Shown here: positions 1-64,000 of the stretch, piece after piece
How the letters are laid out: every line of letters starts with the position of its first letter
Position numbering within the stretch: the stretch's first letter is position 1
Assembly: GCA_029258725.1 (NCBI GenBank)
Contig: JAPDKE010000036.1
Location: 1 to 64,000, forward strand
Direction: 5' to 3'
DNA: 64,000 bases
DNA from: a bacterium
GTDB lineage: Bacteria > Hydrothermota > UBA3072 > JAPDKE01
Notes under the pieces: generated by a model
The model's database searches: none
The model's input: the letters and a program-made list of their open reading frames with translations, nothing else
Told to the model about the DNA's origin: nothing
Program-made: the position numbers and the translations under genes

Positions 1-1407
1 GTAAATCCATACCACAGGAACAACAGTCGTATCACTCAGAGAATCCCCGAGAAAGCCACCGAAGGAATAATCCGAGGAAACATATAAAGGATAACCATCT
101 TCACGGTAAACATAGTAAGAACCCCTGACTTCCGGAGAACCACCATCCAGGAGGGAAACAGAAGGAAAACAGGAAGGCAAAGCCTTAACCGGAGGTCTTG
201 GATTGGCTATCACAGAAGGAGTATCCATAGAAATAACCGCCACATCGCAGTTATAGGGCTGATACTCAAAAACAAAGGTGGCATAGTAATAATTGCCATC
301 AGGGTCATAACGGGTCCCACCAACAACCACCTCACCATAACCATTGCCATTGAGGTCATATATCCCGCCTTTTAACCCATCCCACCATTCGTTAGGAGCA
401 CGGGGAAGTCCATAGTGTATTATCTTCCTGAAAACATTGTCCTCCATCGCCTTCCATATCTCTATGGCATTATACCTGGTTATCAGCATCTCAGGTATGC
501 TATCATCGTCCATATCACCGATCCTCACATCACTGTAATATAATAGCCGTGGGGGGCGCTCCCGATGATATGCTATCCTGTGGATATTTGCATAACTGTT
601 ATCTCCTGTTGCCTCAAAGACATAGTACCAGACCCCCGCACCCATTGACATACCGCCTATGACAAACTCCGGTTTCCCATCACCATCCATATCACCACCG
701 GAGGCAGGGTCATAGGCACTCCACTCATCAACAGAATCCGCCCACACAAGTTGGTAATCGTCAACCCCAACCTCGGTGTTCTCGTATACAAATATCCCTC
801 CTTCATTACTCCCATACGCAAATTCCATCTTTCCATCCAGGTCCCAGTCTCCCCAGCACATACCACCCACATAGTCCTGAACAGGTGGAGGAGCACAGTA
901 GACAAGAGCATACTCATTATCACCCGTGCACTCATATATCCTGGTGCTCGTATTCAAATCACTCCTCGCCCTCAAAAATATCTCCTTCCTGCCATCCTGG
1001 TCCAGGTCGGTGATATATACATCCCAGGGATTGGGCTGAGGGTCAGTAGTATCCGCCCATACACTCTCCGTGGGAAAGGAGTCGTAAGAGGGGGATTCAA
1101 GAATACCCAAGACAGGACCGGAACCACCTAAATGTGCCACTCTATCATATAATGAATCACTGTCTATCTCTCCCCCACACAATGTCCAGTTATAAGAAAG
1201 TTCAGAGACTTCATTAAAGGAGTCTCCTATTACCTCATATACTCCCAAGTTATAAGGTGAAACACCCTTTTTAAGGTATATCTCGCCTTTTCCATTGTGA
1301 TTTGCATCTCCAAAGGGAATGTTTCCGGTGGAAGGTCTCGCAGGAATTTCATACACCAACCTCATATTATCACTCCCCACAAGAGAAAGAAGAAAGAGAA
1401 GATACAT
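1..1407 (-). CDS. Exported FG-GAP/VCBS-repeat protein (3' end beyond window)
   Basis: The reading frame is open from an ATG at 1407 to the left edge (469 codons, no stop seen), so the C-terminus is missing. The start has a GGAGGGTG site just upstream and a short hydrophobic signal sequence (MYLLFLLSLVG). The body holds repeated Asp-rich calcium-loop motifs of the FG-GAP/VCBS type: DLDQDGRKEIFL, DWDLDGKMEFAYG, DMDGDGKPEFVIGG, DMDDDSIPEML and DLNGNGYGEVVVGG. Such repeats usually fold as a beta-propeller on secreted surface proteins. It is the second gene after the sialidase-like exported protein (45 nt gap with a GC-rich hairpin). By analogy with its neighbours it probably ends in a type IX sorting domain outside the window. 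The specific function is unknown. Confidence 0.85.
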   Translation of the reverse strand, partial: MYLLFLLSLVGSDNMRLVYEIPARPSTGNIPFGDANHNGKGEIYLKKGVSPYNLGVYEVIGDSFNEVSELSYNWTLCGGEIDSDSLYDRVAHLGGSGPVLGILESPSYDSFPTESVWADTTDPQPNPWDVYITDLDQDGRKEIFLRARSDLNTSTRIYECTGDNEYALVYCAPPPVQDYVGGMCWGDWDLDGKMEFAYGSNEGGIFVYENTEVGVDDYQLVWADSVDEWSAYDPASGGDMDGDGKPEFVIGGMSMGAGVWYYVFEATGDNSYANIHRIAYHRERPPRLLYYSDVRIGDMDDDSIPEMLITRYNAIEIWKAMEDNVFRKIIHYGLPRAPNEWWDGLKGGIYDLNGNGYGEVVVGGTRYDPDGNYYYATFVFEYQPYNCDVAVISMDTPSVIANPRPPVKALPSCFPSVSLLDGGSPEVRGSYYVYREDGYPLYVSSDYSFGGFLGDSLSDTTVVPVVWIY

Positions 1408-1426
1408 TTTCACCCTCCGGTGCATA

Positions 1427-1446
1427 GGGCGGGCTCCTGCCCGCCC
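1427..1446 (-). other. Intercistronic GC hairpin
   Basis: A perfect 8-bp inverted repeat, GGGCGGGC and GCCCGCCC, encloses a 4-nt loop between the stop at 1453 and the start at 1407. On the minus strand it is not followed by a T run, so it looks like an RNA stability or partial attenuation hairpin rather than a full terminator. On the plus strand it is followed by CTCTTTT. Confidence 0.6.
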
Positions 1447-1452
1447 CTCTTT

Positions 1453-3369
1453 TCACCTCACCAGTATTATCTTTCCCGTTGCAGTTCTATCTCCAGCCTC
1501 AAGCCTGTAAAAGTATACTCCAGGTGCTTCAGCATCCCACCTTATCCTGTGCCTTCCTGCATTCATTACCCTGTTCAGAGGCTCAGCAATAAGCCTGCCA
1601 CTGATGTCGTATATCCTGAGATTAACCTTACATTCCTCAGGCAGAGAAACCTCTATAACAGCCCCATTGCCGGAAACGCCTCTCTCACTCCTCACATAAA
1701 ATCCGGAAGAAGTCCCTTTATTGCCCGAGAGTTGAGGTCCACCGGAAACATGAGTCTTCTTTATGCCACGATAAAGATATATACCGGAAACAGAGGCATA
1801 ATCACCGGTGAGCCTCCTGATGGTCAATCTCACTGCACTGTCATCCTCGTAATAAGGAGAAGGTATCTCTATTCTCAGCGTCTCGGGTATGCCTGCCTCC
1901 ACCTTCAATACCTTACCCTTCCTTCCATCCACCTTTACAAGTTCATTCCATCTTCCAGAACTCTCATGATACCCGACAACCACAAGAGTGTATGCATAAT
2001 CAGGGTCAAGATAGGGAAGTTCATATTCCAGGGTATTGTAGGCATAATCAACAGCAACACCGGAAGGATAGACTATGTAGCCATCCCGGTAAACCGTATA
2101 GGGAGAGGGCTCCTCACCACCAACAGAAACGGAATAGTATACAGGGGAGGGGACAACAAATGTGGATTCCACAACCTCATAGGGAGCATCATTTCCTCTC
2201 GTCCAGACAAGGGCAACATACCCATGGTCAGAATAATCAATCTGGGAATACCTGCTGTTCACAGGGTCGTCGGAATCCCAATAGATATCTCCTCCCAAAC
2301 TCACCAGTTTCACGTCCCAGTCTCCCGTTGCAGTATCCCTTTCACTCCAGGTCACATATTCTCCTGCTACCATCTGGGGCCAGTGGTTGTCCATGGAAAG
2401 GTCAAGACTACAAGGCCATTGAGGATAACCTTCCCAAACCCCACCAACAGGTCTCCTCTGCAAGTATATCTCCCCCAGTCCTGATACAGGGTTTGTCTCT
2501 CTCCATATTGCATATACAGCATCTCCCCAGAAGGAAATGAATGGCTCACCAGCAGACCATCCATGCAGATTGAGACGGTATGGAGTGGACCAGGTTCCAC
2601 TCTCCCTCGTCACATACCACACCGTATCGTTCTTCTCATAAACCACATGAGGATTTCCATTGTAGTCCACCGTAATAGAGGGAGAAAGAGGAACTACAGC
2701 ACTCCCAGTCCGAACCATACTGTCTATCACCTCAACATTGCCCACAGGGACCCAGTCCTCGTCATACTTCGCATAGTAAAGTTTCCAGGCATAATACCAC
2801 ACATCCCCTCTAACCCAGGAGACAACTTCCTCCCAGACAACATGATTGTAAACCCCATCATTCTCCACAGCAGGAGGAGAATACCCACCACCAGCAACCT
2901 CAGGAGCACTCACAACACCGGAATCAATCACACCCACAGACCAGGTGTAAGGATGAGGGTCAAGAAAAGAAGGACCACTCTTTCCACCGTAAAGCCACCA
3001 CTTCTCCCAGGAAGGAGGCCAGACTTCAGGACCCTCCTCCCTCTTCCATACCGCATACCACTCATACCAAGGCCAGGGAATAACCTGAGAAAGAGTTAGG
3101 GAGGAAAAAATAATTCTCACATCCAGCGCAGGATAACCCCCTGCATCTATTATTCCCGTATCCCATGTTCTACCATTGTCCTGAGAAACAGCCCAGCATG
3201 CGTTTCCATACCCGGTATACACAACTCCAAGGACATCAGAAACAGGCACAAAAAATCTCACCTTCCTCTGATTATTATACGCCGTTGCCTCAGGAGAATC
3301 ACTGGTTGACACAACTACCTCACCCACAAGGATAAGAGAAAGAAATATGAAAACAAAACATTTCCTCAT
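1453..3369 (-). CDS. Exported sialidase-like protein with type IX sorting domain
   Basis: 638 residues. I chose ATG 3369 (MRKCFVFIFLSLILVG, a clear signal peptide) rather than an in-frame ATG 18 nt upstream, because AAGGAGGTG sits 5 nt before it. An Asp-box (SQDNGRTWD) near residue 45 and many W/Y-rich strands suggest a sialidase-like or other beta-propeller. The last ~75 residues form a type-A Por/type IX sorting domain: VNLRIYDISGRL, then GVYFYRLEAGDRTATGKII, ending in VR. Known family behaviour is export by Sec, then passage over the outer membrane by T9SS with attachment or cleavage of this tail. It is first in a two-gene unit whose leader carries the element at 3374-3445. Substrate unknown. 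Confidence 0.85.
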   Translation of the reverse strand: MRKCFVFIFLSLILVGEVVVSTSDSPEATAYNNQRKVRFFVPVSDVLGVVYTGYGNACWAVSQDNGRTWDTGIIDAGGYPALDVRIIFSSLTLSQVIPWPWYEWYAVWKREEGPEVWPPSWEKWWLYGGKSGPSFLDPHPYTWSVGVIDSGVVSAPEVAGGGYSPPAVENDGVYNHVVWEEVVSWVRGDVWYYAWKLYYAKYDEDWVPVGNVEVIDSMVRTGSAVVPLSPSITVDYNGNPHVVYEKNDTVWYVTRESGTWSTPYRLNLHGWSAGEPFISFWGDAVYAIWRETNPVSGLGEIYLQRRPVGGVWEGYPQWPCSLDLSMDNHWPQMVAGEYVTWSERDTATGDWDVKLVSLGGDIYWDSDDPVNSRYSQIDYSDHGYVALVWTRGNDAPYEVVESTFVVPSPVYYSVSVGGEEPSPYTVYRDGYIVYPSGVAVDYAYNTLEYELPYLDPDYAYTLVVVGYHESSGRWNELVKVDGRKGKVLKVEAGIPETLRIEIPSPYYEDDSAVRLTIRRLTGDYASVSGIYLYRGIKKTHVSGGPQLSGNKGTSSGFYVRSERGVSGNGAVIEVSLPEECKVNLRIYDISGRLIAEPLNRVMNAGRHRIRWDAEAPGVYFYRLEAGDRTATGKIILVR

Positions 3370-3373
3370 TTTA

Positions 3374-3445
3374 CACCTCCTTTCCAAGGGTTGAAAAAGT
3401 TAAAAACAGAAAAAAATTTGTCCCTTTTCAAGGAGGTGCCCTTGG
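3374..3445 (-). promoter_or_regulatory. Leader RNA that can sequester the ribosome binding site
   Basis: In the minus-strand transcript four segments occur in the order A CCAAGGG (3445-3439), B CACCTCCTT (3438-3430), A' CCCTTGG (3390-3384), B' AAGGAGGTG (3382-3374). B' is the Shine-Dalgarno site of the gene starting at 3369. B is its exact 9-nt complement and A is the exact complement of A'. The two pairings interleave, so they form either a pseudoknot or two competing helices. A further partial match (TTGAAAAG with CTTTTTCAA) could extend the B/B' helix. This is what a translational switch or thermosensor would look like. No ligand or known riboswitch class is recognised. Confidence 0.5.
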
Positions 3446-3581
3446 ATAGTATGTTTCTCCATACCCCCCCCTTATCAGGGAGAAATCTTTTCCCTCCCTC
3501 TCCTTCTTACTTCCTTTCATCCCCCTGAGAGAGAGGAAGAGTGAGGGATGAAATCTCATCCCCCTTGAACCCATCAATAAA

Positions 3582-3610
3582 AATATAATAAAATTTAAAA
3601 ATCCTGTCAA
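3582..3610 (-). promoter_or_regulatory. Sigma-70-type promoter for exported-protein unit
   Basis: TTGACA (3610-3605), 17-nt spacer, TATATT (3587-3582) on the minus strand. The predicted start near 3575 gives a leader of about 205 nt before ATG 3369, unusually long for this window. The leader is purine-rich and contains the element at 3374-3445. No gene is seen in 3370-3631. Confidence 0.75.
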
Positions 3611-3631
3611 GTCTCATAAGATACAATACTG

Positions 3632-4540
3632 TCAGGGAGCGGAAACCTTCACCACCGCGTATTTCTTCACCACTCTCCCATCCGCAGAGAGTTTCAGAAT
3701 GTAAATTCCTCTTTCAAACCGGCTTCCATCTATGGGAAATACCACATTATCACCTCTCTGATTCATCTCCAGAATCTTTTCACCTTTTTCGCTGAAGACC
3801 TCAAGTTTTACATCGCATTCATTATTGAATGAAACCTCAACCATTGTATACCTGGAAAAGGTGGTGCGGGATACGGAGAAGGAAAGAAGAGAGAGTGGGG
3901 GAATGGTGTATTTTCTTATAACAAAAGACGAACACGGAGAAACCCCGGATGCTCCTGGATTTTTAAACAGAATAAAATTCCTTATTTCTGTTGTTCCATT
4001 TCCGGTAAAAAGAGAGTCGTCAGGCAGAATATCCCCTGCATGATAAAAGTCTCCGCCACAGATGGCAAGTGATACAAGGAGGGAATCGGATACAAGAGAA
4101 AGGGGAAAGGCAAATTCACATACACCCTCCCTGCCCGGTTCTGCCGAGTCAAATGCGTTGCATTCTAAGGGTTCGGTTCCGCTCTCACTCAATCTCCTTA
4201 ACCCCCCTGTTGACAGGTCCCCATTCCAGAGTGCAAAGAGATAATCAGGATAACTCTTTACAAACGATACATCCCTGGGATACCAGTCAAGTGAGTTTGC
4301 GTTCTTAATCCCTCCCTCCTCAGTATCAAGAAATACAAGCAGTGCGTTGTTCTCAATAACATACTTTATCCCGAAGTATATGTAAGAAGAATCCCATGTA
4401 ACATAAAGTTCCTTTATATCATTCAGGGAACCCCAGTATGAGTCACCTTCATCCAGGGTTATGAGTTCGTCCGGATAAAAATCGGAAATGTCCCCATCAA
4501 TGGTTATGGTGTGCGGGGTGAGGAAGAGGAGGAAGAGGAT
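3632..4540 (-). CDS. Exported CBM9/DOMON-like protein with sorting tail, non-AUG start
   Basis: About 302 residues. The open frame continues well upstream of any ATG/GTG/TTG. A signal-like segment ([10 protein letters not shown]) begins at an ATC codon (4540), 4 nt after GGAGG. The mature start ([16 protein letters not shown]) followed by LYVTWDSSYIYFGI and LLVFLDTEEGG resembles CBM9/DOMON-like sugar-binding beta-sandwiches. The C-terminus (VKLEVFSEKGEKIL ... RGIYILKLSADGRVVKK) is a divergent type IX sorting domain. It overlaps the 3' end of the sugar-binding lipoprotein gene by 37 nt, in keeping with a shared carbohydrate role. Either AUC is used as a start or a 3-nt deletion removed the normal ATGA junction (see findings). 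Function inferred, not certain. Confidence 0.6.
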   Translation of the reverse strand: MLFLLFLTPHTITIDGDISDFYPDELITLDEGDSYWGSLNDIKELYVTWDSSYIYFGIKYVIENNALLVFLDTEEGGIKNANSLDWYPRDVSFVKSYPDYLFALWNGDLSTGGLRRLSESGTEPLECNAFDSAEPGREGVCEFAFPLSLVSDSLLVSLAICGGDFYHAGDILPDDSLFTGNGTTEIRNFILFKNPGASGVSPCSSFVIRKYTIPPLSLLSFSVSRTTFSRYTMVEVSFNNECDVKLEVFSEKGEKILEMNQRGDNVVFPIDGSRFERGIYILKLSADGRVVKKYAVVKVSAP

Positions 4541-5718
4541 AGGACCTCCTTTTCTATACGCTCACACGCATCCTTCATTGCCTGTTCAGCACTCTTTTTT
4601 CCGGTTAAAACCGCCTCCATCTCAGGATTTACAATGTTCTCAACCGCCTGATAATCGGGAATAAAGGGTCTTGGCTTCGCCTCCTTTATGAGTTCAAGAA
4701 AAACGGAAAGATAGGGATGACGCTGGGTATCAACCTCAGGAAGGGATTTTACATTTACCGGAATCTGACCAAGTTCATTTGCCCACAGGGTCTGAACATC
4801 CTTTGATAAAAGATAGGAGAGAAACTTTACCGCGGCTTTTTTATGCTTTGCCTGTTTAAAGACAACCATGTCCGTTCCACCTATGGGTGTTGGTCTTCCA
4901 TATTTTCCTTTCGGAATTGGAGCTACATCAAACGGAATTCCCGCCTCAAGCAGCTGTTTTATTTTCCATGGACCATTGAAAACCATTGCATATTTCCCGT
5001 TTTCAAAACCAACATCCGGGTCAACCGCCCCTGCCTTCCATGCCCCCGGTTCAACCCTGTATTTTGCGTAAAGGTCGCGCTTGAACTCAAGTGCCTTTAT
5101 AACTTCAGGAGATGCAAGGGCGCAGTGCCCATTCTCATCAAGTATGTCCCCACCAAATGCATAAATGAACGGGAGTGTCCACCAGAGGGTATTTCTCATT
5201 GCAAATCCATAAATTCCCTTTTCCCTGTCCGTGAGTTTCTTTGCAACCTCAATGAATTCCTCCCATGTATCCGGGGGTGAGAGTTTGAGCTCTTCAAAGA
5301 GTTTTTTATTGTAAAAGAGGGCAAGACAGTTTATCTGGTCAGGAACCCCGTAGAGTTTATCCCCGAGCCTGTTGGATATGAGGGCTGAAGGGAGAATTTC
5401 AGGAACTATTTTTTTAATTTCATCATACTGACTCAATTCCTCAAGTGCACCACGGCTTGCAAGTTTTGCAACCGAGGCAAGGTCAAGCCTTGCAACATCC
5501 GGGGTGCTTCGGGTTGCTATCGCGGTTAATACCTTTGTCTCTATTCCGAAGAATGGAATGCGCTGAACATGAACCTCAATACCCGTCTTTTTTGAGAACT
5601 CCCGGACTATCTGCATGAAGAGTTCATGCTCCTGGTCGTTGTATGACTCCCATATGGTCAATACATTCTCCTGCCCCTGAGGGGCACATCCAAGGAAGGA
5701 AAGAGCAATCCATATCAT
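4504..5718 (-). CDS. Sugar ABC transporter substrate-binding lipoprotein (family 1)
   Basis: 404 residues. Lipobox LSFLGC with lipidated Cys11, then a MalE-type fold: [20 protein letters not shown] near the mature start, [54 protein letters not shown] and [12 protein letters not shown]. It would bind an oligosaccharide in the periplasm. No permease or ATPase gene is adjacent, so it is an orphan binding protein or works with a distant transporter. It starts with an ATGA overlap on rph. The last 11 codons (seven serines then PRTP) read through the signal sequence of the next gene in another frame, so the natural end was probably at KEVL. Confidence 0.9.
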
Positions 5719-6431
5719 CTCTCCACCCCCAGTATGGTTTTTTGAATTTCAATCAATTCCCTTATACCCTTCCATCCAAGTTCAAGCATGTGGTCAAGTT
5801 CTTCTTTTGAAAATGAGGTTGCCTCTCCCGTTCCCTGGATTTCAACAAGTTTACCATCGTCGGTCATCACAAGATTGAGGTCAACCCACGCACGGGAATC
5901 CTCTTCATAGGTGAGATCAAGCAAAAGTTCTCCCTCAACTATGCCAGCACTCACCGATGCAATGAAGTTTCTCAGGGGTATTCTTTCAATCTCTCCTTTT
6001 TCCTTAAGATGCCTGAGAAGGTCATAAACCGCAATAAAGCCCGCGGTTATGGAGGCGGTCCGGGTTCCTCCATCTGCCTGAAGAACATCGCAGTCAACCC
6101 ATATGGTTCTTTCACCGAGTTCGTTCAGGAAGAAACCCGCCCTCAGGGACCTTCCAATGAGCCTCTGGATTTCGTACGTCCTTCCAGATACTTTTGCCCT
6201 TTCCCTGAGCATCCTCTCCTGGGTGCTTCCGGGAAGCATACTGTACTCTGCGGTTATCCATCCTGTTCCGGTTCCGGTAAGGAATGGGGGAACCGAGTTC
6301 TGTATGCTTGCACTAACGAGGACAACGGTATCTCCCTGGCGATAGAGAACAGTGCCTGGTTTTTTCAGAAATTCAAGGTCAACCTCAACCTTCCTCAGTT
6401 CTTCTGGTTTTCTCCCGTCCTGCCTTTCCAC
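5715..6431 (-). CDS. rph: Ribonuclease PH
   Basis: 238 residues, typical family length. The family trims tRNA 3' ends by phosphorolysis. Conserved blocks are visible: [11 protein letters not shown] at the N-terminus, the [15 protein letters not shown] block, [14 protein letters not shown], and [20 protein letters not shown], followed by the [15 protein letters not shown] segment with its acidic residues. The start is GTG at 6431, inside the bactofilin gene (47-nt overlap). The stop overlaps the binding-protein ATG (ATGA). Position within a long parAB-led operon suggests housekeeping co-expression. Confidence 0.95.
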
Positions 6432-6759
6432 CCTTCTCCTCCGTCATTGATATGTTTCCGTCAAAGGTCACTCCCTCTTCAATAACGAGTTTTTTGCATG
6501 TGAGTTCTCCTTTAAATATTGCACTCTGAAGGAGTTCAACCTTTCCATCGGCATCTATGGTTCCCTCAAATGTGCCGGAGATGGACGCATTTTTTGTCTT
6601 CAGATTTCCATTCATCTTTCCTTCCTTCCCGAGGACAAAAAGGTCGGTTGCAAAAACCTCTCCCTTCACCTCTCCATCAACCCTTATACTTCCCTGAACA
6701 ACAAACTTTCCCTCTACCTTTGTCCCTTTTCCTATGACATTCATTATTCCTTCTTTCAT
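6385..6759 (-). CDS. Bactofilin
   Basis: 124 residues. The protein is a run of short beta-strands with regular hydrophobic/glycine spacing ([57 protein letters not shown]), the beta-helical bactofilin (DUF583) fold, with a charged C-terminal tail. Bactofilins polymerise without nucleotide and scaffold cell-shape or envelope enzymes. ATG 6759 is preceded by GGAGGAG. The gene overlaps the M23 peptidase gene upstream by 4 nt. Bactofilin next to LytM-type peptidase genes is a known pairing in curved and stalked bacteria, so a joint role in local wall remodelling is likely. Confidence 0.92.
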
Positions 6760-7493
6760 TTCTCCTCCTTTTTGAGATACTGCATCGGGTCAACAGGAAC
6801 ACCCTGCACCCTTATCTCATAGTGAAGATGAGGGGCAGATGACCTTCCCGTGCTTCCAACCAGTGCAACCTTCTCACCCTTTTTCACCTTTTCTCCCTTC
6901 TTTACAAGATTTTTCCGGTTGTGTCCATATACTATATGAAATCCCTTCTCATTTTCAATCTCAAGCACCCATCCAAGGTCCTGGTCCCATCTTGAATCCT
7001 TCACAACCCCCTCTATGGTTGAGACAATCGGGGTTCCTGAAGGAGCGGATATATCTATTCCAGGATGCTCGGCTGAAAAGCCCTTGCTCACCCATCCCTT
7101 AACAGGCCATATATCGGGAACAAACCTGAGAAGGTCCTCCTTTTCCTCCGGTTTTTCCTCCTCCATTTCAACCCTGTACTCCATCTTCTTTGGAGAACGG
7201 TCAAGTTCGAGTAACATGGAAAGGGATTGGGCAATCTTTTCGTATTTTCCCAAACGCACCGACAATTCCTGAAGTCGCTGTTTTTCAATTTCCAGGTCCC
7301 GTATCTTCTTTTCCAGGATATAGGAAAGGACAGCCCTGCGGTATATGTTCCCGTACTCAAATACAAGCCATCCACATCCTCCGGCAAGCAATATAAGAAG
7401 AACAAGTAAGATACGCAGGAAGGTATAGGAGAACCTTATCTCCTTGAGCTTTCCAGAGTGGGGGATGATGTGTATGGTAAGATACTTTTTCAT
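6756..7493 (-). CDS. Membrane-anchored M23 (LytM-type) peptidase
   Basis: 245 residues. A membrane segment at about residues 27-45 is followed by a coiled coil (about 50-95) and a C-terminal M23 domain. Zinc-site residues are visible: His143 and Asp147 in HPGIDIS, His191 in YGHN, and His222/His224 in PHLHYEI. The set is complete, so the enzyme should be an active peptidoglycan endopeptidase facing the periplasm. It lies between an M42 gene (ATGA overlap) and the bactofilin gene (4-nt overlap), supporting a bactofilin-guided wall enzyme. Confidence 0.92.
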   Translation of the reverse strand: MKKYLTIHIIPHSGKLKEIRFSYTFLRILLVLLILLAGGCGWLVFEYGNIYRRAVLSYILEKKIRDLEIEKQRLQELSVRLGKYEKIAQSLSMLLELDRSPKKMEYRVEMEEEKPEEKEDLLRFVPDIWPVKGWVSKGFSAEHPGIDISAPSGTPIVSTIEGVVKDSRWDQDLGWVLEIENEKGFHIVYGHNRKNLVKKGEKVKKGEKVALVGSTGRSSAPHLHYEIRVQGVPVDPMQYLKKEEK

Positions 7494-8479
7494 AGGGTAT
7501 GCTCTGCCTCAAGGAATGCACAGAGCAATTTCACGCACGCCTCAACGTCGTCCATGTCGCACATCTCTGATGGGGTGTGGATGTATCTTGCAGGGATTGA
7601 AATTGCCCCGGTTATAACCCCTTCTTTTGTGAGCTGAATCACAGCACCATCAGTTGAACCAAATTCAAGAACCTCCAGCTGATAGGGGATATTGTTCTTT
7701 TCTGCAACGTCTATGAGTTTGTCCTTTATCCTCTTATCAACTATCATCCCTCTATCCTTTACCTTTATTGCGGCCCCCTTCCCGAGTTCCACCGCCATCT
7801 TCATTCCCTCCGGGGTGTCTCCGGTCCCGGTAACATCCACTGCAAGTGCAAGGTCTGGAGAAACACCAAATGCGGATGTCCTTGCACCCCTCAGCCCAAC
7901 CTCTTCCTGGGTTGTGAAGACAAAGTAAACCTCATTTGGAAGTTCACGGGTTCTCTTTATCGCCTCTATGAGAACGAGACACCCAACCCTGTCGTCAAGT
8001 GCCTTTGCAACAAATCTCTTCCCCAGGTCCTCTGCATTTCTCGTAAAGCATCCTATTTCTCCTATCTTCACCATCTTTTCGGCCTCTTCCTTAGATGATG
8101 CCCCTATGTCTATGAACATCTTTTCAAGGGCAAGGTCCTTTTCTTTATAGAGTTTTTCAATGGAAACAACTCCCTTTGCTCCTCCCTCAAACTCAACCCT
8201 CTCTCCCAGCGGGATGGTGGGGAATACACCACCCACAGGTCCAAACCTTATAAACCCCTTTTCATCTATATGGGATACTGCAACCCCTATCTCATCCATA
8301 TGGGCAGCAACCATTATCTTTTTCCCACCCTTTCCTTTTTTTGCGATGAGGTTCCCCATTACATCAATTTTGACCTCATCCACATGCCCTTCTATTTCAT
8401 TTTTTATGAGTTCCCTTACCTTTTCCTCCCTTCCGGAAGGACCAAAGGTTTCACACAGCCTTGCAAGCAGTTCCTTCAT
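7490..8479 (-). CDS. M42-family metallo-aminopeptidase, copy 1
   Basis: 329 residues. M42 enzymes (often labelled endoglucanase M or FrvX) are cytosolic two-metal aminopeptidases that commonly build large TET shells. Likely metal and catalytic residues are present: His60 (AAHMDEIG), Asp162 (ALDDRVG), Glu192/Glu193 (TTQEEVGLRGA), Asp215 (AVDVTGTGD) and His301 (RYIHTPSE). It is the third of three M42 paralogues in this operon and overlaps copy 2 by ATGA. Probable role: peptide breakdown to amino acids. Confidence 0.92.
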   Translation of the reverse strand: MKELLARLCETFGPSGREEKVRELIKNEIEGHVDEVKIDVMGNLIAKKGKGGKKIMVAAHMDEIGVAVSHIDEKGFIRFGPVGGVFPTIPLGERVEFEGGAKGVVSIEKLYKEKDLALEKMFIDIGASSKEEAEKMVKIGEIGCFTRNAEDLGKRFVAKALDDRVGCLVLIEAIKRTRELPNEVYFVFTTQEEVGLRGARTSAFGVSPDLALAVDVTGTGDTPEGMKMAVELGKGAAIKVKDRGMIVDKRIKDKLIDVAEKNNIPYQLEVLEFGSTDGAVIQLTKEGVITGAISIPARYIHTPSEMCDMDDVEACVKLLCAFLEAEHTL

Positions 8480-9477
8480 CTGCTACCTCCTGTTCTTTCA
8501 AGGAATTTGGCTGCAAGTTTCATGGTGTTTTCTACGTCTTTTTTATGAATCACAGAAACAGGTGAATGAATGTATCTTGCAGGAACGGATATAACGGCGC
8601 ATCTTACACCTTCACGGGAAAGATGTATCTTTCCTGCATCCGTCCCGCCAACCGTTGGTTTCTTTATCTGGTAGGGTATTCCGTTTTCTTCGGCTATGGA
8701 TATAAGGAGGTCCACAAGTTCTTTATCACATATGCATCTTTTATCAAGCCTTGTTATCACGGGTCCCTTCCCCGGTGCAGGAAACCTTCCAAGGTCCTTC
8801 TCCTGGGGAAAGTCTCCCGCAGCCGTTGCCTCAAGTATGAGACCTATCTTCACCGGGAGTTTGTTCCCAACCACTGACGCTCCTCTCAATCCAACCTCTT
8901 CCTGGACGGTAAATACAAAGGCGATGGGGAAGGGGAAGTTCTTTTTTGCAAGTTCCAGGGTTATGTAACATCCTATTCTGTCGTCAAATGCCTTACCGAT
9001 AAGATATTCTCCGTTTTCCGTGTATTCTGTATCAAATACCGCATAGTCTCCGGGTGATATCTCCTTCTGTGCCTCATCCTTTTTAGTAAATCCACAGTCC
9101 ATGTACAGATTTTCCCACTGGGGGAGTGCCTTTTCCTCCTCGGGTTTTAAAAGATGAACTGCCTTTGAACCTATAACTCCCGGGATTTTATTCCTCCCGA
9201 CCTTTACCCTTTTTCCTAAAACAGTTCTTATGTCAATTCCACCAACGGGCAGAAATTTCAGGGTTCCATCCTCGTTTATCTCAACCACCATGAACCCAAC
9301 CTCATCCATGTGTGCACACACAAGAATCTCAGGATTTTCTCCTTTTATTGCGTAAAGGTTTCCCATTGCATCAACTTCTATTTTATCAACATAAGGCTCA
9401 ATCTCTTTTTTTATGAGTTCCCTCACTTCATTTTCGTTCCCTGATGGACCGAATGCATTTACGAGTTTGTCAAGCAT
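8476..9477 (-). CDS. M42-family metallo-aminopeptidase, copy 2
   Basis: 333 residues. Same fold as copy 1: His56 (CAHMDEVG), Asp165 (AFDDRIG), Glu183/Glu184 (VQEEVGLRGA) and His304 (RYIHSP). The metal ligand after the QEE motif is Glu (LILEATAAGD) where copies 1 and 3 have Asp (VDVTGTGD, MDVTHAKT), so its specificity or metal preference may differ. It starts 8 nt inside the nadE 3' end. Confidence 0.92.
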   Translation of the reverse strand: MLDKLVNAFGPSGNENEVRELIKKEIEPYVDKIEVDAMGNLYAIKGENPEILVCAHMDEVGFMVVEINEDGTLKFLPVGGIDIRTVLGKRVKVGRNKIPGVIGSKAVHLLKPEEEKALPQWENLYMDCGFTKKDEAQKEISPGDYAVFDTEYTENGEYLIGKAFDDRIGCYITLELAKKNFPFPIAFVFTVQEEVGLRGASVVGNKLPVKIGLILEATAAGDFPQEKDLGRFPAPGKGPVITRLDKRCICDKELVDLLISIAEENGIPYQIKKPTVGGTDAGKIHLSREGVRCAVISVPARYIHSPVSVIHKKDVENTMKLAAKFLERTGGSR

Positions 9478-10369
9478 TTATGACCTCCTTTCTCTGCAGG
9501 GAAAGGGGGAGGTGTCTTCTCATGTGATATGAATTCTCCATCATCTTTTTTACCTCTTTTACCTTTCTTAAGGATATGTTTTCCCTTTTTGCTATCTCCT
9601 TTTCTGAAAGTCCGAGTTCAAATCCCGTAAGGATTTTATCTATGGTCTCATACTTCATTCCCATTGCGAGTTCATCGGTTATTCCTGGAATGAGGTCAGG
9701 GGAAGGGGGTTTTGAAAGGATGGGGGAGGGAACACCCAGGTATTTTGCAAGTTCAAAAACCTCTGTTTTGTAAAGGCATGCTATGGGAGCAATGTCGGTT
9801 GCACTGTCACCGTATTTCACAAAAAACCCGGTGAGTTCTTCCGTCCGGTTGGTTGTTCCAAGGACTGCGTAGTTGAGTTTCTCGGCATAGAAATAAAGAA
9901 TAACCATCCTCAATCTGTGCTTTATCCGGTAGTATGCGGTTGGACCTCTCAGGAGTTTTTCCTTAACACCGAGCAGTCCACGTGAGAAGGGCTTTAAGAA
10001 AGGAGGAAGGATTGAGTAACTTATCTTTATTACCTTTTCCGCATTTTTTCTTTTCCTGTGCAGAACATCCGGAACCAGGGAATACGCACCGATGGTTTCA
10101 AGAAGGGGAGAGAGGTTGAATGTTTCCGTTTTTATTCCAAACGTTTCTGCAACCAGTTTTGCATGTTCCACAGACTCCGGTGATGAATCCCTTTCCGGGA
10201 GGATGAGCCCGAGAACCCTTTTCCCGAGCGCCTTTTTCGCAAGGGATGCAACCACTGCGGAGTCAACCCCTCCACTTATCCCCAGGACTGCACCATCCCT
10301 CTCAAGTTCTTTCACCTTTTCCTTTATGAATTCCACCGCTATCGGGACAAACCTTTCAGGATTAAACAA
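9470..10369 (-). CDS. nadE: NAD+ synthetase, ammonia-dependent type
   Basis: 299 residues. Converts deamido-NAD to NAD+ using ATP and ammonia. The PP-loop is SGGVDS at residues 32-37. GTTNRTEELTGFFVKYGDSATDIAPIACLYKTEVFEL is the typical substrate-binding block (split here only by reading). There is no N-terminal glutaminase domain, so free ammonia is the expected donor. The C-terminal ~50 residues contain a helix-turn-helix-like stretch (EKEIAKRENISLRKVKE). TTG start at 10369, preceded by GGAGGTGA inside the upstream M42 gene. Its place between M42 genes could couple amino-acid catabolism to NAD supply (inference). Confidence 0.93.
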   Translation of the reverse strand: MFNPERFVPIAVEFIKEKVKELERDGAVLGISGGVDSAVVASLAKKALGKRVLGLILPERDSSPESVEHAKLVAETFGIKTETFNLSPLLETIGAYSLVPDVLHRKRKNAEKVIKISYSILPPFLKPFSRGLLGVKEKLLRGPTAYYRIKHRLRMVILYFYAEKLNYAVLGTTNRTEELTGFFVKYGDSATDIAPIACLYKTEVFELAKYLGVPSPILSKPPSPDLIPGITDELAMGMKYETIDKILTGFELGLSEKEIAKRENISLRKVKEVKKMMENSYHMRRHLPLSLQRKEVINA

Positions 10370-11366
10370 TCTTCACCTCCTCGAGGCTTTCTATAAATCT
10401 CACAAGCAATCTTTTTGCTCTTTCCATGTCCTTTATATCAATCACCTCAACCGGTGTATGCATGTATTTGAGAGGGAGAGAAACGAGTCCTGTAGGAACG
10501 CCTTCTCTTGATATCTGTATAGACCACGCATCTGTTCCGGATGGTCCCGGGATGGGTTCAGTCTGGTATGGAATTTCCTCCTTCTCCGCAGTTTCTTTGA
10601 GTTTCTGAACCATGAATGGATGGAAGTTCGGCCCAACCCCTATCACGGGTCCTTTTCCGGGGGCAAAGGTTAAAAATGGAGCATCCTGTGTTTTTGCATG
10701 GGTCACATCCATTGCAACTGCGCATGTTGGGGTTATGGAGTATGTGCCTGTAACGGCACCAAGCCCTGTTTCCTCTTCCTGGACGGTGAATACACCGTAA
10801 ACGTCAAAGGGATGGGTTTTGAGGGATTTTAAAATTTCAATAAGAACAGTGCAGGATGCCCTGTTGTCAAGAGCCTTTCCTGCGATTTTTCCGCCCTTCA
10901 ATTCCACGGGCTTTCTCTTTATGCTCACCACATCACCGGGTCTTATCCAGTGTTCAACTTCTTCCTCCGGCATGCAAGGGTCAATAAAGAGGTCCTCGCT
11001 TTTATATGGTTCCCTCTTTTTCCCGGTAAGATGGGGAGGTATCGCCCCCACGACCCCATGGATTTTCTTTTTCCCGTGTATTATCACCTCCTGCCCCGGA
11101 AGAACTCTCAGGTCAAATCCGGTATGTGTGAACCGCAAGAAGCCTTTTTCTATCTTCGTTACCATCAATCCTATCTCATCCATGTGGGTGGCAATCATTA
11201 TGCTTCCCTTACCCTCTCCCTTTTTAAGACCTATAAGATTTCCAGCCCTATCCACCCTCACCTCATCCACCACCCCTTCGAGTTTCTCTTTGATTTTTTC
11301 CCTTACCTCATCCTCGTATCCTGAGACACCCGGGATTTCTGAAAGTTCCAGGAGCAATTCCTTCAT
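10362..11366 (-). CDS. M42-family metallo-aminopeptidase, copy 3
   Basis: 334 residues. Catalytic set: His61 (ATHMDEIG), Asp167 (ALDNRAS), Glu197/Glu198 (VQEEETGLGA), Asp220 (AMDVTHA) and His313 (YMHTPVEV). It is the most divergent of the three (ALDNRAS instead of ALDDRVG). First M42 gene of the operon, joined to parB by an ATGA overlap. Confidence 0.92.
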   Translation of the reverse strand: MKELLLELSEIPGVSGYEDEVREKIKEKLEGVVDEVRVDRAGNLIGLKKGEGKGSIMIATHMDEIGLMVTKIEKGFLRFTHTGFDLRVLPGQEVIIHGKKKIHGVVGAIPPHLTGKKREPYKSEDLFIDPCMPEEEVEHWIRPGDVVSIKRKPVELKGGKIAGKALDNRASCTVLIEILKSLKTHPFDVYGVFTVQEEETGLGAVTGTYSITPTCAVAMDVTHAKTQDAPFLTFAPGKGPVIGVGPNFHPFMVQKLKETAEKEEIPYQTEPIPGPSGTDAWSIQISREGVPTGLVSLPLKYMHTPVEVIDIKDMERAKRLLVRFIESLEEVKIV

Positions 11367-12151
11367 CTTTCCTCTCCTTTTATGAGTTCAAGCAACCGGT
11401 CAAGTTCATCCAGTGAATAAAATTCTATCTCTATCTTTCCCTTTTTTCTTCCCTTTACAATCCTCACCTTTGTTCCTAAGTATGAGGAAAGTTCGTCTTC
11501 AAGAGCCTTTATATGAGGGTCGCGGGCTTTTGCCTTCCTTTCAACCTCCCTTACGGTCTTTTTCCCTGTGAGTATTTCCTGAAGGACCTTCTTTCTTTTC
11601 TCTTCGCTTTTTATCCCCAGAAGAGCCCTTGCGTGCCCTTCGGTTATTTTCCCTTCCATCAGTGCCTTTTTTGCCTCCTCGGGAAGAGAGAGAAGGCGAA
11701 GTTTGTTGGCAATGGTGGAACGGTCCTTTCCAACCCTCTGTGCTATTTCCTCCTGGGTCAGTCCGAATTCCTGAATGAGTTTTTTATAGGCAAGTGCCTC
11801 CTCTATGGGATTGAGGTCCTCACGCTGGACATTCTCAATAATTGCAAGTTCCAGAACCTCTCTGTCCGAAAGTTCCCTTATAACCGCCGGGATTTTTTCA
11901 AGTCCAGCAAGTTTTGCAGCCTCAAATCTCCTGTGTCCGTAAACCAGTTCGTATCCTTCCTTTGATTTTCTCAGAAGAACGGGCTGGAGGATTCCCTTCT
12001 CTTTGATGGACCGAACAAGTTCATCCAGGTTCTTTATTTCCCTTCTTGGCTGAAGAGAAGAATGGTGGATTTCGGAGATGGGGATTTCCCTTATCTCCTC
12101 TCCGGAGGGGAGGAGTGCTTCAAGACCTCTTCCGAGAGCCTTTCTTGCCAT
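11363..12151 (-). CDS. parB: Chromosome partitioning protein ParB (CTPase/parS-binding)
   Basis: 262 residues. N-terminal ALGRGLEALL motif, the LQPRREIKNLDELVRSIKEKGILQP block, the GHRRFEAAKLAG nucleotide-binding motif, ENVQREDLNPIEEA, and the helix-turn-helix GLTQEEIAQRVGKDRSTIANKLRLL. The C-terminal part is a dimerisation tail. It overlaps parA by 32 nt and acts with it in origin segregation. No parS site was found in the window (see rejected). Confidence 0.95.
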   Translation of the reverse strand: MARKALGRGLEALLPSGEEIREIPISEIHHSSLQPRREIKNLDELVRSIKEKGILQPVLLRKSKEGYELVYGHRRFEAAKLAGLEKIPAVIRELSDREVLELAIIENVQREDLNPIEEALAYKKLIQEFGLTQEEIAQRVGKDRSTIANKLRLLSLPEEAKKALMEGKITEGHARALLGIKSEEKRKKVLQEILTGKKTVREVERKAKARDPHIKALEDELSSYLGTKVRIVKGRKKGKIEIEFYSLDELDRLLELIKGEER

Positions 12152-12902
12152 TTCTTAGAAGGACCTCCTTTGCAAGGTTTGTGTATTCTATGGCACCACG
12201 TGAAAGGGGGTCGTAGAGAATTATTGGCTTTCCAAAACTTGGTGCCTCCGCAAGTTTTACATTTCTTGGAATGATGGTGTTGTAAACTTTATCACCAAAA
12301 TACTTTCTCACCTCCTCTATTACCTGTTTTGCAAGGTTGAGCCTTGGGTCATACATGGTTACAAGAACCCCCTCAATGGTTAAATGGGGATTGAGTGAGC
12401 GCTGAACCATTCTTATTGTGTTGAGTAATTTTCCAAGACCTTCAAGAGCATAAAATTCACTCTGGATTGGTATGAGAACGGAGTCTGCTGCAATAAGACC
12501 ATTCAGGGTCAGAAGGCCAAGGGATGGAGGGCAGTCAATGAATATGAATTCAAAGTTCCTCTTTAATGGAGCAAGTATTCTTTTAAGTCTCATTTCCCTG
12601 TCTTTTTCATCAACAAGTTCAACCTCTGCTCCCACAAGGGAAAGTTCGGATGGAAGGAGTGCAAGTTTTTCAACTGCAGTTTTTCTTATTGCCTGTTTTA
12701 TGTCCGTTCCCTTTATGAGAACATCATAGGTTGAGGGATATACGCGTGTGAATCCAAGACCGCTTGTTGCATTCGCCTGCGGGTCAATATCCACCAGGAG
12801 GACCTTGTATCCCTCCTTTGCTATGCATGCAGAAAGATTAATAGCGGTGGTGGTTTTCCCAACTCCGCCCTTCTGGTTCGCTATCGTTATTATCTTTCCC
12901 AT
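12120..12902 (-). CDS. parA: Chromosome partitioning ATPase ParA/Soj
   Basis: 260 residues from ATG 12902 (MGKIITIANQKGGVGKTTT), which puts the deviant Walker A (KGGVGKTT) at residues 11-18. DIDPQANATSGLG and FIDCPPSLGLLT are the other family motifs. A longer TTG-started frame exists upstream, but that TTG is the first part of the TTGACA -35 box, so it is not transcribed. The start codon lies 7 nt past the -10 box with no Shine-Dalgarno site, so translation is probably leaderless. First gene of the long operon running to 3632. Confidence 0.95.
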   Translation of the reverse strand: MGKIITIANQKGGVGKTTTAINLSACIAKEGYKVLLVDIDPQANATSGLGFTRVYPSTYDVLIKGTDIKQAIRKTAVEKLALLPSELSLVGAEVELVDEKDREMRLKRILAPLKRNFEFIFIDCPPSLGLLTLNGLIAADSVLIPIQSEFYALEGLGKLLNTIRMVQRSLNPHLTIEGVLVTMYDPRLNLAKQVIEEVRKYFGDKVYNTIIPRNVKLAEAPSFGKPIILYDPLSRGAIEYTNLAKEVLLRNGKKGSRKRS

Positions 12903-12909
12903 TGAGGAG

Positions 12910-12938
12910 AAATTAACAGAAAAGAGCGGGAATGTCAA
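12910..12938 (-). promoter_or_regulatory. parA operon promoter
   Basis: TTGACA (12938-12933), 17-nt spacer, TAATTT (12915-12910). The TGA stop of pbpC lies within the -35 hexamer. The predicted transcript start coincides with ATG 12902. Confidence 0.7.
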
Positions 12939-15229
12939 GGTAACTCTTTAAGGACATGGATTACAGCAGATGCAGAGTTTCCCTCGGTATCCTGGGCGAG
13001 AATTTTTAGTTTCCCTTCCGGGGGTGGTATGTACATTATTTTCCCTGAAGGTGTGGAACCCATGTATCTTCCATTCACAAACCAGTATATCTTTCCTTCC
13101 CGGGAAGAAGTTACAGCAAGGAGGGGAATATCCTCAGCCCCTGCGATTCCATGGGGTATAAAGTATGTTGTGCCGTCTGCAGGAAGCAATATCTGTATTT
13201 TGCTTTCCTTAGACGCAAGTTTGCAATCAGGCGGAAAGGGAGGAATGGCATCCTCTGCCTTGAGGACTTTTTTAACGGATGGTGGATAAACCACGCATAT
13301 CTTCTCAACAAGTTCACCTTTTTTATATTTTTTCCATGGGCATGCACGATATCCAGTTTTTTTCTCCACAAGTATTTTTTTGTGGAATGGGCATCTTAAA
13401 GGAGGATGGGCGTTTTTAAGAACAGCAACTTTTTTCTTTGAAGGGCATGCATCTTGAGGGCGATATCCGGAAAATGCACATACCCATATTGAATCTATCT
13501 CCTCCAGGGCTATTTCTTCCCATTCAAAAGGTTTGTCTTCGGGAGGTTCTATTGCCCTCAGGATGTCAAACATGACAGGAGCGGCAAGAATGGCTCCCAC
13601 TATTTCCTCACCCCCTCTTCCATCAAAATTTCCACACCACACTCCCACCGTATAGTGCTTCCCGAATCCTATACTCCACGCATCCCTTCTTCCCCATGAG
13701 GTTCCGGTCTTCCAGTATATCTTTGATTTTGGAAATATGAATCCTGAAAGGGAGGGAGCATCCGGACGATTTCTCCTGGAAAGAGCCTGCAAGGTAAGAA
13801 GCACAGCCCCTGGATTTAGAAGGGGGAATTCTTCAGGAGTTTCCTCTTCTCTTATTATCCATGGTCCATGAAGACCTCCTCTTGCCAGGGTTACATAAAA
13901 GTTGGTGAGGTCTATGAGTTTCACATCCATCCCCCCGGTTATTATGGGAAGTCCATACTCACTGTAAGGAAGAGGTCCCTTTATTCCTGCTTTTTTTAAA
14001 AGACCCACAAATTTTTCATACCCTGTTCTTTCAAGCAGGAGAACAAAAGGAAGATTTAGAGAAAGGCACAGGGCTTCTTCAGCAGTTACAAGCCCTCTCC
14101 ATTGTCTGGAATAGTTGTGAGGGGCAAAATCTCCAAAAACATGAGGAGCATCCTCTATAAGCATCTGGGGATGTATTACTCCTTCCTGAATTGCGAGTGC
14201 GTAGAGAAAGGGTTTGAGGGCAGAACCCGGAGAGCGGTATGCCTCAAAACCTCTCACCTGTCCCTGAATGGATTCATCCCAGTAATCAAAAGAACCTATA
14301 AGGACCCGCACCTTCCTTGTCTTATTCTCTATCACAACCGCACTTATATTTGAGGCTCCGTGGGAATTCACATATCCCCGGTAGGAGGTGATTATATTTT
14401 CAACCTTTTTCTGTAATTCAAACTCTATGGTGCTGTGAATTTCTTTTTCTTCTGGATAAAGAAGATGGAGAAAATCTGCGGCATGTGGTGCATAACAGGG
14501 GAGAGGGGAAGGTGTATATGGAACCGGTTCTTTTAGCGCCCGGAGGTATTCTTCCTCTGAGATCACTCCATATCTCTTCATCCTTTCAAGAACACGATTT
14601 CTTCCCTTTCTCTTCTCTTCCGGTGTGGAAGGTGCCTGAGGGAGGGAGACCAGGAAGGCAACTTCCTGGGGAGTGAGGTTTTTCGGGAGTTTGTGAAGAT
14701 ATGCAAGGGAGGCAGCCCCCACCCCTTCATAGTTACGGCTGTAAGGTGCAAGATTAAGATAAAGCTCAAGTATTTTCTTTTTACCCAGTTTAATTTCAAA
14801 CTGAATTGCACGAAACGCCTCTATTATCTTGGAGCGCAGGGTTCTGGGTTTTGGTTCAAGAATTCGTGCAAGTTGCATGGAGAGTGTGGATGCCCCAGAT
14901 ACAATTTTCCGTGCTTTTATATTCTGGAACAGAGCCCTTATTATTGACAGTGGATTTACTCCGGGGTGATACCAGAAGTACCTATCCTCATAAAGGATTG
15001 TGGTTTTTACAAGGAGGCTGTCTATTTTTTCAAGGGGGAGATAAATCCTCCATTTTTCATCCCGGGTTAAATAAACCCTCATTATCTTTCCATCGGAAAA
15101 CAGTATCACAGTGGAAAAATCCTTTTCCAGGGATGAAGGAAGAGGATAGAGGTAGGCAAAAGTGAGAAGTCCTCCGGATATCCAGAAGAACCAGCCCCTT
15201 TTACTTCGTGATTTTAAACCTTCCAGCAT
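12935..15229 (-). CDS. pbpC: Penicillin-binding protein 1C (bifunctional)
   Basis: 764 residues from ATG 15229, overlapping the A2M gene by 29 nt; a longer start at 15271 is possible. A membrane anchor is near residues 12-28. The GT51 glycosyltransferase domain carries EDRYFWYHPGVNPLSIIRA and GASTLSMQLAR. The transpeptidase domain has SPGSALKPF (Ser-x-x-Lys), SLN and KTGTSWGRRDAW. A C-terminal BiPBP_C-type beta domain follows, together with a Cys-containing stretch (CAFSGYRPQDACPSKK and CPFHKK). The family polymerises and crosslinks peptidoglycan in the periplasm. Pairing with an alpha-2-macroglobulin gene is the well-known YfhM/PbpC arrangement. Confidence 0.94.
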   Translation of the reverse strand: MLEGLKSRSKRGWFFWISGGLLTFAYLYPLPSSLEKDFSTVILFSDGKIMRVYLTRDEKWRIYLPLEKIDSLLVKTTILYEDRYFWYHPGVNPLSIIRALFQNIKARKIVSGASTLSMQLARILEPKPRTLRSKIIEAFRAIQFEIKLGKKKILELYLNLAPYSRNYEGVGAASLAYLHKLPKNLTPQEVAFLVSLPQAPSTPEEKRKGRNRVLERMKRYGVISEEEYLRALKEPVPYTPSPLPCYAPHAADFLHLLYPEEKEIHSTIEFELQKKVENIITSYRGYVNSHGASNISAVVIENKTRKVRVLIGSFDYWDESIQGQVRGFEAYRSPGSALKPFLYALAIQEGVIHPQMLIEDAPHVFGDFAPHNYSRQWRGLVTAEEALCLSLNLPFVLLLERTGYEKFVGLLKKAGIKGPLPYSEYGLPIITGGMDVKLIDLTNFYVTLARGGLHGPWIIREEETPEEFPLLNPGAVLLTLQALSRRNRPDAPSLSGFIFPKSKIYWKTGTSWGRRDAWSIGFGKHYTVGVWCGNFDGRGGEEIVGAILAAPVMFDILRAIEPPEDKPFEWEEIALEEIDSIWVCAFSGYRPQDACPSKKKVAVLKNAHPPLRCPFHKKILVEKKTGYRACPWKKYKKGELVEKICVVYPPSVKKVLKAEDAIPPFPPDCKLASKESKIQILLPADGTTYFIPHGIAGAEDIPLLAVTSSREGKIYWFVNGRYMGSTPSGKIMYIPPPEGKLKILAQDTEGNSASAVIHVLKELP

Positions 15230-18200
15230 CTGAAGAACCGTATATGGTTGGTTCATACATCGCAATCCCATGAACCGGGGGCCTGAAGAATCTGCCCGGG
15301 GTTACTGCCCTTACCAGGAAGTAATAGTAATGTTTATGGAATATCCTTCCAAAAAGTATGAGTTTCTCATCCTTTATATCCACATAATCTGGTGTCCAGG
15401 TTTTTTTGACCCATCCTGGTAAATCTTCCGGTCTGAGCCTTGGATTTTCTATTTCCAGTCCTGCGGGGATTGGAACCTCAATAGCGACATTATCCAGATT
15501 TCTGCTCGGTTCTATGAAAACTTTCACAACCCCCATCTCCCCAAGTTTTAGACTGTCCACAGGTTTTCCCTGGAGGTTGTAGAAAAATACATCCACAGCA
15601 ATACCCTCGACTTTTCTTTCAAACAGTTTTGTTTTTTTGGAAAATCCCGTCTGCTCAACCCATACAAAGGCGTCTTTCCCTCTCCAGCTCAGTTTTACGG
15701 GCAGTTTTTCCGGAGCATTTTTCAAATGCCAGAAGAAGGCGAGGTCTTTTTTCCGGGGAGAATACCTTTTTCTTCCCATTGTGATTACGGCAGGGGTTAT
15801 CGGACTTGATGGATGGGTTTCCATGTATACTCCAAGTGCAGTGAGAGACCATGCGAGTTCCTGGGTTGAATACCAGTAACTTGATTTTTTAAGGGCATCC
15901 ACAATCCTATGCGCAAGGGAATCACAGATGCGGTCTTCCGGGATGATATGGCAGGAATGATAGAGTCTCAGCGCAAGGTTTTTGAGAGGAGAATAGAAGT
16001 CTCTGCTGTATCTTCTTCCTGAATATAGGCGCTTTTTCAGTGCTTTCCTCAGCACTTTTTCCGCATCTTCGTGCTTTCCTATTTCTTCCAGTGCTCCTGC
16101 TATCCACAATAGACTTACATCCTCCATTTCTTCCTTTTCTGCGGATGTCAGAAGCCTGTCCACAAGTTCACGGTCTTTTTGCAATATTCCACCCCGTGCA
16201 AGCACATAGTAGGAAAAGGTGTATTTTTCCAGAAGGGTTTTTATGTAGTTTACTGCCGATTTTATCACTCCATCCGAAACTGCAAAACCAGCCGACTTTG
16301 CCTCCATCAGAACGAACGTAACATATATGGATGTCCATTCTGCAGGATACAAATTTCCAGGCCAGAAACCAAAGCCTCCGGATGGGGTCTGAAGGGAAAT
16401 AAGTTTGTAGATTCCGGAGTAAACCATGTCACTGTATTTTGCCTCATCGATCTCCGGGTCAATGTAGGGAATTAGAGGGCGGAGTCGGAGTAAAAGAAGG
16501 GTTGAGGTGGATAGTTGTTCCGCACACCCGTAGGGGTATCTTATCGCATATTTAAGATGCCCGAGCCCTATTCCTGCGGGAGTGGAGGAAAGTATGATGG
16601 TTGTGCGATGGGAGTAAGCATACCAGTCTGCAAAGAGGGAGGAGAGGTCCTTTCCCTTTCCATTCCTCAAATGGAAGAAAGTGCCCTCTGTTATGTAAGG
16701 AACACTGGGATAAATGGGAATTATGAAGGTATCAAGGTATGTTTCTGAACCACTTCTTACATTCAATATTATATTTGCCGGGCCTATGTCGTTTTCAGCG
16801 GTTGCTTCAATCCATATGGTTTTCTTCTCCTCCGGAGCAAGAGAAAGGGAAGAGGGTATTTTTGAGAGTCTTATTCCCTCTGCTTTTATGGAAATCCGGG
16901 CTTTTTTCCTGGAGGAGGTGGTATTTAAGAGAGTGATGGGGAATGAGAATCTGTCTTTTGAATAAAGAAATCTTGGAAGGGTTGGCATTACAACAACATC
17001 CGAAGTAACTATCACATCCTTTTCTGCAGACCCCATTCTTTTTATTCCTGCTCCGGATACCATTATTCTTAACTTTCCATTATAGGGAGGAAGTTTTACC
17101 CGATACACCACCTCTTTATCCTCACTCTTTAAAATTCCACTCCAGTAAGAGACAATCCGCGTAAATCTTGCCTCCATCCTTTCTTCTTCAGGTGGTGCAT
17201 ATCCACCCCCTTCAAGGGTCTTTCTTATTATCCAGCCAAAACTTTCAGCAAAGGAGAGTAAAAGACGACGCACACGGAGAATTCCCTCATAAACATCAGG
17301 GGTCTTGAAACCGGTAATATGGAGAATTCCCTCGTCCACCACAGCAATTGTGGCATTGTATTCTTCGTTTCCCCTCACCCTTATGGTGATCTCATCTCCA
17401 GGTCTTGCACGGTCCGGAGCCTCTATGGTAAGTTGAAGTCTGGAGGCGGATGGTCTTATTTTCAGTCTTTCTATTCCATAAGACCTGGCAATAAGATAGT
17501 TCTCTCCGGACCTTATAAGCATGGCAGTAACATAGACATTGGGAGCACCTCTCGGAACCCGGAACTTCCAGGTTGCTTTCTCTCCCCTTGCCTCTCTCCA
17601 TTCCTGGATGTATACAGTATCAAGTTCAACGGTCCAGAGTATCTTTCCCTCAAAGGGTAAAAGGACCTCCGCTTCCACCTCATCGCCAGGTTCTGCAGGA
17701 TTCCTGGAAAGGACCACAGGAAGAACCTCAGGTGATGGTATTTTTTCCCTTCTGTACTCCCACCACCATCCGCTTCTCATGCGTGTCCTTGCATTGGTTT
17801 TTTCATCCCATACCTCTATAACAAGACACCACCAGTAGTTTATCCCTCTCTTGTCAAAACTGAAGGTGAACTTTCCGTCTTTAACAGCAACTTTCTGGAG
17901 AGGAGTAACCGGAACATCCTCCCAGTGCGACTCCCAGCCATACCTTCCTGAATAGGAGTATGTGTATCTGTAAACTCTTTTATACATACGGGTGCACAGG
18001 GTGAGTTCCCCGGTGTAAAGGGAACCATCCGGATTCAAGACCACACCCTCTATTACAATTCTGTCACTTTCTTCCTTTTTCTTTTTGAGCCCGATGTAAA
18101 AGGGTTTGATGTGGATTATCTTTTCTATTCTTTTTTTGGTAACCCTCCCACTTCCTCCTTCTGTTACATCCACATAAAGGGTAAGGCGAACCGGTTCCTG

Positions 18201-20465
18201 GAAGTCTTCCCTTTTGAGAAATCTGCATGTAAGGGTTGCCCTTCCCTCTTCATCCAGGGTCCCTGAGATTCTTTCTGACTCTATCATGGGTCTTTTTTCA
18301 TAATACCTCCTCCGTATACCAAACTTATAATCCGAAAATCTTTTGGGTCTGAAAGGAATCTCCTTTGCCACTGCGCGAACATACACCTTTTCCCCGGAGG
18401 GGATTGCTCCAAAAAGATATCTTGCCTGCACTTTTACCGGGAACCCCTTGTAAAGGTCCACCTTTTCTGGAACCTCAACATTAACGCTCATTCTCTCGGG
18501 GACAAATGCCTCCACAAACACAAACTCAGTAAGATATTGTGTATCGCCGATATAAACAGAAATGGCATACTTCCCGGTGGGGGAAGAGGGGGCGGTGGCG
18601 AATGAAAAGGAGACAAGCCCTGTGAGGTCTGTTTCCTCAGTAAGCTCTGCTATTTTTGTTCCCTTTGGGTTCCTCACCACAACCCTTACCGGTAATGATA
18701 AACCTTCAAAGGTGAATGCATCCCTTACAAGAACGGCAAAGTTTACTTTCTCACCGGGACGATACAGGTCTCTCTCAGGGTAGAGATAAACAAGATAGGG
18801 TCTTCCAGGTATATCTCCGTCTGTGGGGTAGGGGTCATAGGGAATTCGTGAGGATGGAAGATGAAGATATGTCCACTCCTGTTTCTTGTGGGCGAAGATA
18901 AGATATGCGCCTCTTTTACCATCCGTTTTTATAACACATAGACCGTCTTTTCCTGTGATTCCCTTTCCTACCAGGAAGTTCTTTGAACTCCTCACCTCTA
19001 TTTCCACACCATTTTCAGGTTCAAGGGTCTGTGAATTTACAGCCCATATGTATATCAGGTCGTTTTTCCACTTGGCAAGGAGGGATATGTCCGAGATAAC
19101 AATATTTATTTTATCCTCTTTGTAATATCCGGGTGAGGATGCACACAGGTGGTATATTCCGGGAAGGGAGGTGTTTATGTATTTGGAGAGGTCAATCCAG
19201 GTTATCTCTCCCTTTACTTCTATTTCTTCTTTTGCAATCCGTTCTGAATAGGAGTAAAAGTCATAATCCATGCCCCCGTCTCTCCACCAGAAAAGGATAT
19301 TCTGCGGGGGCATGTACCAGATGGTGAGCATTATTTTTTCCACATTTATGGTTTTGAGGGGTATCCTTATTCCCTTTCCTTTTCCAATGTATCGTCCTCG
19401 GTATACAAATTCCACCTTTTTTGAACGTTCAGGAATGTTTATCTCTCTTGTAAAATCCTCCGAAAGAATTTTTCCATCTACCGATTTCAAACCGCCTCTC
19501 AGTGTTATGGTGTATTTGTGTTCTGGAAGGAACGGACCCCACACGCTCACTCCATCCCAGGTTGATACCACCTTGACTTTGATTTCCGGTGATATTTCAA
19601 AGTGTGAGAGGAAGTCCTCTTCCGTTACTCTGCAGGGTCTTTCTTTCCTGTCGGTAAACTGGATTAAGAGAGAAAAACCTTCTTCAGTTTCATAAACCCG
19701 CATATTCTTTACAATCATCTCTACTTCCTGCATTCCCACCGAAAATTCCATGGAATGGTCTTTCAGGAGTTTTCCATAGACTCCAGGGCATCCCCTCTTT
19801 ACCGTGAGGGTGTATATCCCGGGTTTTCTGCCTATGGGGAGGGTTATGTAGAGTGAATATGGGGGATAGGGCTTTTCCACCTCTATATGGGTTATTCTTA
19901 TCTTCTTTCCCTGTTCGTTTTTTATCACTAAATAATCCCTGTATACCTCTGCATTTGAAAGTATGGGAAGGTTGAAGGTTGCCTTGATTGTTGCATATTC
20001 TCCTTTTGTATGGGCAGTCACAACCGAAACGAGTTTATATGGGGGTGTCTCAAATACAAACACAAGAGGTTCTTTAAGAGGGATGTCCCGGGATGTGAGA
20101 GGTATTTTTTTCATTTTAATCACGTACTTTGTATTCGCCTGAGGAGGGTCAAGAAAATGGAGAACAAAGGTTCGAGAGGATTCCCATCCTCCTTCTGCTT
20201 TGAGAGGAGGGTTGATGGTGAAGTATTCCTCTATCTTTTCCGGGGAAATTTTTATCCCTTCTACACCCGGTTCCTCCTCTTCGAAATAGAATCTCATATA
20301 TCCGGGAATGGAACGGAGCACGCCTCTGGGTTCTGCAGTTACTGCTGGGGGTGTTTCTGGTTGCTTTGTGGAAGACGGGGTGCGAAAGGAACGGGGATGG
20401 AGAAAGTGAAGGGTTAATAGTAAAAGAATCACTCCTCCCAATGATGTTGAAAGGGTTTTCCTCAT
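15201..20465 (-). CDS. Bacterial alpha-2-macroglobulin with thioester motif
   Basis: 1754 residues, the usual size. N-terminal hydrophobic signal/anchor (GGVILLLLTLHFL), no lipobox. The protein is a series of MG-type beta domains (including YLYPERDLYRPGEKVNF, typical of MG2/MG3) followed by the A2M family block and the thioester motif YGCAEQ (Cys1314 to Gln1317), then an alpha/alpha toroid (TPSGGFGFWPG). The intact CxEQ predicts a covalent protease trap in the periplasm that protects the wall machinery with PBP1C. Start ATG 20465 with GGAGGTT 6 nt upstream. In a cell that exports its own C25 peptidase, such a trap could also protect against self-damage (inference). Confidence 0.95.
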   Translation of the reverse strand: MRKTLSTSLGGVILLLLTLHFLHPRSFRTPSSTKQPETPPAVTAEPRGVLRSIPGYMRFYFEEEEPGVEGIKISPEKIEEYFTINPPLKAEGGWESSRTFVLHFLDPPQANTKYVIKMKKIPLTSRDIPLKEPLVFVFETPPYKLVSVVTAHTKGEYATIKATFNLPILSNAEVYRDYLVIKNEQGKKIRITHIEVEKPYPPYSLYITLPIGRKPGIYTLTVKRGCPGVYGKLLKDHSMEFSVGMQEVEMIVKNMRVYETEEGFSLLIQFTDRKERPCRVTEEDFLSHFEISPEIKVKVVSTWDGVSVWGPFLPEHKYTITLRGGLKSVDGKILSEDFTREINIPERSKKVEFVYRGRYIGKGKGIRIPLKTINVEKIMLTIWYMPPQNILFWWRDGGMDYDFYSYSERIAKEEIEVKGEITWIDLSKYINTSLPGIYHLCASSPGYYKEDKINIVISDISLLAKWKNDLIYIWAVNSQTLEPENGVEIEVRSSKNFLVGKGITGKDGLCVIKTDGKRGAYLIFAHKKQEWTYLHLPSSRIPYDPYPTDGDIPGRPYLVYLYPERDLYRPGEKVNFAVLVRDAFTFEGLSLPVRVVVRNPKGTKIAELTEETDLTGLVSFSFATAPSSPTGKYAISVYIGDTQYLTEFVFVEAFVPERMSVNVEVPEKVDLYKGFPVKVQARYLFGAIPSGEKVYVRAVAKEIPFRPKRFSDYKFGIRRRYYEKRPMIESERISGTLDEEGRATLTCRFLKREDFQEPVRLTLYVDVTEGGSGRVTKKRIEKIIHIKPFYIGLKKKKEESDRIVIEGVVLNPDGSLYTGELTLCTRMYKRVYRYTYSYSGRYGWESHWEDVPVTPLQKVAVKDGKFTFSFDKRGINYWWCLVIEVWDEKTNARTRMRSGWWWEYRREKIPSPEVLPVVLSRNPAEPGDEVEAEVLLPFEGKILWTVELDTVYIQEWREARGEKATWKFRVPRGAPNVYVTAMLIRSGENYLIARSYGIERLKIRPSASRLQLTIEAPDRARPGDEITIRVRGNEEYNATIAVVDEGILHITGFKTPDVYEGILRVRRLLLSFAESFGWIIRKTLEGGGYAPPEEERMEARFTRIVSYWSGILKSEDKEVVYRVKLPPYNGKLRIMVSGAGIKRMGSAEKDVIVTSDVVVMPTLPRFLYSKDRFSFPITLLNTTSSRKKARISIKAEGIRLSKIPSSLSLAPEEKKTIWIEATAENDIGPANIILNVRSGSETYLDTFIIPIYPSVPYITEGTFFHLRNGKGKDLSSLFADWYAYSHRTTIILSSTPAGIGLGHLKYAIRYPYGCAEQLSTSTLLLLRLRPLIPYIDPEIDEAKYSDMVYSGIYKLISLQTPSGGFGFWPGNLYPAEWTSIYVTFVLMEAKSAGFAVSDGVIKSAVNYIKTLLEKYTFSYYVLARGGILQKDRELVDRLLTSAEKEEMEDVSLLWIAGALEEIGKHEDAEKVLRKALKKRLYSGRRYSRDFYSPLKNLALRLYHSCHIIPEDRICDSLAHRIVDALKKSSYWYSTQELAWSLTALGVYMETHPSSPITPAVITMGRKRYSPRKKDLAFFWHLKNAPEKLPVKLSWRGKDAFVWVEQTGFSKKTKLFERKVEGIAVDVFFYNLQGKPVDSLKLGEMGVVKVFIEPSRNLDNVAIEVPIPAGLEIENPRLRPEDLPGWVKKTWTPDYVDIKDEKLILFGRIFHKHYYYFLVRAVTPGRFFRPPVHGIAMYEPTIYGSSDAGRFKITK

Positions 20466-20498
20466 AATTAACCTCCTTTTTTAACCGGTGACAAAAAG

Positions 20499-20527
20499 AG
20501 TATATCCCGATATTTCAAGGATGTCAA
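20499..20527 (-). promoter_or_regulatory. Promoter for A2M-pbpC
   Basis: TTGACA (20527-20522), 17-nt spacer, TATACT (20504-20499). Predicted leader of about 27 nt containing the GGAGGTT site. Confidence 0.75.
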
Positions 20528-20582
20528 TAGAACGATTTTCATCAAATAGAAGTCAAAGAGATAAATGATGTCATGTTAGACC

Positions 20583-20611
20583 TTGACAATGCTTTATATT
20601 GTGTTTATTAT
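20583..20611 (+). promoter_or_regulatory. Promoter for pilus operon
   Basis: TTGACA (20583-20588), 17-nt spacer, TATTAT (20606-20611). ATG 20623 follows 11 nt later without a Shine-Dalgarno site. The A2M and pilus promoters are divergent across 20499-20611. Confidence 0.75.
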
Positions 20612-20622
20612 TTTTTGGGACC

Positions 20623-22305
20623 ATGAGGATAGGTCAGATGCTCCTGAGGGCTGGGGTCATAAATGAAACCCAGCTGAAAGAGGCTTTGAGAAGACAGAGG
20701 GAGAAGGGAGGAAGGCTTGGCTCACATCTCATAGAACTGGGATATGTGAGCGAGGAGAAACTCGTTGAATTTCTCTCCAAACAGTTAGAAGTCCCTGGAG
20801 TTGTTCTATCAGGCTATCCACTTGACCGTGACACTCTGAACATAATCACTCCTGACCTCGCCCAGAAGTATGAGGTGGTCCCTCTCAAAAGAGAGGGAAA
20901 GGTCCTGCATGTTGCGATGGTGAACCCCCTTGATGTCTTTGCTGCGGATGAGATAAGGTTCAGGACCGGATACGAGGTAAAGCCCTATGTTGCCGCAGAG
21001 CGCTCCATCAAGAAAATACTTGAAGAGCACTACAAGACAAGGGCTATGGAAGAAGAGGTGATGGAGGAGATGGAGCTTTCTGAGATAGAGATGATGGAGG
21101 AGGAAGAGGAGACGGTTGCTGGTGACCTTGCAGCAGAGGCAGCGGCTGGACCTGTTGTGAAGTATGTTAACTATCTTTTGAGAAGTGCTGTTGAGAAAAG
21201 GGCAAGCGACCTTCACATAGAGCCATATGAGAAGGAGGTGAGGGTAAGGTTCAGGATAGATGGAATTCTCCATGAGCAGAAGCCCCCTCCATACAAACTC
21301 CACAAGGCAATAGTATCAAGATTGAAGGTTATGGCGAAACTCAAGGTTCAGGAGAAGAGACTTCCCCAGGATGGAAGATTTGAGGCAAGGATAAACGGAA
21401 AGAGAATAGACTTCCGTATTTCAACTGTTCCCACCCTCTTTGGTGAGAAGGTTGCAATAAGAATTCTTGACCGCTCCCAGGTGTCTTTTGACCTGAGGCA
21501 GCTTGGATTTGAAGAGGAGGCTTTAAAACACTTTCTCAAGGCATTGAAGAATCCATTTGGAATAATTCTGGTAACCGGACCAACTGGAAGTGGAAAGACA
21601 ACAACCCTTTACGCTGCACTCAACGAGATAAACGACCCTGGAATAAACATAACAACAGCCGAGGACCCGGTTGAGTACTCCCTCATGGGAATAAACCAGT
21701 TGCAGGTCAACGAATCAATAGGGCTCACTTTTGCAAGCGCACTCAGGGCATACCTCAGGCAGGACCCGGATGTTATAATGGTGGGAGAGATAAGAGATAA
21801 AGAGACGACGGAAATAGCAATAAGGGCGGCATTAACAGGTCACCTTGTTCTCTCCACGGTTCACACCAATACTGCTGCTGCAACCATCACAAGGTTGATA
21901 AACATGGGGGTTGAACCATTCCTTATTGCATCCACCCTTATCCTGGTTGTTTCCCAGAGACTTTTGAGAAAAGTCTGTGAACACTGCAAGGTCAAGCATG
22001 ATATTTCGGATGAGGAACTGATAAAGCTTGGATTTGATCCAGAAAGGTTGAGGGGAAAACTGTATAAGGGTACGGGATGCCCAAAGTGTGAAAATACCGG
22101 ATACAGGGGAAGGACGGGAATATTTGAGGTCCTTCCAGTAACTCAGAGAATAAAGAGCCTCATTCTTGACCGTGCAACCGATGACGAGATAGAACAGGCA
22201 GCGGTGGAGGAGGGGATGATTACATTAAGGGAGGCTGCGATAAGAAAGGCACTCGCAGGTATAACGGATATATACGAGGTTGCAAGGGAGACAACCCTGA
22301 GGTAG
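20623..22305 (+). CDS. pilB: Type IV pilus assembly ATPase PilB/GspE, copy 1
   Basis: 560 residues from ATG 20623 (MRIGQMLLRAGVI); the 24-nt longer frame falls in the -10 region. N-terminal MshEN domain (LGSHLIELGYVSEEKLVEFL), an acidic linker around 145-170, then the secretion ATPase core: GPTGSGKTTT Walker A, DPDVIMVGEIRDKETTEIA Walker B, LTGHLVLSTVHTN His box, and a four-Cys zinc site (CEHC ... CPKC). It powers pilus or pseudopilus extension at the inner membrane. Two nt before copy 2. Confidence 0.94.
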   Translation: MRIGQMLLRAGVINETQLKEALRRQREKGGRLGSHLIELGYVSEEKLVEFLSKQLEVPGVVLSGYPLDRDTLNIITPDLAQKYEVVPLKREGKVLHVAMVNPLDVFAADEIRFRTGYEVKPYVAAERSIKKILEEHYKTRAMEEEVMEEMELSEIEMMEEEEETVAGDLAAEAAAGPVVKYVNYLLRSAVEKRASDLHIEPYEKEVRVRFRIDGILHEQKPPPYKLHKAIVSRLKVMAKLKVQEKRLPQDGRFEARINGKRIDFRISTVPTLFGEKVAIRILDRSQVSFDLRQLGFEEEALKHFLKALKNPFGIILVTGPTGSGKTTTLYAALNEINDPGINITTAEDPVEYSLMGINQLQVNESIGLTFASALRAYLRQDPDVIMVGEIRDKETTEIAIRAALTGHLVLSTVHTNTAAATITRLINMGVEPFLIASTLILVVSQRLLRKVCEHCKVKHDISDEELIKLGFDPERLRGKLYKGTGCPKCENTGYRGRTGIFEVLPVTQRIKSLILDRATDDEIEQAAVEEGMITLREAAIRKALAGITDIYEVARETTLR

Positions 22306-22307
22306 AG

Positions 22308-24035
22308 ATGCAGAGACTGGGAACCCTGCTTGTCAATGCAGGACTTATCACAAAAGAACAGCTGGAGGATGCCCTCCAGGAACAGCGTAAGAGCGCGAAG
22401 AAACTTGGAACAATTCTGGTTGAAAAGGGGTACATTTCGGAAGACATTCTTGCAAGATTTCTTTCAAAGCAGTTCAGGGTTCCATCGATTGATATTGAAC
22501 CCTCTGATGTTGACCCCTCAATTGTTGCCCTTATTCCTCCAGATATGGCTCAGAGATACGAAATATTTCCCGTGAGAAGAAAGGGGAGAACCCTCGTCCT
22601 GGCAATGACAAATCCTGCGGATATATTTGCCATTGATGCAGTGAAGTTCAGCACAGGACTTGAGGTTGAACCTGTGGTCATTCCACATTCAAAGATGAGG
22701 TTGTTGCTGGATAAGTTCTACTCTGTGAAAAAGGACCTTAAACCTGTTGAGGAAGAGGAGGAGGAAAAGGAGGAGGAGAAGGTATTGGAGGAGATGGAAG
22801 AGGAAGTGGAGGAGCTGGAGATACTTGAGGAGGAAGAAGAGGAGGAAGAGGACACGGTTACCGCTTCTTCTGCCCCGGTTGTGAAACTCGTGAATTACCT
22901 GATAACCACTGCTGTGAGAAAGAGGGCAAGCGATATTCATATAGAGCCGTATGAAAAGGTTTTAAGGGTGAGGTTCAGGATAGATGGAGTTTTACAGCAG
23001 GTTGCAGAGCCTCCATACGGATTAAAGAATGCAATTGCTGCAAGAATAAAGATAATGACAAAGACAATGGACGTTGCGGAAAGAAGGAAACCCCAGGATG
23101 GTAGAATAAAAATAAAGGTGGATGGTAAGCCCATTGACATCCGTGTATCCATTATTCCAACGATTTATGGAGAAAAGGTGGTTATGAGAATACTTGATAA
23201 ATCCGCCCTCATGCTTGACATGACCCAGCTTGGATTTGAGCCTGATAATCTTGAAAAGTTCATAAAGGCAATAGAACAGCCTTACGGACTTGTTCTTGTT
23301 ACAGGACCAACAGGAAGCGGAAAGTCAACAACGCTTTATTCAGCCCTTGCAAGGTTGAACAAACCTGAGATACAGATATTAACCGTTGAAGACCCGGTTG
23401 AGTATAATATCCGTGGAATAAATCAGGTTCAGGTAAATGAGGAGATAGGTTTTACCTTCGCAAGGGCTCTCAGGGCATTCCTCAGGCAGTCTCCAAATGT
23501 AATTCTCGTTGGAGAGATAAGAGACCTTGAGACCGCTGAAATTGCGATAAGGGCAGCATTAACAGGTCACCTTGTTCTCTCAACCATTCACACAAATGAC
23601 GCTCCATCAACTGTCAACAGGCTTATAGACATGGGAATAGAGCCTTTCCTTGTTGCATCCTCCCTTAATCTCATCCAGGCACAGAGGCTTATGAGAAAGG
23701 TATGCCCCAAATGTAAAGAACCCACAACCTACGACCCGAAATTCCTGAAAGAAGCTGGTATTGACCCTGAAAAGCTTGAAGGAGTAACACTTTACAAAGG
23801 TAAGGGATGCCAGGTCTGTGGATATACTGGATACAAAGGAAGGATAGCAATAACCGAGGTTATGCCGGTTACACCGGAAATGAGAGAACTCATATTGAAG
23901 AAGGCGGATGCTGAAAAAATAAGGGCACTTGCGAAGGAGCAGGGAATGAGGACACTCAGGGAGGATGCGATAATAAAACTGAAGAAGGGAATAACAACCG
24001 TTGAGGAAGTAATAAGGGTAACAGCAGTAACATAA
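22308..24035 (+). CDS. pilB: Type IV pilus assembly ATPase PilB/GspE, copy 2
   Basis: 575 residues, same domain order as copy 1: MshEN (LGTILVEKGYISEDILARFL), a markedly Glu-rich linker (about residues 145-185), Walker A GPTGSGKSTT, Walker B SPNVILVGEIRDLETAEIA, LTGHLVLSTIHTND, and Cys pairs CPKCK and CQVCGYTG. Walker B begins with SPNV in place of DPDV. Both motors look active, so they may form mixed hexamers or serve two machines. ATG 22308 directly follows the TAG of copy 1. Confidence 0.94.
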   Translation: MQRLGTLLVNAGLITKEQLEDALQEQRKSAKKLGTILVEKGYISEDILARFLSKQFRVPSIDIEPSDVDPSIVALIPPDMAQRYEIFPVRRKGRTLVLAMTNPADIFAIDAVKFSTGLEVEPVVIPHSKMRLLLDKFYSVKKDLKPVEEEEEEKEEEKVLEEMEEEVEELEILEEEEEEEEDTVTASSAPVVKLVNYLITTAVRKRASDIHIEPYEKVLRVRFRIDGVLQQVAEPPYGLKNAIAARIKIMTKTMDVAERRKPQDGRIKIKVDGKPIDIRVSIIPTIYGEKVVMRILDKSALMLDMTQLGFEPDNLEKFIKAIEQPYGLVLVTGPTGSGKSTTLYSALARLNKPEIQILTVEDPVEYNIRGINQVQVNEEIGFTFARALRAFLRQSPNVILVGEIRDLETAEIAIRAALTGHLVLSTIHTNDAPSTVNRLIDMGIEPFLVASSLNLIQAQRLMRKVCPKCKEPTTYDPKFLKEAGIDPEKLEGVTLYKGKGCQVCGYTGYKGRIAITEVMPVTPEMRELILKKADAEKIRALAKEQGMRTLREDAIIKLKKGITTVEEVIRVTAVT

Positions 24036-24048
24036 AAGGGAGGAAATT

Positions 24049-25119
24049 ATGCAGATAAGAGACCTGCTTGAAGAGATGGTGAGAAGGGGGGCAAGTGACC
24101 TCCATCTTACCGTGGGGGTTCCACCAATGTTCAGGATAGATGGTCAGCTTGTTCCCGGAAACTATGAAGTTTTAACACCGGATAAGGTAAAGGAACTCGT
24201 TTACTCCATTCTCAACGACGAACAAAAGAAGAGATTTGAGATGGAGCACGAACTGGATCTTTCTTTTGGAATTCCAGGACTTTCAAGATTCAGAGGCAAT
24301 GTATTTTATCAGCGTGGACAGGTTGCAATGGCGATAAGGACCATCCCGTTCCAGATAAGGAGTTTCAGGGAACTTGGACTCCCTCCTGTTGTTGCAGAAC
24401 TCACAACCCACACCAAGGGACTTATACTTGTGACAGGACCCACAGGATGTGGTAAGTCAACCACGCTTGCAGCAATGATTGAGAAGATAAACAATGAAAG
24501 GAAGTGCCACATCGTTACCATAGAGGACCCCATTGAGTATCTCTTCAAACACAAAAAGGCGATAATAAACCAGAGACAGGTTGGCTCTGATACAAAGTCC
24601 TTTGCAAATGCACTGAAGTATGTTCTGAGACAGGACCCCGATGTTGTGATGATAGGAGAGATGAGGGATGTTGAGACTATGGAGGCAGCACTCACCATAG
24701 CAGAGACAGGGCACTTAACCTTTGCAACACTCCATACAAACTCAGCAGCAGAGGCAATAACCCGTATAATAGACGCATTCCCTGCAAATCGTCAGGCACA
24801 GGTCCGTGCCCAGCTTGCCTTCGTTATCCTTGCCGTTATAACCCAGTCTCTTCTTCCCAGGATAGGTGGGGGGAGGGTTCTTGCGGTGGAGATAATGATA
24901 GGGACCCCGGCAATAAAGGCACTTATAAGGGACAACAAAATCCACCAGATTTACTCCCATATCCAGGCAGGACAGAAGTACGGGATGATAACAATGAATC
25001 AGTCCCTTTACAACCTTTACATGTCCCGTCAGATAACCCTTGAGGATGCACTCTCCTATTCCAGAAATCCGGAGGAACTTGAAAGGATGATAGAACAGAA
25101 GTCCCCGATAGTAACTTAA
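24049..25119 (+). CDS. pilT: Twitching motility retraction ATPase PilT
   Basis: 356 residues, typical. RGASDLHLTVGVPPMFRIDG at the N-terminus, Walker A GPTGCGKSTT, DPDVVMIGEMRDVETMEAAL, ETGHLTFATLHTNSA, and FPANRQAQVRAQLA, all characteristic of PilT. It lacks the MshEN and zinc domains of PilB. Its presence next to pilC predicts retractile pili. GGGAGG site precedes ATG 24049. Confidence 0.95.
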   Translation: MQIRDLLEEMVRRGASDLHLTVGVPPMFRIDGQLVPGNYEVLTPDKVKELVYSILNDEQKKRFEMEHELDLSFGIPGLSRFRGNVFYQRGQVAMAIRTIPFQIRSFRELGLPPVVAELTTHTKGLILVTGPTGCGKSTTLAAMIEKINNERKCHIVTIEDPIEYLFKHKKAIINQRQVGSDTKSFANALKYVLRQDPDVVMIGEMRDVETMEAALTIAETGHLTFATLHTNSAAEAITRIIDAFPANRQAQVRAQLAFVILAVITQSLLPRIGGGRVLAVEIMIGTPAIKALIRDNKIHQIYSHIQAGQKYGMITMNQSLYNLYMSRQITLEDALSYSRNPEELERMIEQKSPIVT

Positions 25120-25133
25120 AGGAGGTGATATAA

Positions 25134-26354
25134 ATGCCAGTGTATATATGGAAGGGAAGGGATGCATCCGGAGAAATCCAGACGGGAGAATACACGGCAA
25201 ATTCTCCCCAGGAAGTCTACCGGATGCTCAGGGACAAAAAAATAGTCCCTCTCTCGGTAAGAAAAAAGCCGAAGGAACTCACCCTTCCGTTCCTGAAAAA
25301 GGCAGGGGTGAGCGGAAGAGACCTTGCTGTTTTCACCCGTCAGTTTGCAACCATGATAAATGCTGGACTCCCATTGATAAAGTGCCTGCAGATACAGCTT
25401 GAGCAGGTTACAAAGCCAGGATTTAAAAATGTTCTTGAACATATAATTTCAGATGTTGAGGGAGGTTCAACCCTTGCAGATGCCATGAGAAAACACAGGG
25501 CGGTTTTCAGTGAGCTCTATGTGAACATGGTTGCAGCAGGTGAGCAGGGAGGAGCACTTGATGTAATACTTGAAAGGCTTGCAACGTATCTTGAAAAGTC
25601 TACGGAAATAGTGAGAAAGATAAGGGGTGCAATGATATATCCTGCGATGATAGTGCTTGTTTCCATAGGTGCAGTGGCAATAATACTTCTCTTTGTTATT
25701 CCAACATTTGCGGAGATGTACGCAGGGATGGGTGCCCAGCTGCCTCTTCCGACAAGGATAGTGATAATGATGAGTAACATACTGAGAAAGAACTTCCTTT
25801 TTATCTTTGCTGCTCTTATTGGGCTCTTCTTTGCCGTGAGAGCATATTACAACACATCCAAGGGGAGAGAACAGATAGATGCGCTGATTTTAAGGGTTCC
25901 CATATTTGGAGACCTTGCACTGAAGCAGTCAATAGCAAGATTTTCAAGAACCCTTGCGACCCTTCTTGGGAGTGGAGTTGCAATCCTGGATGCACTTGAA
26001 ATAACTGCAAAGACATCGGGAAATAAGATAATTGAGAATGCTATAATGAGGGCTCGAGAGTCCATATCACAGGGAGAGTCGATCGCGGTTCCTCTTCAGA
26101 AGGAAAAAAGACTTTTCCCACCCATGGTGGTTCAGATGATAACGATTGGAGAACAGACCGGAGGACTGGATGAGATGCTGAATAAGGTTGCGGACTTCTA
26201 CGACTCAGAGGTTGACCAGGCAGTGTCAAACCTCATGGCGGCGCTTGAGCCGATAGTTATAGTCTTTCTTGGCGTCATAATTGGTGGAATAGTTATGGCG
26301 ATGTACCTCCCCATATTCAAACTTGCGACAACGGTTCTTGGAGGAGGGATGTGA
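25134..26354 (+). CDS. pilC: Type IV pilus inner membrane platform protein PilC
   Basis: 406 residues. Two GspF/T2SSF domains, each with a conserved block (VFTRQFATMINAGLPLIKCL and IARFSRTLATLLGSGVAILDAL) and three transmembrane helices (around residues 168-190, 220-240 and 375-400). FPPMVVQMITIGEQTGGLDEML is a signature stretch. AAAGGAGGTG site before ATG 25134. The protein couples the PilB and PilT motors to the pilin platform. Confidence 0.95.
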   Translation: MPVYIWKGRDASGEIQTGEYTANSPQEVYRMLRDKKIVPLSVRKKPKELTLPFLKKAGVSGRDLAVFTRQFATMINAGLPLIKCLQIQLEQVTKPGFKNVLEHIISDVEGGSTLADAMRKHRAVFSELYVNMVAAGEQGGALDVILERLATYLEKSTEIVRKIRGAMIYPAMIVLVSIGAVAIILLFVIPTFAEMYAGMGAQLPLPTRIVIMMSNILRKNFLFIFAALIGLFFAVRAYYNTSKGREQIDALILRVPIFGDLALKQSIARFSRTLATLLGSGVAILDALEITAKTSGNKIIENAIMRARESISQGESIAVPLQKEKRLFPPMVVQMITIGEQTGGLDEMLNKVADFYDSEVDQAVSNLMAALEPIVIVFLGVIIGGIVMAMYLPIFKLATTVLGGGM

Positions 26355-27832
26355 CAAAGGAAGTAAAATGGTACTTTGTATCACGCTCAGCCTTCTTTCT
26401 TGCTCTTCCTTTACTTGAGTTGTGGGTGTTCAGGGGGGAAAAACACAAGGTTTTTCCCCTCTTAATTGCCTTTTTTGTGGCCCTTTTTTTTACCATCTAT
26501 TTTTACTACAGTATAAAGAAAAACAAACTTTCTGTAATACATCCCCTTCTTGATACCTTTCTTCTCTCTTTTTTTATACCCTTAACCGGAGGACATGAGA
26601 GTCCATTTATTCCCTTTTATTACGCATTTATTCTCGTTGGAGCCATCCTATTTTATGCCCCGGGAGCATTTTCAGTTGCAACATCCTCCGCAATTTTTTA
26701 TCTCTTCTTAATCCTCGGAGAATACCGCAATTTTATTCCTTCCTCTTATTTTATCCTGGGGAAGGAACCTTTTACCGAGACCTCCCTTTACCTCCGTCCA
26801 ACAATCTACATCCTTCTCTTCTACTTTCTTGCAGCCCTCAGTGCATATCTGGCAGAAAGGCTGAAAAGGGGATTGACAGAACTTGAGAAGATAAGGATAA
26901 CCACGGATGACATAGTGAAAAGAATGGAGGGAGGGGTGCTTGCTCTCGATGAGCGTGGAAGAATAATATACTTCAATCCATACCTTGCCTCCCTTCTGGG
27001 GCTTGAGAATATTCCTGGAAATATAAAGGACCTTGGAAGCGCATGGGAAGAAATCTGGAAAGAGGTTAGGGAGAAAGAGAGGATGGAAAGAGAGATGGGG
27101 GTGGATGGAAAGGTACTTTTTGTAAAGGGAGCGATGCTTCGGGATAAAAAGGGTAAAGTCATAGGGAGTGTTTTTCTCATAGATGATTATACAGAGAGAA
27201 AGTTTATTGAAAGGATGGTGGCTGTGGGCAGGATATCGGCGAGCATTGCACATTCTTTAAGAAATCCGATATCTTCCATAAAAGGAGCAGCAGAACTGCT
27301 GGGAAGAGACCCTGAAAAGGACAGGAAACTTATAAGAATAATAAGGGAAGAGGTGGACAGGATAGAGAACATGGTGAAGGGATTCCTCTCGTATGCAAGG
27401 GAAGAAAAGGTGGATAAGAGAAAAATTAAGATTGAGAAGATTGTGCGGGATGCGGTTAATTCAATAAAACTTTCCCCCGAGTTTTCCAAGAGAAAAATAG
27501 AGATAGAAATTAAAGGAAAAGGAGATGAGGTGGAGGTGGACCCGATAAAATTCAAAGAAGCACTTTACAATGTGATTCACAATGCAGTGAAGGTTATGAA
27601 TGGGGGCAGGATAGAGATAAAACTGGATGGAAGGAAGATAGAGATAAGGGATACAGGGCCAGGAATACCGGAAGACATGAGAGAGAAAATCTTTGAGCCC
27701 TTCTTTTCACTGGACCCCAGGGGCACAGGGCTGGGGCTTTCCATAACGCGCAAGATTGTGGAACTTCATGGAGGGAAGATAGAGGTCGAAAGCGAAGAAG
27801 GAAAGGGAAGCAGGTTTATCATAACGCTATGA
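26351..27832 (+). CDS. PilS-like sensor histidine kinase
   Basis: 493 residues, GTG start overlapping pilC by 4 nt. About six hydrophobic helices in the first 170 residues, a PAS-type segment (GGVLALDERGRIIYFNPYLA), a HisKA domain with the phospho-acceptor His301 (ASIAHSLRNPISSIKG), and an ATPase domain with NVIHNAVK (N box), DTGPGIPE (G1) and GTGLGLSI (G2). The order matches PilS. It is translationally linked to the response regulator gene by overlap and probably senses pilin or envelope state, by analogy with Pseudomonas PilS. Confidence 0.9.
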   Translation: MTKEVKWYFVSRSAFFLALPLLELWVFRGEKHKVFPLLIAFFVALFFTIYFYYSIKKNKLSVIHPLLDTFLLSFFIPLTGGHESPFIPFYYAFILVGAILFYAPGAFSVATSSAIFYLFLILGEYRNFIPSSYFILGKEPFTETSLYLRPTIYILLFYFLAALSAYLAERLKRGLTELEKIRITTDDIVKRMEGGVLALDERGRIIYFNPYLASLLGLENIPGNIKDLGSAWEEIWKEVREKERMEREMGVDGKVLFVKGAMLRDKKGKVIGSVFLIDDYTERKFIERMVAVGRISASIAHSLRNPISSIKGAAELLGRDPEKDRKLIRIIREEVDRIENMVKGFLSYAREEKVDKRKIKIEKIVRDAVNSIKLSPEFSKRKIEIEIKGKGDEVEVDPIKFKEALYNVIHNAVKVMNGGRIEIKLDGRKIEIRDTGPGIPEDMREKIFEPFFSLDPRGTGLGLSITRKIVELHGGKIEVESEEGKGSRFIITL

Positions 27833-29154
27833 AAGAAAAAATATTCATTCTTGATGATGAAGAAAATATGGTTGAGGTTATAAAAACAGCTCTGGAGGAG
27901 GAGGGATACCGGGTTAAGGGATTCACTTCACCGGTAGATTTTCTTTCTTCTTTTGAAGAAGAGGATTGTGACTTGCTCATAACAGACATACGCATGATGG
28001 GAATGGATGGGATAGAGATTTTAAGGAAGGTGAAGGAGATAGAGCCAGACCTTGCTGTTATTCTCATAACTGCCTATCCCTCGTTTGAGACGGCACTTGA
28101 GGCACTGAGAGGAGGCGCGGTTGATTACATTCCAAAACCACTTGAAATGGAAGAGCTCAAGTGGAGGGTGAAGTATGCTCTGGAGAACAGGAAGATAAGA
28201 AGGGAGGTAAAGGAATTAAGGAAATTTTACTTTGAGGATGTTGCTCTTATTGGGGAAAGCCCTGCGATTGCAGAGCTTAAAGAGATTATAAGAAAGATTG
28301 CCCCTGTTGATTCCAGTGTGCTTATTACGGGTGAGAGTGGGGTTGGAAAGGAACTTGTGGCAAGGGCAATACATCTTCTTTCAGGAAGGCAGGGAAACTT
28401 TGTTCCTGTTAACTGCGGTGCCATCCCGGAGAATTTGCTTGAGTCCGAGCTCTTTGGATACAGAAAAGGAGCGTTCACCGGTGCAACCCGTGATAAGGAG
28501 GGACTGGTTGGGGCTGCGGACAAAGGGACGCTTTTTCTGGATGAGATAACCGACCTTCCACCTCACCTTCAGGTGAAACTATTGAGATTTTTGCAGGATA
28601 TGGAGTTTATCCCACTCGGAGATACGAAACCGAAAAAGGTAAATGTCAGGGTTATAGCGGCAACCAATAAGGATGTCGAAACAGAGGTGAGGGAAGGGAG
28701 GCTGAGAGAGGACCTTTATTATCGTCTCAATGTCATAAGAATACACATACCACCTTTGAGGGAAAGAAAGGAAGACATTCCTTTACTTGTGGAATACTTT
28801 CTTGAAAGACTTTCATCAAAACTTGGGCTCCCAAGAAAAAAGGTTTCGGAAAGGGCAATGGAGCATCTTCTTCAGTATCCATGGCCTGGAAATGTAAGGG
28901 AGCTTGAAAATGTTCTGGAAAGAGCCATCATACTGTGCGATGGAAATGTTATAAGACCCCTGCACCTTCCGGCACATGTGAGAGAGGGAAGAAAGGATAT
29001 AAGGGCAAATGGCACGCTTGAGGATATGGAAAAAAAACTCATAGAAAGGGCACTGAAGGAAACCGGAGGAAACATCCCGAAGGCCGCAAGAAGGCTTGGA
29101 ATACATCCATCAACCCTTTACAGAAAATTAAAAAAAATGAGGAGGAGAGAATGA
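27829..29154 (+). CDS. PilR/NtrC-like sigma-54 response regulator
   Basis: 441 residues. Receiver with phospho-acceptor Asp53 (LLITDIRMMGMDG) and conserved Lys (YIPKPLE), AAA+ domain with GESGVGKELVARAIH Walker A, the sigma-54 contact loop GAFTGA (YRKGAFTGATRDKEG), TLFLDEI, and a Fis-type helix-turn-helix at the C-terminus (GNIPKAARRLGIHPSTLYRKL). An intact GAFTGA loop means the genome must use sigma-54. The sigma-54-like site at 31602-31617 is a candidate target. Confidence 0.95.
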   Translation: MKEKIFILDDEENMVEVIKTALEEEGYRVKGFTSPVDFLSSFEEEDCDLLITDIRMMGMDGIEILRKVKEIEPDLAVILITAYPSFETALEALRGGAVDYIPKPLEMEELKWRVKYALENRKIRREVKELRKFYFEDVALIGESPAIAELKEIIRKIAPVDSSVLITGESGVGKELVARAIHLLSGRQGNFVPVNCGAIPENLLESELFGYRKGAFTGATRDKEGLVGAADKGTLFLDEITDLPPHLQVKLLRFLQDMEFIPLGDTKPKKVNVRVIAATNKDVETEVREGRLREDLYYRLNVIRIHIPPLRERKEDIPLLVEYFLERLSSKLGLPRKKVSERAMEHLLQYPWPGNVRELENVLERAIILCDGNVIRPLHLPAHVREGRKDIRANGTLEDMEKKLIERALKETGGNIPKAARRLGIHPSTLYRKLKKMRRRE

Positions 29155-30434
29155 TGATTGTGAGAAAGGGAAGAGAAAGAAAGGATATGCCTTCTCTTGA
29201 AGGAGTATGGGGTGGTGAACTTGACCTGGGAGAGGTATGGAAGGGGAAAAAAGAGAGGTATACGGTAGGTCTTGGAAAGGAGACAAAGCCTCACCATGTG
29301 AGGGAGGCCTTTGCCAAAGGAGTGGAATATCTTGGAAAGAAGGGGATAAAGAAGGTCTTATGTGAAATCCCTGATATTCCAGGGGTATCCTTTGAGAGTG
29401 CTGCCGGACTGGTTGCGGAGGGTGCAGTGTATGGAGGGTATGGATACCCGGACGATGTAATGCGAGAAATTGTGATTCCCATAAAGGGAATGGGTATACC
29501 CATAGAGGAAAACGTGGAAAAGGCAAGGATGATAAATCTTGCAAGAAGAATGGTTGATGCCCCTGCAAATGAACTTACTGCCCAAAGATTTGTGGAACTG
29601 GTCAAGGAAAACGTTCCAGAGAATGTAAAGGTTACCGTTTATGGAAGAAAGGAACTGGAAAAGAAGGGATTTGGGGGAATACTCGCAGTGGCACAGGGAA
29701 GTGATAGGGAGCCTCTGTATCTTGTGCTTGAAAGAAAAGGAAGGGGTTTGATAGGTCTTGTGGGAAAGGGAGTTATATTTGACTCAGGAGGTATAAGCCT
29801 CAAGGATTCAAAGGGAATGCATGTTATGAAGGGAGATATGGCGGGTGCGGCTGTTGTTTTTGCGGTCTTCTCCATGCTTGTTAAATTTACGGACAGGGGA
29901 GTCATGGCGTTTATACCCCTGGTTGAAAATCTCCCTTCAGGAAAGGCGTTAAAACCGGGGGATGTGGTGAAGATGTACTCCGGTAAAAGGGTTGAGATAA
30001 TATCAACCGATGCTGAAGGAAGGCTCATCCTTGCTGATGCACTCTGGCATGCAGAGGAACACAACCCGGATGTTCTCATAGATGTTGCAACCCTTACCGG
30101 AGGATGCAACCTTGCCCTGGGACCTGATATTGCAGCGGTTATGGGATACAACGACAGACTTATTGAAGGGTTGATAGAGACCGGGAGGAAAGAGGGCGAG
30201 AACTTCTGGAGGCTTCCCCTGTATGAGGGGTATTTCAAGCCCTTTGAAAGTAAGGTTGCGGATTTCAAAAATTCGGGAGGGAGAGAGGCAAGCACGATAA
30301 AGGCAGGGCTCTTTCTTTCCAGGTTTATAAGAAGGAAGAAGAAGTGGTTGCATATTGATATTGCAGGGAAGGAATTCAGGGATGAGAGGGCAACGGGGTT
30401 TGGGATAAGGACCCTTTACTCATTCCTTAAATGA
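29151..30434 (+). CDS. pepA: Leucyl aminopeptidase (M17)
   Basis: 427 residues. C-terminal M17 catalytic domain with both signature blocks: GLVGKGVIFDSGGISLK (metal-binding Lys and Asp) and STDAEGRLILADAL (Asp/Glu ligands), plus LPLYEGYFKPFESKVADFKN. N-terminal macro-like domain is short. A cytosolic dinuclear-zinc hexamer is expected. It overlaps the PilR-like gene (ATG ATG inside its stop region). Its link to pilus control is probably only operon placement. Confidence 0.93.
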   Translation: MMIVRKGRERKDMPSLEGVWGGELDLGEVWKGKKERYTVGLGKETKPHHVREAFAKGVEYLGKKGIKKVLCEIPDIPGVSFESAAGLVAEGAVYGGYGYPDDVMREIVIPIKGMGIPIEENVEKARMINLARRMVDAPANELTAQRFVELVKENVPENVKVTVYGRKELEKKGFGGILAVAQGSDREPLYLVLERKGRGLIGLVGKGVIFDSGGISLKDSKGMHVMKGDMAGAAVVFAVFSMLVKFTDRGVMAFIPLVENLPSGKALKPGDVVKMYSGKRVEIISTDAEGRLILADALWHAEEHNPDVLIDVATLTGGCNLALGPDIAAVMGYNDRLIEGLIETGRKEGENFWRLPLYEGYFKPFESKVADFKNSGGREASTIKAGLFLSRFIRRKKKWLHIDIAGKEFRDERATGFGIRTLYSFLK

Positions 30435-31531
30435 AAAACTTCCCCCTCTGGCTTTTTTTCCTCCTGCTCATACCTCTGGTATGGGTCTTCTTTCCTGTCC
30501 CTCCTGGTGATTTCCTGAAGACTCTGAAGGAAGGAATAACTTCCTTTTCTACCTGGAGGGTTATCCTTATTGTTTACTTCGTTCTTGTCCTGGGGAGGAC
30601 GATGAGGGAGAGCGGGACCATAGAGGAGGTAGGGAGATACCTGAGGGGAATGATGCCAAACAAAAAACTCGCCCTTTCCGTTCCTCCTGCACTTGTGGGA
30701 ATGCTTCCAATGCCAGGAGGAGCCCTGCTCTCTGCCCCTCTGATTGAGGATGTTGACAGGTCACTCCCTCCCCATCATCTTGCCTTTATAAACTACTGGT
30801 TCAGACATATATGGGAGTACTGCCTCCCAATATATCCGGGACTCATCGTTGCAGCGGGAATTCTTGAAGTTCCCATACGAAAACTCTCTCTCTATCAGTT
30901 TCCCTTAACTTTCCTTGCCTTTGGAACAGGCTATCTCTTTATTTCAGGATTTGTGAAGGAGAGAAGGAGGGAAGAAAAGGGAAAAGTAAGATTCCCCTGG
31001 AAGATACTTCCCTTGCTCTTTCTCATTATTCTTGGTTTCAGATTTGACCTTCTTTATCTTTTTCCTCTTTTTCTTGTTTTTCTTCTCATCCAGCACAGAT
31101 TGAACCCGTGGAAGATACTTAAAAATGCCTTTTCTTTCTCCACCATCTTTCTCATTTTCGTTATCATGGTCTTCAAACATGTCCTCACGAGCAATCCAGG
31201 ATTTCAGGAACTTGTTGCAGGAGGAGGGAAAAGGTATATTTTTCTTCTTTCCTTTCTTTCCGGGTATCTCACGGGGGTGAATCAGGCATACATTGCAATG
31301 AGTTTTCCCTTTCTTGTTCCTCTTTTCCGTGCCGGAGAGATAGGACTCCCTGCTGTAATGTATACCTATACCGTAGGATTCATGGGGGTTTTACTCTCCC
31401 CATTTCACCTCTGCCTTATTTTAACCCGTGAATACTACGGGGCATCTTTAAAAGACACATACCGTGACCTCATTCTCCCGGTATTTTCCATTTTTCTTTT
31501 GGCAACGGTATGGTATCTTTGGAGTGTGTAA
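30431..31531 (+). CDS. DUF401-family polytopic membrane protein
   Basis: 366 residues with about 8-10 hydrophobic helices. Conserved DUF401 features: LALSVPPALVGMLPMPGGALLSAPL, PHHLAFINYWFRHIWEY, and the late FLSGYLTGVNQAYIA and LLSPFHLCLILT segments. The family resembles transporters of the ion transporter superfamily (GntP/DctM-like), but no substrate is established. It overlaps the aminopeptidase gene by 4 nt, so peptide or amino-acid transport is one guess. Confidence 0.85.
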   Translation: MKNFPLWLFFLLLIPLVWVFFPVPPGDFLKTLKEGITSFSTWRVILIVYFVLVLGRTMRESGTIEEVGRYLRGMMPNKKLALSVPPALVGMLPMPGGALLSAPLIEDVDRSLPPHHLAFINYWFRHIWEYCLPIYPGLIVAAGILEVPIRKLSLYQFPLTFLAFGTGYLFISGFVKERRREEKGKVRFPWKILPLLFLIILGFRFDLLYLFPLFLVFLLIQHRLNPWKILKNAFSFSTIFLIFVIMVFKHVLTSNPGFQELVAGGGKRYIFLLSFLSGYLTGVNQAYIAMSFPFLVPLFRAGEIGLPAVMYTYTVGFMGVLLSPFHLCLILTREYYGASLKDTYRDLILPVFSIFLLATVWYLWSV

Positions 31532-31601
31532 TAATTACTCAGGAAGATGCGTAAAAATTACATTGTTTTTCCGTAAATCCATGTATTTCAAGCGGGTATT
31601 C

Positions 31602-31617
31602 TGGCATGATTTTTGTA
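31602..31617 (+). promoter_or_regulatory. Sigma-54-like -24/-12 promoter
   Basis: TGGCATGATTTTTGTA matches the consensus TGGCACG-N4-TTGCW at all but two defined positions (both C to T, one in the -12 GC). The predicted start near 31628 leaves a 17-nt leader with AAGGAGG before ATG 31645. No TTGACA-like box is present, unlike every other operon head here. Two CGTAAA repeats at 31550 and 31572, exactly 22 bp apart, could be activator sites. Confidence 0.45.
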
Positions 31618-31644
31618 TTTTTTTAATAAAACAAGGAGGTTTGG

Positions 31645-34317
31645 ATGAGGGCATGGAGTATCCTGATTTTTATAGGATATGTTGTGTTTGGTGGAGTGAT
31701 GGAATTTGAATTCACCTATCCTGAGCCGATCCTGGGAGAGAGGGATGGATACACGACCCTGTATATGGAAGGTGGAATGAATATGGGAACTCCTGGGGAG
31801 CCCGAATATCCTCTCTATTGCTATAATATCGCATTACCGCCAGGAAGCGAGATGGAAAGAGTGGAGATTCTGGAGATGGAGGCAGAGGAGATAGAGGGGA
31901 AGCACATTCTCTATCCCTATCAGCCGGAAATGCCACTTACCCCGGAATATTCCCACGGTGAGTTCGTGCCCCTTAAGGATGGGTTTCTCAACAGAAAGAA
32001 ACCCTATCCTGAGGAAATTATCCAGCATGTACGGACGGGAGAGAAAGGTGGATACCCCATAGGGACATTTTACATATGTCCTCTGAGATACATTCCTGCG
32101 GAGGGCAAAATCTCTGTGATAAAAAGGATAAAGGTGAGGGTCCATTACCGTGAGAATGCCAGAAAAGTGTGGAGAAAACATCCACGGGTTGTAAACTTCA
32201 TGGCAGAGGAAGTGAAGCGTTTGGTGATAAATCCGAAGGATGTGGAGGCGTACAAGAATGCGCTCCTTACCGCCCCTGCTGGTGCTTCTAAACTTGGTGC
32301 AGGTGACTGGGAGTATGTGATAATTACCCCTCCTTCCTGGCGAGATACCTGGAATAAATTAATAAAATGGAAGACAAGAAAGGGTGTGAAGGCAAGGTGT
32401 TATCCTACGGATTCAATATATTCCAACTATACCGGAAAAAACAATGCTGAAAAGGTGAAGAATTTTATAATAGATGCAAATAACACCTGGGGTGCCATAT
32501 GGTTCCTTATCGGAGCCGATCTTGACAGTATTCCTCATGTACCCTGTTATGGATACGTTTTCAGTATTCCTCCTCAGACTGACAAGGATATTGCATCCAC
32601 AAGGTATTGGGAGGATTTTGATGACTGGGACAAGGATGGAGATGAACTTTACTGTGAATATGACGATGATGGTCCGCTTGACTTCTGGGCAGACTGCCAT
32701 GTGGGAAGGATATGTGTGAATAATACCACCGAGATAGACAGTTTTATAAACAGAATCATCACCTACGAAAAGGAACCCCCTGCTGGCTATCAGAATAGAA
32801 TCCTTCACTGGACAGAGGAACTCTTCAGCAGTGACTCTCCAGGAATGGCATACGCAGAAACCCTTCAGGCATTTCTTAGAAGGGCAGGTGTGAATTACCT
32901 TACTTATATCGAGCAGTACGATGAAAAGGGATGGTTCCCTGGAGATGCAGCTGCACTGGATACACTTGAACACGGGGTGGGATGGACTGTTGTTCACTCT
33001 CATGGAGACTACGATGAGGTGATGCAGGGACAGTCAGACGGTGATGATATCACGGTATCCGAACTCAATACATATCTTGACTTGCCCGTGGAGAGGAGAT
33101 TCGGGATTCATCTGGGAATATGCTGTCAGAGTGGAGGATATCACGAAGTAAGCGTATGTTACAGTGAATCCTGGAACTTCGATAACTACGGTGGGGTTGC
33201 CTCCATATTTAACTCAGAATACGGATGGGGAAATGACATAAGCCAGGGTGATACGACTCAATACAACTATCAGCGAAGTGTTGGACTTGTATTCAGGACT
33301 GTATTTTACTGCTATACCAAACCCAACGACTGGCGTATAGGGATGGCACACGGACATGCTCGGGATGCACACATCAGATTTATTACCGATGAAGGTTCTC
33401 AAAAATGGTGCATGATAGAGTTTAATCTGCTTGGTGACCCTGAGATGCCGGTGTGGAGAGATATACCACAGAACCTGTATGTGGAGGTGAGAAACTGGGT
33501 GGATGGTGTATTCCATCATGATACCCTGCTGAAAAATCAGACAAATGTATGTTCTGTGTATGTTTATGATGCTGCAAAGGCAGCGGTAAGTGATGCTCCT
33601 GTTGTTCTGATGGATTCTCTTAATTCGGATTTCTATCTTGTGGATACAACCGGAGCAAATGGATGGGTGGTGTTCAATGTTACACCAACCGCAACCGGAA
33701 CCTACTGGTTAACAGCAACAAACTATCCTCATAATTATATTCCTGCTGCACTTTCAGGACCTGTTGGAGTTCTTGCACTTGAAACCGTTGAGTTCACGGC
33801 GCTTTCATCCGCAGGAAAGGTAATACTGAAGTGGAAGGTTCCCTCCAACAGAAGATTTGTTGGATGGGAGATTGAGAGAAGGCGTTATGGAAGCAATGAG
33901 TGGGAAAGCATGGTTACTCTGGGTGCGAGGATAACTTCAGCACCCGAGACATATGAATGGGTGGATAAAAGGGTAAAGGAAAGCGGTGTTTATGTGTACA
34001 GGATAAAGGGAGTGAAGGCGGATGGAAGAGAAATACTTATCGCCCGGAGGGAAGTGTACGTGGAGGCTGGAAAATACTCACTCAACGTAAAGAGGAAGGG
34101 AGATATCTACACGATAAGGTTCCAGATTCCGGAGGATAAATATGTAAAACTCGCCGTGTTTGACATTGCTGGAAGAAAGATGGGAGAACTTATAAATGAG
34201 AAGGTAAGTGCTGGAATACACACGGTTGAGTGGAGACCGCCATTTGCCGGTGTCTTCTTTGTGAGGATGGAGGCAGACGGAAAGGTCCTGGGTAAGCGGA
34301 TACTGCATATAGAATAA
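31645..34317 (+). CDS. Secreted gingipain-like cysteine peptidase (C25) with type IX tail
   Basis: 890 residues. Signal peptide (MRAWSILIFIGYVVFG), a propeptide-like region to about 215, then the C25 domain: YVIITPPSWRDTWNKLIKWK at its start, LIGADLDSIPHVPCYGY, acidic Ca-binding-like stretch DDWDKDGDELYCEYDDDG, catalytic His453 (VHSHGD) and catalytic Cys493 or Cys494 (GICCQSGG), and GDPEMPVW. An Ig-like domain and a fibronectin-like strand set follow. The last ~70 residues are a type IX sorting domain (VKLAVFDIAGRKMGEL, GVFFVRMEADGKVLGKRIL). AAGGAGG before the ATG. A strong terminator follows. Role: extracellular protein digestion or processing of other T9SS cargo. Confidence 0.92.
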   Translation: MRAWSILIFIGYVVFGGVMEFEFTYPEPILGERDGYTTLYMEGGMNMGTPGEPEYPLYCYNIALPPGSEMERVEILEMEAEEIEGKHILYPYQPEMPLTPEYSHGEFVPLKDGFLNRKKPYPEEIIQHVRTGEKGGYPIGTFYICPLRYIPAEGKISVIKRIKVRVHYRENARKVWRKHPRVVNFMAEEVKRLVINPKDVEAYKNALLTAPAGASKLGAGDWEYVIITPPSWRDTWNKLIKWKTRKGVKARCYPTDSIYSNYTGKNNAEKVKNFIIDANNTWGAIWFLIGADLDSIPHVPCYGYVFSIPPQTDKDIASTRYWEDFDDWDKDGDELYCEYDDDGPLDFWADCHVGRICVNNTTEIDSFINRIITYEKEPPAGYQNRILHWTEELFSSDSPGMAYAETLQAFLRRAGVNYLTYIEQYDEKGWFPGDAAALDTLEHGVGWTVVHSHGDYDEVMQGQSDGDDITVSELNTYLDLPVERRFGIHLGICCQSGGYHEVSVCYSESWNFDNYGGVASIFNSEYGWGNDISQGDTTQYNYQRSVGLVFRTVFYCYTKPNDWRIGMAHGHARDAHIRFITDEGSQKWCMIEFNLLGDPEMPVWRDIPQNLYVEVRNWVDGVFHHDTLLKNQTNVCSVYVYDAAKAAVSDAPVVLMDSLNSDFYLVDTTGANGWVVFNVTPTATGTYWLTATNYPHNYIPAALSGPVGVLALETVEFTALSSAGKVILKWKVPSNRRFVGWEIERRRYGSNEWESMVTLGARITSAPETYEWVDKRVKESGVYVYRIKGVKADGREILIARREVYVEAGKYSLNVKRKGDIYTIRFQIPEDKYVKLAVFDIAGRKMGELINEKVSAGIHTVEWRPPFAGVFFVRMEADGKVLGKRILHIE

Positions 34318-34324
34318 CCTTCAT

Positions 34325-34353
34325 AACCCGCCCCTTCGGGGGCGGGTTTTTTT
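34325..34353 (+). terminator. Rho-independent terminator
   Basis: ACCCGCCCC, loop TTCG, GGGGCGGGT (34326-34347), followed by six further T residues. It closes the C25 peptidase transcript just before the rho promoter. Confidence 0.93.
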
Positions 34354-34356
34354 CTC

Positions 34357-34384
34357 TTGACAAACCCGTAATTTTTATTATATT
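34357..34384 (+). promoter_or_regulatory. rho promoter
   Basis: TTGACA (34357-34362), 16-nt spacer, TATATT (34379-34384). ATG 34396 lies 11 nt beyond the -10 box, with no Shine-Dalgarno site. Confidence 0.75.
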
Positions 34385-34395
34385 TACATGCGATT

Positions 34396-35646
34396 ATGTC
34401 AACGCTTGCGGAACTCAAGCAAAAGACCCATCAGGAATTGGTGGAAATAGCCCGCTCCCTCGGTATTCCATACGCAGGTCTCAAGAAGGAACGCCTGGTC
34501 CATCAGATACTTGCAAGGAAGGCCGAGGAGGAGGGGCTCATTCTGGGGGAGGGAGTGCTTGAGATAGTTCCCCAGGGATATGGTTTCTTACGCTCTGCTG
34601 CATATTCCTATACCCCCGGACCTGACGATATTTATGTGTCCCAGTCCCAGATAAAGAAATTTAACCTGAAGACAGGAGATACAGTCCTCGGACAGGTAAG
34701 ACCCCCAAAGCAGGGTGAAAAGTTCTTCTCCCTTGTCAAGGTTGAGGCGATAAACTTTGAACCCCCGGATAGGGCAAAGGAAAGGGTCCCATTTGAGTCC
34801 CTCACCCCCCTCCATCCAAACGAGAGAATAAGGCTTGAGCGTTCCGATGGCGATGTCTCCATGAGGATAATAGACCTTCTTGCCCCAATGGGAAAGGGGC
34901 AGAGGGGGCTCATAGTTTCACCTCCAAGGGCAGGAAAGACGGTTCTTTTGCAGAAGATAGCAAACTCAATAACCGAAAACCATCCTGAGATATACCTTAT
35001 AATCCTTCTCATTGATGAGCGTCCTGAAGAGGTTACAGACATGCAGAGGAATGTGAGGGCTGAGGTTATCTCCTCAACCTTTGATGAGCCTCCTGAGAGA
35101 CACATCCATGTTGCGAGGATGGTGCTTGAGAAGGCAAAGAGGCTTGTTGAGTATGGAAGGGATGTTGTTATCCTGCTTGACTCAATAACCCGATATGCAA
35201 GGGCTAACAACCTGGTTGTTCCTCACTCAGGAAAGACCCTTTCCGGAGGAATAGATTCAAATGCACTGCAGGTTCCAAAGAAGTTCTTTGGTGCAGCAAG
35301 AAATGTGGAGGAGGGAGGAAGCCTCACAATAATTGCAACAGCATTGATTGAAACAGGCTCAAGGATGGATGAGGTTATTTTTGAGGAGTTCAAGGGAACG
35401 GGTAACCAGGAGATAGTTCTTGACAGGTCCCTCTCGGATAGAAGAATATTCCCTGCAATGGACATATTCAAGTCAGGAACAAGAAAGGAAGAGTTACTCC
35501 TTTCACCGGAAGAACTCAACCGTGTGTGGATTTTGAGGAAGATACTGAGTGAGATAGGAAATCCCATAGAGGCAATGGAGTTCCTCATATCCAAGATAAA
35601 GGCAACCAGAAACAACAAGGAATTCCTCAGGGCAATGAGTGCATAG
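34396..35646 (+). CDS. rho: Transcription termination factor Rho
   Basis: 416 residues. N-terminal Rho-N domain ([20 protein letters not shown]), OSB RNA-binding domain ([29 protein letters not shown]), and the hexameric ATPase with Walker [43 protein letters not shown] and [20 protein letters not shown]. No large insertion. First gene of a rho-rpmE-purC unit. The shortage of hairpin terminators in the window suggests heavy dependence on Rho. Confidence 0.97.
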
Positions 35647-35656
35647 GAGGTGAAGG

Positions 35657-35872
35657 ATGAAAAAAAAGATACATCCTCCATATCACGATGCAGTTATAAG
35701 ATGTTCCTGCGGTAATGTTGTGCATACCCGCTCAACGAAGAAGGAGATAAAGATAGAGATATGTTCAAACTGCCATCCCTTCTTCACGGGTAAGCAGAAG
35801 ATAATAGATACCGCAGGAAGGGTTGAGAAGTACAGACGGAGAGAGGCAAAAAAGAGAAAGAAAAATGAGTGA
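35657..35872 (+). CDS. rpmE: Ribosomal protein L31
   Basis: 71 residues. Begins [20 protein letters not shown]. Zinc-type L31 with a CSC motif and [12 protein letters not shown], so the zinc-binding (C+) form. Basic C-terminal tail. AGGAGGTGA before ATG 35657. Rho next to L31 is a common gene order. Confidence 0.96.
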
Positions 35873-36727
35873 GGTTCTTGAGAAGATAGACATCCCTGGT
35901 CTTGAACTCTATAAGAGGGGGAAGGTCAGGGATGTTTTTTTTCTTGAAGATAAACTTTTATTTGTTGCAACCGACAGGATTTCAGCATTTGACTGGGTCC
36001 TGCCGACCCCAATCCCGGGAAAGGGTAAAGTCCTGAATGGTCTTTCTGTTTTCTGGTTTAAAAAGACAGAAAAACTCGTAAAAAATCACTTCATTACGGA
36101 TAATCCAGCAGAGTTCGGGATTGATGTCCCTGAGATAAAGGGAAGGAGCATGGTGGTTGAGCGCACAGAAGTCATTCCCTTTGAGTGCATAGTCAGAGGA
36201 TACCTTGCAGGGAGTGCCTGGAGGAGTTATAAAAAGACAGGGATGGTGGGAGAGTATAAACTCCCGGAGGGATTAAGAGAGGCAGAAAAATTTGAGGAAC
36301 CCTTATTCACTCCCACCACAAAGGCAGAGGCCGGACACGATAAGGATGTTACCTTCAAGGAAATGGAGGATAAACTTGGCAGTGAAAAAGCAAGATTTTT
36401 GAGGGAAAAGTCCATAGAACTCTATCTTTTTGCAAGGGATTATCTTGAAAGGAAGGGTATCATACTTGCCGATACAAAGTTTGAGTTCGGGATAAAGGAT
36501 GGTGAAATAATTCTCATAGATGAGATTTTCACCCCTGATTCTTCAAGGTTCTGGCCCCTTGATTCATATATCCCTGGAAAGCCGCAGCTGGACCTGGATA
36601 AGGAATTTGTCAGGCAGTATTTGCTTTCAACAGGATGGGACAGGAATTCCCCTCCTCCAGAACTCCCACCCGAGATAGTTGAACGCACGAAGGAAAGATA
36701 CGAAAAGCTCTACAAACTTGTTGTGGA

Positions 36728-36731
<4 letters not shown>
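35865..36731 (+). CDS. purC: SAICAR synthetase
   Basis: 288 residues from ATG 35865, which overlaps the L31 stop by 8 nt; a longer in-frame start inside rpmE is rejected. Catalyses ATP-dependent joining of aspartate to CAIR in purine synthesis. Motifs: [51 protein letters not shown], and [17 protein letters not shown]. It is the long (~290 aa) form of PurC that includes the [10 protein letters not shown] insert. Confidence 0.96.
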
Positions 36732-38179
<1,448 letters not shown>

Positions 38180-38200
38180 GGGGGAAAAGTTCAGTGCTCC

Positions 38201-38228
38201 TTGACATTTTTCACGATTTTTATATCTT
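38201..38228 (+). promoter_or_regulatory. tRNA-Thr promoter
   Basis: TTGACA (38201-38206), 16-nt spacer, TATCTT (38223-38228), 8 nt before the mature tRNA 5' end. Divergent to the ferredoxin promoter. Confidence 0.65.
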
Positions 38229-38236
38229 AATATCAG

Positions 38237-38308
38237 GCTGGTGTAGCTCAACGGTAGAGCAGCGCATTCGTAATGCGCAGGTTAGCGGTTCGAATCCGCT
38301 CACCAGCT
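38237..38308 (+). tRNA. tRNA-Thr (anticodon CGT)
   Basis: Acceptor GCTGGTG pairs with CACCAGC. The D arm is GTAGCTCAACGGTAGAGC, the anticodon stem GCGCA/TGCGC encloses loop TTCGTAA (anticodon CGT, reading ACG), and the T arm is AGCGG-TTCGAAT-CCGCT. CCA is not encoded. The ABC exporter ATG follows 11 nt after the discriminator base. Confidence 0.96.
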
Positions 38309-38319
38309 TTTCTTTTATT

Positions 38320-40035
38320 ATGAAGGAAATCAGAAAACTTCTTGGATACCTTGGAAGATATAAATGGAGAGTCCTTCCCGGACTCCTTTTTTTAACCGTT
38401 GTTGACGGAGCACAGCTTGTCATCCCCAGAGTAATAAGGCGTGCAGTGGATGAGATTGCATCCGGAACCTTCACCCATTCTCTTGGATTTTACGGCTGTC
38501 TCATTGCATTGATTGGATTTTTGATCGCATTTTTCAGGTTCTGGTGGAGATTTTTCATATTTGGGACGGCAAGGAGGATTGAGAGGGACATAAGGCAGGA
38601 ACTTTACGACCATCTTTTAACCCTTGACCCCCCATTCTATGCAAAGAAAAAAACCGGAGATATTATGGCACATGCAACCAACGACCTAGATGCGGTGCGT
38701 ATGACCCTGGGAATTGGTGTGGTTATCCTTACAGATACAGTGGTTCTCATAAGCGGAACCCTTGTGATGATGATTCTCATCTCCCCCTCCCTCACCCTTC
38801 TCTCTCTCATTCCCCTTCCTGCTCTTGCCCTGGTTACGCTTTACTTTGACCGCCTCATCCACCGGAGGTTCAAACTTTCCCAGGAATCATTTTCAAGACT
38901 CACCGAGAGGGTGAGAGAACTTGTTGCCGGAATAAGGGTTATAAAAAACTTCTCCCAGGAAAAGGGAGCCCTTGGTTACTTTAACCTTGCAAACAGGGAT
39001 TACTTCAAAAAATACCTTGCACTTGTAAAGGTCTGGGGAGTATTTGAACCCCTGCTCATTTTCCTTGCCTCCATGACCATAACCACAGTTCTTTACTTTG
39101 GAGGAGTGAGAACCATAACCGGTTCCATCACCCTTGGAGAATTTATCGCATTCATTTCCTATCTTGCAATTCTCATATGGCCCATAATAGGTCTCGGATG
39201 GGTTGTGAATGTGATAGAGCAGGGGAAGACATCCATGGGGAGGATAATGAAACTCATGGAGGAAAAACCCAGGATAAAGGATACAGGAAAGATAAGGGAG
39301 ATAAAGGGAGTGATAGAATTCAGGAATGTGAACTTCTCCTACAATGGAAGAAAGGTCCTTGAGGATATAAACCTTGTTTTTGAGCCCGGTAAATTCACAG
39401 CAATAGTTGGAAGGACAGGCTCGGGAAAAACAACCATAATAAACCTCCTTCTCCGGTTTTATGAGGCATCCGGAATATTTGTGGATGGAAATCCCATTGA
39501 GGATATATCACTTTACGCATTGAGAAAGGCTGTGGGATGGGTCCCCCAGGAGACCTTCCTCTTTTCAGATACCATAAGAAACAACATAGCCTTCGGAAAA
39601 CCCGACGCCTCCCTGGAGGAGATAGAAAGGGTTGCAAAACTTGCAGGGATATACGATGAGATAATGTCCTTCCCCGGCGGATTTGACACAGTCCTTGGAG
39701 AAAGGGGAGTGAATCTTTCCGGTGGACAGCGACAGCGCATTGCAATAGCACGTGCCCTTTTGCTTGCACCTCCGGTATTTATCCTTGATGATGCCCTCTC
39801 CTCGGTTGATTCCCATACCGAGGTGAAAATAATGGAAAACATAAGGGAGTTCCTGAAGGAGAGAACCTCCATAGTAATCTCCCACAGGCTTTCTGCCATA
39901 CAGGATGCGGATGAGATAGTGGTGATGGATAGGGGAAGGATAGTTGAGAGGGGAACGCATTCAGAACTCATAAGGAAGGACGGACTTTATCGGGAAATGT
40001 ATGAGAAACAGAAACTCAGGGAACTTCTGGAATGA
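38320..40035 (+). CDS. ABC exporter half-transporter, subunit 1 (degenerate site)
   Basis: 571 residues from ATG 38320, just after the tRNA; the longer open frame crossing the tRNA is ignored. Type-I ABC exporter: six membrane helices in the first ~310 residues, then an ATPase with VGRTGSGKTTI, LSGGQRQRIAIARAL and Walker B FILDDALSSVD. The catalytic Glu after Walker B is Asp, as in TM287-type degenerate subunits. No Shine-Dalgarno site. It overlaps subunit 2 by 4 nt, so a heterodimer is expected. Substrate (drug, lipid or peptide) unknown. Confidence 0.93.
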   Translation: MKEIRKLLGYLGRYKWRVLPGLLFLTVVDGAQLVIPRVIRRAVDEIASGTFTHSLGFYGCLIALIGFLIAFFRFWWRFFIFGTARRIERDIRQELYDHLLTLDPPFYAKKKTGDIMAHATNDLDAVRMTLGIGVVILTDTVVLISGTLVMMILISPSLTLLSLIPLPALALVTLYFDRLIHRRFKLSQESFSRLTERVRELVAGIRVIKNFSQEKGALGYFNLANRDYFKKYLALVKVWGVFEPLLIFLASMTITTVLYFGGVRTITGSITLGEFIAFISYLAILIWPIIGLGWVVNVIEQGKTSMGRIMKLMEEKPRIKDTGKIREIKGVIEFRNVNFSYNGRKVLEDINLVFEPGKFTAIVGRTGSGKTTIINLLLRFYEASGIFVDGNPIEDISLYALRKAVGWVPQETFLFSDTIRNNIAFGKPDASLEEIERVAKLAGIYDEIMSFPGGFDTVLGERGVNLSGGQRQRIAIARALLLAPPVFILDDALSSVDSHTEVKIMENIREFLKERTSIVISHRLSAIQDADEIVVMDRGRIVERGTHSELIRKDGLYREMYEKQKLRELLE

Positions 40036-42074
40036 GCCACTGGAGATTTGAAACATCAGAGGAGGATAAGGTGGTTAAGGTTTATGATACAAAAATCCTC
40101 AGAAAACTCTGGAGGTATGCAAGACCATACCTCAAATTACTCATTTTGAACCTTTTCTTACTTCTCTCCCTCACCGCATTTGACCTGCTCCTGCCCTACC
40201 TGCAGAAAATAGGGGTTGACAATTACATAATGCCCAGAGGAAGGGAATATTATGGAAAGGAGGAACTTCCAGGGCTGGAGGAAAGTGAGGGAAGAAAATT
40301 CCTGGATACCGGAAAAATTCCGGGATGGAAACTCAGGGAACTGGAGAGCAGAGGGGTATTATCACCTGAAAAGTATTATATTCTTTCCTGTGAAAAGGAA
40401 GACCTTGTTAGGGGAAGAAAATACTTTAAAACAGAAAAACATATCTTTATTTCTCCCGATGAACTGAAGGGCATGAATATTAAAGAAAAACTTGCATTGA
40501 GGGAAGGTGATATAAAAGGTCTCGGTAAGGTGGTCCTTGTTTACTTTATGTTTGTCTTTCTAATATTTGTTTTCACCTACCTTCAGATATACTCCCTTGA
40601 GTATGTTGCCCAGAGAATTACGTATGACATAAGAGAAGAACTCCAGCGCAAACTTTTCTCCCTTTCTCTTTCATTCTTTGATAAAAACCCAACAGGAAGG
40701 CTTGTGACACGTGTAACAAACGATGTCAAGGCAATGAACCAGTTCTTCACCTCGGTTCTTGTTTTTATTGTCAAGGACTTTTTCATAATCTTCGGCATTT
40801 TATTCATAATGTTCAAACTCAATCCATTCCTTGCCTCCTTCATGCTTTTCTTTGCACCCATTATCTTCCTTTTTGCATTTTTCCTGGGGAGAAAGATAAG
40901 GGACGCATTCAGAAATATAAGGGCAAAACTTGCAAAGATAAATTCGTATCTTCAGGAATCATTGACAGGGATAAGAGTGATACAGGCATTTGCAGGGGAG
41001 AAATATGCAAGGGAGAGATTCCGCAGTATAAATACGGAGTTCTTCCTTGCGGCAATAAGATTGATAACCCTGCTTGCATTCTTTTATCCCTTTGTTGAAT
41101 TCATAAGCACCCTTGCAACCGCAGGGGTCATATACTTTGGAGGAAAAGGGATACTTTCTTCTCTGTTTACCTTTGGTTCTCTTGTTGCCTTCCTTTCCTA
41201 CATTCACAGGTTCTTCCAGCCCATAAAGGACCTTGCAGATAAATACCACATAACCCAGTCTGCATTTGCAGCAGCAGAGAGGATATTCACCCTGCTTGAG
41301 GAAAAGGAATATTTACCGGAGCCCGAAAGACCGGTTTATCCTGGGATAAAGGGAGAGATAGAGTTCAGGAATGTCTGGTTCTCGTATGATACAGAATGGG
41401 TTTTGAAGGATGTCTCCTTCAGGATAAAACCAGGAGAGAAGGTTGCGTTTGTGGGATATACCGGTGCAGGAAAGACAACAATAATAAACCTGATTTTGAG
41501 GCTTTACGATGTGAAGAAGGGAGAGATACTTATTGATGGTGTGGACATAAGAAAACTTGAAAAGGGATATCTGAGAAGGCACATAGCCATAGTTTCCCAG
41601 GACCCGTTCTTATTTGCGGGGACCATGAAGGACAATATAACCCTGTGGGAGGAGATACCTGAGGAGAGGCTTAAAATGGCCGTGGAGGTATCAAATCTCG
41701 GAATACTGCTTGAAAAGAGGGAAAAAGGATTGCTCACAGAGGTTGGGGAAAGGGGAGAGGGATTGTCAACAGGAGAAAAACAGCTCATAACCATTGCAAG
41801 GGCACTTGCTTTTGACTGTTCCATCATAATATTTGACGAGGCAACATCAAGCGTTGACCCTGAAACAGAACACCTCATACAGGAGGCGCTCTGGAAGGTG
41901 ATGGAGGGAAGAACAACCCTGATTATAGCCCACAGGCTTTCAACCATTAAGAGGGTTGGAAGAATATTTGTGATTCACAGGGGAAGGATAGTGGAGGAGG
42001 GAACGCATCGTGAACTAATTGAAAGAAAGGGAATTTATGAAAGCCTTTACAGGTTGCAGGAACTCAGGGAGTAG
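40032..42074 (+). CDS. ABC exporter half-transporter, subunit 2 (with external insertion)
   Basis: 680 residues. Walker A VGYTGAGKTTI, signature LSTGEKQLITIARAL, and Walker B IIFDEATSSVD with an intact Glu, so this subunit carries the consensus catalytic base. It is about 100 residues longer than subunit 1 because of a charged insertion between the first two membrane helices (about residues 62-165: EEYY-like start, LSPEKYYILSCEKEDLV, FISPDELKGMNIKEKL), which should lie outside the membrane. The 3' end overlaps convergent truA by 11 nt. Confidence 0.93.
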   Translation: MSHWRFETSEEDKVVKVYDTKILRKLWRYARPYLKLLILNLFLLLSLTAFDLLLPYLQKIGVDNYIMPRGREYYGKEELPGLEESEGRKFLDTGKIPGWKLRELESRGVLSPEKYYILSCEKEDLVRGRKYFKTEKHIFISPDELKGMNIKEKLALREGDIKGLGKVVLVYFMFVFLIFVFTYLQIYSLEYVAQRITYDIREELQRKLFSLSLSFFDKNPTGRLVTRVTNDVKAMNQFFTSVLVFIVKDFFIIFGILFIMFKLNPFLASFMLFFAPIIFLFAFFLGRKIRDAFRNIRAKLAKINSYLQESLTGIRVIQAFAGEKYARERFRSINTEFFLAAIRLITLLAFFYPFVEFISTLATAGVIYFGGKGILSSLFTFGSLVAFLSYIHRFFQPIKDLADKYHITQSAFAAAERIFTLLEEKEYLPEPERPVYPGIKGEIEFRNVWFSYDTEWVLKDVSFRIKPGEKVAFVGYTGAGKTTIINLILRLYDVKKGEILIDGVDIRKLEKGYLRRHIAIVSQDPFLFAGTMKDNITLWEEIPEERLKMAVEVSNLGILLEKREKGLLTEVGERGEGLSTGEKQLITIARALAFDCSIIIFDEATSSVDPETEHLIQEALWKVMEGRTTLIIAHRLSTIKRVGRIFVIHRGRIVEEGTHRELIERKGIYESLYRLQELRE

Positions 42075-42837
42075 GATACACAACCCTCACAAGATAAAGT
42101 CCACGGGCGGGTGCAAATGGAGGTTTTCTTTTTTCTCCTTTTAGTATCCTTTCAACATCTTCTGGTAGTATCTTACCTCTCCCTCCCTGCAGTAAAAGTC
42201 CCACAATTCCCCTCACCATCCTTCTCAGGAATCTGTTTGCCTCGACCTCCACATGGATTTCCTCTCCCTTTTCCTTTATCTCCACCCTTTTCAGGTCGCA
42301 TTCACCCTCGTCCTTCATTGCGAGATATTTGAAGTTTCTCCTTCCCGGAAGAATCCGGGCTATTTCCCTCATCCTCTCCACATCCACCTCATAATCAAGT
42401 TCCAGAGTATATCTTCTTTTTAGAGGGGACCTTCCGCGCAGAATCCGGTAGAGATAAATCCGGGAAATTGCGGAGAATCTTGCATCAAAATCAGGAGGAA
42501 CAGGTGTGACTTCTTTTATGTAAACATCCCTTGGAAGCGTCCCATTCAGGGCGCGCTTCAATCTTTCGGGTGAAAGTTTCGGAGGAACAAAAGAGTTTGC
42601 AACCTGTCCCAGGGCATGCACCCCGGTGTCTGTTCTTCCCGAACCTCTTACCTTTATCCTTTCACCGAAGATTATGGAAAGTGCCTTCTCTATCTCCCCC
42701 TGAACCGTTCTCTTACCAGGCTGGACCTGCCAGCCGTAAAAGTCCGTTCCATCGTATTCTATCACAAGTTTTATATTGATTTTATCACTCCCTCTATCTG
42801 CGTTATCAGGCGTTTTAGCCTGAAATTCTCCTCCCAT
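42064..42837 (-). CDS. truA: tRNA pseudouridine synthase A
   Basis: Isomerises U38-40 in tRNA anticodon stems. IEYDGTDFYGWQVQPGKRTVQGEIEKAL, catalytic Asp in GSGRTDTGVHALGQVA, FDARFSAISRIYLYRI and NRFLRRMVRGIVGLLL are diagnostic. The ATG at 42837 adds about 22 residues not expected in the family and lies 67 nt inside the preceding gene. The natural start is probably near 42774-42756 (codons ATC, ATA or GTG around NIKLVIEYDG), with GAGGGAG upstream. The stop overlaps subunit 2 of the ABC exporter. Confidence 0.9.
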   Translation of the reverse strand: MGGEFQAKTPDNADRGSDKINIKLVIEYDGTDFYGWQVQPGKRTVQGEIEKALSIIFGERIKVRGSGRTDTGVHALGQVANSFVPPKLSPERLKRALNGTLPRDVYIKEVTPVPPDFDARFSAISRIYLYRILRGRSPLKRRYTLELDYEVDVERMREIARILPGRRNFKYLAMKDEGECDLKRVEIKEKGEEIHVEVEANRFLRRMVRGIVGLLLQGGRGKILPEDVERILKGEKRKPPFAPARGLYLVRVVYPTP

Positions 42838-43916
42838 CTCTTTCTTCCCTTTTCAACGAGTTTTTCCCTCAAGGATGGATTCTCAATTATCTCCAGGATT
42901 TTCTCACTCATTCCATCAAAGTCCTTGTAAGGGAGAACAAATCCAGCATCTCCAACGACTTCTTTAATCCCCCCAATATCATGAGAAACAACAGGAACTT
43001 TAAGTGCCATTGCCTCAACCAAAACCCTCCCAAATGGCTCTTCTTCTTCAGGAACATGCACAAGGACATCAAGGGAGCTCATTGCCGGATACGGGTTTTT
43101 TATGTATCCCGTGAATATAATTCTGTCATCTATTCCCAGTTCTTTTACTCTTTTGAGAAGCATCTCCTTGTATTTCCGGTTTTCAGGCTTATCAAAAACA
43201 ACATCCCCTATCACCACACCATAAACATCCTTCCTCTTTTTGAGAACCTTTGCCATCACCTCAATGAAGTTATGCTGTCCCTTCCAGGGAGCAATCTGTC
43301 CCACCATCCCTATCTTTTTCCCTTTTATAATTTCTATTTTTTCTGTGGCTTCTGGCTCAACGGCATCGTAAATCACCCTGAATTTGTGATTTTCACCATA
43401 TCCCCCGGCAAGCTCAACAGCATTGTAAACAATTCTCACCTTTGCAGAAAGCCAGAACTGCCTTCTCACTGCCTGGGAGATTGCTATTATCCTCCTTGGA
43501 ACAACTGAAAGCATGTTCATGAGAATCCTTGCTCTTCCATAAAGAATATCCCTGAAATGCCATATTATTGGAAACTCGGGAACAAGAACCGAAAGGCAGT
43601 GCGCCTTCTGGGAGTTTGTATAGAGAATATCATATCCCTTCATAGCCTTTCTCAATTCTTTCGCTATAGGCGAAAGTGAGGAGAGAACCCTCGGATAAAG
43701 ACCTATTTCTTCTCTTTTTATCCTGAGTATGAAGTCAGGAATGGAGATAAGCCTCACCTCAACCCCTATCTTCTTTGCCTCCTCTGCAAGGTCTCCCCAT
43801 CGGGGAAGAAGAAGCCCCATCTCCCATCCCCTTTCTTTCAAACACAGCATCACGTCAAAAAGACTCCTTTCCCCACCGCTGAAAACAGGAACGTGGTCAA
43901 AGAACAGTATTTTCAT
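42771..43916 (-). CDS. Glycosyltransferase family 4
   Basis: 381 residues. GT-B fold: N-terminal FFDHVPVFSGGERSLFDVML (the GG acceptor loop), IIAISQAVRRQF, then the nucleotide-sugar domain with KIGMVGQIAPWKGQHNFIEV, IIFTGYIKN, and the EEPFGRVLVEAMALKVPVVSHDIGGIKEVV block including the ExFGxxxxE-type motif. Cytosolic, builds lipid-linked or cell-surface glycan. Last glycosyltransferase of a three-gene run before truA, joined by a 4-nt overlap to the GT9 gene. Confidence 0.93.
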   Translation of the reverse strand: MKILFFDHVPVFSGGERSLFDVMLCLKERGWEMGLLLPRWGDLAEEAKKIGVEVRLISIPDFILRIKREEIGLYPRVLSSLSPIAKELRKAMKGYDILYTNSQKAHCLSVLVPEFPIIWHFRDILYGRARILMNMLSVVPRRIIAISQAVRRQFWLSAKVRIVYNAVELAGGYGENHKFRVIYDAVEPEATEKIEIIKGKKIGMVGQIAPWKGQHNFIEVMAKVLKKRKDVYGVVIGDVVFDKPENRKYKEMLLKRVKELGIDDRIIFTGYIKNPYPAMSSLDVLVHVPEEEEPFGRVLVEAMALKVPVVSHDIGGIKEVVGDAGFVLPYKDFDGMSEKILEIIENPSLREKLVEKGRKRWEENFRLKRLITQIEGVIKSI

Positions 43917-44920
43917 ATCTCCTCCAGAAGTTCGTCTATTTTTTCCATGACATCCTCAACCTCTATCTCTTTTATGCATCTCACATCGCACCTTATTCTT
44001 TTATAATTGAAACAGGGTCTGCATGGAAGGTCCTTTTTTACTATCCTGTATGGGACCCCCCAGGGGTGATACCTTCTCTCGTCTGTGGGTCCGAATATGA
44101 CAACCGATGGAACCCTGAAGAGAGCACCAAGATGCACAAAGGAGGTATCATTTGCAAGTATAAAGGAGGTTTTTTCAAAGACTGAAACAAGCAATGAAAG
44201 AGAAGGGGATTTGAGATACACTGGATTGTCAATGTATTTACCCACCTTCCATAAAATATTTATTTCATCTCCCCATCCCGCAATCAAGACCTTCCATCCC
44301 CTTTTTTCCATTTCCCTTCCTGCTTTTCCAAATTTTTCAGGGTCCCACCTTTTAAATAACTGCCTTGGACCCGAGCCCGGATGGATCACAAGGATTTTTT
44401 CGGGTTTTCTTTTAAAGGGTATATCCGGATAAAAACCTCCAGGTGAAAGCCCGAATTTTTCAAGAATTCTCATGTTTCTTTCAACTTCATGTCCATTGTT
44501 TCCATGAATTCTTATATTGTAAAGAAACCCTCTCCCTCCCTCTGGAAATCCTGCACGATAGGGAATGCGGGAGAGAAAAAATACAGCCGATGTTTTAAAA
44601 GATGGTGAGGCAACATTGGTTACGGCTCCCTGTGGTTTCAGAATCCTCAACAGGCGAAGAAGGGTATAAGGGGTGGAGAAGATAAAATGTCTTTCATGGG
44701 TGGTTATAAAAAGTTTATGAATAATTGGATGGTGGGTGAAGAGAAAAATCTTCTCTCCCTTTTTCCTCAACCCCCTGAGCACGGGAGAAAAGAGAATCGC
44801 ATCTCCTATTCCTCCCCATAGAACAACTGCAAGGGAAGGGAACATTTCAGGAGGTTCAGTCTCTTTTATCCATTTTTCAAGTCTTTTTCCTGTCTTATCC
44901 AGAATCTTTCTCTCAGGCAT
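43913..44920 (-). CDS. Glycosyltransferase family 9 (heptosyltransferase-like)
   Basis: 335 residues. LWGGIGDAILFSPVLRGLRKKG at the N-terminus, ILVIHPGSGPRQLFKRWDPEKF, FILANDTSFVHLGALFRVPSVVIFGPTDERRYHPWG, and a late Cys set (CRPCFNYKRIRCDVRCIKEI) typical of ADP-heptose:LPS heptosyltransferases. Supports an LPS- or LOS-like outer envelope. It overlaps the GT2 gene by 55 nt. Confidence 0.92.
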   Translation of the reverse strand: MPERKILDKTGKRLEKWIKETEPPEMFPSLAVVLWGGIGDAILFSPVLRGLRKKGEKIFLFTHHPIIHKLFITTHERHFIFSTPYTLLRLLRILKPQGAVTNVASPSFKTSAVFFLSRIPYRAGFPEGGRGFLYNIRIHGNNGHEVERNMRILEKFGLSPGGFYPDIPFKRKPEKILVIHPGSGPRQLFKRWDPEKFGKAGREMEKRGWKVLIAGWGDEINILWKVGKYIDNPVYLKSPSLSLLVSVFEKTSFILANDTSFVHLGALFRVPSVVIFGPTDERRYHPWGVPYRIVKKDLPCRPCFNYKRIRCDVRCIKEIEVEDVMEKIDELLEEI

Positions 44921-45756
44921 TCCTTCACCTCTTTTTTCCCTTTTAAAAGATATATGAAAGGAAGCACCCGGTATTCCCAGTAAGGTCTGTTTTTATAGAA
45001 ATAATAAAGAAAACTTCGTATATAAAGTCTTGACGCCTCTTTTGTTCTGGATGGAAAACTTCCTCCTCCAACATGGTAAACCTCAACACCTGCCATGTAG
45101 TATACTTTCCATTTTTTTCTTATTCTCAACTGGAAATCCAGGTCCTCGTAGTATGCAAAAAAATTCTCATCAAAGCCTCCGAACTCTTCAAAGACCTTTC
45201 TTCTCACAACCATGAAACTTGCCTCCACATGCCCGGTGTATTTTTCTTTTAAATGAGAGAGAGGAGGTTCTATAAAACTTGAAAGGCGATAAAATGGAAA
45301 AAAAGAGGCAAGTCTTGGAGCAATCCCTGTTATTTCCACAAACGCTGAATAAATATTTGGAAAGTGTCTTCCCATGGTTGTATGAATACCTCCTTCGGGT
45401 TTGAGCAGTTTTGGACCTACCACACCTACCTCCTTTTTCTCTTCCATAAAGGAAATTATGGGGGTAAATGGATCGCGGTTGTAAAATATATCGGAGTTAA
45501 CAATTCCAAGATACTCTCCCTTTGCTCTTTCAATCATTCTATTAACCGCAAATGCAAATCCTTTATTTTTTTCCCCTTCAATGAGTTTTACTTTCCTAAA
45601 TTTCTTTTTTACCATTTCACAGGAACCATCCGTTGAACCATTATCGTAAACGATAACTTCATAATCAAGGGAAGGGGGATGAGAAAATATGGAGAGGAGG
45701 CATTTTTCAAGATGTCTTTTCCCATTCCAGTTTGGAATAAGGATGGAGAGTTTCAT
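44866..45756 (-). CDS. Glycosyltransferase family 2 (rhamnosyltransferase-like)
   Basis: 296 residues from ATG 45756 (MKLSILIPNWNGKRHLEKCL); the 46-codon longer frame crosses the promoter. GT-A motifs: VIVYDNGSTDGSCEMV, GEYLGIVNSDIFYNRD, VGPKLLKPEGGIHTTMGRHFPN, ASFMVVRRKVFEEFGGFDENFFAYYEDLDFQLRI. The family (wbbL-like) adds rhamnose or similar sugars to O-antigen or wall glycan. Start codon 6 nt after the -10 box, no Shine-Dalgarno. First gene of the minus-strand glycan unit. Confidence 0.93.
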   Translation of the reverse strand: MKLSILIPNWNGKRHLEKCLLSIFSHPPSLDYEVIVYDNGSTDGSCEMVKKKFRKVKLIEGEKNKGFAFAVNRMIERAKGEYLGIVNSDIFYNRDPFTPIISFMEEKKEVGVVGPKLLKPEGGIHTTMGRHFPNIYSAFVEITGIAPRLASFFPFYRLSSFIEPPLSHLKEKYTGHVEASFMVVRRKVFEEFGGFDENFFAYYEDLDFQLRIRKKWKVYYMAGVEVYHVGGGSFPSRTKEASRLYIRSFLYYFYKNRPYWEYRVLPFIYLLKGKKEVKECLRERFWIRQEKDLKNG

Positions 45757-45762
45757 AAAAAG

Positions 45763-45805
45763 AAAATATTTAAATCTTGAAAAATTGTCAAGATTTTGAT
45801 AAAAT
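45763..45805. promoter_or_regulatory. Divergent nikR/glycosyltransferase promoters with inverted repeat
   Basis: Plus strand: TTGAAA (45777-45782), 17 nt, TAAAAT (45800-45805), driving nikR. Minus strand: TTGACA (45791-45786), 17 nt, TATTTT (45768-45763), driving the glycan genes. Both start codons are 6 nt beyond the -10 boxes. Across both -35 boxes lies AAATCTTGA-N7-TCAAGATTT (45772-45796), perfect 9-bp arms. Part of the symmetry comes from the facing -35 boxes, but the AAAT/ATTT flanks extend it, so it is a candidate NikR operator. Confidence 0.65.
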
Positions 45806-45811
45806 AATTTT

Positions 45812-46222
45812 ATGAACGTGAGATTTGGTGTTTCCTTTGACCCTGAACTTTTGAAGAAGTTTGATAAACTCATAAAGGAGAAGGGATATCCCAATCGCTC
45901 CGAGGCACTTCGTGACCTTGTGAGAAAGGCCCTTGTGGAGGAAGAATGGAAGAAGGGAAAGGAGGTGGTGGGGGTGCTTGTTATCGTATTCAGCCATGAA
46001 AAGAGGGGGCTTTCTTCCAGGTTGCTTGACCAGGAACATCATCATTACAGGGAAATCCTTTCCACCCTCCATATTCATCTGGACAGGGAAAACTGTCTTG
46101 AGGCAACGGTTCTTAGGGGAAGGCCTGAGAAGGTGAAAGAAATAGCGGAGAAAATAATAGCAACAAAGGGAGTCAAGTACGGGGTTCTGGTCCCTGCAAC
46201 CTACGGCAAGGAAATAAAATGA
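45812..46222 (+). CDS. nikR: Nickel-responsive regulator NikR
   Basis: 136 residues. Ribbon-helix-helix domain (RFGVSFDPELLKKFDKLIKEKGYPNRSEALRDLVRKAL), then an ACT-like domain with His76, His87, His89 and Cys95, which match the four nickel ligands of E. coli NikR in both spacing and numbering. VVGVLVIVFSHEKRGLSSRL is also diagnostic. No nickel transporter or nickel enzyme gene is nearby. Leaderless start. Followed after 76 nt by the PCMT gene. Confidence 0.95.
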   Translation: MNVRFGVSFDPELLKKFDKLIKEKGYPNRSEALRDLVRKALVEEEWKKGKEVVGVLVIVFSHEKRGLSSRLLDQEHHHYREILSTLHIHLDRENCLEATVLRGRPEKVKEIAEKIIATKGVKYGVLVPATYGKEIK

Positions 46223-46298
46223 AACTCCACCACGGAATCTTCAGGGTGGATGGATAAGAATGCCTGGAAGGAATTAAAGGTCTTGATGGAGGGAGTGT

Positions 46299-47465
46299 AT
46301 GGTGGATGAGCTCAATAAAAAAATGATTGAGGATGTAAAAAAGAAGGGATTTATGAAAGAGAAGGAAATAGAGAAGGCATTCCTGAAAACCCCCAGGCAT
46401 TTTTTTGTTCCCACCCTTTATGAATATGAGGAGGGGAAGTGGATAAAATATGAACTTGATTATGAAAATCCACAGAAGGAAATTCTTGAAAAAATTTACC
46501 GGGATATGCCCCTTGTTGTTGCCATGAAGGAGGATGAGGTTTTGAGCACCACATCCATGCCCACGGTTATGACGATGATGATTGAGGAGGGGAAGGTGAA
46601 GAAGAAAGACCGGGTGATGGAACTTGGTACCGGAACGGGATACAATGCTTGTGTTCTTGCAAATCTCACGGGAGAAAGGGTTGTCTCAGTGGAAATAATC
46701 CCTGAGGTTGCAGACCTTGCAAGAGAGAATATAAAAAGAGCCGGGATGGAGGAAAAAGTGAAGGTCGTAACCGGGGATGGGGGATTTGGATATCCCGAAG
46801 ATGCTCCTTACACGGTATTTATCATCACCTCAGCCTCCTCGGATATAACACGCTACTGGGTGGATCAGCTTGAGGAAGGTGGAAGAATAGTTCTTCCTCT
46901 TGTTACACGTGGAATGGAGACAATAGTCTCGCTTGAAAAGAAGGGAGAAATACTTGAGGGAAAGCCAAGTTATTATGTGAGATTCCTCCAGCTAAGAGGA
47001 CCTTCATCCATAATTTCCCATTATGGAATTTCAGAAAAACAGATGAGACCCCTTTCCAGAATTATAAAAAAATTTGCAAGGGAGGATGAGGAAATAAAAG
47101 AAATGGTGGATAAACTTGAAAGAAGGGAAAGGATGGATTTCTTTTTCTTCCTCGCACTCACAGAGGAGTATGCAACAGCACTTCACTCAGAGGAATTTGA
47201 ATGGGGATATGGAATATGGGACAGAACCCCTGGAAAAGGGGGGTTTGTGTTCTATCTTCAGGACAGGGTTGTGGTGTGGGGAGATGAGGGTGTTAAAAAG
47301 AAGTTCATGAATGCATACAAAGGATGGGAAAGAGCCGGAAAACCCGCTCTCAAAGACTACACCCTCACGGTTTATCCTGTGGGCAAAGAGCCCTCTCAGA
47401 GAAGAGGAAGGTGGGTTGTAAAAAGAAGGCAGATGACAACGGTTTTTGAGAAAAAGGGAGGTTGA
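46299..47465 (+). CDS. pcm: Protein-L-isoaspartate methyltransferase with C-terminal extension
   Basis: 388 residues, against about 210 for the minimal enzyme. N-terminal PCMT domain: [38 protein letters not shown]-binding [32 protein letters not shown] and [21 protein letters not shown]. The last ~165 residues (from about [10 protein letters not shown]) hold [16 protein letters not shown] and [17 protein letters not shown]-terminal domains are known in some thermophile PCMTs. It repairs isoaspartyl damage in proteins. GGAGGGAG before ATG 46299. The 76-nt gap upstream holds only 12- and 19-codon frames that I do not accept as genes. Confidence 0.9.
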
Positions 47466-47466
47466 T

Positions 47467-48750
47467 ATGAGCCTTATAATAGAGATAAGGGCAAGGGAGG
47501 TTCTTGATTCAAGAGGAAATCCAACCATTGAGGTTGAGTGCATCACCGAGAGTGGAGCATATGGAAGGGCAATAGTTCCTTCCGGGGCATCGAAGGGGAA
47601 GTACGAGGCTCTTGAACTCAGGGATGGGGATGAGAAGAGATTTATGGGGAAGGGAGTTTTAAAGGCGGTTGAAAATGTAAACGAGGTTATAGCCCCTGAG
47701 GTGGTTGGAGAGGACTGTCTTGAGCAGGCATGGATAGACAGGTTGCTCTGTGAGCTTGATGGAACCGAGAACAAGTCAAAACTTGGAGCAAATGCGATTC
47801 TTGGAGTTTCACTTGCAGTGGCAAAGGCTGGGGCAGATTTCCTTGGTCTTCCACTTTATCGCTACCTTGGTGGGGTGAATGCGAGGAAACTCCCAATTCC
47901 CTTTATAAACATACTCAACGGTGGGAAACATGCGGATAACAATCTTGATATACAGGAGTTCATGGTGGTTCCGCATGGGGCACCATCCATGAAGGAGGCA
48001 ATAAGATACGGGGCTGAAGTGTTCCACACCCTGAAGAAGATTCTCAAGGGAAAGGGATACTTCACCGGGGTTGGAGACGAGGGAGGTTTTGCCCCATCTC
48101 TCTCCTCAAATGAGGAGGCATTGCAGTTGCTTGTTGAGGCAATAAAGGAGGCAGGATACACTCCGGGAAATGATGTATCCCTTGCCCTTGACTGTGCAGC
48201 AAGTGAATTCTGGAAGGATGGGAAGTATGTAATAGATGGAAAGGAGAGGACAACAGAGGAAATGGTGAAGATATATGAGGAATGGGTTGAGAAATACCCC
48301 ATAGTCCTCATTGAGGATGGTCTTTCCCAGGATGACTGGGATGGATGGGTTATGCTCACCGAAAGGCTTGGTGGGAAGATAAGAATAATGGGGGATGACC
48401 TTTATGTTACCAATACAAAGCGGATAAAAGAGGGGATAGAGAGAAAGGCGTCAAATGCCGTGCTCATAAAACTCAATCAGATAGGAACGGTAACCGAAAC
48501 CATAGAGGCAATAGAGCTTGCAAAAAATGCAGGATGGCTCTGCGTGGTTTCTCACAGGAGTGGAGAAACAGAGGATGTGAGCATAGCGCACCTTGCGGTG
48601 GCTCTTAACACGGGAGGAATAAAGACGGGCTCCCTTTCCAGAAGTGAAAGGGTTGCCAAGTATAATGAACTCATAAGGATAGAGGAGAACTTGGGTGAGG
48701 TCAGCATATTCCCGAAGGACGAGGTCAAAAGAAAGGAAAAAAAGGGCTAA
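47467..48750 (+). CDS. eno: Enolase
   Basis: 427 residues from ATG 47467 ([20 protein letters not shown]) with GGGAGG before it. Interconverts 2-phosphoglycerate and phosphoenolpyruvate. Motifs: [78 protein letters not shown] and [11 protein letters not shown]. All catalytic blocks intact. Confidence 0.98.
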
Positions 48751-49000
48751 GAGGTTTTTGTTTTTCCTGCTGGTCCTCGGGTCTCTTTTCCTGGTTGTGG
48801 AGATGTACGAACTGCCCGAGTTTATAAGAATAAGCCTCAAACGGAGTGAACTTCAGGCAGAGGTGGAGAGGTTGAGGATGGAGAGGGATTCCCTCAGGAT
48901 AAAACTTGAAAAATTGAACGATAAAGAGGAGATAGAGAGACTTGCAAGGATAAAACTTGGCATGATAAAGAAGGGAGAGAAGGTACTCATAATTAAATGA
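48695..49000 (+). CDS. Septum formation initiator DivIC/FtsB-like protein
   Basis: 101 residues. GTG start at 48695 overlaps eno by 56 nt; a later TTG is an alternative. Basic N-terminus, one membrane helix (about residues 21-38: [15 protein letters not shown]), then a leucine-rich coiled coil ([23 protein letters not shown]) and the [14 protein letters not shown] end typical of FtsB/DivIC. Enolase next to FtsB is a common bacterial gene order. It should join the FtsL/FtsQ complex in division. Confidence 0.85.
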
Positions 49001-50391
49001 TATTTCTTCTATCCCTCACGTCACTTATTCCCACATTTCTCGGAAATGAAAAAAGGAACTTTTACGGGGAGGGTCCGGTCCCCGAAGAGTTATATATTTT
49101 ATGGAAGGTGAAGACAGGGGTGGGGAGGACGGGTTCAGGGGGAAATGTATGGACATGGACGGGGACCGGGTGGACAGGGCAGGGGGTTCTTGTGGAGGAG
49201 GATGGGAAAATTTTTCTTTTAATAGGAAGCCTTGACCATAGGTTAAGGAAGATAGATGCTGAAACCGGGGAGGTGGTATGGGAGTATGAATACGATGATG
49301 TGATAAAGGCAACCCCCACCATTGCAGGAGGGATTGTTATTTGTGGAAGCAGGAAGGGATTTGGAAAGACGCTTGGAGAAAAGGAAATTTACAGTTTAAG
49401 GGGAATTTCACTCCGTTCAGGAGAGGAGATATGGAGGATGAATATTGAAAGAACGGGAAGTTACAGCAGGGACTGTGATGGAAGTGCGCTGATTTACAAT
49501 GGAAGGGCTTATATAGGAGCGGAGAACGGAATTTTTTACTGCTTTGACCCCTTTTCAGGAGAAATTCACGGGAAATTGAGACTTTTTGAGTGGGAAGATG
49601 TCGTAAAACATAAAGGGAATGTTGTCGTTGAATCTTCCCCATCCATATGTGATGGGATAATTTACATAACCGCAGGTTCGGGTTATCTATTTGGAATAGA
49701 ACCTGAGAGTTTAAGGATTGTGTGGAGGTTCTACGTCGGCTCAGACCTTAATGGCTCCCCGGTTGTAACCAGCGATGGATTTATAATCTTCACGATTGAA
49801 AAGCAGTATATAGAGGGAAAGGGCGGTGTTATGATGGTTGACCCGAAAAAGCCACCGGAGGAGGCGGTTGTGTGGTTTTTCCCGACAGGGGACAGGAAGT
49901 TCTGTGACTGGGAGGGTGGGGTTATTGGTTCTGCATCCATAAATGATTATTACAATCCATATTTTGAAAAGCCCAGGCTCTGTGCCTTTCAGGGAATAGA
50001 TGGATATCTCTACCTTGTCTCGCTCGACAATCTGGACACCTTGAAACTTCCAGGACCCGATGGAAGGACCCTTTATCCTGTTCCAGAATTGCTTTTTAAG
50101 GAATACACAGGAGGAGGAATTTCAACACCTATTCTGGTGGATGACTATCTTATTTCGGGTGGATACGATGGAAAACTCAGGGTTTACAGGATTTACTATG
50201 AGCCGTGTGAAGAGGGGGAGGGGGTAAGGTGTGCATCAGGATGGTATAAGGTGAGGGTTGAAAAGAAAGCGGAGTTTCAAACAGGTGGCTCCATTGAATC
50301 AACTCCGGTTGTATGGCATGGGAAAATCTTCATTGGTTCCCGTGGGGGTTACATTTACTGTCTTGGAAAAAAGGAAGATTATATGGAATAG
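48997..50391 (+). CDS. Exported PQQ-like beta-propeller protein
   Basis: 464 residues. Short signal-like start ([16 protein letters not shown]). Repeats of the PQQ/BamB-like type: IFLLIGSLDHRLRKIDAETGEVVWEY, YIGAENGIFYCFDPFSGEIHG, ITAGSGYLFGIEPESLRIVWRF, and IFIGSRGGYIYCLGKK. No PQQ-ligand set is obvious, and no sorting domain is seen. Overlaps the DivIC-like gene by 4 nt. A BamB-like role is possible but unproven, since the protein is not a lipoprotein. Confidence 0.82.
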   Translation: MIFLLSLTSLIPTFLGNEKRNFYGEGPVPEELYILWKVKTGVGRTGSGGNVWTWTGTGWTGQGVLVEEDGKIFLLIGSLDHRLRKIDAETGEVVWEYEYDDVIKATPTIAGGIVICGSRKGFGKTLGEKEIYSLRGISLRSGEEIWRMNIERTGSYSRDCDGSALIYNGRAYIGAENGIFYCFDPFSGEIHGKLRLFEWEDVVKHKGNVVVESSPSICDGIIYITAGSGYLFGIEPESLRIVWRFYVGSDLNGSPVVTSDGFIIFTIEKQYIEGKGGVMMVDPKKPPEEAVVWFFPTGDRKFCDWEGGVIGSASINDYYNPYFEKPRLCAFQGIDGYLYLVSLDNLDTLKLPGPDGRTLYPVPELLFKEYTGGGISTPILVDDYLISGGYDGKLRVYRIYYEPCEEGEGVRCASGWYKVRVEKKAEFQTGGSIESTPVVWHGKIFIGSRGGYIYCLGKKEDYME

Positions 50392-50423
50392 AGTTCGGCA
50401 TTAAAGGAGGACTTATGAGAATC

Positions 50424-51758
50424 TCATTCTTTTAACCCCTTAACACCTATCCCTGCAAGATATGAGAGGAGGGGCTCAAAAGGTAAGCGGAAACGTGGAG
50501 AGCCTGCGCCTACCGGTAGAATGGAGAGGTAGAGGATAACAAGGATGATAAACACTGCGGTTTCTTTTTCCTGTTTAAAGAGCACTCTAAGACCTTTTAT
50601 AGAAAGGATATAATAGATGGCAAAAAAGAGTAAGAGATAGAAGAAAAGCACAGCAAAAGGAGATTTTAAAAACATTCTCACATCCTCTGCTGTTTTTTTG
50701 AATTCACCCTTGAAAAGGTTTTTTAAAAGGCTTCCTTTCCTCTCCATAAGAGAGGCATCTCCATTCCCGAAGTAAATAGACCATATCATAAGTTCTGTCG
50801 GAGAAAATACCCTCAATGCTCCTTTTACAACCTCGACGGTAAAGGGGAAGGGATGGGACAGGATATATTTTAAACCAAAAATTCCGAATTTCCTTGCAAC
50901 CGCTGGAATATCTCCGGCAAATTCAATATCTTCCTTATTCAAACCATACCTGTTTTTTACCATCTCCTTAAGTTTTCTCCTTGCTTCATTTTCAGATATA
51001 TTATCAACCCTTGCCATTGTTGGTGCGGCACACCAGTCGAGCATATTTAAAAAGCCTATGGTTGAAAAAAATACCTGCCCATGGACTATTTTATTTCTTA
51101 TAATATGGGGAGAAAGGACAGAAAGATAGAGAAAGATATAAAAAAATGTATGCTTTTTATTCCTTTTAAAAACAAATGGCAAAAATATAACAGGAAGGAG
51201 CAATCCTATTGGTCTTGTAAGGCTTCCCAGTCCTGAGAAGAAAGAAGAAAGGTATAAATGGAGGATGGAATTTCTTTTTATAAAAATGAAGAATGAAAGT
51301 AATGCCACACTCAAAAGGAATGTAAAAAGGATATCAGTCATTATCTGGGTTGCATAAAGTGCCTGATGGAGGTTCAGTGTATAAAAAAGGGAGGAAAGAT
51401 AAGGAGCGTTCGGAAAGAGAGAGATTAAAAAGATTGTAAAGCCCTCAAGCAATATCTGAAAACATATAACAGCTCTTCTGTCCTCGAAAATCCTGTAAAA
51501 AAGAGAGATTGTTAAGGGATAGAATGGAGTCCTTGCCCCTTCTGGTTTATAACCCGGAGGTTTTAAGGTTGTGAATAACCTTCTTTCCACAAGATTTTTT
51601 GCAAGACTTTCATACTGAATTGAATCACTTCCGCAAAGCAAACTTTTTTCAGGGTTTTTAAATGATGGAATTGCAAGAATGATTCTCAGGATGATACCAA
51701 GTAAAACGAACAGGAGAATTTTATGCCTTCTGGATAGGTTCACAGAACATCCAGACAT
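50424..51758 (-). CDS. Polytopic GT-C glycosyltransferase (family 39-like)
   Basis: 444 residues with about 10-11 membrane helices. The first periplasmic loop has GSDSIQYESLAKNLVE with acidic residues, and GARTPFYPLTISLFYRI follows, as in ArnT/PMT-type enzymes. LGSLTRPIGLLLPVIFLPF and the C-terminal SPRFRLPFEPLLSYLAGIGV are typical. Uses a polyprenyl-phosphate sugar to modify lipid or protein. Stands alone on the minus strand, convergent with the PQQ protein gene. The long upstream region contains TTGACA near 51939-51934, a possible distant promoter. Confidence 0.85.
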   Translation of the reverse strand: MSGCSVNLSRRHKILLFVLLGIILRIILAIPSFKNPEKSLLCGSDSIQYESLAKNLVERRLFTTLKPPGYKPEGARTPFYPLTISLFYRIFEDRRAVICFQILLEGFTIFLISLFPNAPYLSSLFYTLNLHQALYATQIMTDILFTFLLSVALLSFFIFIKRNSILHLYLSSFFSGLGSLTRPIGLLLPVIFLPFVFKRNKKHTFFYIFLYLSVLSPHIIRNKIVHGQVFFSTIGFLNMLDWCAAPTMARVDNISENEARRKLKEMVKNRYGLNKEDIEFAGDIPAVARKFGIFGLKYILSHPFPFTVEVVKGALRVFSPTELMIWSIYFGNGDASLMERKGSLLKNLFKGEFKKTAEDVRMFLKSPFAVLFFYLLLFFAIYYILSIKGLRVLFKQEKETAVFIILVILYLSILPVGAGSPRFRLPFEPLLSYLAGIGVKGLKE

Positions 51759-52030
51759 TTCTCTTCCTCTTTTTCATCTTCCATGAAAAGGCGGAGAGGC
51801 ATTTTTAAAACCCTTTCCTAATTGTTCTTTTCCAGTGTGAACCGGTATGTTATCGCGCGATTTACCCCTGCCCATGATGCTATCCTTTGGCTCCTTCTCT
51901 ATCTGTATGTGAGCATAAAAGAAAATCAGGATTTGTCAACCGCTGGGGAGTTTGTGATAAAATCTTATGGAAAAACAAAGACCTGAAAGGAGACTCCAAA
52001 CATCCTCGATAATTATTGATAATAAAAATG
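51759..52030. other. Non-coding stretch between divergent genes
   Basis: Between the GT39-like gene and ptsN. It holds a minus-strand TTGACA-N16-TATGCT (51939-51912 region) that could drive the glycosyltransferase gene with a ~150-nt leader. On the plus strand a 49-codon frame from GTG 51838 (VNRYVIARFTPAHDAIL) ends in TGA at about 51987, without a Shine-Dalgarno site or recognised homologue. I do not call it a gene. No hairpin terminator seen. Confidence 0.5.
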
Positions 52031-52059
52031 TTGACTTTGTATTTTTATTTCCGTATTAT
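52031..52059 (+). promoter_or_regulatory. ptsN promoter
   Basis: TTGACT (52031-52036), 17-nt spacer, TATTAT (52054-52059). The predicted transcript start is the G of GTG 52066. This rules out the longer ORF from 51967. Confidence 0.75.
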
Positions 52060-52065
52060 ACCATC

Positions 52066-52518
52066 GTGGGACCTGGTGTAAGTGTGTTTCTTGATGAGAA
52101 AAAAATAGTATTCAACCCTCCCTCCGGGAGCAAGGAGGAGATTTTGAGATTTCTTCTGGAGAAAGGGGGGGTGGGGGAGAGAGAGAATATTCTTGAGAAA
52201 CTCATGGTAAGAGAAAACCTGGAAAGCACAGGAATAGGGAACGGGATTGCAATTCCCCATGCAAGGTGTGATGATGTTGATGAACTCACGGTTATATGCG
52301 GGATATCAAGGGATGGGATAGACTTTGATGCACTTGATGGAAAGCCTGTTTATGTTATATTCCTCATAGTCTCCCCTGATAAAAATAAGTCTCTTTATCT
52401 CAGGGTTCTTGCAAACATATCCCGTTTGCTCAGACATACTCCTGTAAGGGATGAACTCATACGGGCAAGAAACCCGAAGGAGGCTATTGAGATAATAAAG
52501 AAATACGAGCCCGTATGA
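52066..52518 (+). CDS. ptsN: PTS IIA-like protein (PtsN/IIA-Ntr)
   Basis: 150 residues from GTG 52066, the usual size for PtsN. A longer frame starts at 51967 but crosses the promoter. Phospho-acceptor His65 in ENLESTGIGNGIAIPHAR, then FLIVSPDKNKSLYLRVLANISRLLR, typical of the mannitol/fructose IIA fold. No sugar-permease domain is attached, so it is probably a regulatory phosphocarrier. PtsN often sits near sigma-54 systems, but here it heads a unit with rimO (4-nt overlap). Confidence 0.9.
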   Translation: MGPGVSVFLDEKKIVFNPPSGSKEEILRFLLEKGGVGERENILEKLMVRENLESTGIGNGIAIPHARCDDVDELTVICGISRDGIDFDALDGKPVYVIFLIVSPDKNKSLYLRVLANISRLLRHTPVRDELIRARNPKEAIEIIKKYEPV

Positions 52519-53804
52519 GATTTTATCTTGAGGTTCTTGGATGCCCGAAAAATCTCTACGATGCACAGTTTCTGGTGGATTATCTTTTAAAAAAGGGATT
52601 TGAATTCACCTTCAATCCAGAGGATGCAGACTTTATCATTGTTTCAACATGCACCTTTATTGAACCTGCAACCCGGGAGTCAATTGAGCGTATAATAGAA
52701 CTTGGAGAGATAAAGCGGGGGAAACTCTTTGTTACAGGATGCATGCCCGAAAGATACAGGGAAAATCTGCTCCGTGAACTTCCGGAGATAGACGGAATAA
52801 TGGGAACGTGTAAGGTTGAAAAGATAGACGAACTCCTTTCAGGAAAGAGGGCAGTTTTTGGAAAGAAGGGATTTCTTCCTGCATGGATTCCCGAAAATCT
52901 TTTAACCCCTCCCCACTATGTTTACATAAAAATTTCCGAAGGATGCAGCCACAGATGTTCGTTCTGCATAATCCCTTCTCTCAAGGGAAAATATCGTTCA
53001 AGGAGAATGGAGGATATACTCCATGAGATAGGAGAACTTCCTCCGGATGTCAGGGAGATAATACTTGTGGGACAGGATACATCAAAGTGGGGGAAGGAGT
53101 TAGGGCTTTCCCCTCAAAGATTGCTTGAAGAGATATCAAAAATATTCCATGGATGGATAAGGGTGATGTACCTTCATCCCCTTACGGTGGATGAGGAACT
53201 TTTAAAATGTATAAGAGACTTTACCGTGGGATATGTGGACATTCCCTTTCAGCATGTATCAGACAGGGTATTGAGGTCCATGAGGAGGGGGTATGGAAGA
53301 AGGAGGATAGAGAAAATACTGGAGGTGTGCAAAAAACTGGGGCTGTGTATCAGAACCACATTCATTGTGGGGTATCCTGAGGAGACCGAAAGGGATTTTG
53401 AGGAATTGAAAAAATTTCTTGAGGATGCTGAATTTGACAGGGTGGGATTCTTTATGTACTATCACGAGGAGGGAACCTATGCAGAGAGAAATCTCCCTGA
53501 CCTTCCTCTTCGGGTAAAGAGGGAAAGAAAGAGGGAGGTTGAACGCATACAGGAAGGGATAATGAGGAAAAAACACAGGGAACTTGTGGGGAGGGTTTTT
53601 GAGGTCCTGGTGGATGGAATAAAGGGGAAAAGGGGAGTGGGAAGAACCCGGATGGATGCACCTGATATAGACTGTGAGGTTAAAATTGATGGAGAGGTTG
53701 AAATTGGCGAATTTTACAGGGTTGAGATTACCCGCAGTTCTGCTTTTACTCTTTACGGTAGGCTGCGGGAAGAAGGAAATAAAGCCACCACCCCCGCCAC
53801 CTGA
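52515..53804 (+). CDS. rimO: Ribosomal protein S12 methylthiotransferase RimO
   Basis: 429 residues. N-terminal MTTase domain with Cys10 (LGCPKN), Cys46 (STCTFIEP) and Cys76 (TGCMPER) for the auxiliary cluster. Radical SAM motif Cys144/148/151 (CSHRCSFC). IPFQHVSDRVLRSMRRGY and a C-terminal TRAM domain (VDGIKGKRGVGRTRMDAPDID). Methylthiolates Asp in S12. The GCPKN and GCMPER sequences favour RimO over MiaB. Its last 83 nt overlap the following lipoprotein gene. Confidence 0.94.
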   Translation: MRFYLEVLGCPKNLYDAQFLVDYLLKKGFEFTFNPEDADFIIVSTCTFIEPATRESIERIIELGEIKRGKLFVTGCMPERYRENLLRELPEIDGIMGTCKVEKIDELLSGKRAVFGKKGFLPAWIPENLLTPPHYVYIKISEGCSHRCSFCIIPSLKGKYRSRRMEDILHEIGELPPDVREIILVGQDTSKWGKELGLSPQRLLEEISKIFHGWIRVMYLHPLTVDEELLKCIRDFTVGYVDIPFQHVSDRVLRSMRRGYGRRRIEKILEVCKKLGLCIRTTFIVGYPEETERDFEELKKFLEDAEFDRVGFFMYYHEEGTYAERNLPDLPLRVKRERKREVERIQEGIMRKKHRELVGRVFEVLVDGIKGKRGVGRTRMDAPDIDCEVKIDGEVEIGEFYRVEITRSSAFTLYGRLREEGNKATTPAT

Positions 53805-54183
53805 TGAAAGACTGCTTGAGATTCTTTCTTCCCCCTCCATAAAAAGGGGTGACCTTGTATATCTTTTTGAAAAATTCCTGGGAAAAAATCTCCTCCACCC
53901 ATTTCCCGATGGAAAACTTCATCCTGAGGAGCCTGTAAACAGGGTGTGTTTTGCAATAGAACTTTTGAGAATAGTTGTTGAACATGGACTTCCAGCAGTC
54001 CCCGAGGATACGATTGAAATAAAAGACATAACACCTGAATTTTATGCCTATCTTCCAGTTAAACTCGTGGTTGGTTCTGGATTGATGGAATTGAAGAATG
54101 GTCTTTTTTTGCCCTTTGAGCCTCTGAGTGGTGCGGATGCGGTGAATTCGATAAAGAAACTTAAAGAACTCTGGGAAAAATAA
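53722..54183 (+). CDS. SLH-like lipoprotein
   Basis: About 153 residues from TTG 53722 (LRLPAVLLLLFTVGC), giving a normal signal peptide and lipobox; an ATG at 53674 would place 16 odd residues before it. After Cys15 comes a proline run, then PDGKLHPEEPVNRVCFAIELL and ITPEFYAYLPVKLVVGSGLM-ELKNGLFLPFEPLSGADAV, the pattern of an S-layer homology domain (start-of-helix pair plus F.P...SGADA). It may tether the outer layer to the wall. Stop abuts the convergent radical SAM gene. Confidence 0.7.
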   Translation: MRLPAVLLLLFTVGCGKKEIKPPPPPPDERLLEILSSPSIKRGDLVYLFEKFLGKNLLHPFPDGKLHPEEPVNRVCFAIELLRIVVEHGLPAVPEDTIEIKDITPEFYAYLPVKLVVGSGLMELKNGLFLPFEPLSGADAVNSIKKLKELWEK

Positions 54184-55155
54184 TCACCAGAGGAGGTGAA
54201 CATTTCCTATATGAACATTTTTTAAATATTTCTCCGCCCTCTCCTTTGCCTCAAATGCATGCCGTCCTGAGGTGCATGGAAGGTCATTCATCCGGAATGC
54301 AGGGTAAAAGGCAAGCAATGAAAGGGGAATGTCAGGATTTATGGAGGATAAAAGGGCTGCAATCCTTTCAACCTCCCATGGACCCACATATCCCGGAACA
54401 AGAAGTGTGCTCACAACAAGCAAAGGCAATTCTCTTTTTATCCTTCCCAGATTCTTTACATTTTCAAGGGTGAATTCGTTTGAGGACCCGGTGAGGGCAA
54501 GATGGAGGTTTTTATCAAGTGCCTTCAGGTCTATTTTGACAATTCCACCTGTTTTCAATGCGAGTTCCGCAACCCTTTTCATTATTTCAGGATTCTCAGA
54601 CCCGTTGGTTTCCCAGCATACCTTTACCTTTGCCTTTTCTCCCACCTCAATCGTATGCTCAATAACCGATGCAGGGTCTCCACCAAAGAAGCATATGCAT
54701 CTTGTATCCTCATCCACCAGGGCGAGCAGTTCATCTGCTGAGTATTTTTTACCCCGGGTTATCCTGAAGTGCCAGTTCTGACAGAAAAGGCAGTCAAAGG
54801 TGCAGGAGGTGTAAAACACGGCGAGGTTCTTTCCGTGCGTCTCACCGCATACAAATGCAGCCACGCAGTTTGTGGGTAATGGGTCATAATACCATTCAAG
54901 AGAGACGCGTTTTCTATCAACAACCCTACATGCCCCGGGCACAACCCCGCACCGGTTTACGCATAAATTGCACTTCCCTCCCGGGATTATCCTCCGGTGT
55001 ACTTCCTCTATCCTTGATGAAACCCCTTCCCTCCACTCCCTTATGCATTCCTCACATATACCCAGGGGATAGGAAACAAGGGTCTCTTTTCCACATATTG
55101 AACATTTTTTAAAGGGAATCCCGGGATAAAGTCTTTTCCAGTCTATCTCTCCCAT
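54184..55155 (-). CDS. Radical SAM protein with N-terminal zinc-ribbon-like domain
   Basis: 323 residues. N-terminal CSICGKETL ... CEEC zinc ribbon-like motif, second Cys set (CNLCVNRCGVVPGACRVV), then a radical SAM core with CTFDCLFCQNWHF, the Cx3Cx2C cluster motif, and CFFGGDPASVIEHTIEVG. IVKIDLKALDKNLHLALTG and LVVSTLLVPGYVG resemble pyruvate-formate-lyase-activating-like and AmrS-like enzymes. It starts 13 nt inside the following Tat-exported paralogue's stop region, so the two are co-translated. Reaction unknown. Confidence 0.85.
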   Translation of the reverse strand: MGEIDWKRLYPGIPFKKCSICGKETLVSYPLGICEECIREWREGVSSRIEEVHRRIIPGGKCNLCVNRCGVVPGACRVVDRKRVSLEWYYDPLPTNCVAAFVCGETHGKNLAVFYTSCTFDCLFCQNWHFRITRGKKYSADELLALVDEDTRCICFFGGDPASVIEHTIEVGEKAKVKVCWETNGSENPEIMKRVAELALKTGGIVKIDLKALDKNLHLALTGSSNEFTLENVKNLGRIKRELPLLVVSTLLVPGYVGPWEVERIAALLSSINPDIPLSLLAFYPAFRMNDLPCTSGRHAFEAKERAEKYLKNVHIGNVHLLW

Positions 55156-56249
55156 ACTCCGTAAATTTTCTCACCGCAGTATGGACATTTACCGTTTTTG
55201 ATATGGTTTTCAGTGACAAGATACCTCAATCTTCTTATAAGCAACTTCCCGCATCCGGGACAGTATGTATTCTCCCCCTCATGCCCTGCCGGAACATTCC
55301 CAAGATACACAAACTTCAGTCCCTCTTTTTTTGCAATCTCCCTTGCATGCTCAACAGTTTCAAGAGGGGTGGGGGGAAGGTTTCTCAAACGGTGGGTGGG
55401 GAAAAAGCGGGAGAAATGCACGGGGACCTCATCTCCCAGATTCTCAATAATCCATCCACACATTTTCTTAATCATATCATCCTTATCGTTCAGGGTGGGG
55501 ACAACAAGATTTGTTATCTCAAGGTGAACCCCTTCCTCTTTCAGAATTTTTAAGGTTCTTAGAACGGGCTCGAGCCTTCCGCTTGATATTTTCCTGTAAA
55601 GTTCATCGGTAAAGAATTTGAGGTCAATGTTTGCCCCGTGAAGAACCTTTGTGAGTTTTCTCAATGGCTTTTCTTCCAGAAATCCATTTGAATGATAAAT
55701 ATTCTTAATCCCGTACTCCTCTGCAAGAACGCATGTGTCGTACATGTATTCGTAGAAAACAGAGGGTTCCGTGTAGGTGTATGCAATGGTATAGCAGTCG
55801 TAAGGGACCATGCGGCTCAGGGTTAAATTCACAACATCCCGGGGTGAAAATTCATAGTTTTCGGTCTCCTCAGGTGGGTACTGGGATATTCTCCAGTTCT
55901 GGCAGTACTTGCACCTGAAGTTGCATCCTGCGGTTGCTATGGAGAGTGCGGTTGTTCCTGGAAGGAAGTGAAAGAGGGGTTTTTTCTCAATCGGGTCTAT
56001 GTGAACTGCACACGGGTTTCCATAAACAAGGGTGTAGAGTTTTCCGTTCCTGTTTTCCCTGACCCTGCAAAATCCTCTCTCTCCAGGGGAGAGAACGCAG
56101 TGATGGGGACAGTTGAGGCATCTTACCTTTTTCCCTTCCAGTTTCTCCCAGTTCTCCGCCTCCCTTACTCCCTCCGCCCCTCTTGCCTCAAGGACAAGGG
56201 GAAAGAGAAGGGAGGTTCCAAGCAGTTTGAGAAATTCCCTTCTGTTCAT
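55143..56249 (-). CDS. AmrS-like radical SAM protein with Tat-type signal
   Basis: 368 residues from ATG 56249 (MNRREFLKLLGTSLLF), 7 nt beyond the -10 box; ATG 56252 is equally near. RREFLK followed by a hydrophobic stretch is a twin-arginine signal. CLNCPHHCVLSPGERGFCRVREN and YGNPCAVHIDPIEKKPLFHFLPG are hallmarks of the AmmeMemoRadiSam family. Cluster motif CNFRCKYCQNW. The C-terminus has a zinc-ribbon-like pair of CxxC motifs (CPGCGKLL, CPYCGEKI). AmrS enzymes lie with AMMECR1 and Memo genes elsewhere, none is present here. A Tat signal would export a folded, cluster-containing enzyme. Confidence 0.88.
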   Translation of the reverse strand: MNRREFLKLLGTSLLFPLVLEARGAEGVREAENWEKLEGKKVRCLNCPHHCVLSPGERGFCRVRENRNGKLYTLVYGNPCAVHIDPIEKKPLFHFLPGTTALSIATAGCNFRCKYCQNWRISQYPPEETENYEFSPRDVVNLTLSRMVPYDCYTIAYTYTEPSVFYEYMYDTCVLAEEYGIKNIYHSNGFLEEKPLRKLTKVLHGANIDLKFFTDELYRKISSGRLEPVLRTLKILKEEGVHLEITNLVVPTLNDKDDMIKKMCGWIIENLGDEVPVHFSRFFPTHRLRNLPPTPLETVEHAREIAKKEGLKFVYLGNVPAGHEGENTYCPGCGKLLIRRLRYLVTENHIKNGKCPYCGEKIYGVWER

Positions 56250-56256
56250 CATGGAT

Positions 56257-56285
56257 ATTGTAAAGGGGCAAAATCTGTGTGTCAA
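56257..56285 (-). promoter_or_regulatory. Promoter for radical SAM pair
   Basis: TTGACA (56285-56280), 17-nt spacer, TACAAT (56262-56257). Predicted start at or next to ATG 56249, no Shine-Dalgarno. Confidence 0.75.
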
Positions 56286-56302
56286 GCCTCCGATTTTGTG
56301 GA

Positions 56303-56331
56303 TTGACAGAGGATTTTTTGTTTTTTATAAT
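56303..56331 (+). promoter_or_regulatory. Consensus promoter for LVIVD protein
   Basis: TTGACA (56303-56308), 17-nt spacer, TATAAT (56326-56331), a perfect consensus match. The leader of about 15 nt carries AAGGAGGAGG before ATG 56353. Divergent to the radical SAM promoter. Confidence 0.85.
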
Positions 56332-56352
56332 TTAAAAAACGAAGGAGGAGGT

Positions 56353-58413
56353 ATGGTCTGTCTTTTATTCTCTCTTACTCTGGAGGGCGACTCTCTCAAT
56401 ACAAGACTTGTGGGGGGATGGTTCAGGGGGCCTGATTATGCAGTTTATATAAGTGATACCCTCGCCTATATTGGGGATGGTAGATATCTGAAAATTATCA
56501 ATGTAAAGAATCCGTATGTTCCTGAGGAGGTTGGGAGATTAAGGCTTCCCGGAGTTGTCCATGATATATGGGTAGATGGTGGACTTGCCTGTGTGGCCGC
56601 AAATGAGAAAGGTCTCAGGATAATAGATGTTTCTGACCCTTCTTGCCTTCACGAAGTTGGCTATTACAATACCCCTGGCAGTGCTCAGGGTATCTGGGTT
56701 GTTGATACCCTTGCCTATGTTGCGGATGGGGATGCAGGGCTCAGAATAATAGATATCTCCGACCCCACCAGTCCTTATGAGATTGGATATTACGATACCC
56801 CGGGGAAAGCAAAGGATATTTATGTGGTTGACACTTTTGTCTACGTGGCAGATGACAAAGAAGGGCTCCGGATAATAAATGTGGATAATCCAGCCAATCC
56901 TTATGAAGTTGGTTTTTATGATACCCATGGATGGGCATGGGATATCCATGTGGTTGATACCCTTGCATATGTTGGGGATATGGGAGGCGGTCTCAGAATA
57001 ATAAATATCTCTGATCCAACAAACCCTTATGGAATTGGTGTCTGTAATCCTTATGGACCTGTATGGGGTGTCTGTGTCCATGATACTTTTGTATACGCTG
57101 GATGTATAGACATAGGGCTTTCAATAATAAATGTGGCTGATCCTGCCAATCCTCATGTAATCAGTTATTACTATATGCCTGGATATGTGTGCGATGTCTG
57201 TATTGCAGGTAGTCTCGCATATATTGCAGATGGAGGGGAAGGGTTCAGGATATTAAAGGTCTCTGATCCTGCAAATCCGTATGAAATTGGATATTACGAA
57301 ACGGCCGACAAGGCCTGGGATGTCCATGTTATTAAGGGTTTTGCCTATGTTGCGGACTGGTATGCAGGACTCAGGATAATAAATGTTTCCAACCCCACAA
57401 CTCCCTATGAGGTTGGTTATTACAATACTCCAGGGATGTCCTTTGGTGTTTATGTTTCGGAGACGCTTGCATATGTTGCGGATGGATATACATCCTTAAG
57501 GATAATAGATGTCTCTGACCTGGAGAATCTATATGAGGCTGGTTGTTACAATACGCCGGACTGGGCTCTCGAAGTTTATGTTGCTGATACCCTTGCCTAT
57601 GTTGCAGACTGGAGAGGAGGGTTAAGAATAATAAGCATATCCAATCCCACCAGTCCTTATGAAATCGGTTATTATGACCCTCCAGGATATGTCTGGGATG
57701 TTTATGTCGTTGATACACTTGCCTACATTGCAGATGATAGTGCAGGCCTCAGGATAATAGATATCTCTAACCCTAAACATCCATATCAGATTGGTTATTA
57801 TCCTACCCCTGGAAATAGCAGAGGAATCTATGTCTGTGACACTCTTGTTTATGTGGCTGATGGCTGGGAAGGACTCAGGATAATAAATGTATCCGAACCC
57901 ACAAACCCATATGAAGTTGGTTATTATGATACCCCCGGATGGGCTCACGGAGTCTATGTTTATGATACTCTTGCCTATGTTGCGGATGGGGGTGCGGGTG
58001 TCAGGATAATTAACGTGTCTGACCCATCAAATCCGTACGAGGTTGGTTATTACGATACAGGGGAGTATGCTTACAGGGTTTGTGTTTATAAAGGATTTAT
58101 CTACGTTGCCGATGATGCAGATGGGCTTTACATTATTGAATTCACAGGCACGGGAGGACTTGGAAGGAGGGCACCGGAGATTTTCAGGGTTATTTCTCTT
58201 TGTTCCTCCATTCAGGTTTTTTACAATATCAGGGGAAGAAAAAAGGTAAAGATAGAAATTTACGACGTTTCAGGAAGGAGGATTTCTGTTTTATTGGATG
58301 ACCAATGTGAAGGAAAAGGGAAGGTTTCATGGAATGGGACTCCCGGCGTTTACTTTGTAAAGTGCAGAGCAGGAGATGCTGAGGAAATATACAGGACTGT
58401 GGTTATAAAATAA
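56353..58413 (+). CDS. Exported LVIVD-repeat beta-propeller protein with type IX tail
   Basis: 686 residues from ATG 56353; the longer frame begins before the promoter. A short signal-like start (MVCLLFSLTLEG). Fourteen LVIVD repeats, from residue ~37 to ~595: LAYVADGDAGLRIIDISDP-type units with the PYEVGYYDTPG linker, 42 residues each. Fourteen blades suggest two seven-bladed propellers or one large ring. The tail (VKIEIYDVSGRRISVL ... GVYFVKCRAGDAEEIYRTVVIK) is a type IX sorting domain. Likely surface adhesin or scaffold. No enzyme motif seen. Confidence 0.88.
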   Translation: MVCLLFSLTLEGDSLNTRLVGGWFRGPDYAVYISDTLAYIGDGRYLKIINVKNPYVPEEVGRLRLPGVVHDIWVDGGLACVAANEKGLRIIDVSDPSCLHEVGYYNTPGSAQGIWVVDTLAYVADGDAGLRIIDISDPTSPYEIGYYDTPGKAKDIYVVDTFVYVADDKEGLRIINVDNPANPYEVGFYDTHGWAWDIHVVDTLAYVGDMGGGLRIINISDPTNPYGIGVCNPYGPVWGVCVHDTFVYAGCIDIGLSIINVADPANPHVISYYYMPGYVCDVCIAGSLAYIADGGEGFRILKVSDPANPYEIGYYETADKAWDVHVIKGFAYVADWYAGLRIINVSNPTTPYEVGYYNTPGMSFGVYVSETLAYVADGYTSLRIIDVSDLENLYEAGCYNTPDWALEVYVADTLAYVADWRGGLRIISISNPTSPYEIGYYDPPGYVWDVYVVDTLAYIADDSAGLRIIDISNPKHPYQIGYYPTPGNSRGIYVCDTLVYVADGWEGLRIINVSEPTNPYEVGYYDTPGWAHGVYVYDTLAYVADGGAGVRIINVSDPSNPYEVGYYDTGEYAYRVCVYKGFIYVADDADGLYIIEFTGTGGLGRRAPEIFRVISLCSSIQVFYNIRGRKKVKIEIYDVSGRRISVLLDDQCEGKGKVSWNGTPGVYFVKCRAGDAEEIYRTVVIK
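56461..58140 (+). repeat. Tandem 126-bp coding repeat (LVIVD blades)
   Basis: Units begin at LAYVAD/FVYVAD codons. Unit starts seen at 56461, 56584, 56710 and at every 126 nt up to 58096, so blades 2-13 are exactly 42 codons each. The first unit is one codon shorter and the last is partial. Nucleotide similarity is high in the GGATAATAGAT and TATGAAGTTGG-type cores. Confidence 0.9.
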
Positions 58414-58417
58414 AAGG

Positions 58418-58445
58418 TTGACAACACAGGATAGAAAGATAGACT
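58418..58445 (+). promoter_or_regulatory. Possible promoter before beta-helix gene
   Basis: TTGACA (58418-58423), 16-nt spacer, TAGACT (58440-58445), 5 nt after the previous stop. GGGAGG precedes ATG 58476. Confidence 0.5.
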
Positions 58446-58475
58446 TTAAAAAAGAGAATTAACAGGGAGGTGTGT

Positions 58476-60158
58476 ATGTTATTCCTGTTTTCCCTTACCC
58501 TGTGGGTGGATACCACCGGAGTTGAAGGGGAGACTCTGCAGACGGCGATAGATTACCTTGCGACGGTTCCCGGGATAGATACGGTTATTCTGAGGGATGG
58601 AACCTATCATCTTGCGATAAATCCCGATGTCAATGGAATTCCACAGGGGCTGTTTCTGAAAGACTCCTTAGTGCTCATGAGTGAGAATGGGGCAGAAAAA
58701 TGCACTCTCTCAGCATATCAGTCTGACACCCCTGCAACCCATGTGATTGTGTGTGATAACGGTGCAACATCCATATGGATTAAAGGGTTCACGATAAAGG
58801 ACGCCTGTGATTATCTGTTCAGAAAGGGGTTCTCGAGGGGTTCTGGAATTTTTGCTGATGCTTCCTCTCCCTGGATTGAAGACTGTATAATAGAGAACAA
58901 TGACTCTTATGGAATCTATGCGATGAATACCCCATCCGGTAAAGAGATTACACTTGTAAATACCATAATCCAGAATAATGTTGGTGCAATATACGCCCGG
59001 AATGCTTCCCTTTTCCTCAAACATACAAAAATTACGAATAACTGGCGTGAATATACGGAAGTTATGGTCCTCGACAGTTCGTTTATCACGGTCTTTGGTG
59101 GAGAGATTTCGGATTGCAAAACCTGGGGTGGAATGATAATTGACTTCTCAAAAACTTCCGGGGTCTTCAAACAGACAGTCTTTTACTCAAACAGGAACGC
59201 CACACCGGCCGGCAGATTAATCTCCGCCTATGGAAGCGACCTTGCGTTTAACCACTGCATCTTTGCAGGAAACATAACCGGATTTCACTCGGACAGTTCA
59301 AAAATAACAGCAGAAAGCCTGTTTGTGATTGATAATGGAGGGGTGGCGACGGCAGCCTCAAATTGGGACACGGTTGAAATCTCTTACTCGGACCTTTTAT
59401 TCAATACCTATCAGGCGGATACCGAATTTTACAACAACTCCCTTATTCCCTTCAACCTTGAGAACAACTACTGGTTCTATACGGATTCTTCTTCCATCCA
59501 GTCTCTTATTTATGGACCCGCAGATTTTATTCCTTTTGCAGACGACTTCATCTCCGGACTTCCTTCAGGTCCCTCCTACTGTTCTTCCTTCGGGAACTAT
59601 TATTCAGATTACACAACCCCATGCGATTCTGTAGGGCAGGGAGACACACTTTACCTTCTTTTCTCCGGAGATGATAGCGACCTTCACATGAGGGAGGTTG
59701 TTCCCGTTCTCATAAGGTCAAGTTGCTATCCCGGAGGTGTTGTGGTTACCCTTCTTGAAACCGATACATCAAGCGGGATATATAAAGGGACTGCTGTTCC
59801 TGTTGAGAGAGTTGACCAGGGGAACATAAGGATGGATGATATATTCCAGAGGATAGGCGTTAATACCTCTGATACGATGTTTATAAAGCCCCTCTTTTTC
59901 TCCTCCCCTGAGATTGCCGTGGTTTACAATGCTCCAAGAATGGGTGTGAGAAGAGAAGAGATATGTACCGTGGTGTGTGGTGATGTCCTGAGGCTTCCCT
60001 TTGCAATCAAAAACAGAAATGCTGTGATTTATGATGTTGCTGGAAGAGAGAGAAGAGTTGATGTTGGAGAAAGGACACTGAATCTCACCGGTCTTCCTTC
60101 CGGCATATACTTCCTGAAATACGGCGAAAAATCCCTGAAAATTGTTAAGGTGAGATAA
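58476..60158 (+). CDS. Exported right-handed beta-helix protein with type IX tail
   Basis: 560 residues from ATG 58476 with GGGAGG 5 nt upstream; GTG 58470 is in frame but inside that site. Short hydrophobic start (MLFLFSLTLWVDTTG). GTYHLAINPDVNG, VIWIKGFTIKDA-like, SSPWIEDCIIENNDSYGIYA and LVNTIIQNNVGAIYARNASL are the coil repeats of a pectate-lyase-type (DUF1565/NosD-like) beta-helix. The end (VIYDVAGRERRV, LPSGIYFLKYGEKSLKIVKVR) is a short type IX-like tail. Possible role in polysaccharide binding or cleavage; no catalytic residues assigned. Confidence 0.85.
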   Translation: MLFLFSLTLWVDTTGVEGETLQTAIDYLATVPGIDTVILRDGTYHLAINPDVNGIPQGLFLKDSLVLMSENGAEKCTLSAYQSDTPATHVIVCDNGATSIWIKGFTIKDACDYLFRKGFSRGSGIFADASSPWIEDCIIENNDSYGIYAMNTPSGKEITLVNTIIQNNVGAIYARNASLFLKHTKITNNWREYTEVMVLDSSFITVFGGEISDCKTWGGMIIDFSKTSGVFKQTVFYSNRNATPAGRLISAYGSDLAFNHCIFAGNITGFHSDSSKITAESLFVIDNGGVATAASNWDTVEISYSDLLFNTYQADTEFYNNSLIPFNLENNYWFYTDSSSIQSLIYGPADFIPFADDFISGLPSGPSYCSSFGNYYSDYTTPCDSVGQGDTLYLLFSGDDSDLHMREVVPVLIRSSCYPGGVVVTLLETDTSSGIYKGTAVPVERVDQGNIRMDDIFQRIGVNTSDTMFIKPLFFSSPEIAVVYNAPRMGVRREEICTVVCGDVLRLPFAIKNRNAVIYDVAGRERRVDVGERTLNLTGLPSGIYFLKYGEKSLKIVKVR

Positions 60159-60162
60159 AACA

Positions 60163-60191
60163 GGGGGAGGGAAACCTCCCCCTTTATTTTT
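60163..60191. terminator. Bidirectional terminator
   Basis: GGGGGAGG (60163-60170), loop GAAA, CCTCCCCC (60175-60182), then TTTATTTTT on the plus strand. On the minus strand the hairpin is followed by TGTTTT. It serves the convergent beta-helix and duplicated-domain genes. Confidence 0.88.
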
Positions 60192-63036
60192 ACCTCACCA
60201 CCACAAGTTTTCCGGTTCCTCTGTATCTTCCTGCCTCAAGCCGGTAGATGTAAATTCCCGGAACGAGATTTTTCACCCTTACCTCATGCACCCCTGCCTC
60301 AACCTTTCTATCAATAAGGGTGGATACAAGCCTTCCTGCGATATTATAGAGTTTCAGTCTCACATACGTTCTTTCAGGTATTTCAAACCTTATATTCCCT
60401 TCCTTTCCTGCAATAACACCCGGGGTAAGGAAGAAGGCTTTTTTTCTGGAAACACCGTACAGGAAGTCAACGGTTCTTGAAAGAAGGGTATCCACGGATG
60501 AGGAGTCGAGATAACTCACGGCAAATGTGTAGAAAATGGCTCTATATCCTTCATTTCCTTCTTTTCCAACACCAACAACGTATCCGTTCCCATTGTAGTA
60601 TATCTCGGACGCCCGAGATGTATCTATTTCCACCCCATCGGTATAATCATACCACCACGGGCTCCATACGAGATTCCCGGATGAAAGACCCCAGGGGTCG
60701 TCCGCAGGTATGATGGTGTCCATTCCGATATTGTTGTGGAGATAGGTTATTCCGAGGTAATCGTAAACGAAGTCTCCAGGACCGAAGGTTTCATCTGTCC
60801 AGTTAGCCCATACACCCATTATCTCATCCGAGGTGAGTATGAGTTTACCTCCTTCCTCCAGGAAGGAAGAAAGGAGATTTTCAGAAGATGCACGTTTGAG
60901 TATGGTTTCCCATCCCATATCTGCATTCCAGATGATGAGACTGTAGTTGGATTTGCGGAAAATGGTGCTGTCAGGTTCTCCATAAAGAGCCACTTCATAG
61001 TAATCATGTGCATATCCCAGATTCTCAAGAGAAAATGAATAGTCAAAGTACTCAGGATAGTAGGAGTCATTTACATAAAGGATGTTTGTGGTTGGAGCAA
61101 GATAAAAGTAACTTCCCTCTTTGCTAGATACATCCCCATTGCTTCCATATGCAGTAACCGTATACACGATGGGCTTACTCCAGGAGGGGGTTATCCCGTC
61201 AATTTCTCCTGAATATATCTCTCCTCCAGTATTTGTCATCCGGGCCCTCAGGGTATCTCCTCCTGCAACCCATGTGAGAATCACGCTGTCAATTGAGCCC
61301 ACATAAGATTTCACCCCTGCTGTTATCGTATGGGGCAGGGGAGCCATGGTTGTTGGATGGGGAATGAGATTGACCATGGGTGGAACTGTGTGCCCGAGAT
61401 AAGAAAGGACGCGTGTAACAAGGATATTCTGTTCTTCTTCATCCTCTATCCACCAGAAGGGCCAGAACAGGAAAACTATTTTATAACCCTTTACCGGGTC
61501 CTCATACCTCATACCACATGCCTCACCCGTGGGATATGTGAATATCTCCGCAGGATTTCCATCGGTGATGAACATTCCTCCGTAAAGGATGGAAGAAGAA
61601 CCAAGCACAAGGGATTCGGTAGCCCATGGACTGCTTATTGTATCCCCGGAAACACCCTTTACCTCCAGCGTGTTCGCATTTATGAAGTCATCCCACACCT
61701 CTGTGAGGTGAAGATAATCATAAAGGAAATTTCCAGGAGAAAGGAGCGTATCATCGTGGGTCCTGACAAAAGGATATGCTCCATCCTGGTCAGAGTAGAA
61801 TAGGTTTCTGCCATTATCCAGATACTTTCTCAGAAGACTCTCCTCCTTTTCTATTCCACCACCTCCATAGGATATCCACACAAGGGTGGGATAGTGGAAA
61901 ATAACCGAGGAATCAGGAACACCATGATACTCATCAGGATACCAGGGGTCATGGTCTGGATAAACAGTGGAAATGGCATCAGGGGTCTGTGTTCCATATG
62001 AAGGGTCGTCTATAACAACAAGGACATCAGCATCCGGAGACGGTTCTCTTATCACAAATTCCCGGCGGGTAATGTAGAGTTCAGGGTCCCTTTCACCCTG
62101 AATATCCTCTGCACATACCCAGTAGGTTATGGTATCCCCAACATTTCCTCCAGGAATGATTCCCTCATACGTCCCAGCTGCTGAATCACCACTTACAAGC
62201 ACCATTTCTGTGGAATCCAGTGTGAGAGAATCATAATCTATCATCCAGTAAAGCCTTGCCCACGCAACCCCGGAGGATTCTGGAGGGGCTCCGTAATCCT
62301 GAATGAACGCGGAGACAGGAATTGAAGAGGTGAGGTAGGTGTCAGAGCGATGCTCCACAGATACCTGTGGAGGAAAGTTTTCCGATGTCATGACACATGT
62401 TCTTATCATAAAACAACCACCGGAATAGTAATAGTACCATCCAGAAGGATTGCCACTGGAACCAGGATTCTGGAGGAATACCAGCGAATGTTCAGGAGGT
62501 CCAGAAGCATCACCTGCAATTGGCGGATCGCAGAGGTTCTCTCCTGCCACCACCGGTATATATCCAACCATAAAAACACTGTCCTTCATATCAAGAGCCT
62601 GTGTATCTCCCACGATATCCAGAAAGTCAATGTATATCCATCCTGCTCCCTGAAGTGCAGTGGTCTCATAAGGACCGAAAACAAACCTTGCAAGGGGAGA
62701 GGGACCGGGTGTTCCTCCTGAAACATTGGAGTAGTCATAGGTAACATCGGCTCCGGGTGTGAATTTAAGGAGTGCAACAAATACCTCAACAGTTGCCGTG
62801 TTTGGATACGCAATGTAATAGGAGGCACCCTTTATAAACTCCTCTCCCATGGGATAAAACCATACTCCGACTGTATCCCCGGGCATTATTCTTCCGGCAT
62901 AATAGTCAGGGTCGTTATCATCCAGGATATACCAGTATTCTCTCACAGAGAGGGTGGGAAGTTGGGGAACCACATATTTTCTCAGAGGATGCTCTTCAAA
63001 AACCAGAGTTTCAAGTAAAAGAAGAAATAAACACAT
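60190..63036 (-). CDS. Large exported protein with duplicated GATase-like domains and type IX tail
   Basis: 948 residues, short signal-like start (MCLFLLLLETLVFEEHPL) after GGGGGTGAG. Two regions look homologous: one near 330-560 (DADVLVVIDDPSYGTQTP, LLRKYLDNGRNLFYSDQDG, LLSPGNFLYDYLHL) and one near 645-870 (TTNILYVNDSYYPEYFDY, LLSSFLEEGGKLILTSDE, TFGPGDFVYDYLGI). Both look like flavodoxin/GATase-1-type folds without a clear nucleophile. Beta-rich segments lie between them. The tail (VRLKLYNIAGRLVSTLIDRK, GIYIYRLEAGRYRGTGKLV) is a clear sorting domain. Function unknown. Confidence 0.82.
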   Translation of the reverse strand: MCLFLLLLETLVFEEHPLRKYVVPQLPTLSVREYWYILDDNDPDYYAGRIMPGDTVGVWFYPMGEEFIKGASYYIAYPNTATVEVFVALLKFTPGADVTYDYSNVSGGTPGPSPLARFVFGPYETTALQGAGWIYIDFLDIVGDTQALDMKDSVFMVGYIPVVAGENLCDPPIAGDASGPPEHSLVFLQNPGSSGNPSGWYYYYSGGCFMIRTCVMTSENFPPQVSVEHRSDTYLTSSIPVSAFIQDYGAPPESSGVAWARLYWMIDYDSLTLDSTEMVLVSGDSAAGTYEGIIPGGNVGDTITYWVCAEDIQGERDPELYITRREFVIREPSPDADVLVVIDDPSYGTQTPDAISTVYPDHDPWYPDEYHGVPDSSVIFHYPTLVWISYGGGGIEKEESLLRKYLDNGRNLFYSDQDGAYPFVRTHDDTLLSPGNFLYDYLHLTEVWDDFINANTLEVKGVSGDTISSPWATESLVLGSSSILYGGMFITDGNPAEIFTYPTGEACGMRYEDPVKGYKIVFLFWPFWWIEDEEEQNILVTRVLSYLGHTVPPMVNLIPHPTTMAPLPHTITAGVKSYVGSIDSVILTWVAGGDTLRARMTNTGGEIYSGEIDGITPSWSKPIVYTVTAYGSNGDVSSKEGSYFYLAPTTNILYVNDSYYPEYFDYSFSLENLGYAHDYYEVALYGEPDSTIFRKSNYSLIIWNADMGWETILKRASSENLLSSFLEEGGKLILTSDEIMGVWANWTDETFGPGDFVYDYLGITYLHNNIGMDTIIPADDPWGLSSGNLVWSPWWYDYTDGVEIDTSRASEIYYNGNGYVVGVGKEGNEGYRAIFYTFAVSYLDSSSVDTLLSRTVDFLYGVSRKKAFFLTPGVIAGKEGNIRFEIPERTYVRLKLYNIAGRLVSTLIDRKVEAGVHEVRVKNLVPGIYIYRLEAGRYRGTGKLVVVR

Positions 63037-63063
63037 AGCTCACCCCCTTTTATTTTTCCTAAA

Positions 63064-63078
63064 CCAGAATTTTTCTGG
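63064..63078. other. Palindrome in leader of 60190 gene
   Basis: CCAGAATTTTTCTGG, perfect 6-bp arms with a 3-nt centre, located between the promoter and the start of the 948-residue protein gene. May be an operator or a small RNA hairpin. Confidence 0.4.
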
Positions 63079-63091
63079 GTGCCTTTTTAAA

Positions 63092-63120
63092 ATTATAATC
63101 TTCTTTCCATTCTCTGTCAA
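63092..63120 (-). promoter_or_regulatory. Consensus promoter for 948-residue protein
   Basis: TTGACA (63120-63115), 17-nt spacer, TATAAT (63097-63092). Leader of about 49 nt with GGGGGTGAG. Confidence 0.85.
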
Positions 63121-63125
63121 CAGGC

Positions 63126-63154
63126 TTGAATAACCCCTTGAAGTTTGTTAATAT
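63126..63154 (+). promoter_or_regulatory. hflX promoter
   Basis: TTGAAT (63126-63131), 17-nt spacer, TAATAT (63149-63154). ATG 63164 lies 9 nt beyond, no Shine-Dalgarno. Divergent to the preceding promoter. Confidence 0.65.
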
Positions 63155-63163
63155 TTAAATGCC

Positions 63164-64000
63164 ATGGCAAAGGAAAGGGTATTGCTGGTTGGACTCCTGA
63201 GAAGAAAGGGAAGGGAAGAGAAGTTACACTCCCTTGAAGAACTTGCTTCCCTTGTTAAGACGGCAGGGGGGGAGGTGGTGGAGACCATTGTCCAGAAAAG
63301 GGATAGACCAGACCCTGCATATTTTATTGGAAAGGGAAAGGCAGAGGAGATAAAAGAACTTGTGGAGAAACACGAAATAGATACGGTTGTGTTTGATGAC
63401 CCCCTCACCCCTGCCCAGGTAAGGAACCTGGAAAAACTCATTGGTGTGAAGATAATAGACAGAAGGGATGTAATCCTTGACATATTTGCACAGCATGCAA
63501 AAACAAGGACCGCAAAGATAGAGGTTGAACTTGCACAGTTAAAGTTCAAACTCCCGAGAATATATGGAAGGGGGGAGGAACTCTCAAGGCTTGGAGGAGG
63601 AATAGGGACGAGGGGACCCGGAGAGAAGAAACTTGAGGTTGACAGAAGAAGGATAAAGGAAAGGATAAAGAAGTTAACCGGGGAACTCAAAAGGATAGAG
63701 AAAAGCAGGGAGATTCAGAGGAAGAGAAGAAAGGGACTGTTCAGGGTTGCCCTTGTTGGATACACAAACGCTGGAAAGTCCACACTTATGAATGCACTAT
63801 CTCATGCCGATGTTTACGTTGATGACAAACTCTTTGCAACCCTTGACCCGACAACGAGACTCGTTGTTCTCCCAACAGGGGAGAAATTCCTGGTTACAGA
63901 TACCGTTGGATTCATAAGGAACATCCCTCCCCAGCTTGTTGCCTCATTCCATGCAACCCTTGAGGAGGCAGTTGAGGCAGACCTGAGACTCTGGGTGGTT
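63164..64000 (+). CDS. hflX: GTPase HflX (3' end beyond window)
   Basis: 279 codons, open to the right edge. Ribosome-splitting stress GTPase. N-terminal domain: AYFIGKGKAEEIKELV, VFDDPLTPAQVRNLEKL, VILDIFAQHAKTRTAKIEVELAQLKFKLPRI, the GGGIGTRGPGEKKLEVDRRRI linker, then the G domain with P-loop VALVGYTNAGKSTLMN, ATLDPTTR and VTDTVGFIRNIPPQLVASF. A competing ATG at 63159 is out of frame. The downstream half of the G domain and the C-terminus are missing. Confidence 0.96.
   Translation, partial: MAKERVLLVGLLRRKGREEKLHSLEELASLVKTAGGEVVETIVQKRDRPDPAYFIGKGKAEEIKELVEKHEIDTVVFDDPLTPAQVRNLEKLIGVKIIDRRDVILDIFAQHAKTRTAKIEVELAQLKFKLPRIYGRGEELSRLGGGIGTRGPGEKKLEVDRRRIKERIKKLTGELKRIEKSREIQRKRRKGLFRVALVGYTNAGKSTLMNALSHADVYVDDKLFATLDPTTRLVVLPTGEKFLVTDTVGFIRNIPPQLVASFHATLEEAVEADLRLWVV

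Follow-up and report, generated by a model that had tools for sequence, protein, structure and literature searches.

Can the leader RNA in front of a gene for a putatively exported protein take up two states, one hiding the Shine-Dalgarno (SD) site and one exposing it, and what would decide between them? The question is raised by interleaved complementary segments on the minus strand of the window (the whole 64,000-nucleotide stretch of WOR-3 DNA analyzed here). The genome, that of an uncultured bacterium, most resembles candidate division WOR-3, its nearest named RNase PH relative being a WOR-3 MAG at 61%. The gene that would be regulated (1453..3369, minus strand) encodes a 638-amino-acid protein with a signal-peptide-like N-terminus, an Asp-box-like motif (SQDNGRTW) and a C-terminus that matches Por_Secre_tail weakly, under the curated cut-off. 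A search of genome_contigs and viral_contigs returned no relatives of this protein, and a PDB search no sequence relative; homologues encoded by other WOR-3 genomes for the most part begin to align at residue ~200 or match the tail only. Upstream of the gene is a sigma-70-type promoter, TTGACA-17-TATATT (3582..3610, minus strand), with 11 of 12 consensus matches, and TTGACA recurs at the equivalent place in the sister genes C9, C30 and C10. Given this promoter and a transcript start predicted near 3574, the leader of ~205 nt that had been proposed is reasonable.

The complementary segments lie exactly where they were first read (minus strand, 3445-3374), and the second half is the SD site. Segment A, CCAAGGG (3445-3439), is followed with a linker of 0 nt by segment B, the anti-SD CACCTCCTT (3438-3430; CACCUCCUU in the list of leader parts). 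Segment A', CCCTTGG (3390-3384), is separated by 1 nt from B', the SD site AAGGAGGTG (3382-3374; AAGGAGGUG in the same list), and the ATG at 3369 follows 4 nt past the SD. A and A' extend to 8 nt each, UCCAAGGG (3439..3446) and CCCUUGGA (3383..3390). Between them are the two arms of an inner stem, UUGAAAAGG (3423..3431) and CUUUUUCAA (3391..3399), and an AAGGG (3426-3422) that can pair with the CCCUU of extended A'. Read on the minus strand from 3446, the transcript is thus UCCAAGGG-CACCUCCUU-GAAAAGGGAC...CUUUUUCAA-CCCUUGGA-AAGGAGGUG-UAAA-AUG.

Two folds compete for these segments in the energy models. The OFF fold combines a helix of 9-10 bp between B and the SD with pairing of AAGGG to CCCUU; the best energy for the full leader is -86.2 kcal/mol. 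In the ON fold, the 8-bp A:A' helix, with extended A as its 5' arm and extended A' as its 3' arm, stacks on the 9-bp inner stem to give a hairpin of 17 bp in which the SD is free. This hairpin loops out exactly the anti-SD, as a bulge of seven bases (CACCUCC, within B). The best ON structure of the full leader has -84.7 kcal/mol, 1.5 kcal/mol from the OFF best, and in ensemble terms OFF is favored over ON by 2.6 kcal/mol at 37 C. The energy of the 66-nt stretch with its SD open is matched by only 0.6% of shuffles. Because the linkers are only 0 and 1 nt, A:A' and B:B' could hardly coexist. The mutually exclusive helices of the original prediction are thus supported by near-isoenergetic conformers, by an SD-free hairpin more stable than that of 99% of shuffles and by blocks shared with sister leaders. 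We conclude that, as modeled, the leader RNA can adopt two competing folds, one hiding and one exposing the SD, and that a translational switch is a plausible reading.

The same genome holds sister genes with leaders of their own. Compared with the window protein, identity is 61% for the C9 protein (residues 1-398) and 50% for the C30 protein (residues 1-88); C10 carries the promoter and the initial portion of the leader a fourth time, truncated by the contig end. C9 and C30 share 99.2% identity with each other across the initial 264 bases of coding sequence, and their leaders are 94% identical. As a whole their leaders do not align with that of the window (a MAFFT alignment puts the anti-SD in the wrong place). 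All three, however, have the blocks AAGGG, CACCTCC, TTGAA, TTCAACC and the SD (AAAGGAGGTGT) in one order, a chain with P=0.003 when the window stretch is shuffled and the SD excluded, and the blocks kept are the ones that pair in the two folds. The SD and its upstream complement pair over 9-10 bp in the window and 8-10 bp in C9 and C30. Between the window and C9, five pairs of the inner stem are unchanged and four are changed on both sides and still paired (A-U/G-C, A-U/U-A, G-U/U-A and G-C/C-G). An ON helix can be drawn for C9 and C30 (CAGG-AAGGGU:ACCUUU-AA-CCUG), and their OFF fold is a long hairpin. Covariation had been called for in related leaders; the two-sided changes are found in the sister leaders of the same genome, but the leader was not found in outside relatives. 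By DNA, its only relatives are the genome's own copies, and this genome is the sole member of its family among those searched. The comparison therefore covers two independent leader types, both in one genome.

Other traces of the family are scattered through the assembly. On four more contigs (C28, C34, C11 and C24; L054-L057) there are gene ends that share the final ~85-100 residues of the window protein at 82-86%; several are near contig ends, in keeping with a family of mosaic genes at which the assembly breaks. At L054:3675-4063 (G000:C28:26174-26562), the family promoter and codons 1-13 of the leader ORF run in frame straight into the C-terminal sorting domain, with the middle of the gene absent. 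Upstream of the C9 sister gene (L051:1559-1723) is a fragment that on inspection resembles the start of a REP-associated (Y1) transposase.

What might move the leader between its folds is suggested by the open reading frames that run through the anti-SD. In the window, a candidate leader ORF of 48 codons (3428..3574, minus strand) ends ...YYPRAPP*, reads the anti-SD in the same frame as in C9 and C30, and has its TGA at the anti-SD end, overlapping the last base of B. Its in-frame ATGs are at 3574, 3559 and 3520, the first coinciding with the predicted transcript start; the start site is uncertain, with no well-spaced SD, and translation may be leaderless. An alternative ORF, MEKHTIQGHLLEKGQIFFCF* (3400..3462, minus strand), passes through the anti-SD in a different frame. 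The C9 and C30 leader ORFs, MRLNYCRERFLSGRRGGLRKYFVFAGRVLTPPRLKFI and MRCKYCRERFLSGRRGVRKYFIFAGRVLTPPRLKFI (37 and 36 codons), have a well-placed ribosome binding site (AGGGGAG, about six A, ATG), and the sole indel between them within the ORF is 3 nt long, with a 1-nt indel just outside. In the C30 leader ORF (L052:338-448), the predicted fold has the start AUGAGGUGUAAGU competing for the anti-SD region, to which it is complementary.

The reading that we tentatively favor, and to which we give not quite an even chance, is a translational attenuator of a known general kind, acting in cis and governed by where the ribosome stands on the leader ORF. The ORF would be translated, ribosomes would pause on it, and some signal might be sensed. 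The leader would bring its own anti-SD, which in the OFF state would hold the SD, helped by AAGGG:CCCUU, and in the ON state would be looped out of the one hairpin made by UCCAAGGG:CCCUUGGA and the inner stem UUGAAAAGG:CUUUUUCAA, leaving the SD free. A ribosome still upstream on the leader ORF would mask A and lock the OFF state, and one reaching the anti-SD, or pausing there at the Pro-Pro codons and stop codon, would remove the anti-SD and open the SD.

Computed SD opening costs bear on this scheme. For C9 the cost is 10.7 kcal/mol without a ribosome and drops to 4.2 once one sits on the anti-SD. The free window leader has a cost of 4.3 kcal/mol at 37 C, which becomes 13.2 when a ribosome is placed just upstream and 5.8 when it is placed on the anti-SD; at 60 C the latter position gives 3.4 kcal/mol vs 4.5 for the free leader. 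Judged by these costs, the leader-ORF model is clean for C9 and only partial for the window, where at 37 C a ribosome on the anti-SD lowers the cost relative to the upstream ribosome (13.2 to 5.8 kcal/mol) and not relative to the free leader. Also against the attenuator are the lack of a convincing ribosome binding site for the window ORF, an ON state 16-19 kcal/mol over OFF in C9 and C30, and the restriction to two leader types of one genome, with the leader absent from the outside relatives searched.

The alternative that survives best is fortuitous complementarity in a long purine- and pyrimidine-rich leader, with nothing regulated. We give it well under an even chance but regard it as a serious rival to the attenuator, and the background of such pairings bears on it directly. 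Post-hoc dinucleotide shuffles of the 5' leader place the segments above chance: a 9-nt complement of the SD arises in 1.0% and a 7-nt one in 10%, and a 7-nt A:A' placed around B and B' so that the helices exclude one another arises in just 0.03% (0.7% when either order is allowed). The overall chance estimates (0.003-0.01, post-hoc) are modest. When upstream regions were swapped among 216 gene starts, sampled from stretches around sorting-domain genes, about 3.6 SD complements of at least 9 nt were expected and 5 were seen. Such complements are not rare in this genome, in part through anti-SD words contributed by divergent genes and through the inclusion of the sister and window leaders among the swapped regions; given their frequency in swaps, the anti-SD by itself is unconvincing. 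Ranked by SD opening cost among 217 gene starts, C9 is 4th, C30 9th and the window 104th. The cost in the window without a ribosome is 4.5 kcal/mol vs a genome median of 4.2, and 82% of shuffles hide the SD, relative to their own open state, at least as well. From this rank and these shuffles it follows that SD hiding in the window is unexceptional, a point in favor of chance pairing and against an attenuator.

Nor does the phylum at large help the attenuator: anti-SD words 25-55 nt before an SD number 17 across 147 phylum genomes vs 11 in the reversed control, hardly an enrichment, and thus there is no phylum-wide device. What fortuitous pairing accounts for poorly is that the sister leaders retain exactly the pairing blocks, with two-sided changes, that what the ON hairpin loops out is precisely the anti-SD, and that the exclusive A:A' arrangement is so infrequent in shuffles.

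Similar words were encountered elsewhere. CACCTCC and GGAGGTG occur 31-90 nt apart at six places in the window's own genome, three of them the leaders of this family; another, C17:390, is directly before another gene start. There (L078:390-449; G000:C17:390-449), CCACCTCCT, a few nucleotides past the stop of the upstream gene, is a complement of the SD of the next gene (447-1250), whose opening cost of 14.8 kcal/mol is second of the 217; this is likely a case of translational coupling. In two species of one genus of the same phylum (L120:374-443 and L121; G084 and G085), TTGCACCTCCTTT and AAAGGAGGTGCAA flank a short loop, with 13 bp in L120, directly before the ATG of a gene for an exported peptide of 68-69 amino acids. 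A CRISPR-like array (L058:2700-3750; G000:C17:49700-50750) has a repeat with TTGTCATTCCTTTTCTGGAATTAGAGGTTTTTCAAC and, inside two spacers, a ribosome binding site and ATG (AAAAGGAGGTGTARCATGAGAATACG).

Leaders can also switch by order of folding, as those of hok and of the levivirus maturation gene do. Here the ON fold would form first, fresh mRNA would be translated, and slow refolding to OFF would follow with no leader peptide involved. As the local transcript grows, all of the ON hairpin is available ahead of the SD, and it remains the most stable structure (-19.6 kcal/mol) up to the point where the SD has been made; OFF is then the better fold (-24.2 kcal/mol). The estimated barrier out of ON in the window is 16.7 kcal/mol at 37 C. 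That figure is an upper bound, however, and for C9 and C30 the corresponding estimate is just ~6 kcal/mol, with OFF states that are far more stable; the property is therefore not common to the sister leaders, and we consider a folding-order switch unlikely.

A ligand-binding riboswitch or an H-type pseudoknot, with A:A' and B:B' formed simultaneously, is suggested by the segment order A-B-A'-B' and is very improbable. The linkers of an H-type pseudoknot must be long enough to cross both helices, and those of 0 and 1 nt here are too short for helices of 9 bp and 7 bp, which makes the pseudoknot of the original prediction unlikely; against a riboswitch, no Rfam family reaches threshold in the leader (at gathering cut-offs the sole match in the window is a tRNA, and the leaders give only sub-threshold noise). 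An RNA thermometer, whose melting would expose the SD, is hardly credible: the helix that contains the SD does have a long A/U-rich loop, but the SD is predicted to be <6% unpaired from 37 to 70 C and 23% at 80 C, and the computed ON-OFF gap grows from 2.05 kcal/mol at 25 C to 3.62 at 60 C, so that heat does not move the balance to ON and the proposed thermosensor is disfavored.

If the attenuator is real, the locus would be a two-state translational leader controlling exported proteins of one small family, from a phylum without cultured members in which little is known of regulation, and its sister genes would be natural variants. If it is not, the locus is a warning that composition alone makes SD and anti-SD words common.

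Attenuation by an upstream ORF is familiar from the ermC and cat leaders. Translational coupling and attenuation by upstream ORFs have been reviewed together with an RNA-unfolding model (PMC12548453). As in those systems, the SD of the downstream gene in the window would be masked by an upstream complement, located within a short ORF or at its end; unlike them, the window has a stable alternative hairpin that would free the SD without a ribosome.

The end of the window ORF invites a closer comparison. One class of arrest peptides is marked by small upstream ORFs that end in Arg-Ala-Pro-Pro, and stalling occurs with the third and fourth codons of the motif in the P and A sites (PMC10951233, PMC10987492, PMC12992588). 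Like ApdA, ApdP and CruR of this type (PMC10951233, PMC10987492, PMC9426467, PMC12992588), the window ORF ends Arg-Ala-Pro-Pro-stop before a hidden SD, and by analogy a ribosome stalled on it would cover the anti-SD. Unlike them, its short peptide has no obvious export signal, and the C9 and C30 sister leaders read LTPPRLKFI, not RAPP. Among 457 small upstream ORFs at the 216 gene starts, the PRAPP* of the window is the only R[AG]PP near an end; AAGGG adjoining CACCTCC, however, yields RAPP in one of three frames regardless. Since the motif follows in this way and is missing from C9 and C30, we treat it as a lead. A reverse search for RAPP codons serving as an anti-SD, with a spacing range that excludes the window, gave 11 matches, 0 of them before a gene start. 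That AGG GCA CCU CCU (Arg-Ala-Pro-Pro) is itself the anti-SD, with arrest codons doubling as the SD-blocking strand for an exported sorting-domain protein of WOR-3, is in our view decidedly unlikely. If the leader is a real control element, CCU-CCU codons that serve both as a proline pair and as an anti-SD would make a simple design, worth seeking elsewhere.

A further parallel comes from Rhodobacter capsulatus, in its CutF-cutO leader (PMC9973294). CutF senses copper, carries a signal peptide and is exported, unlike the window peptide, which is short and in which no sensor domain was seen. In both leaders, an anti-SD stem-loop shields the SD of a gene for an exported protein, as computed here for the window, and the upstream ORF ends with a proline motif.
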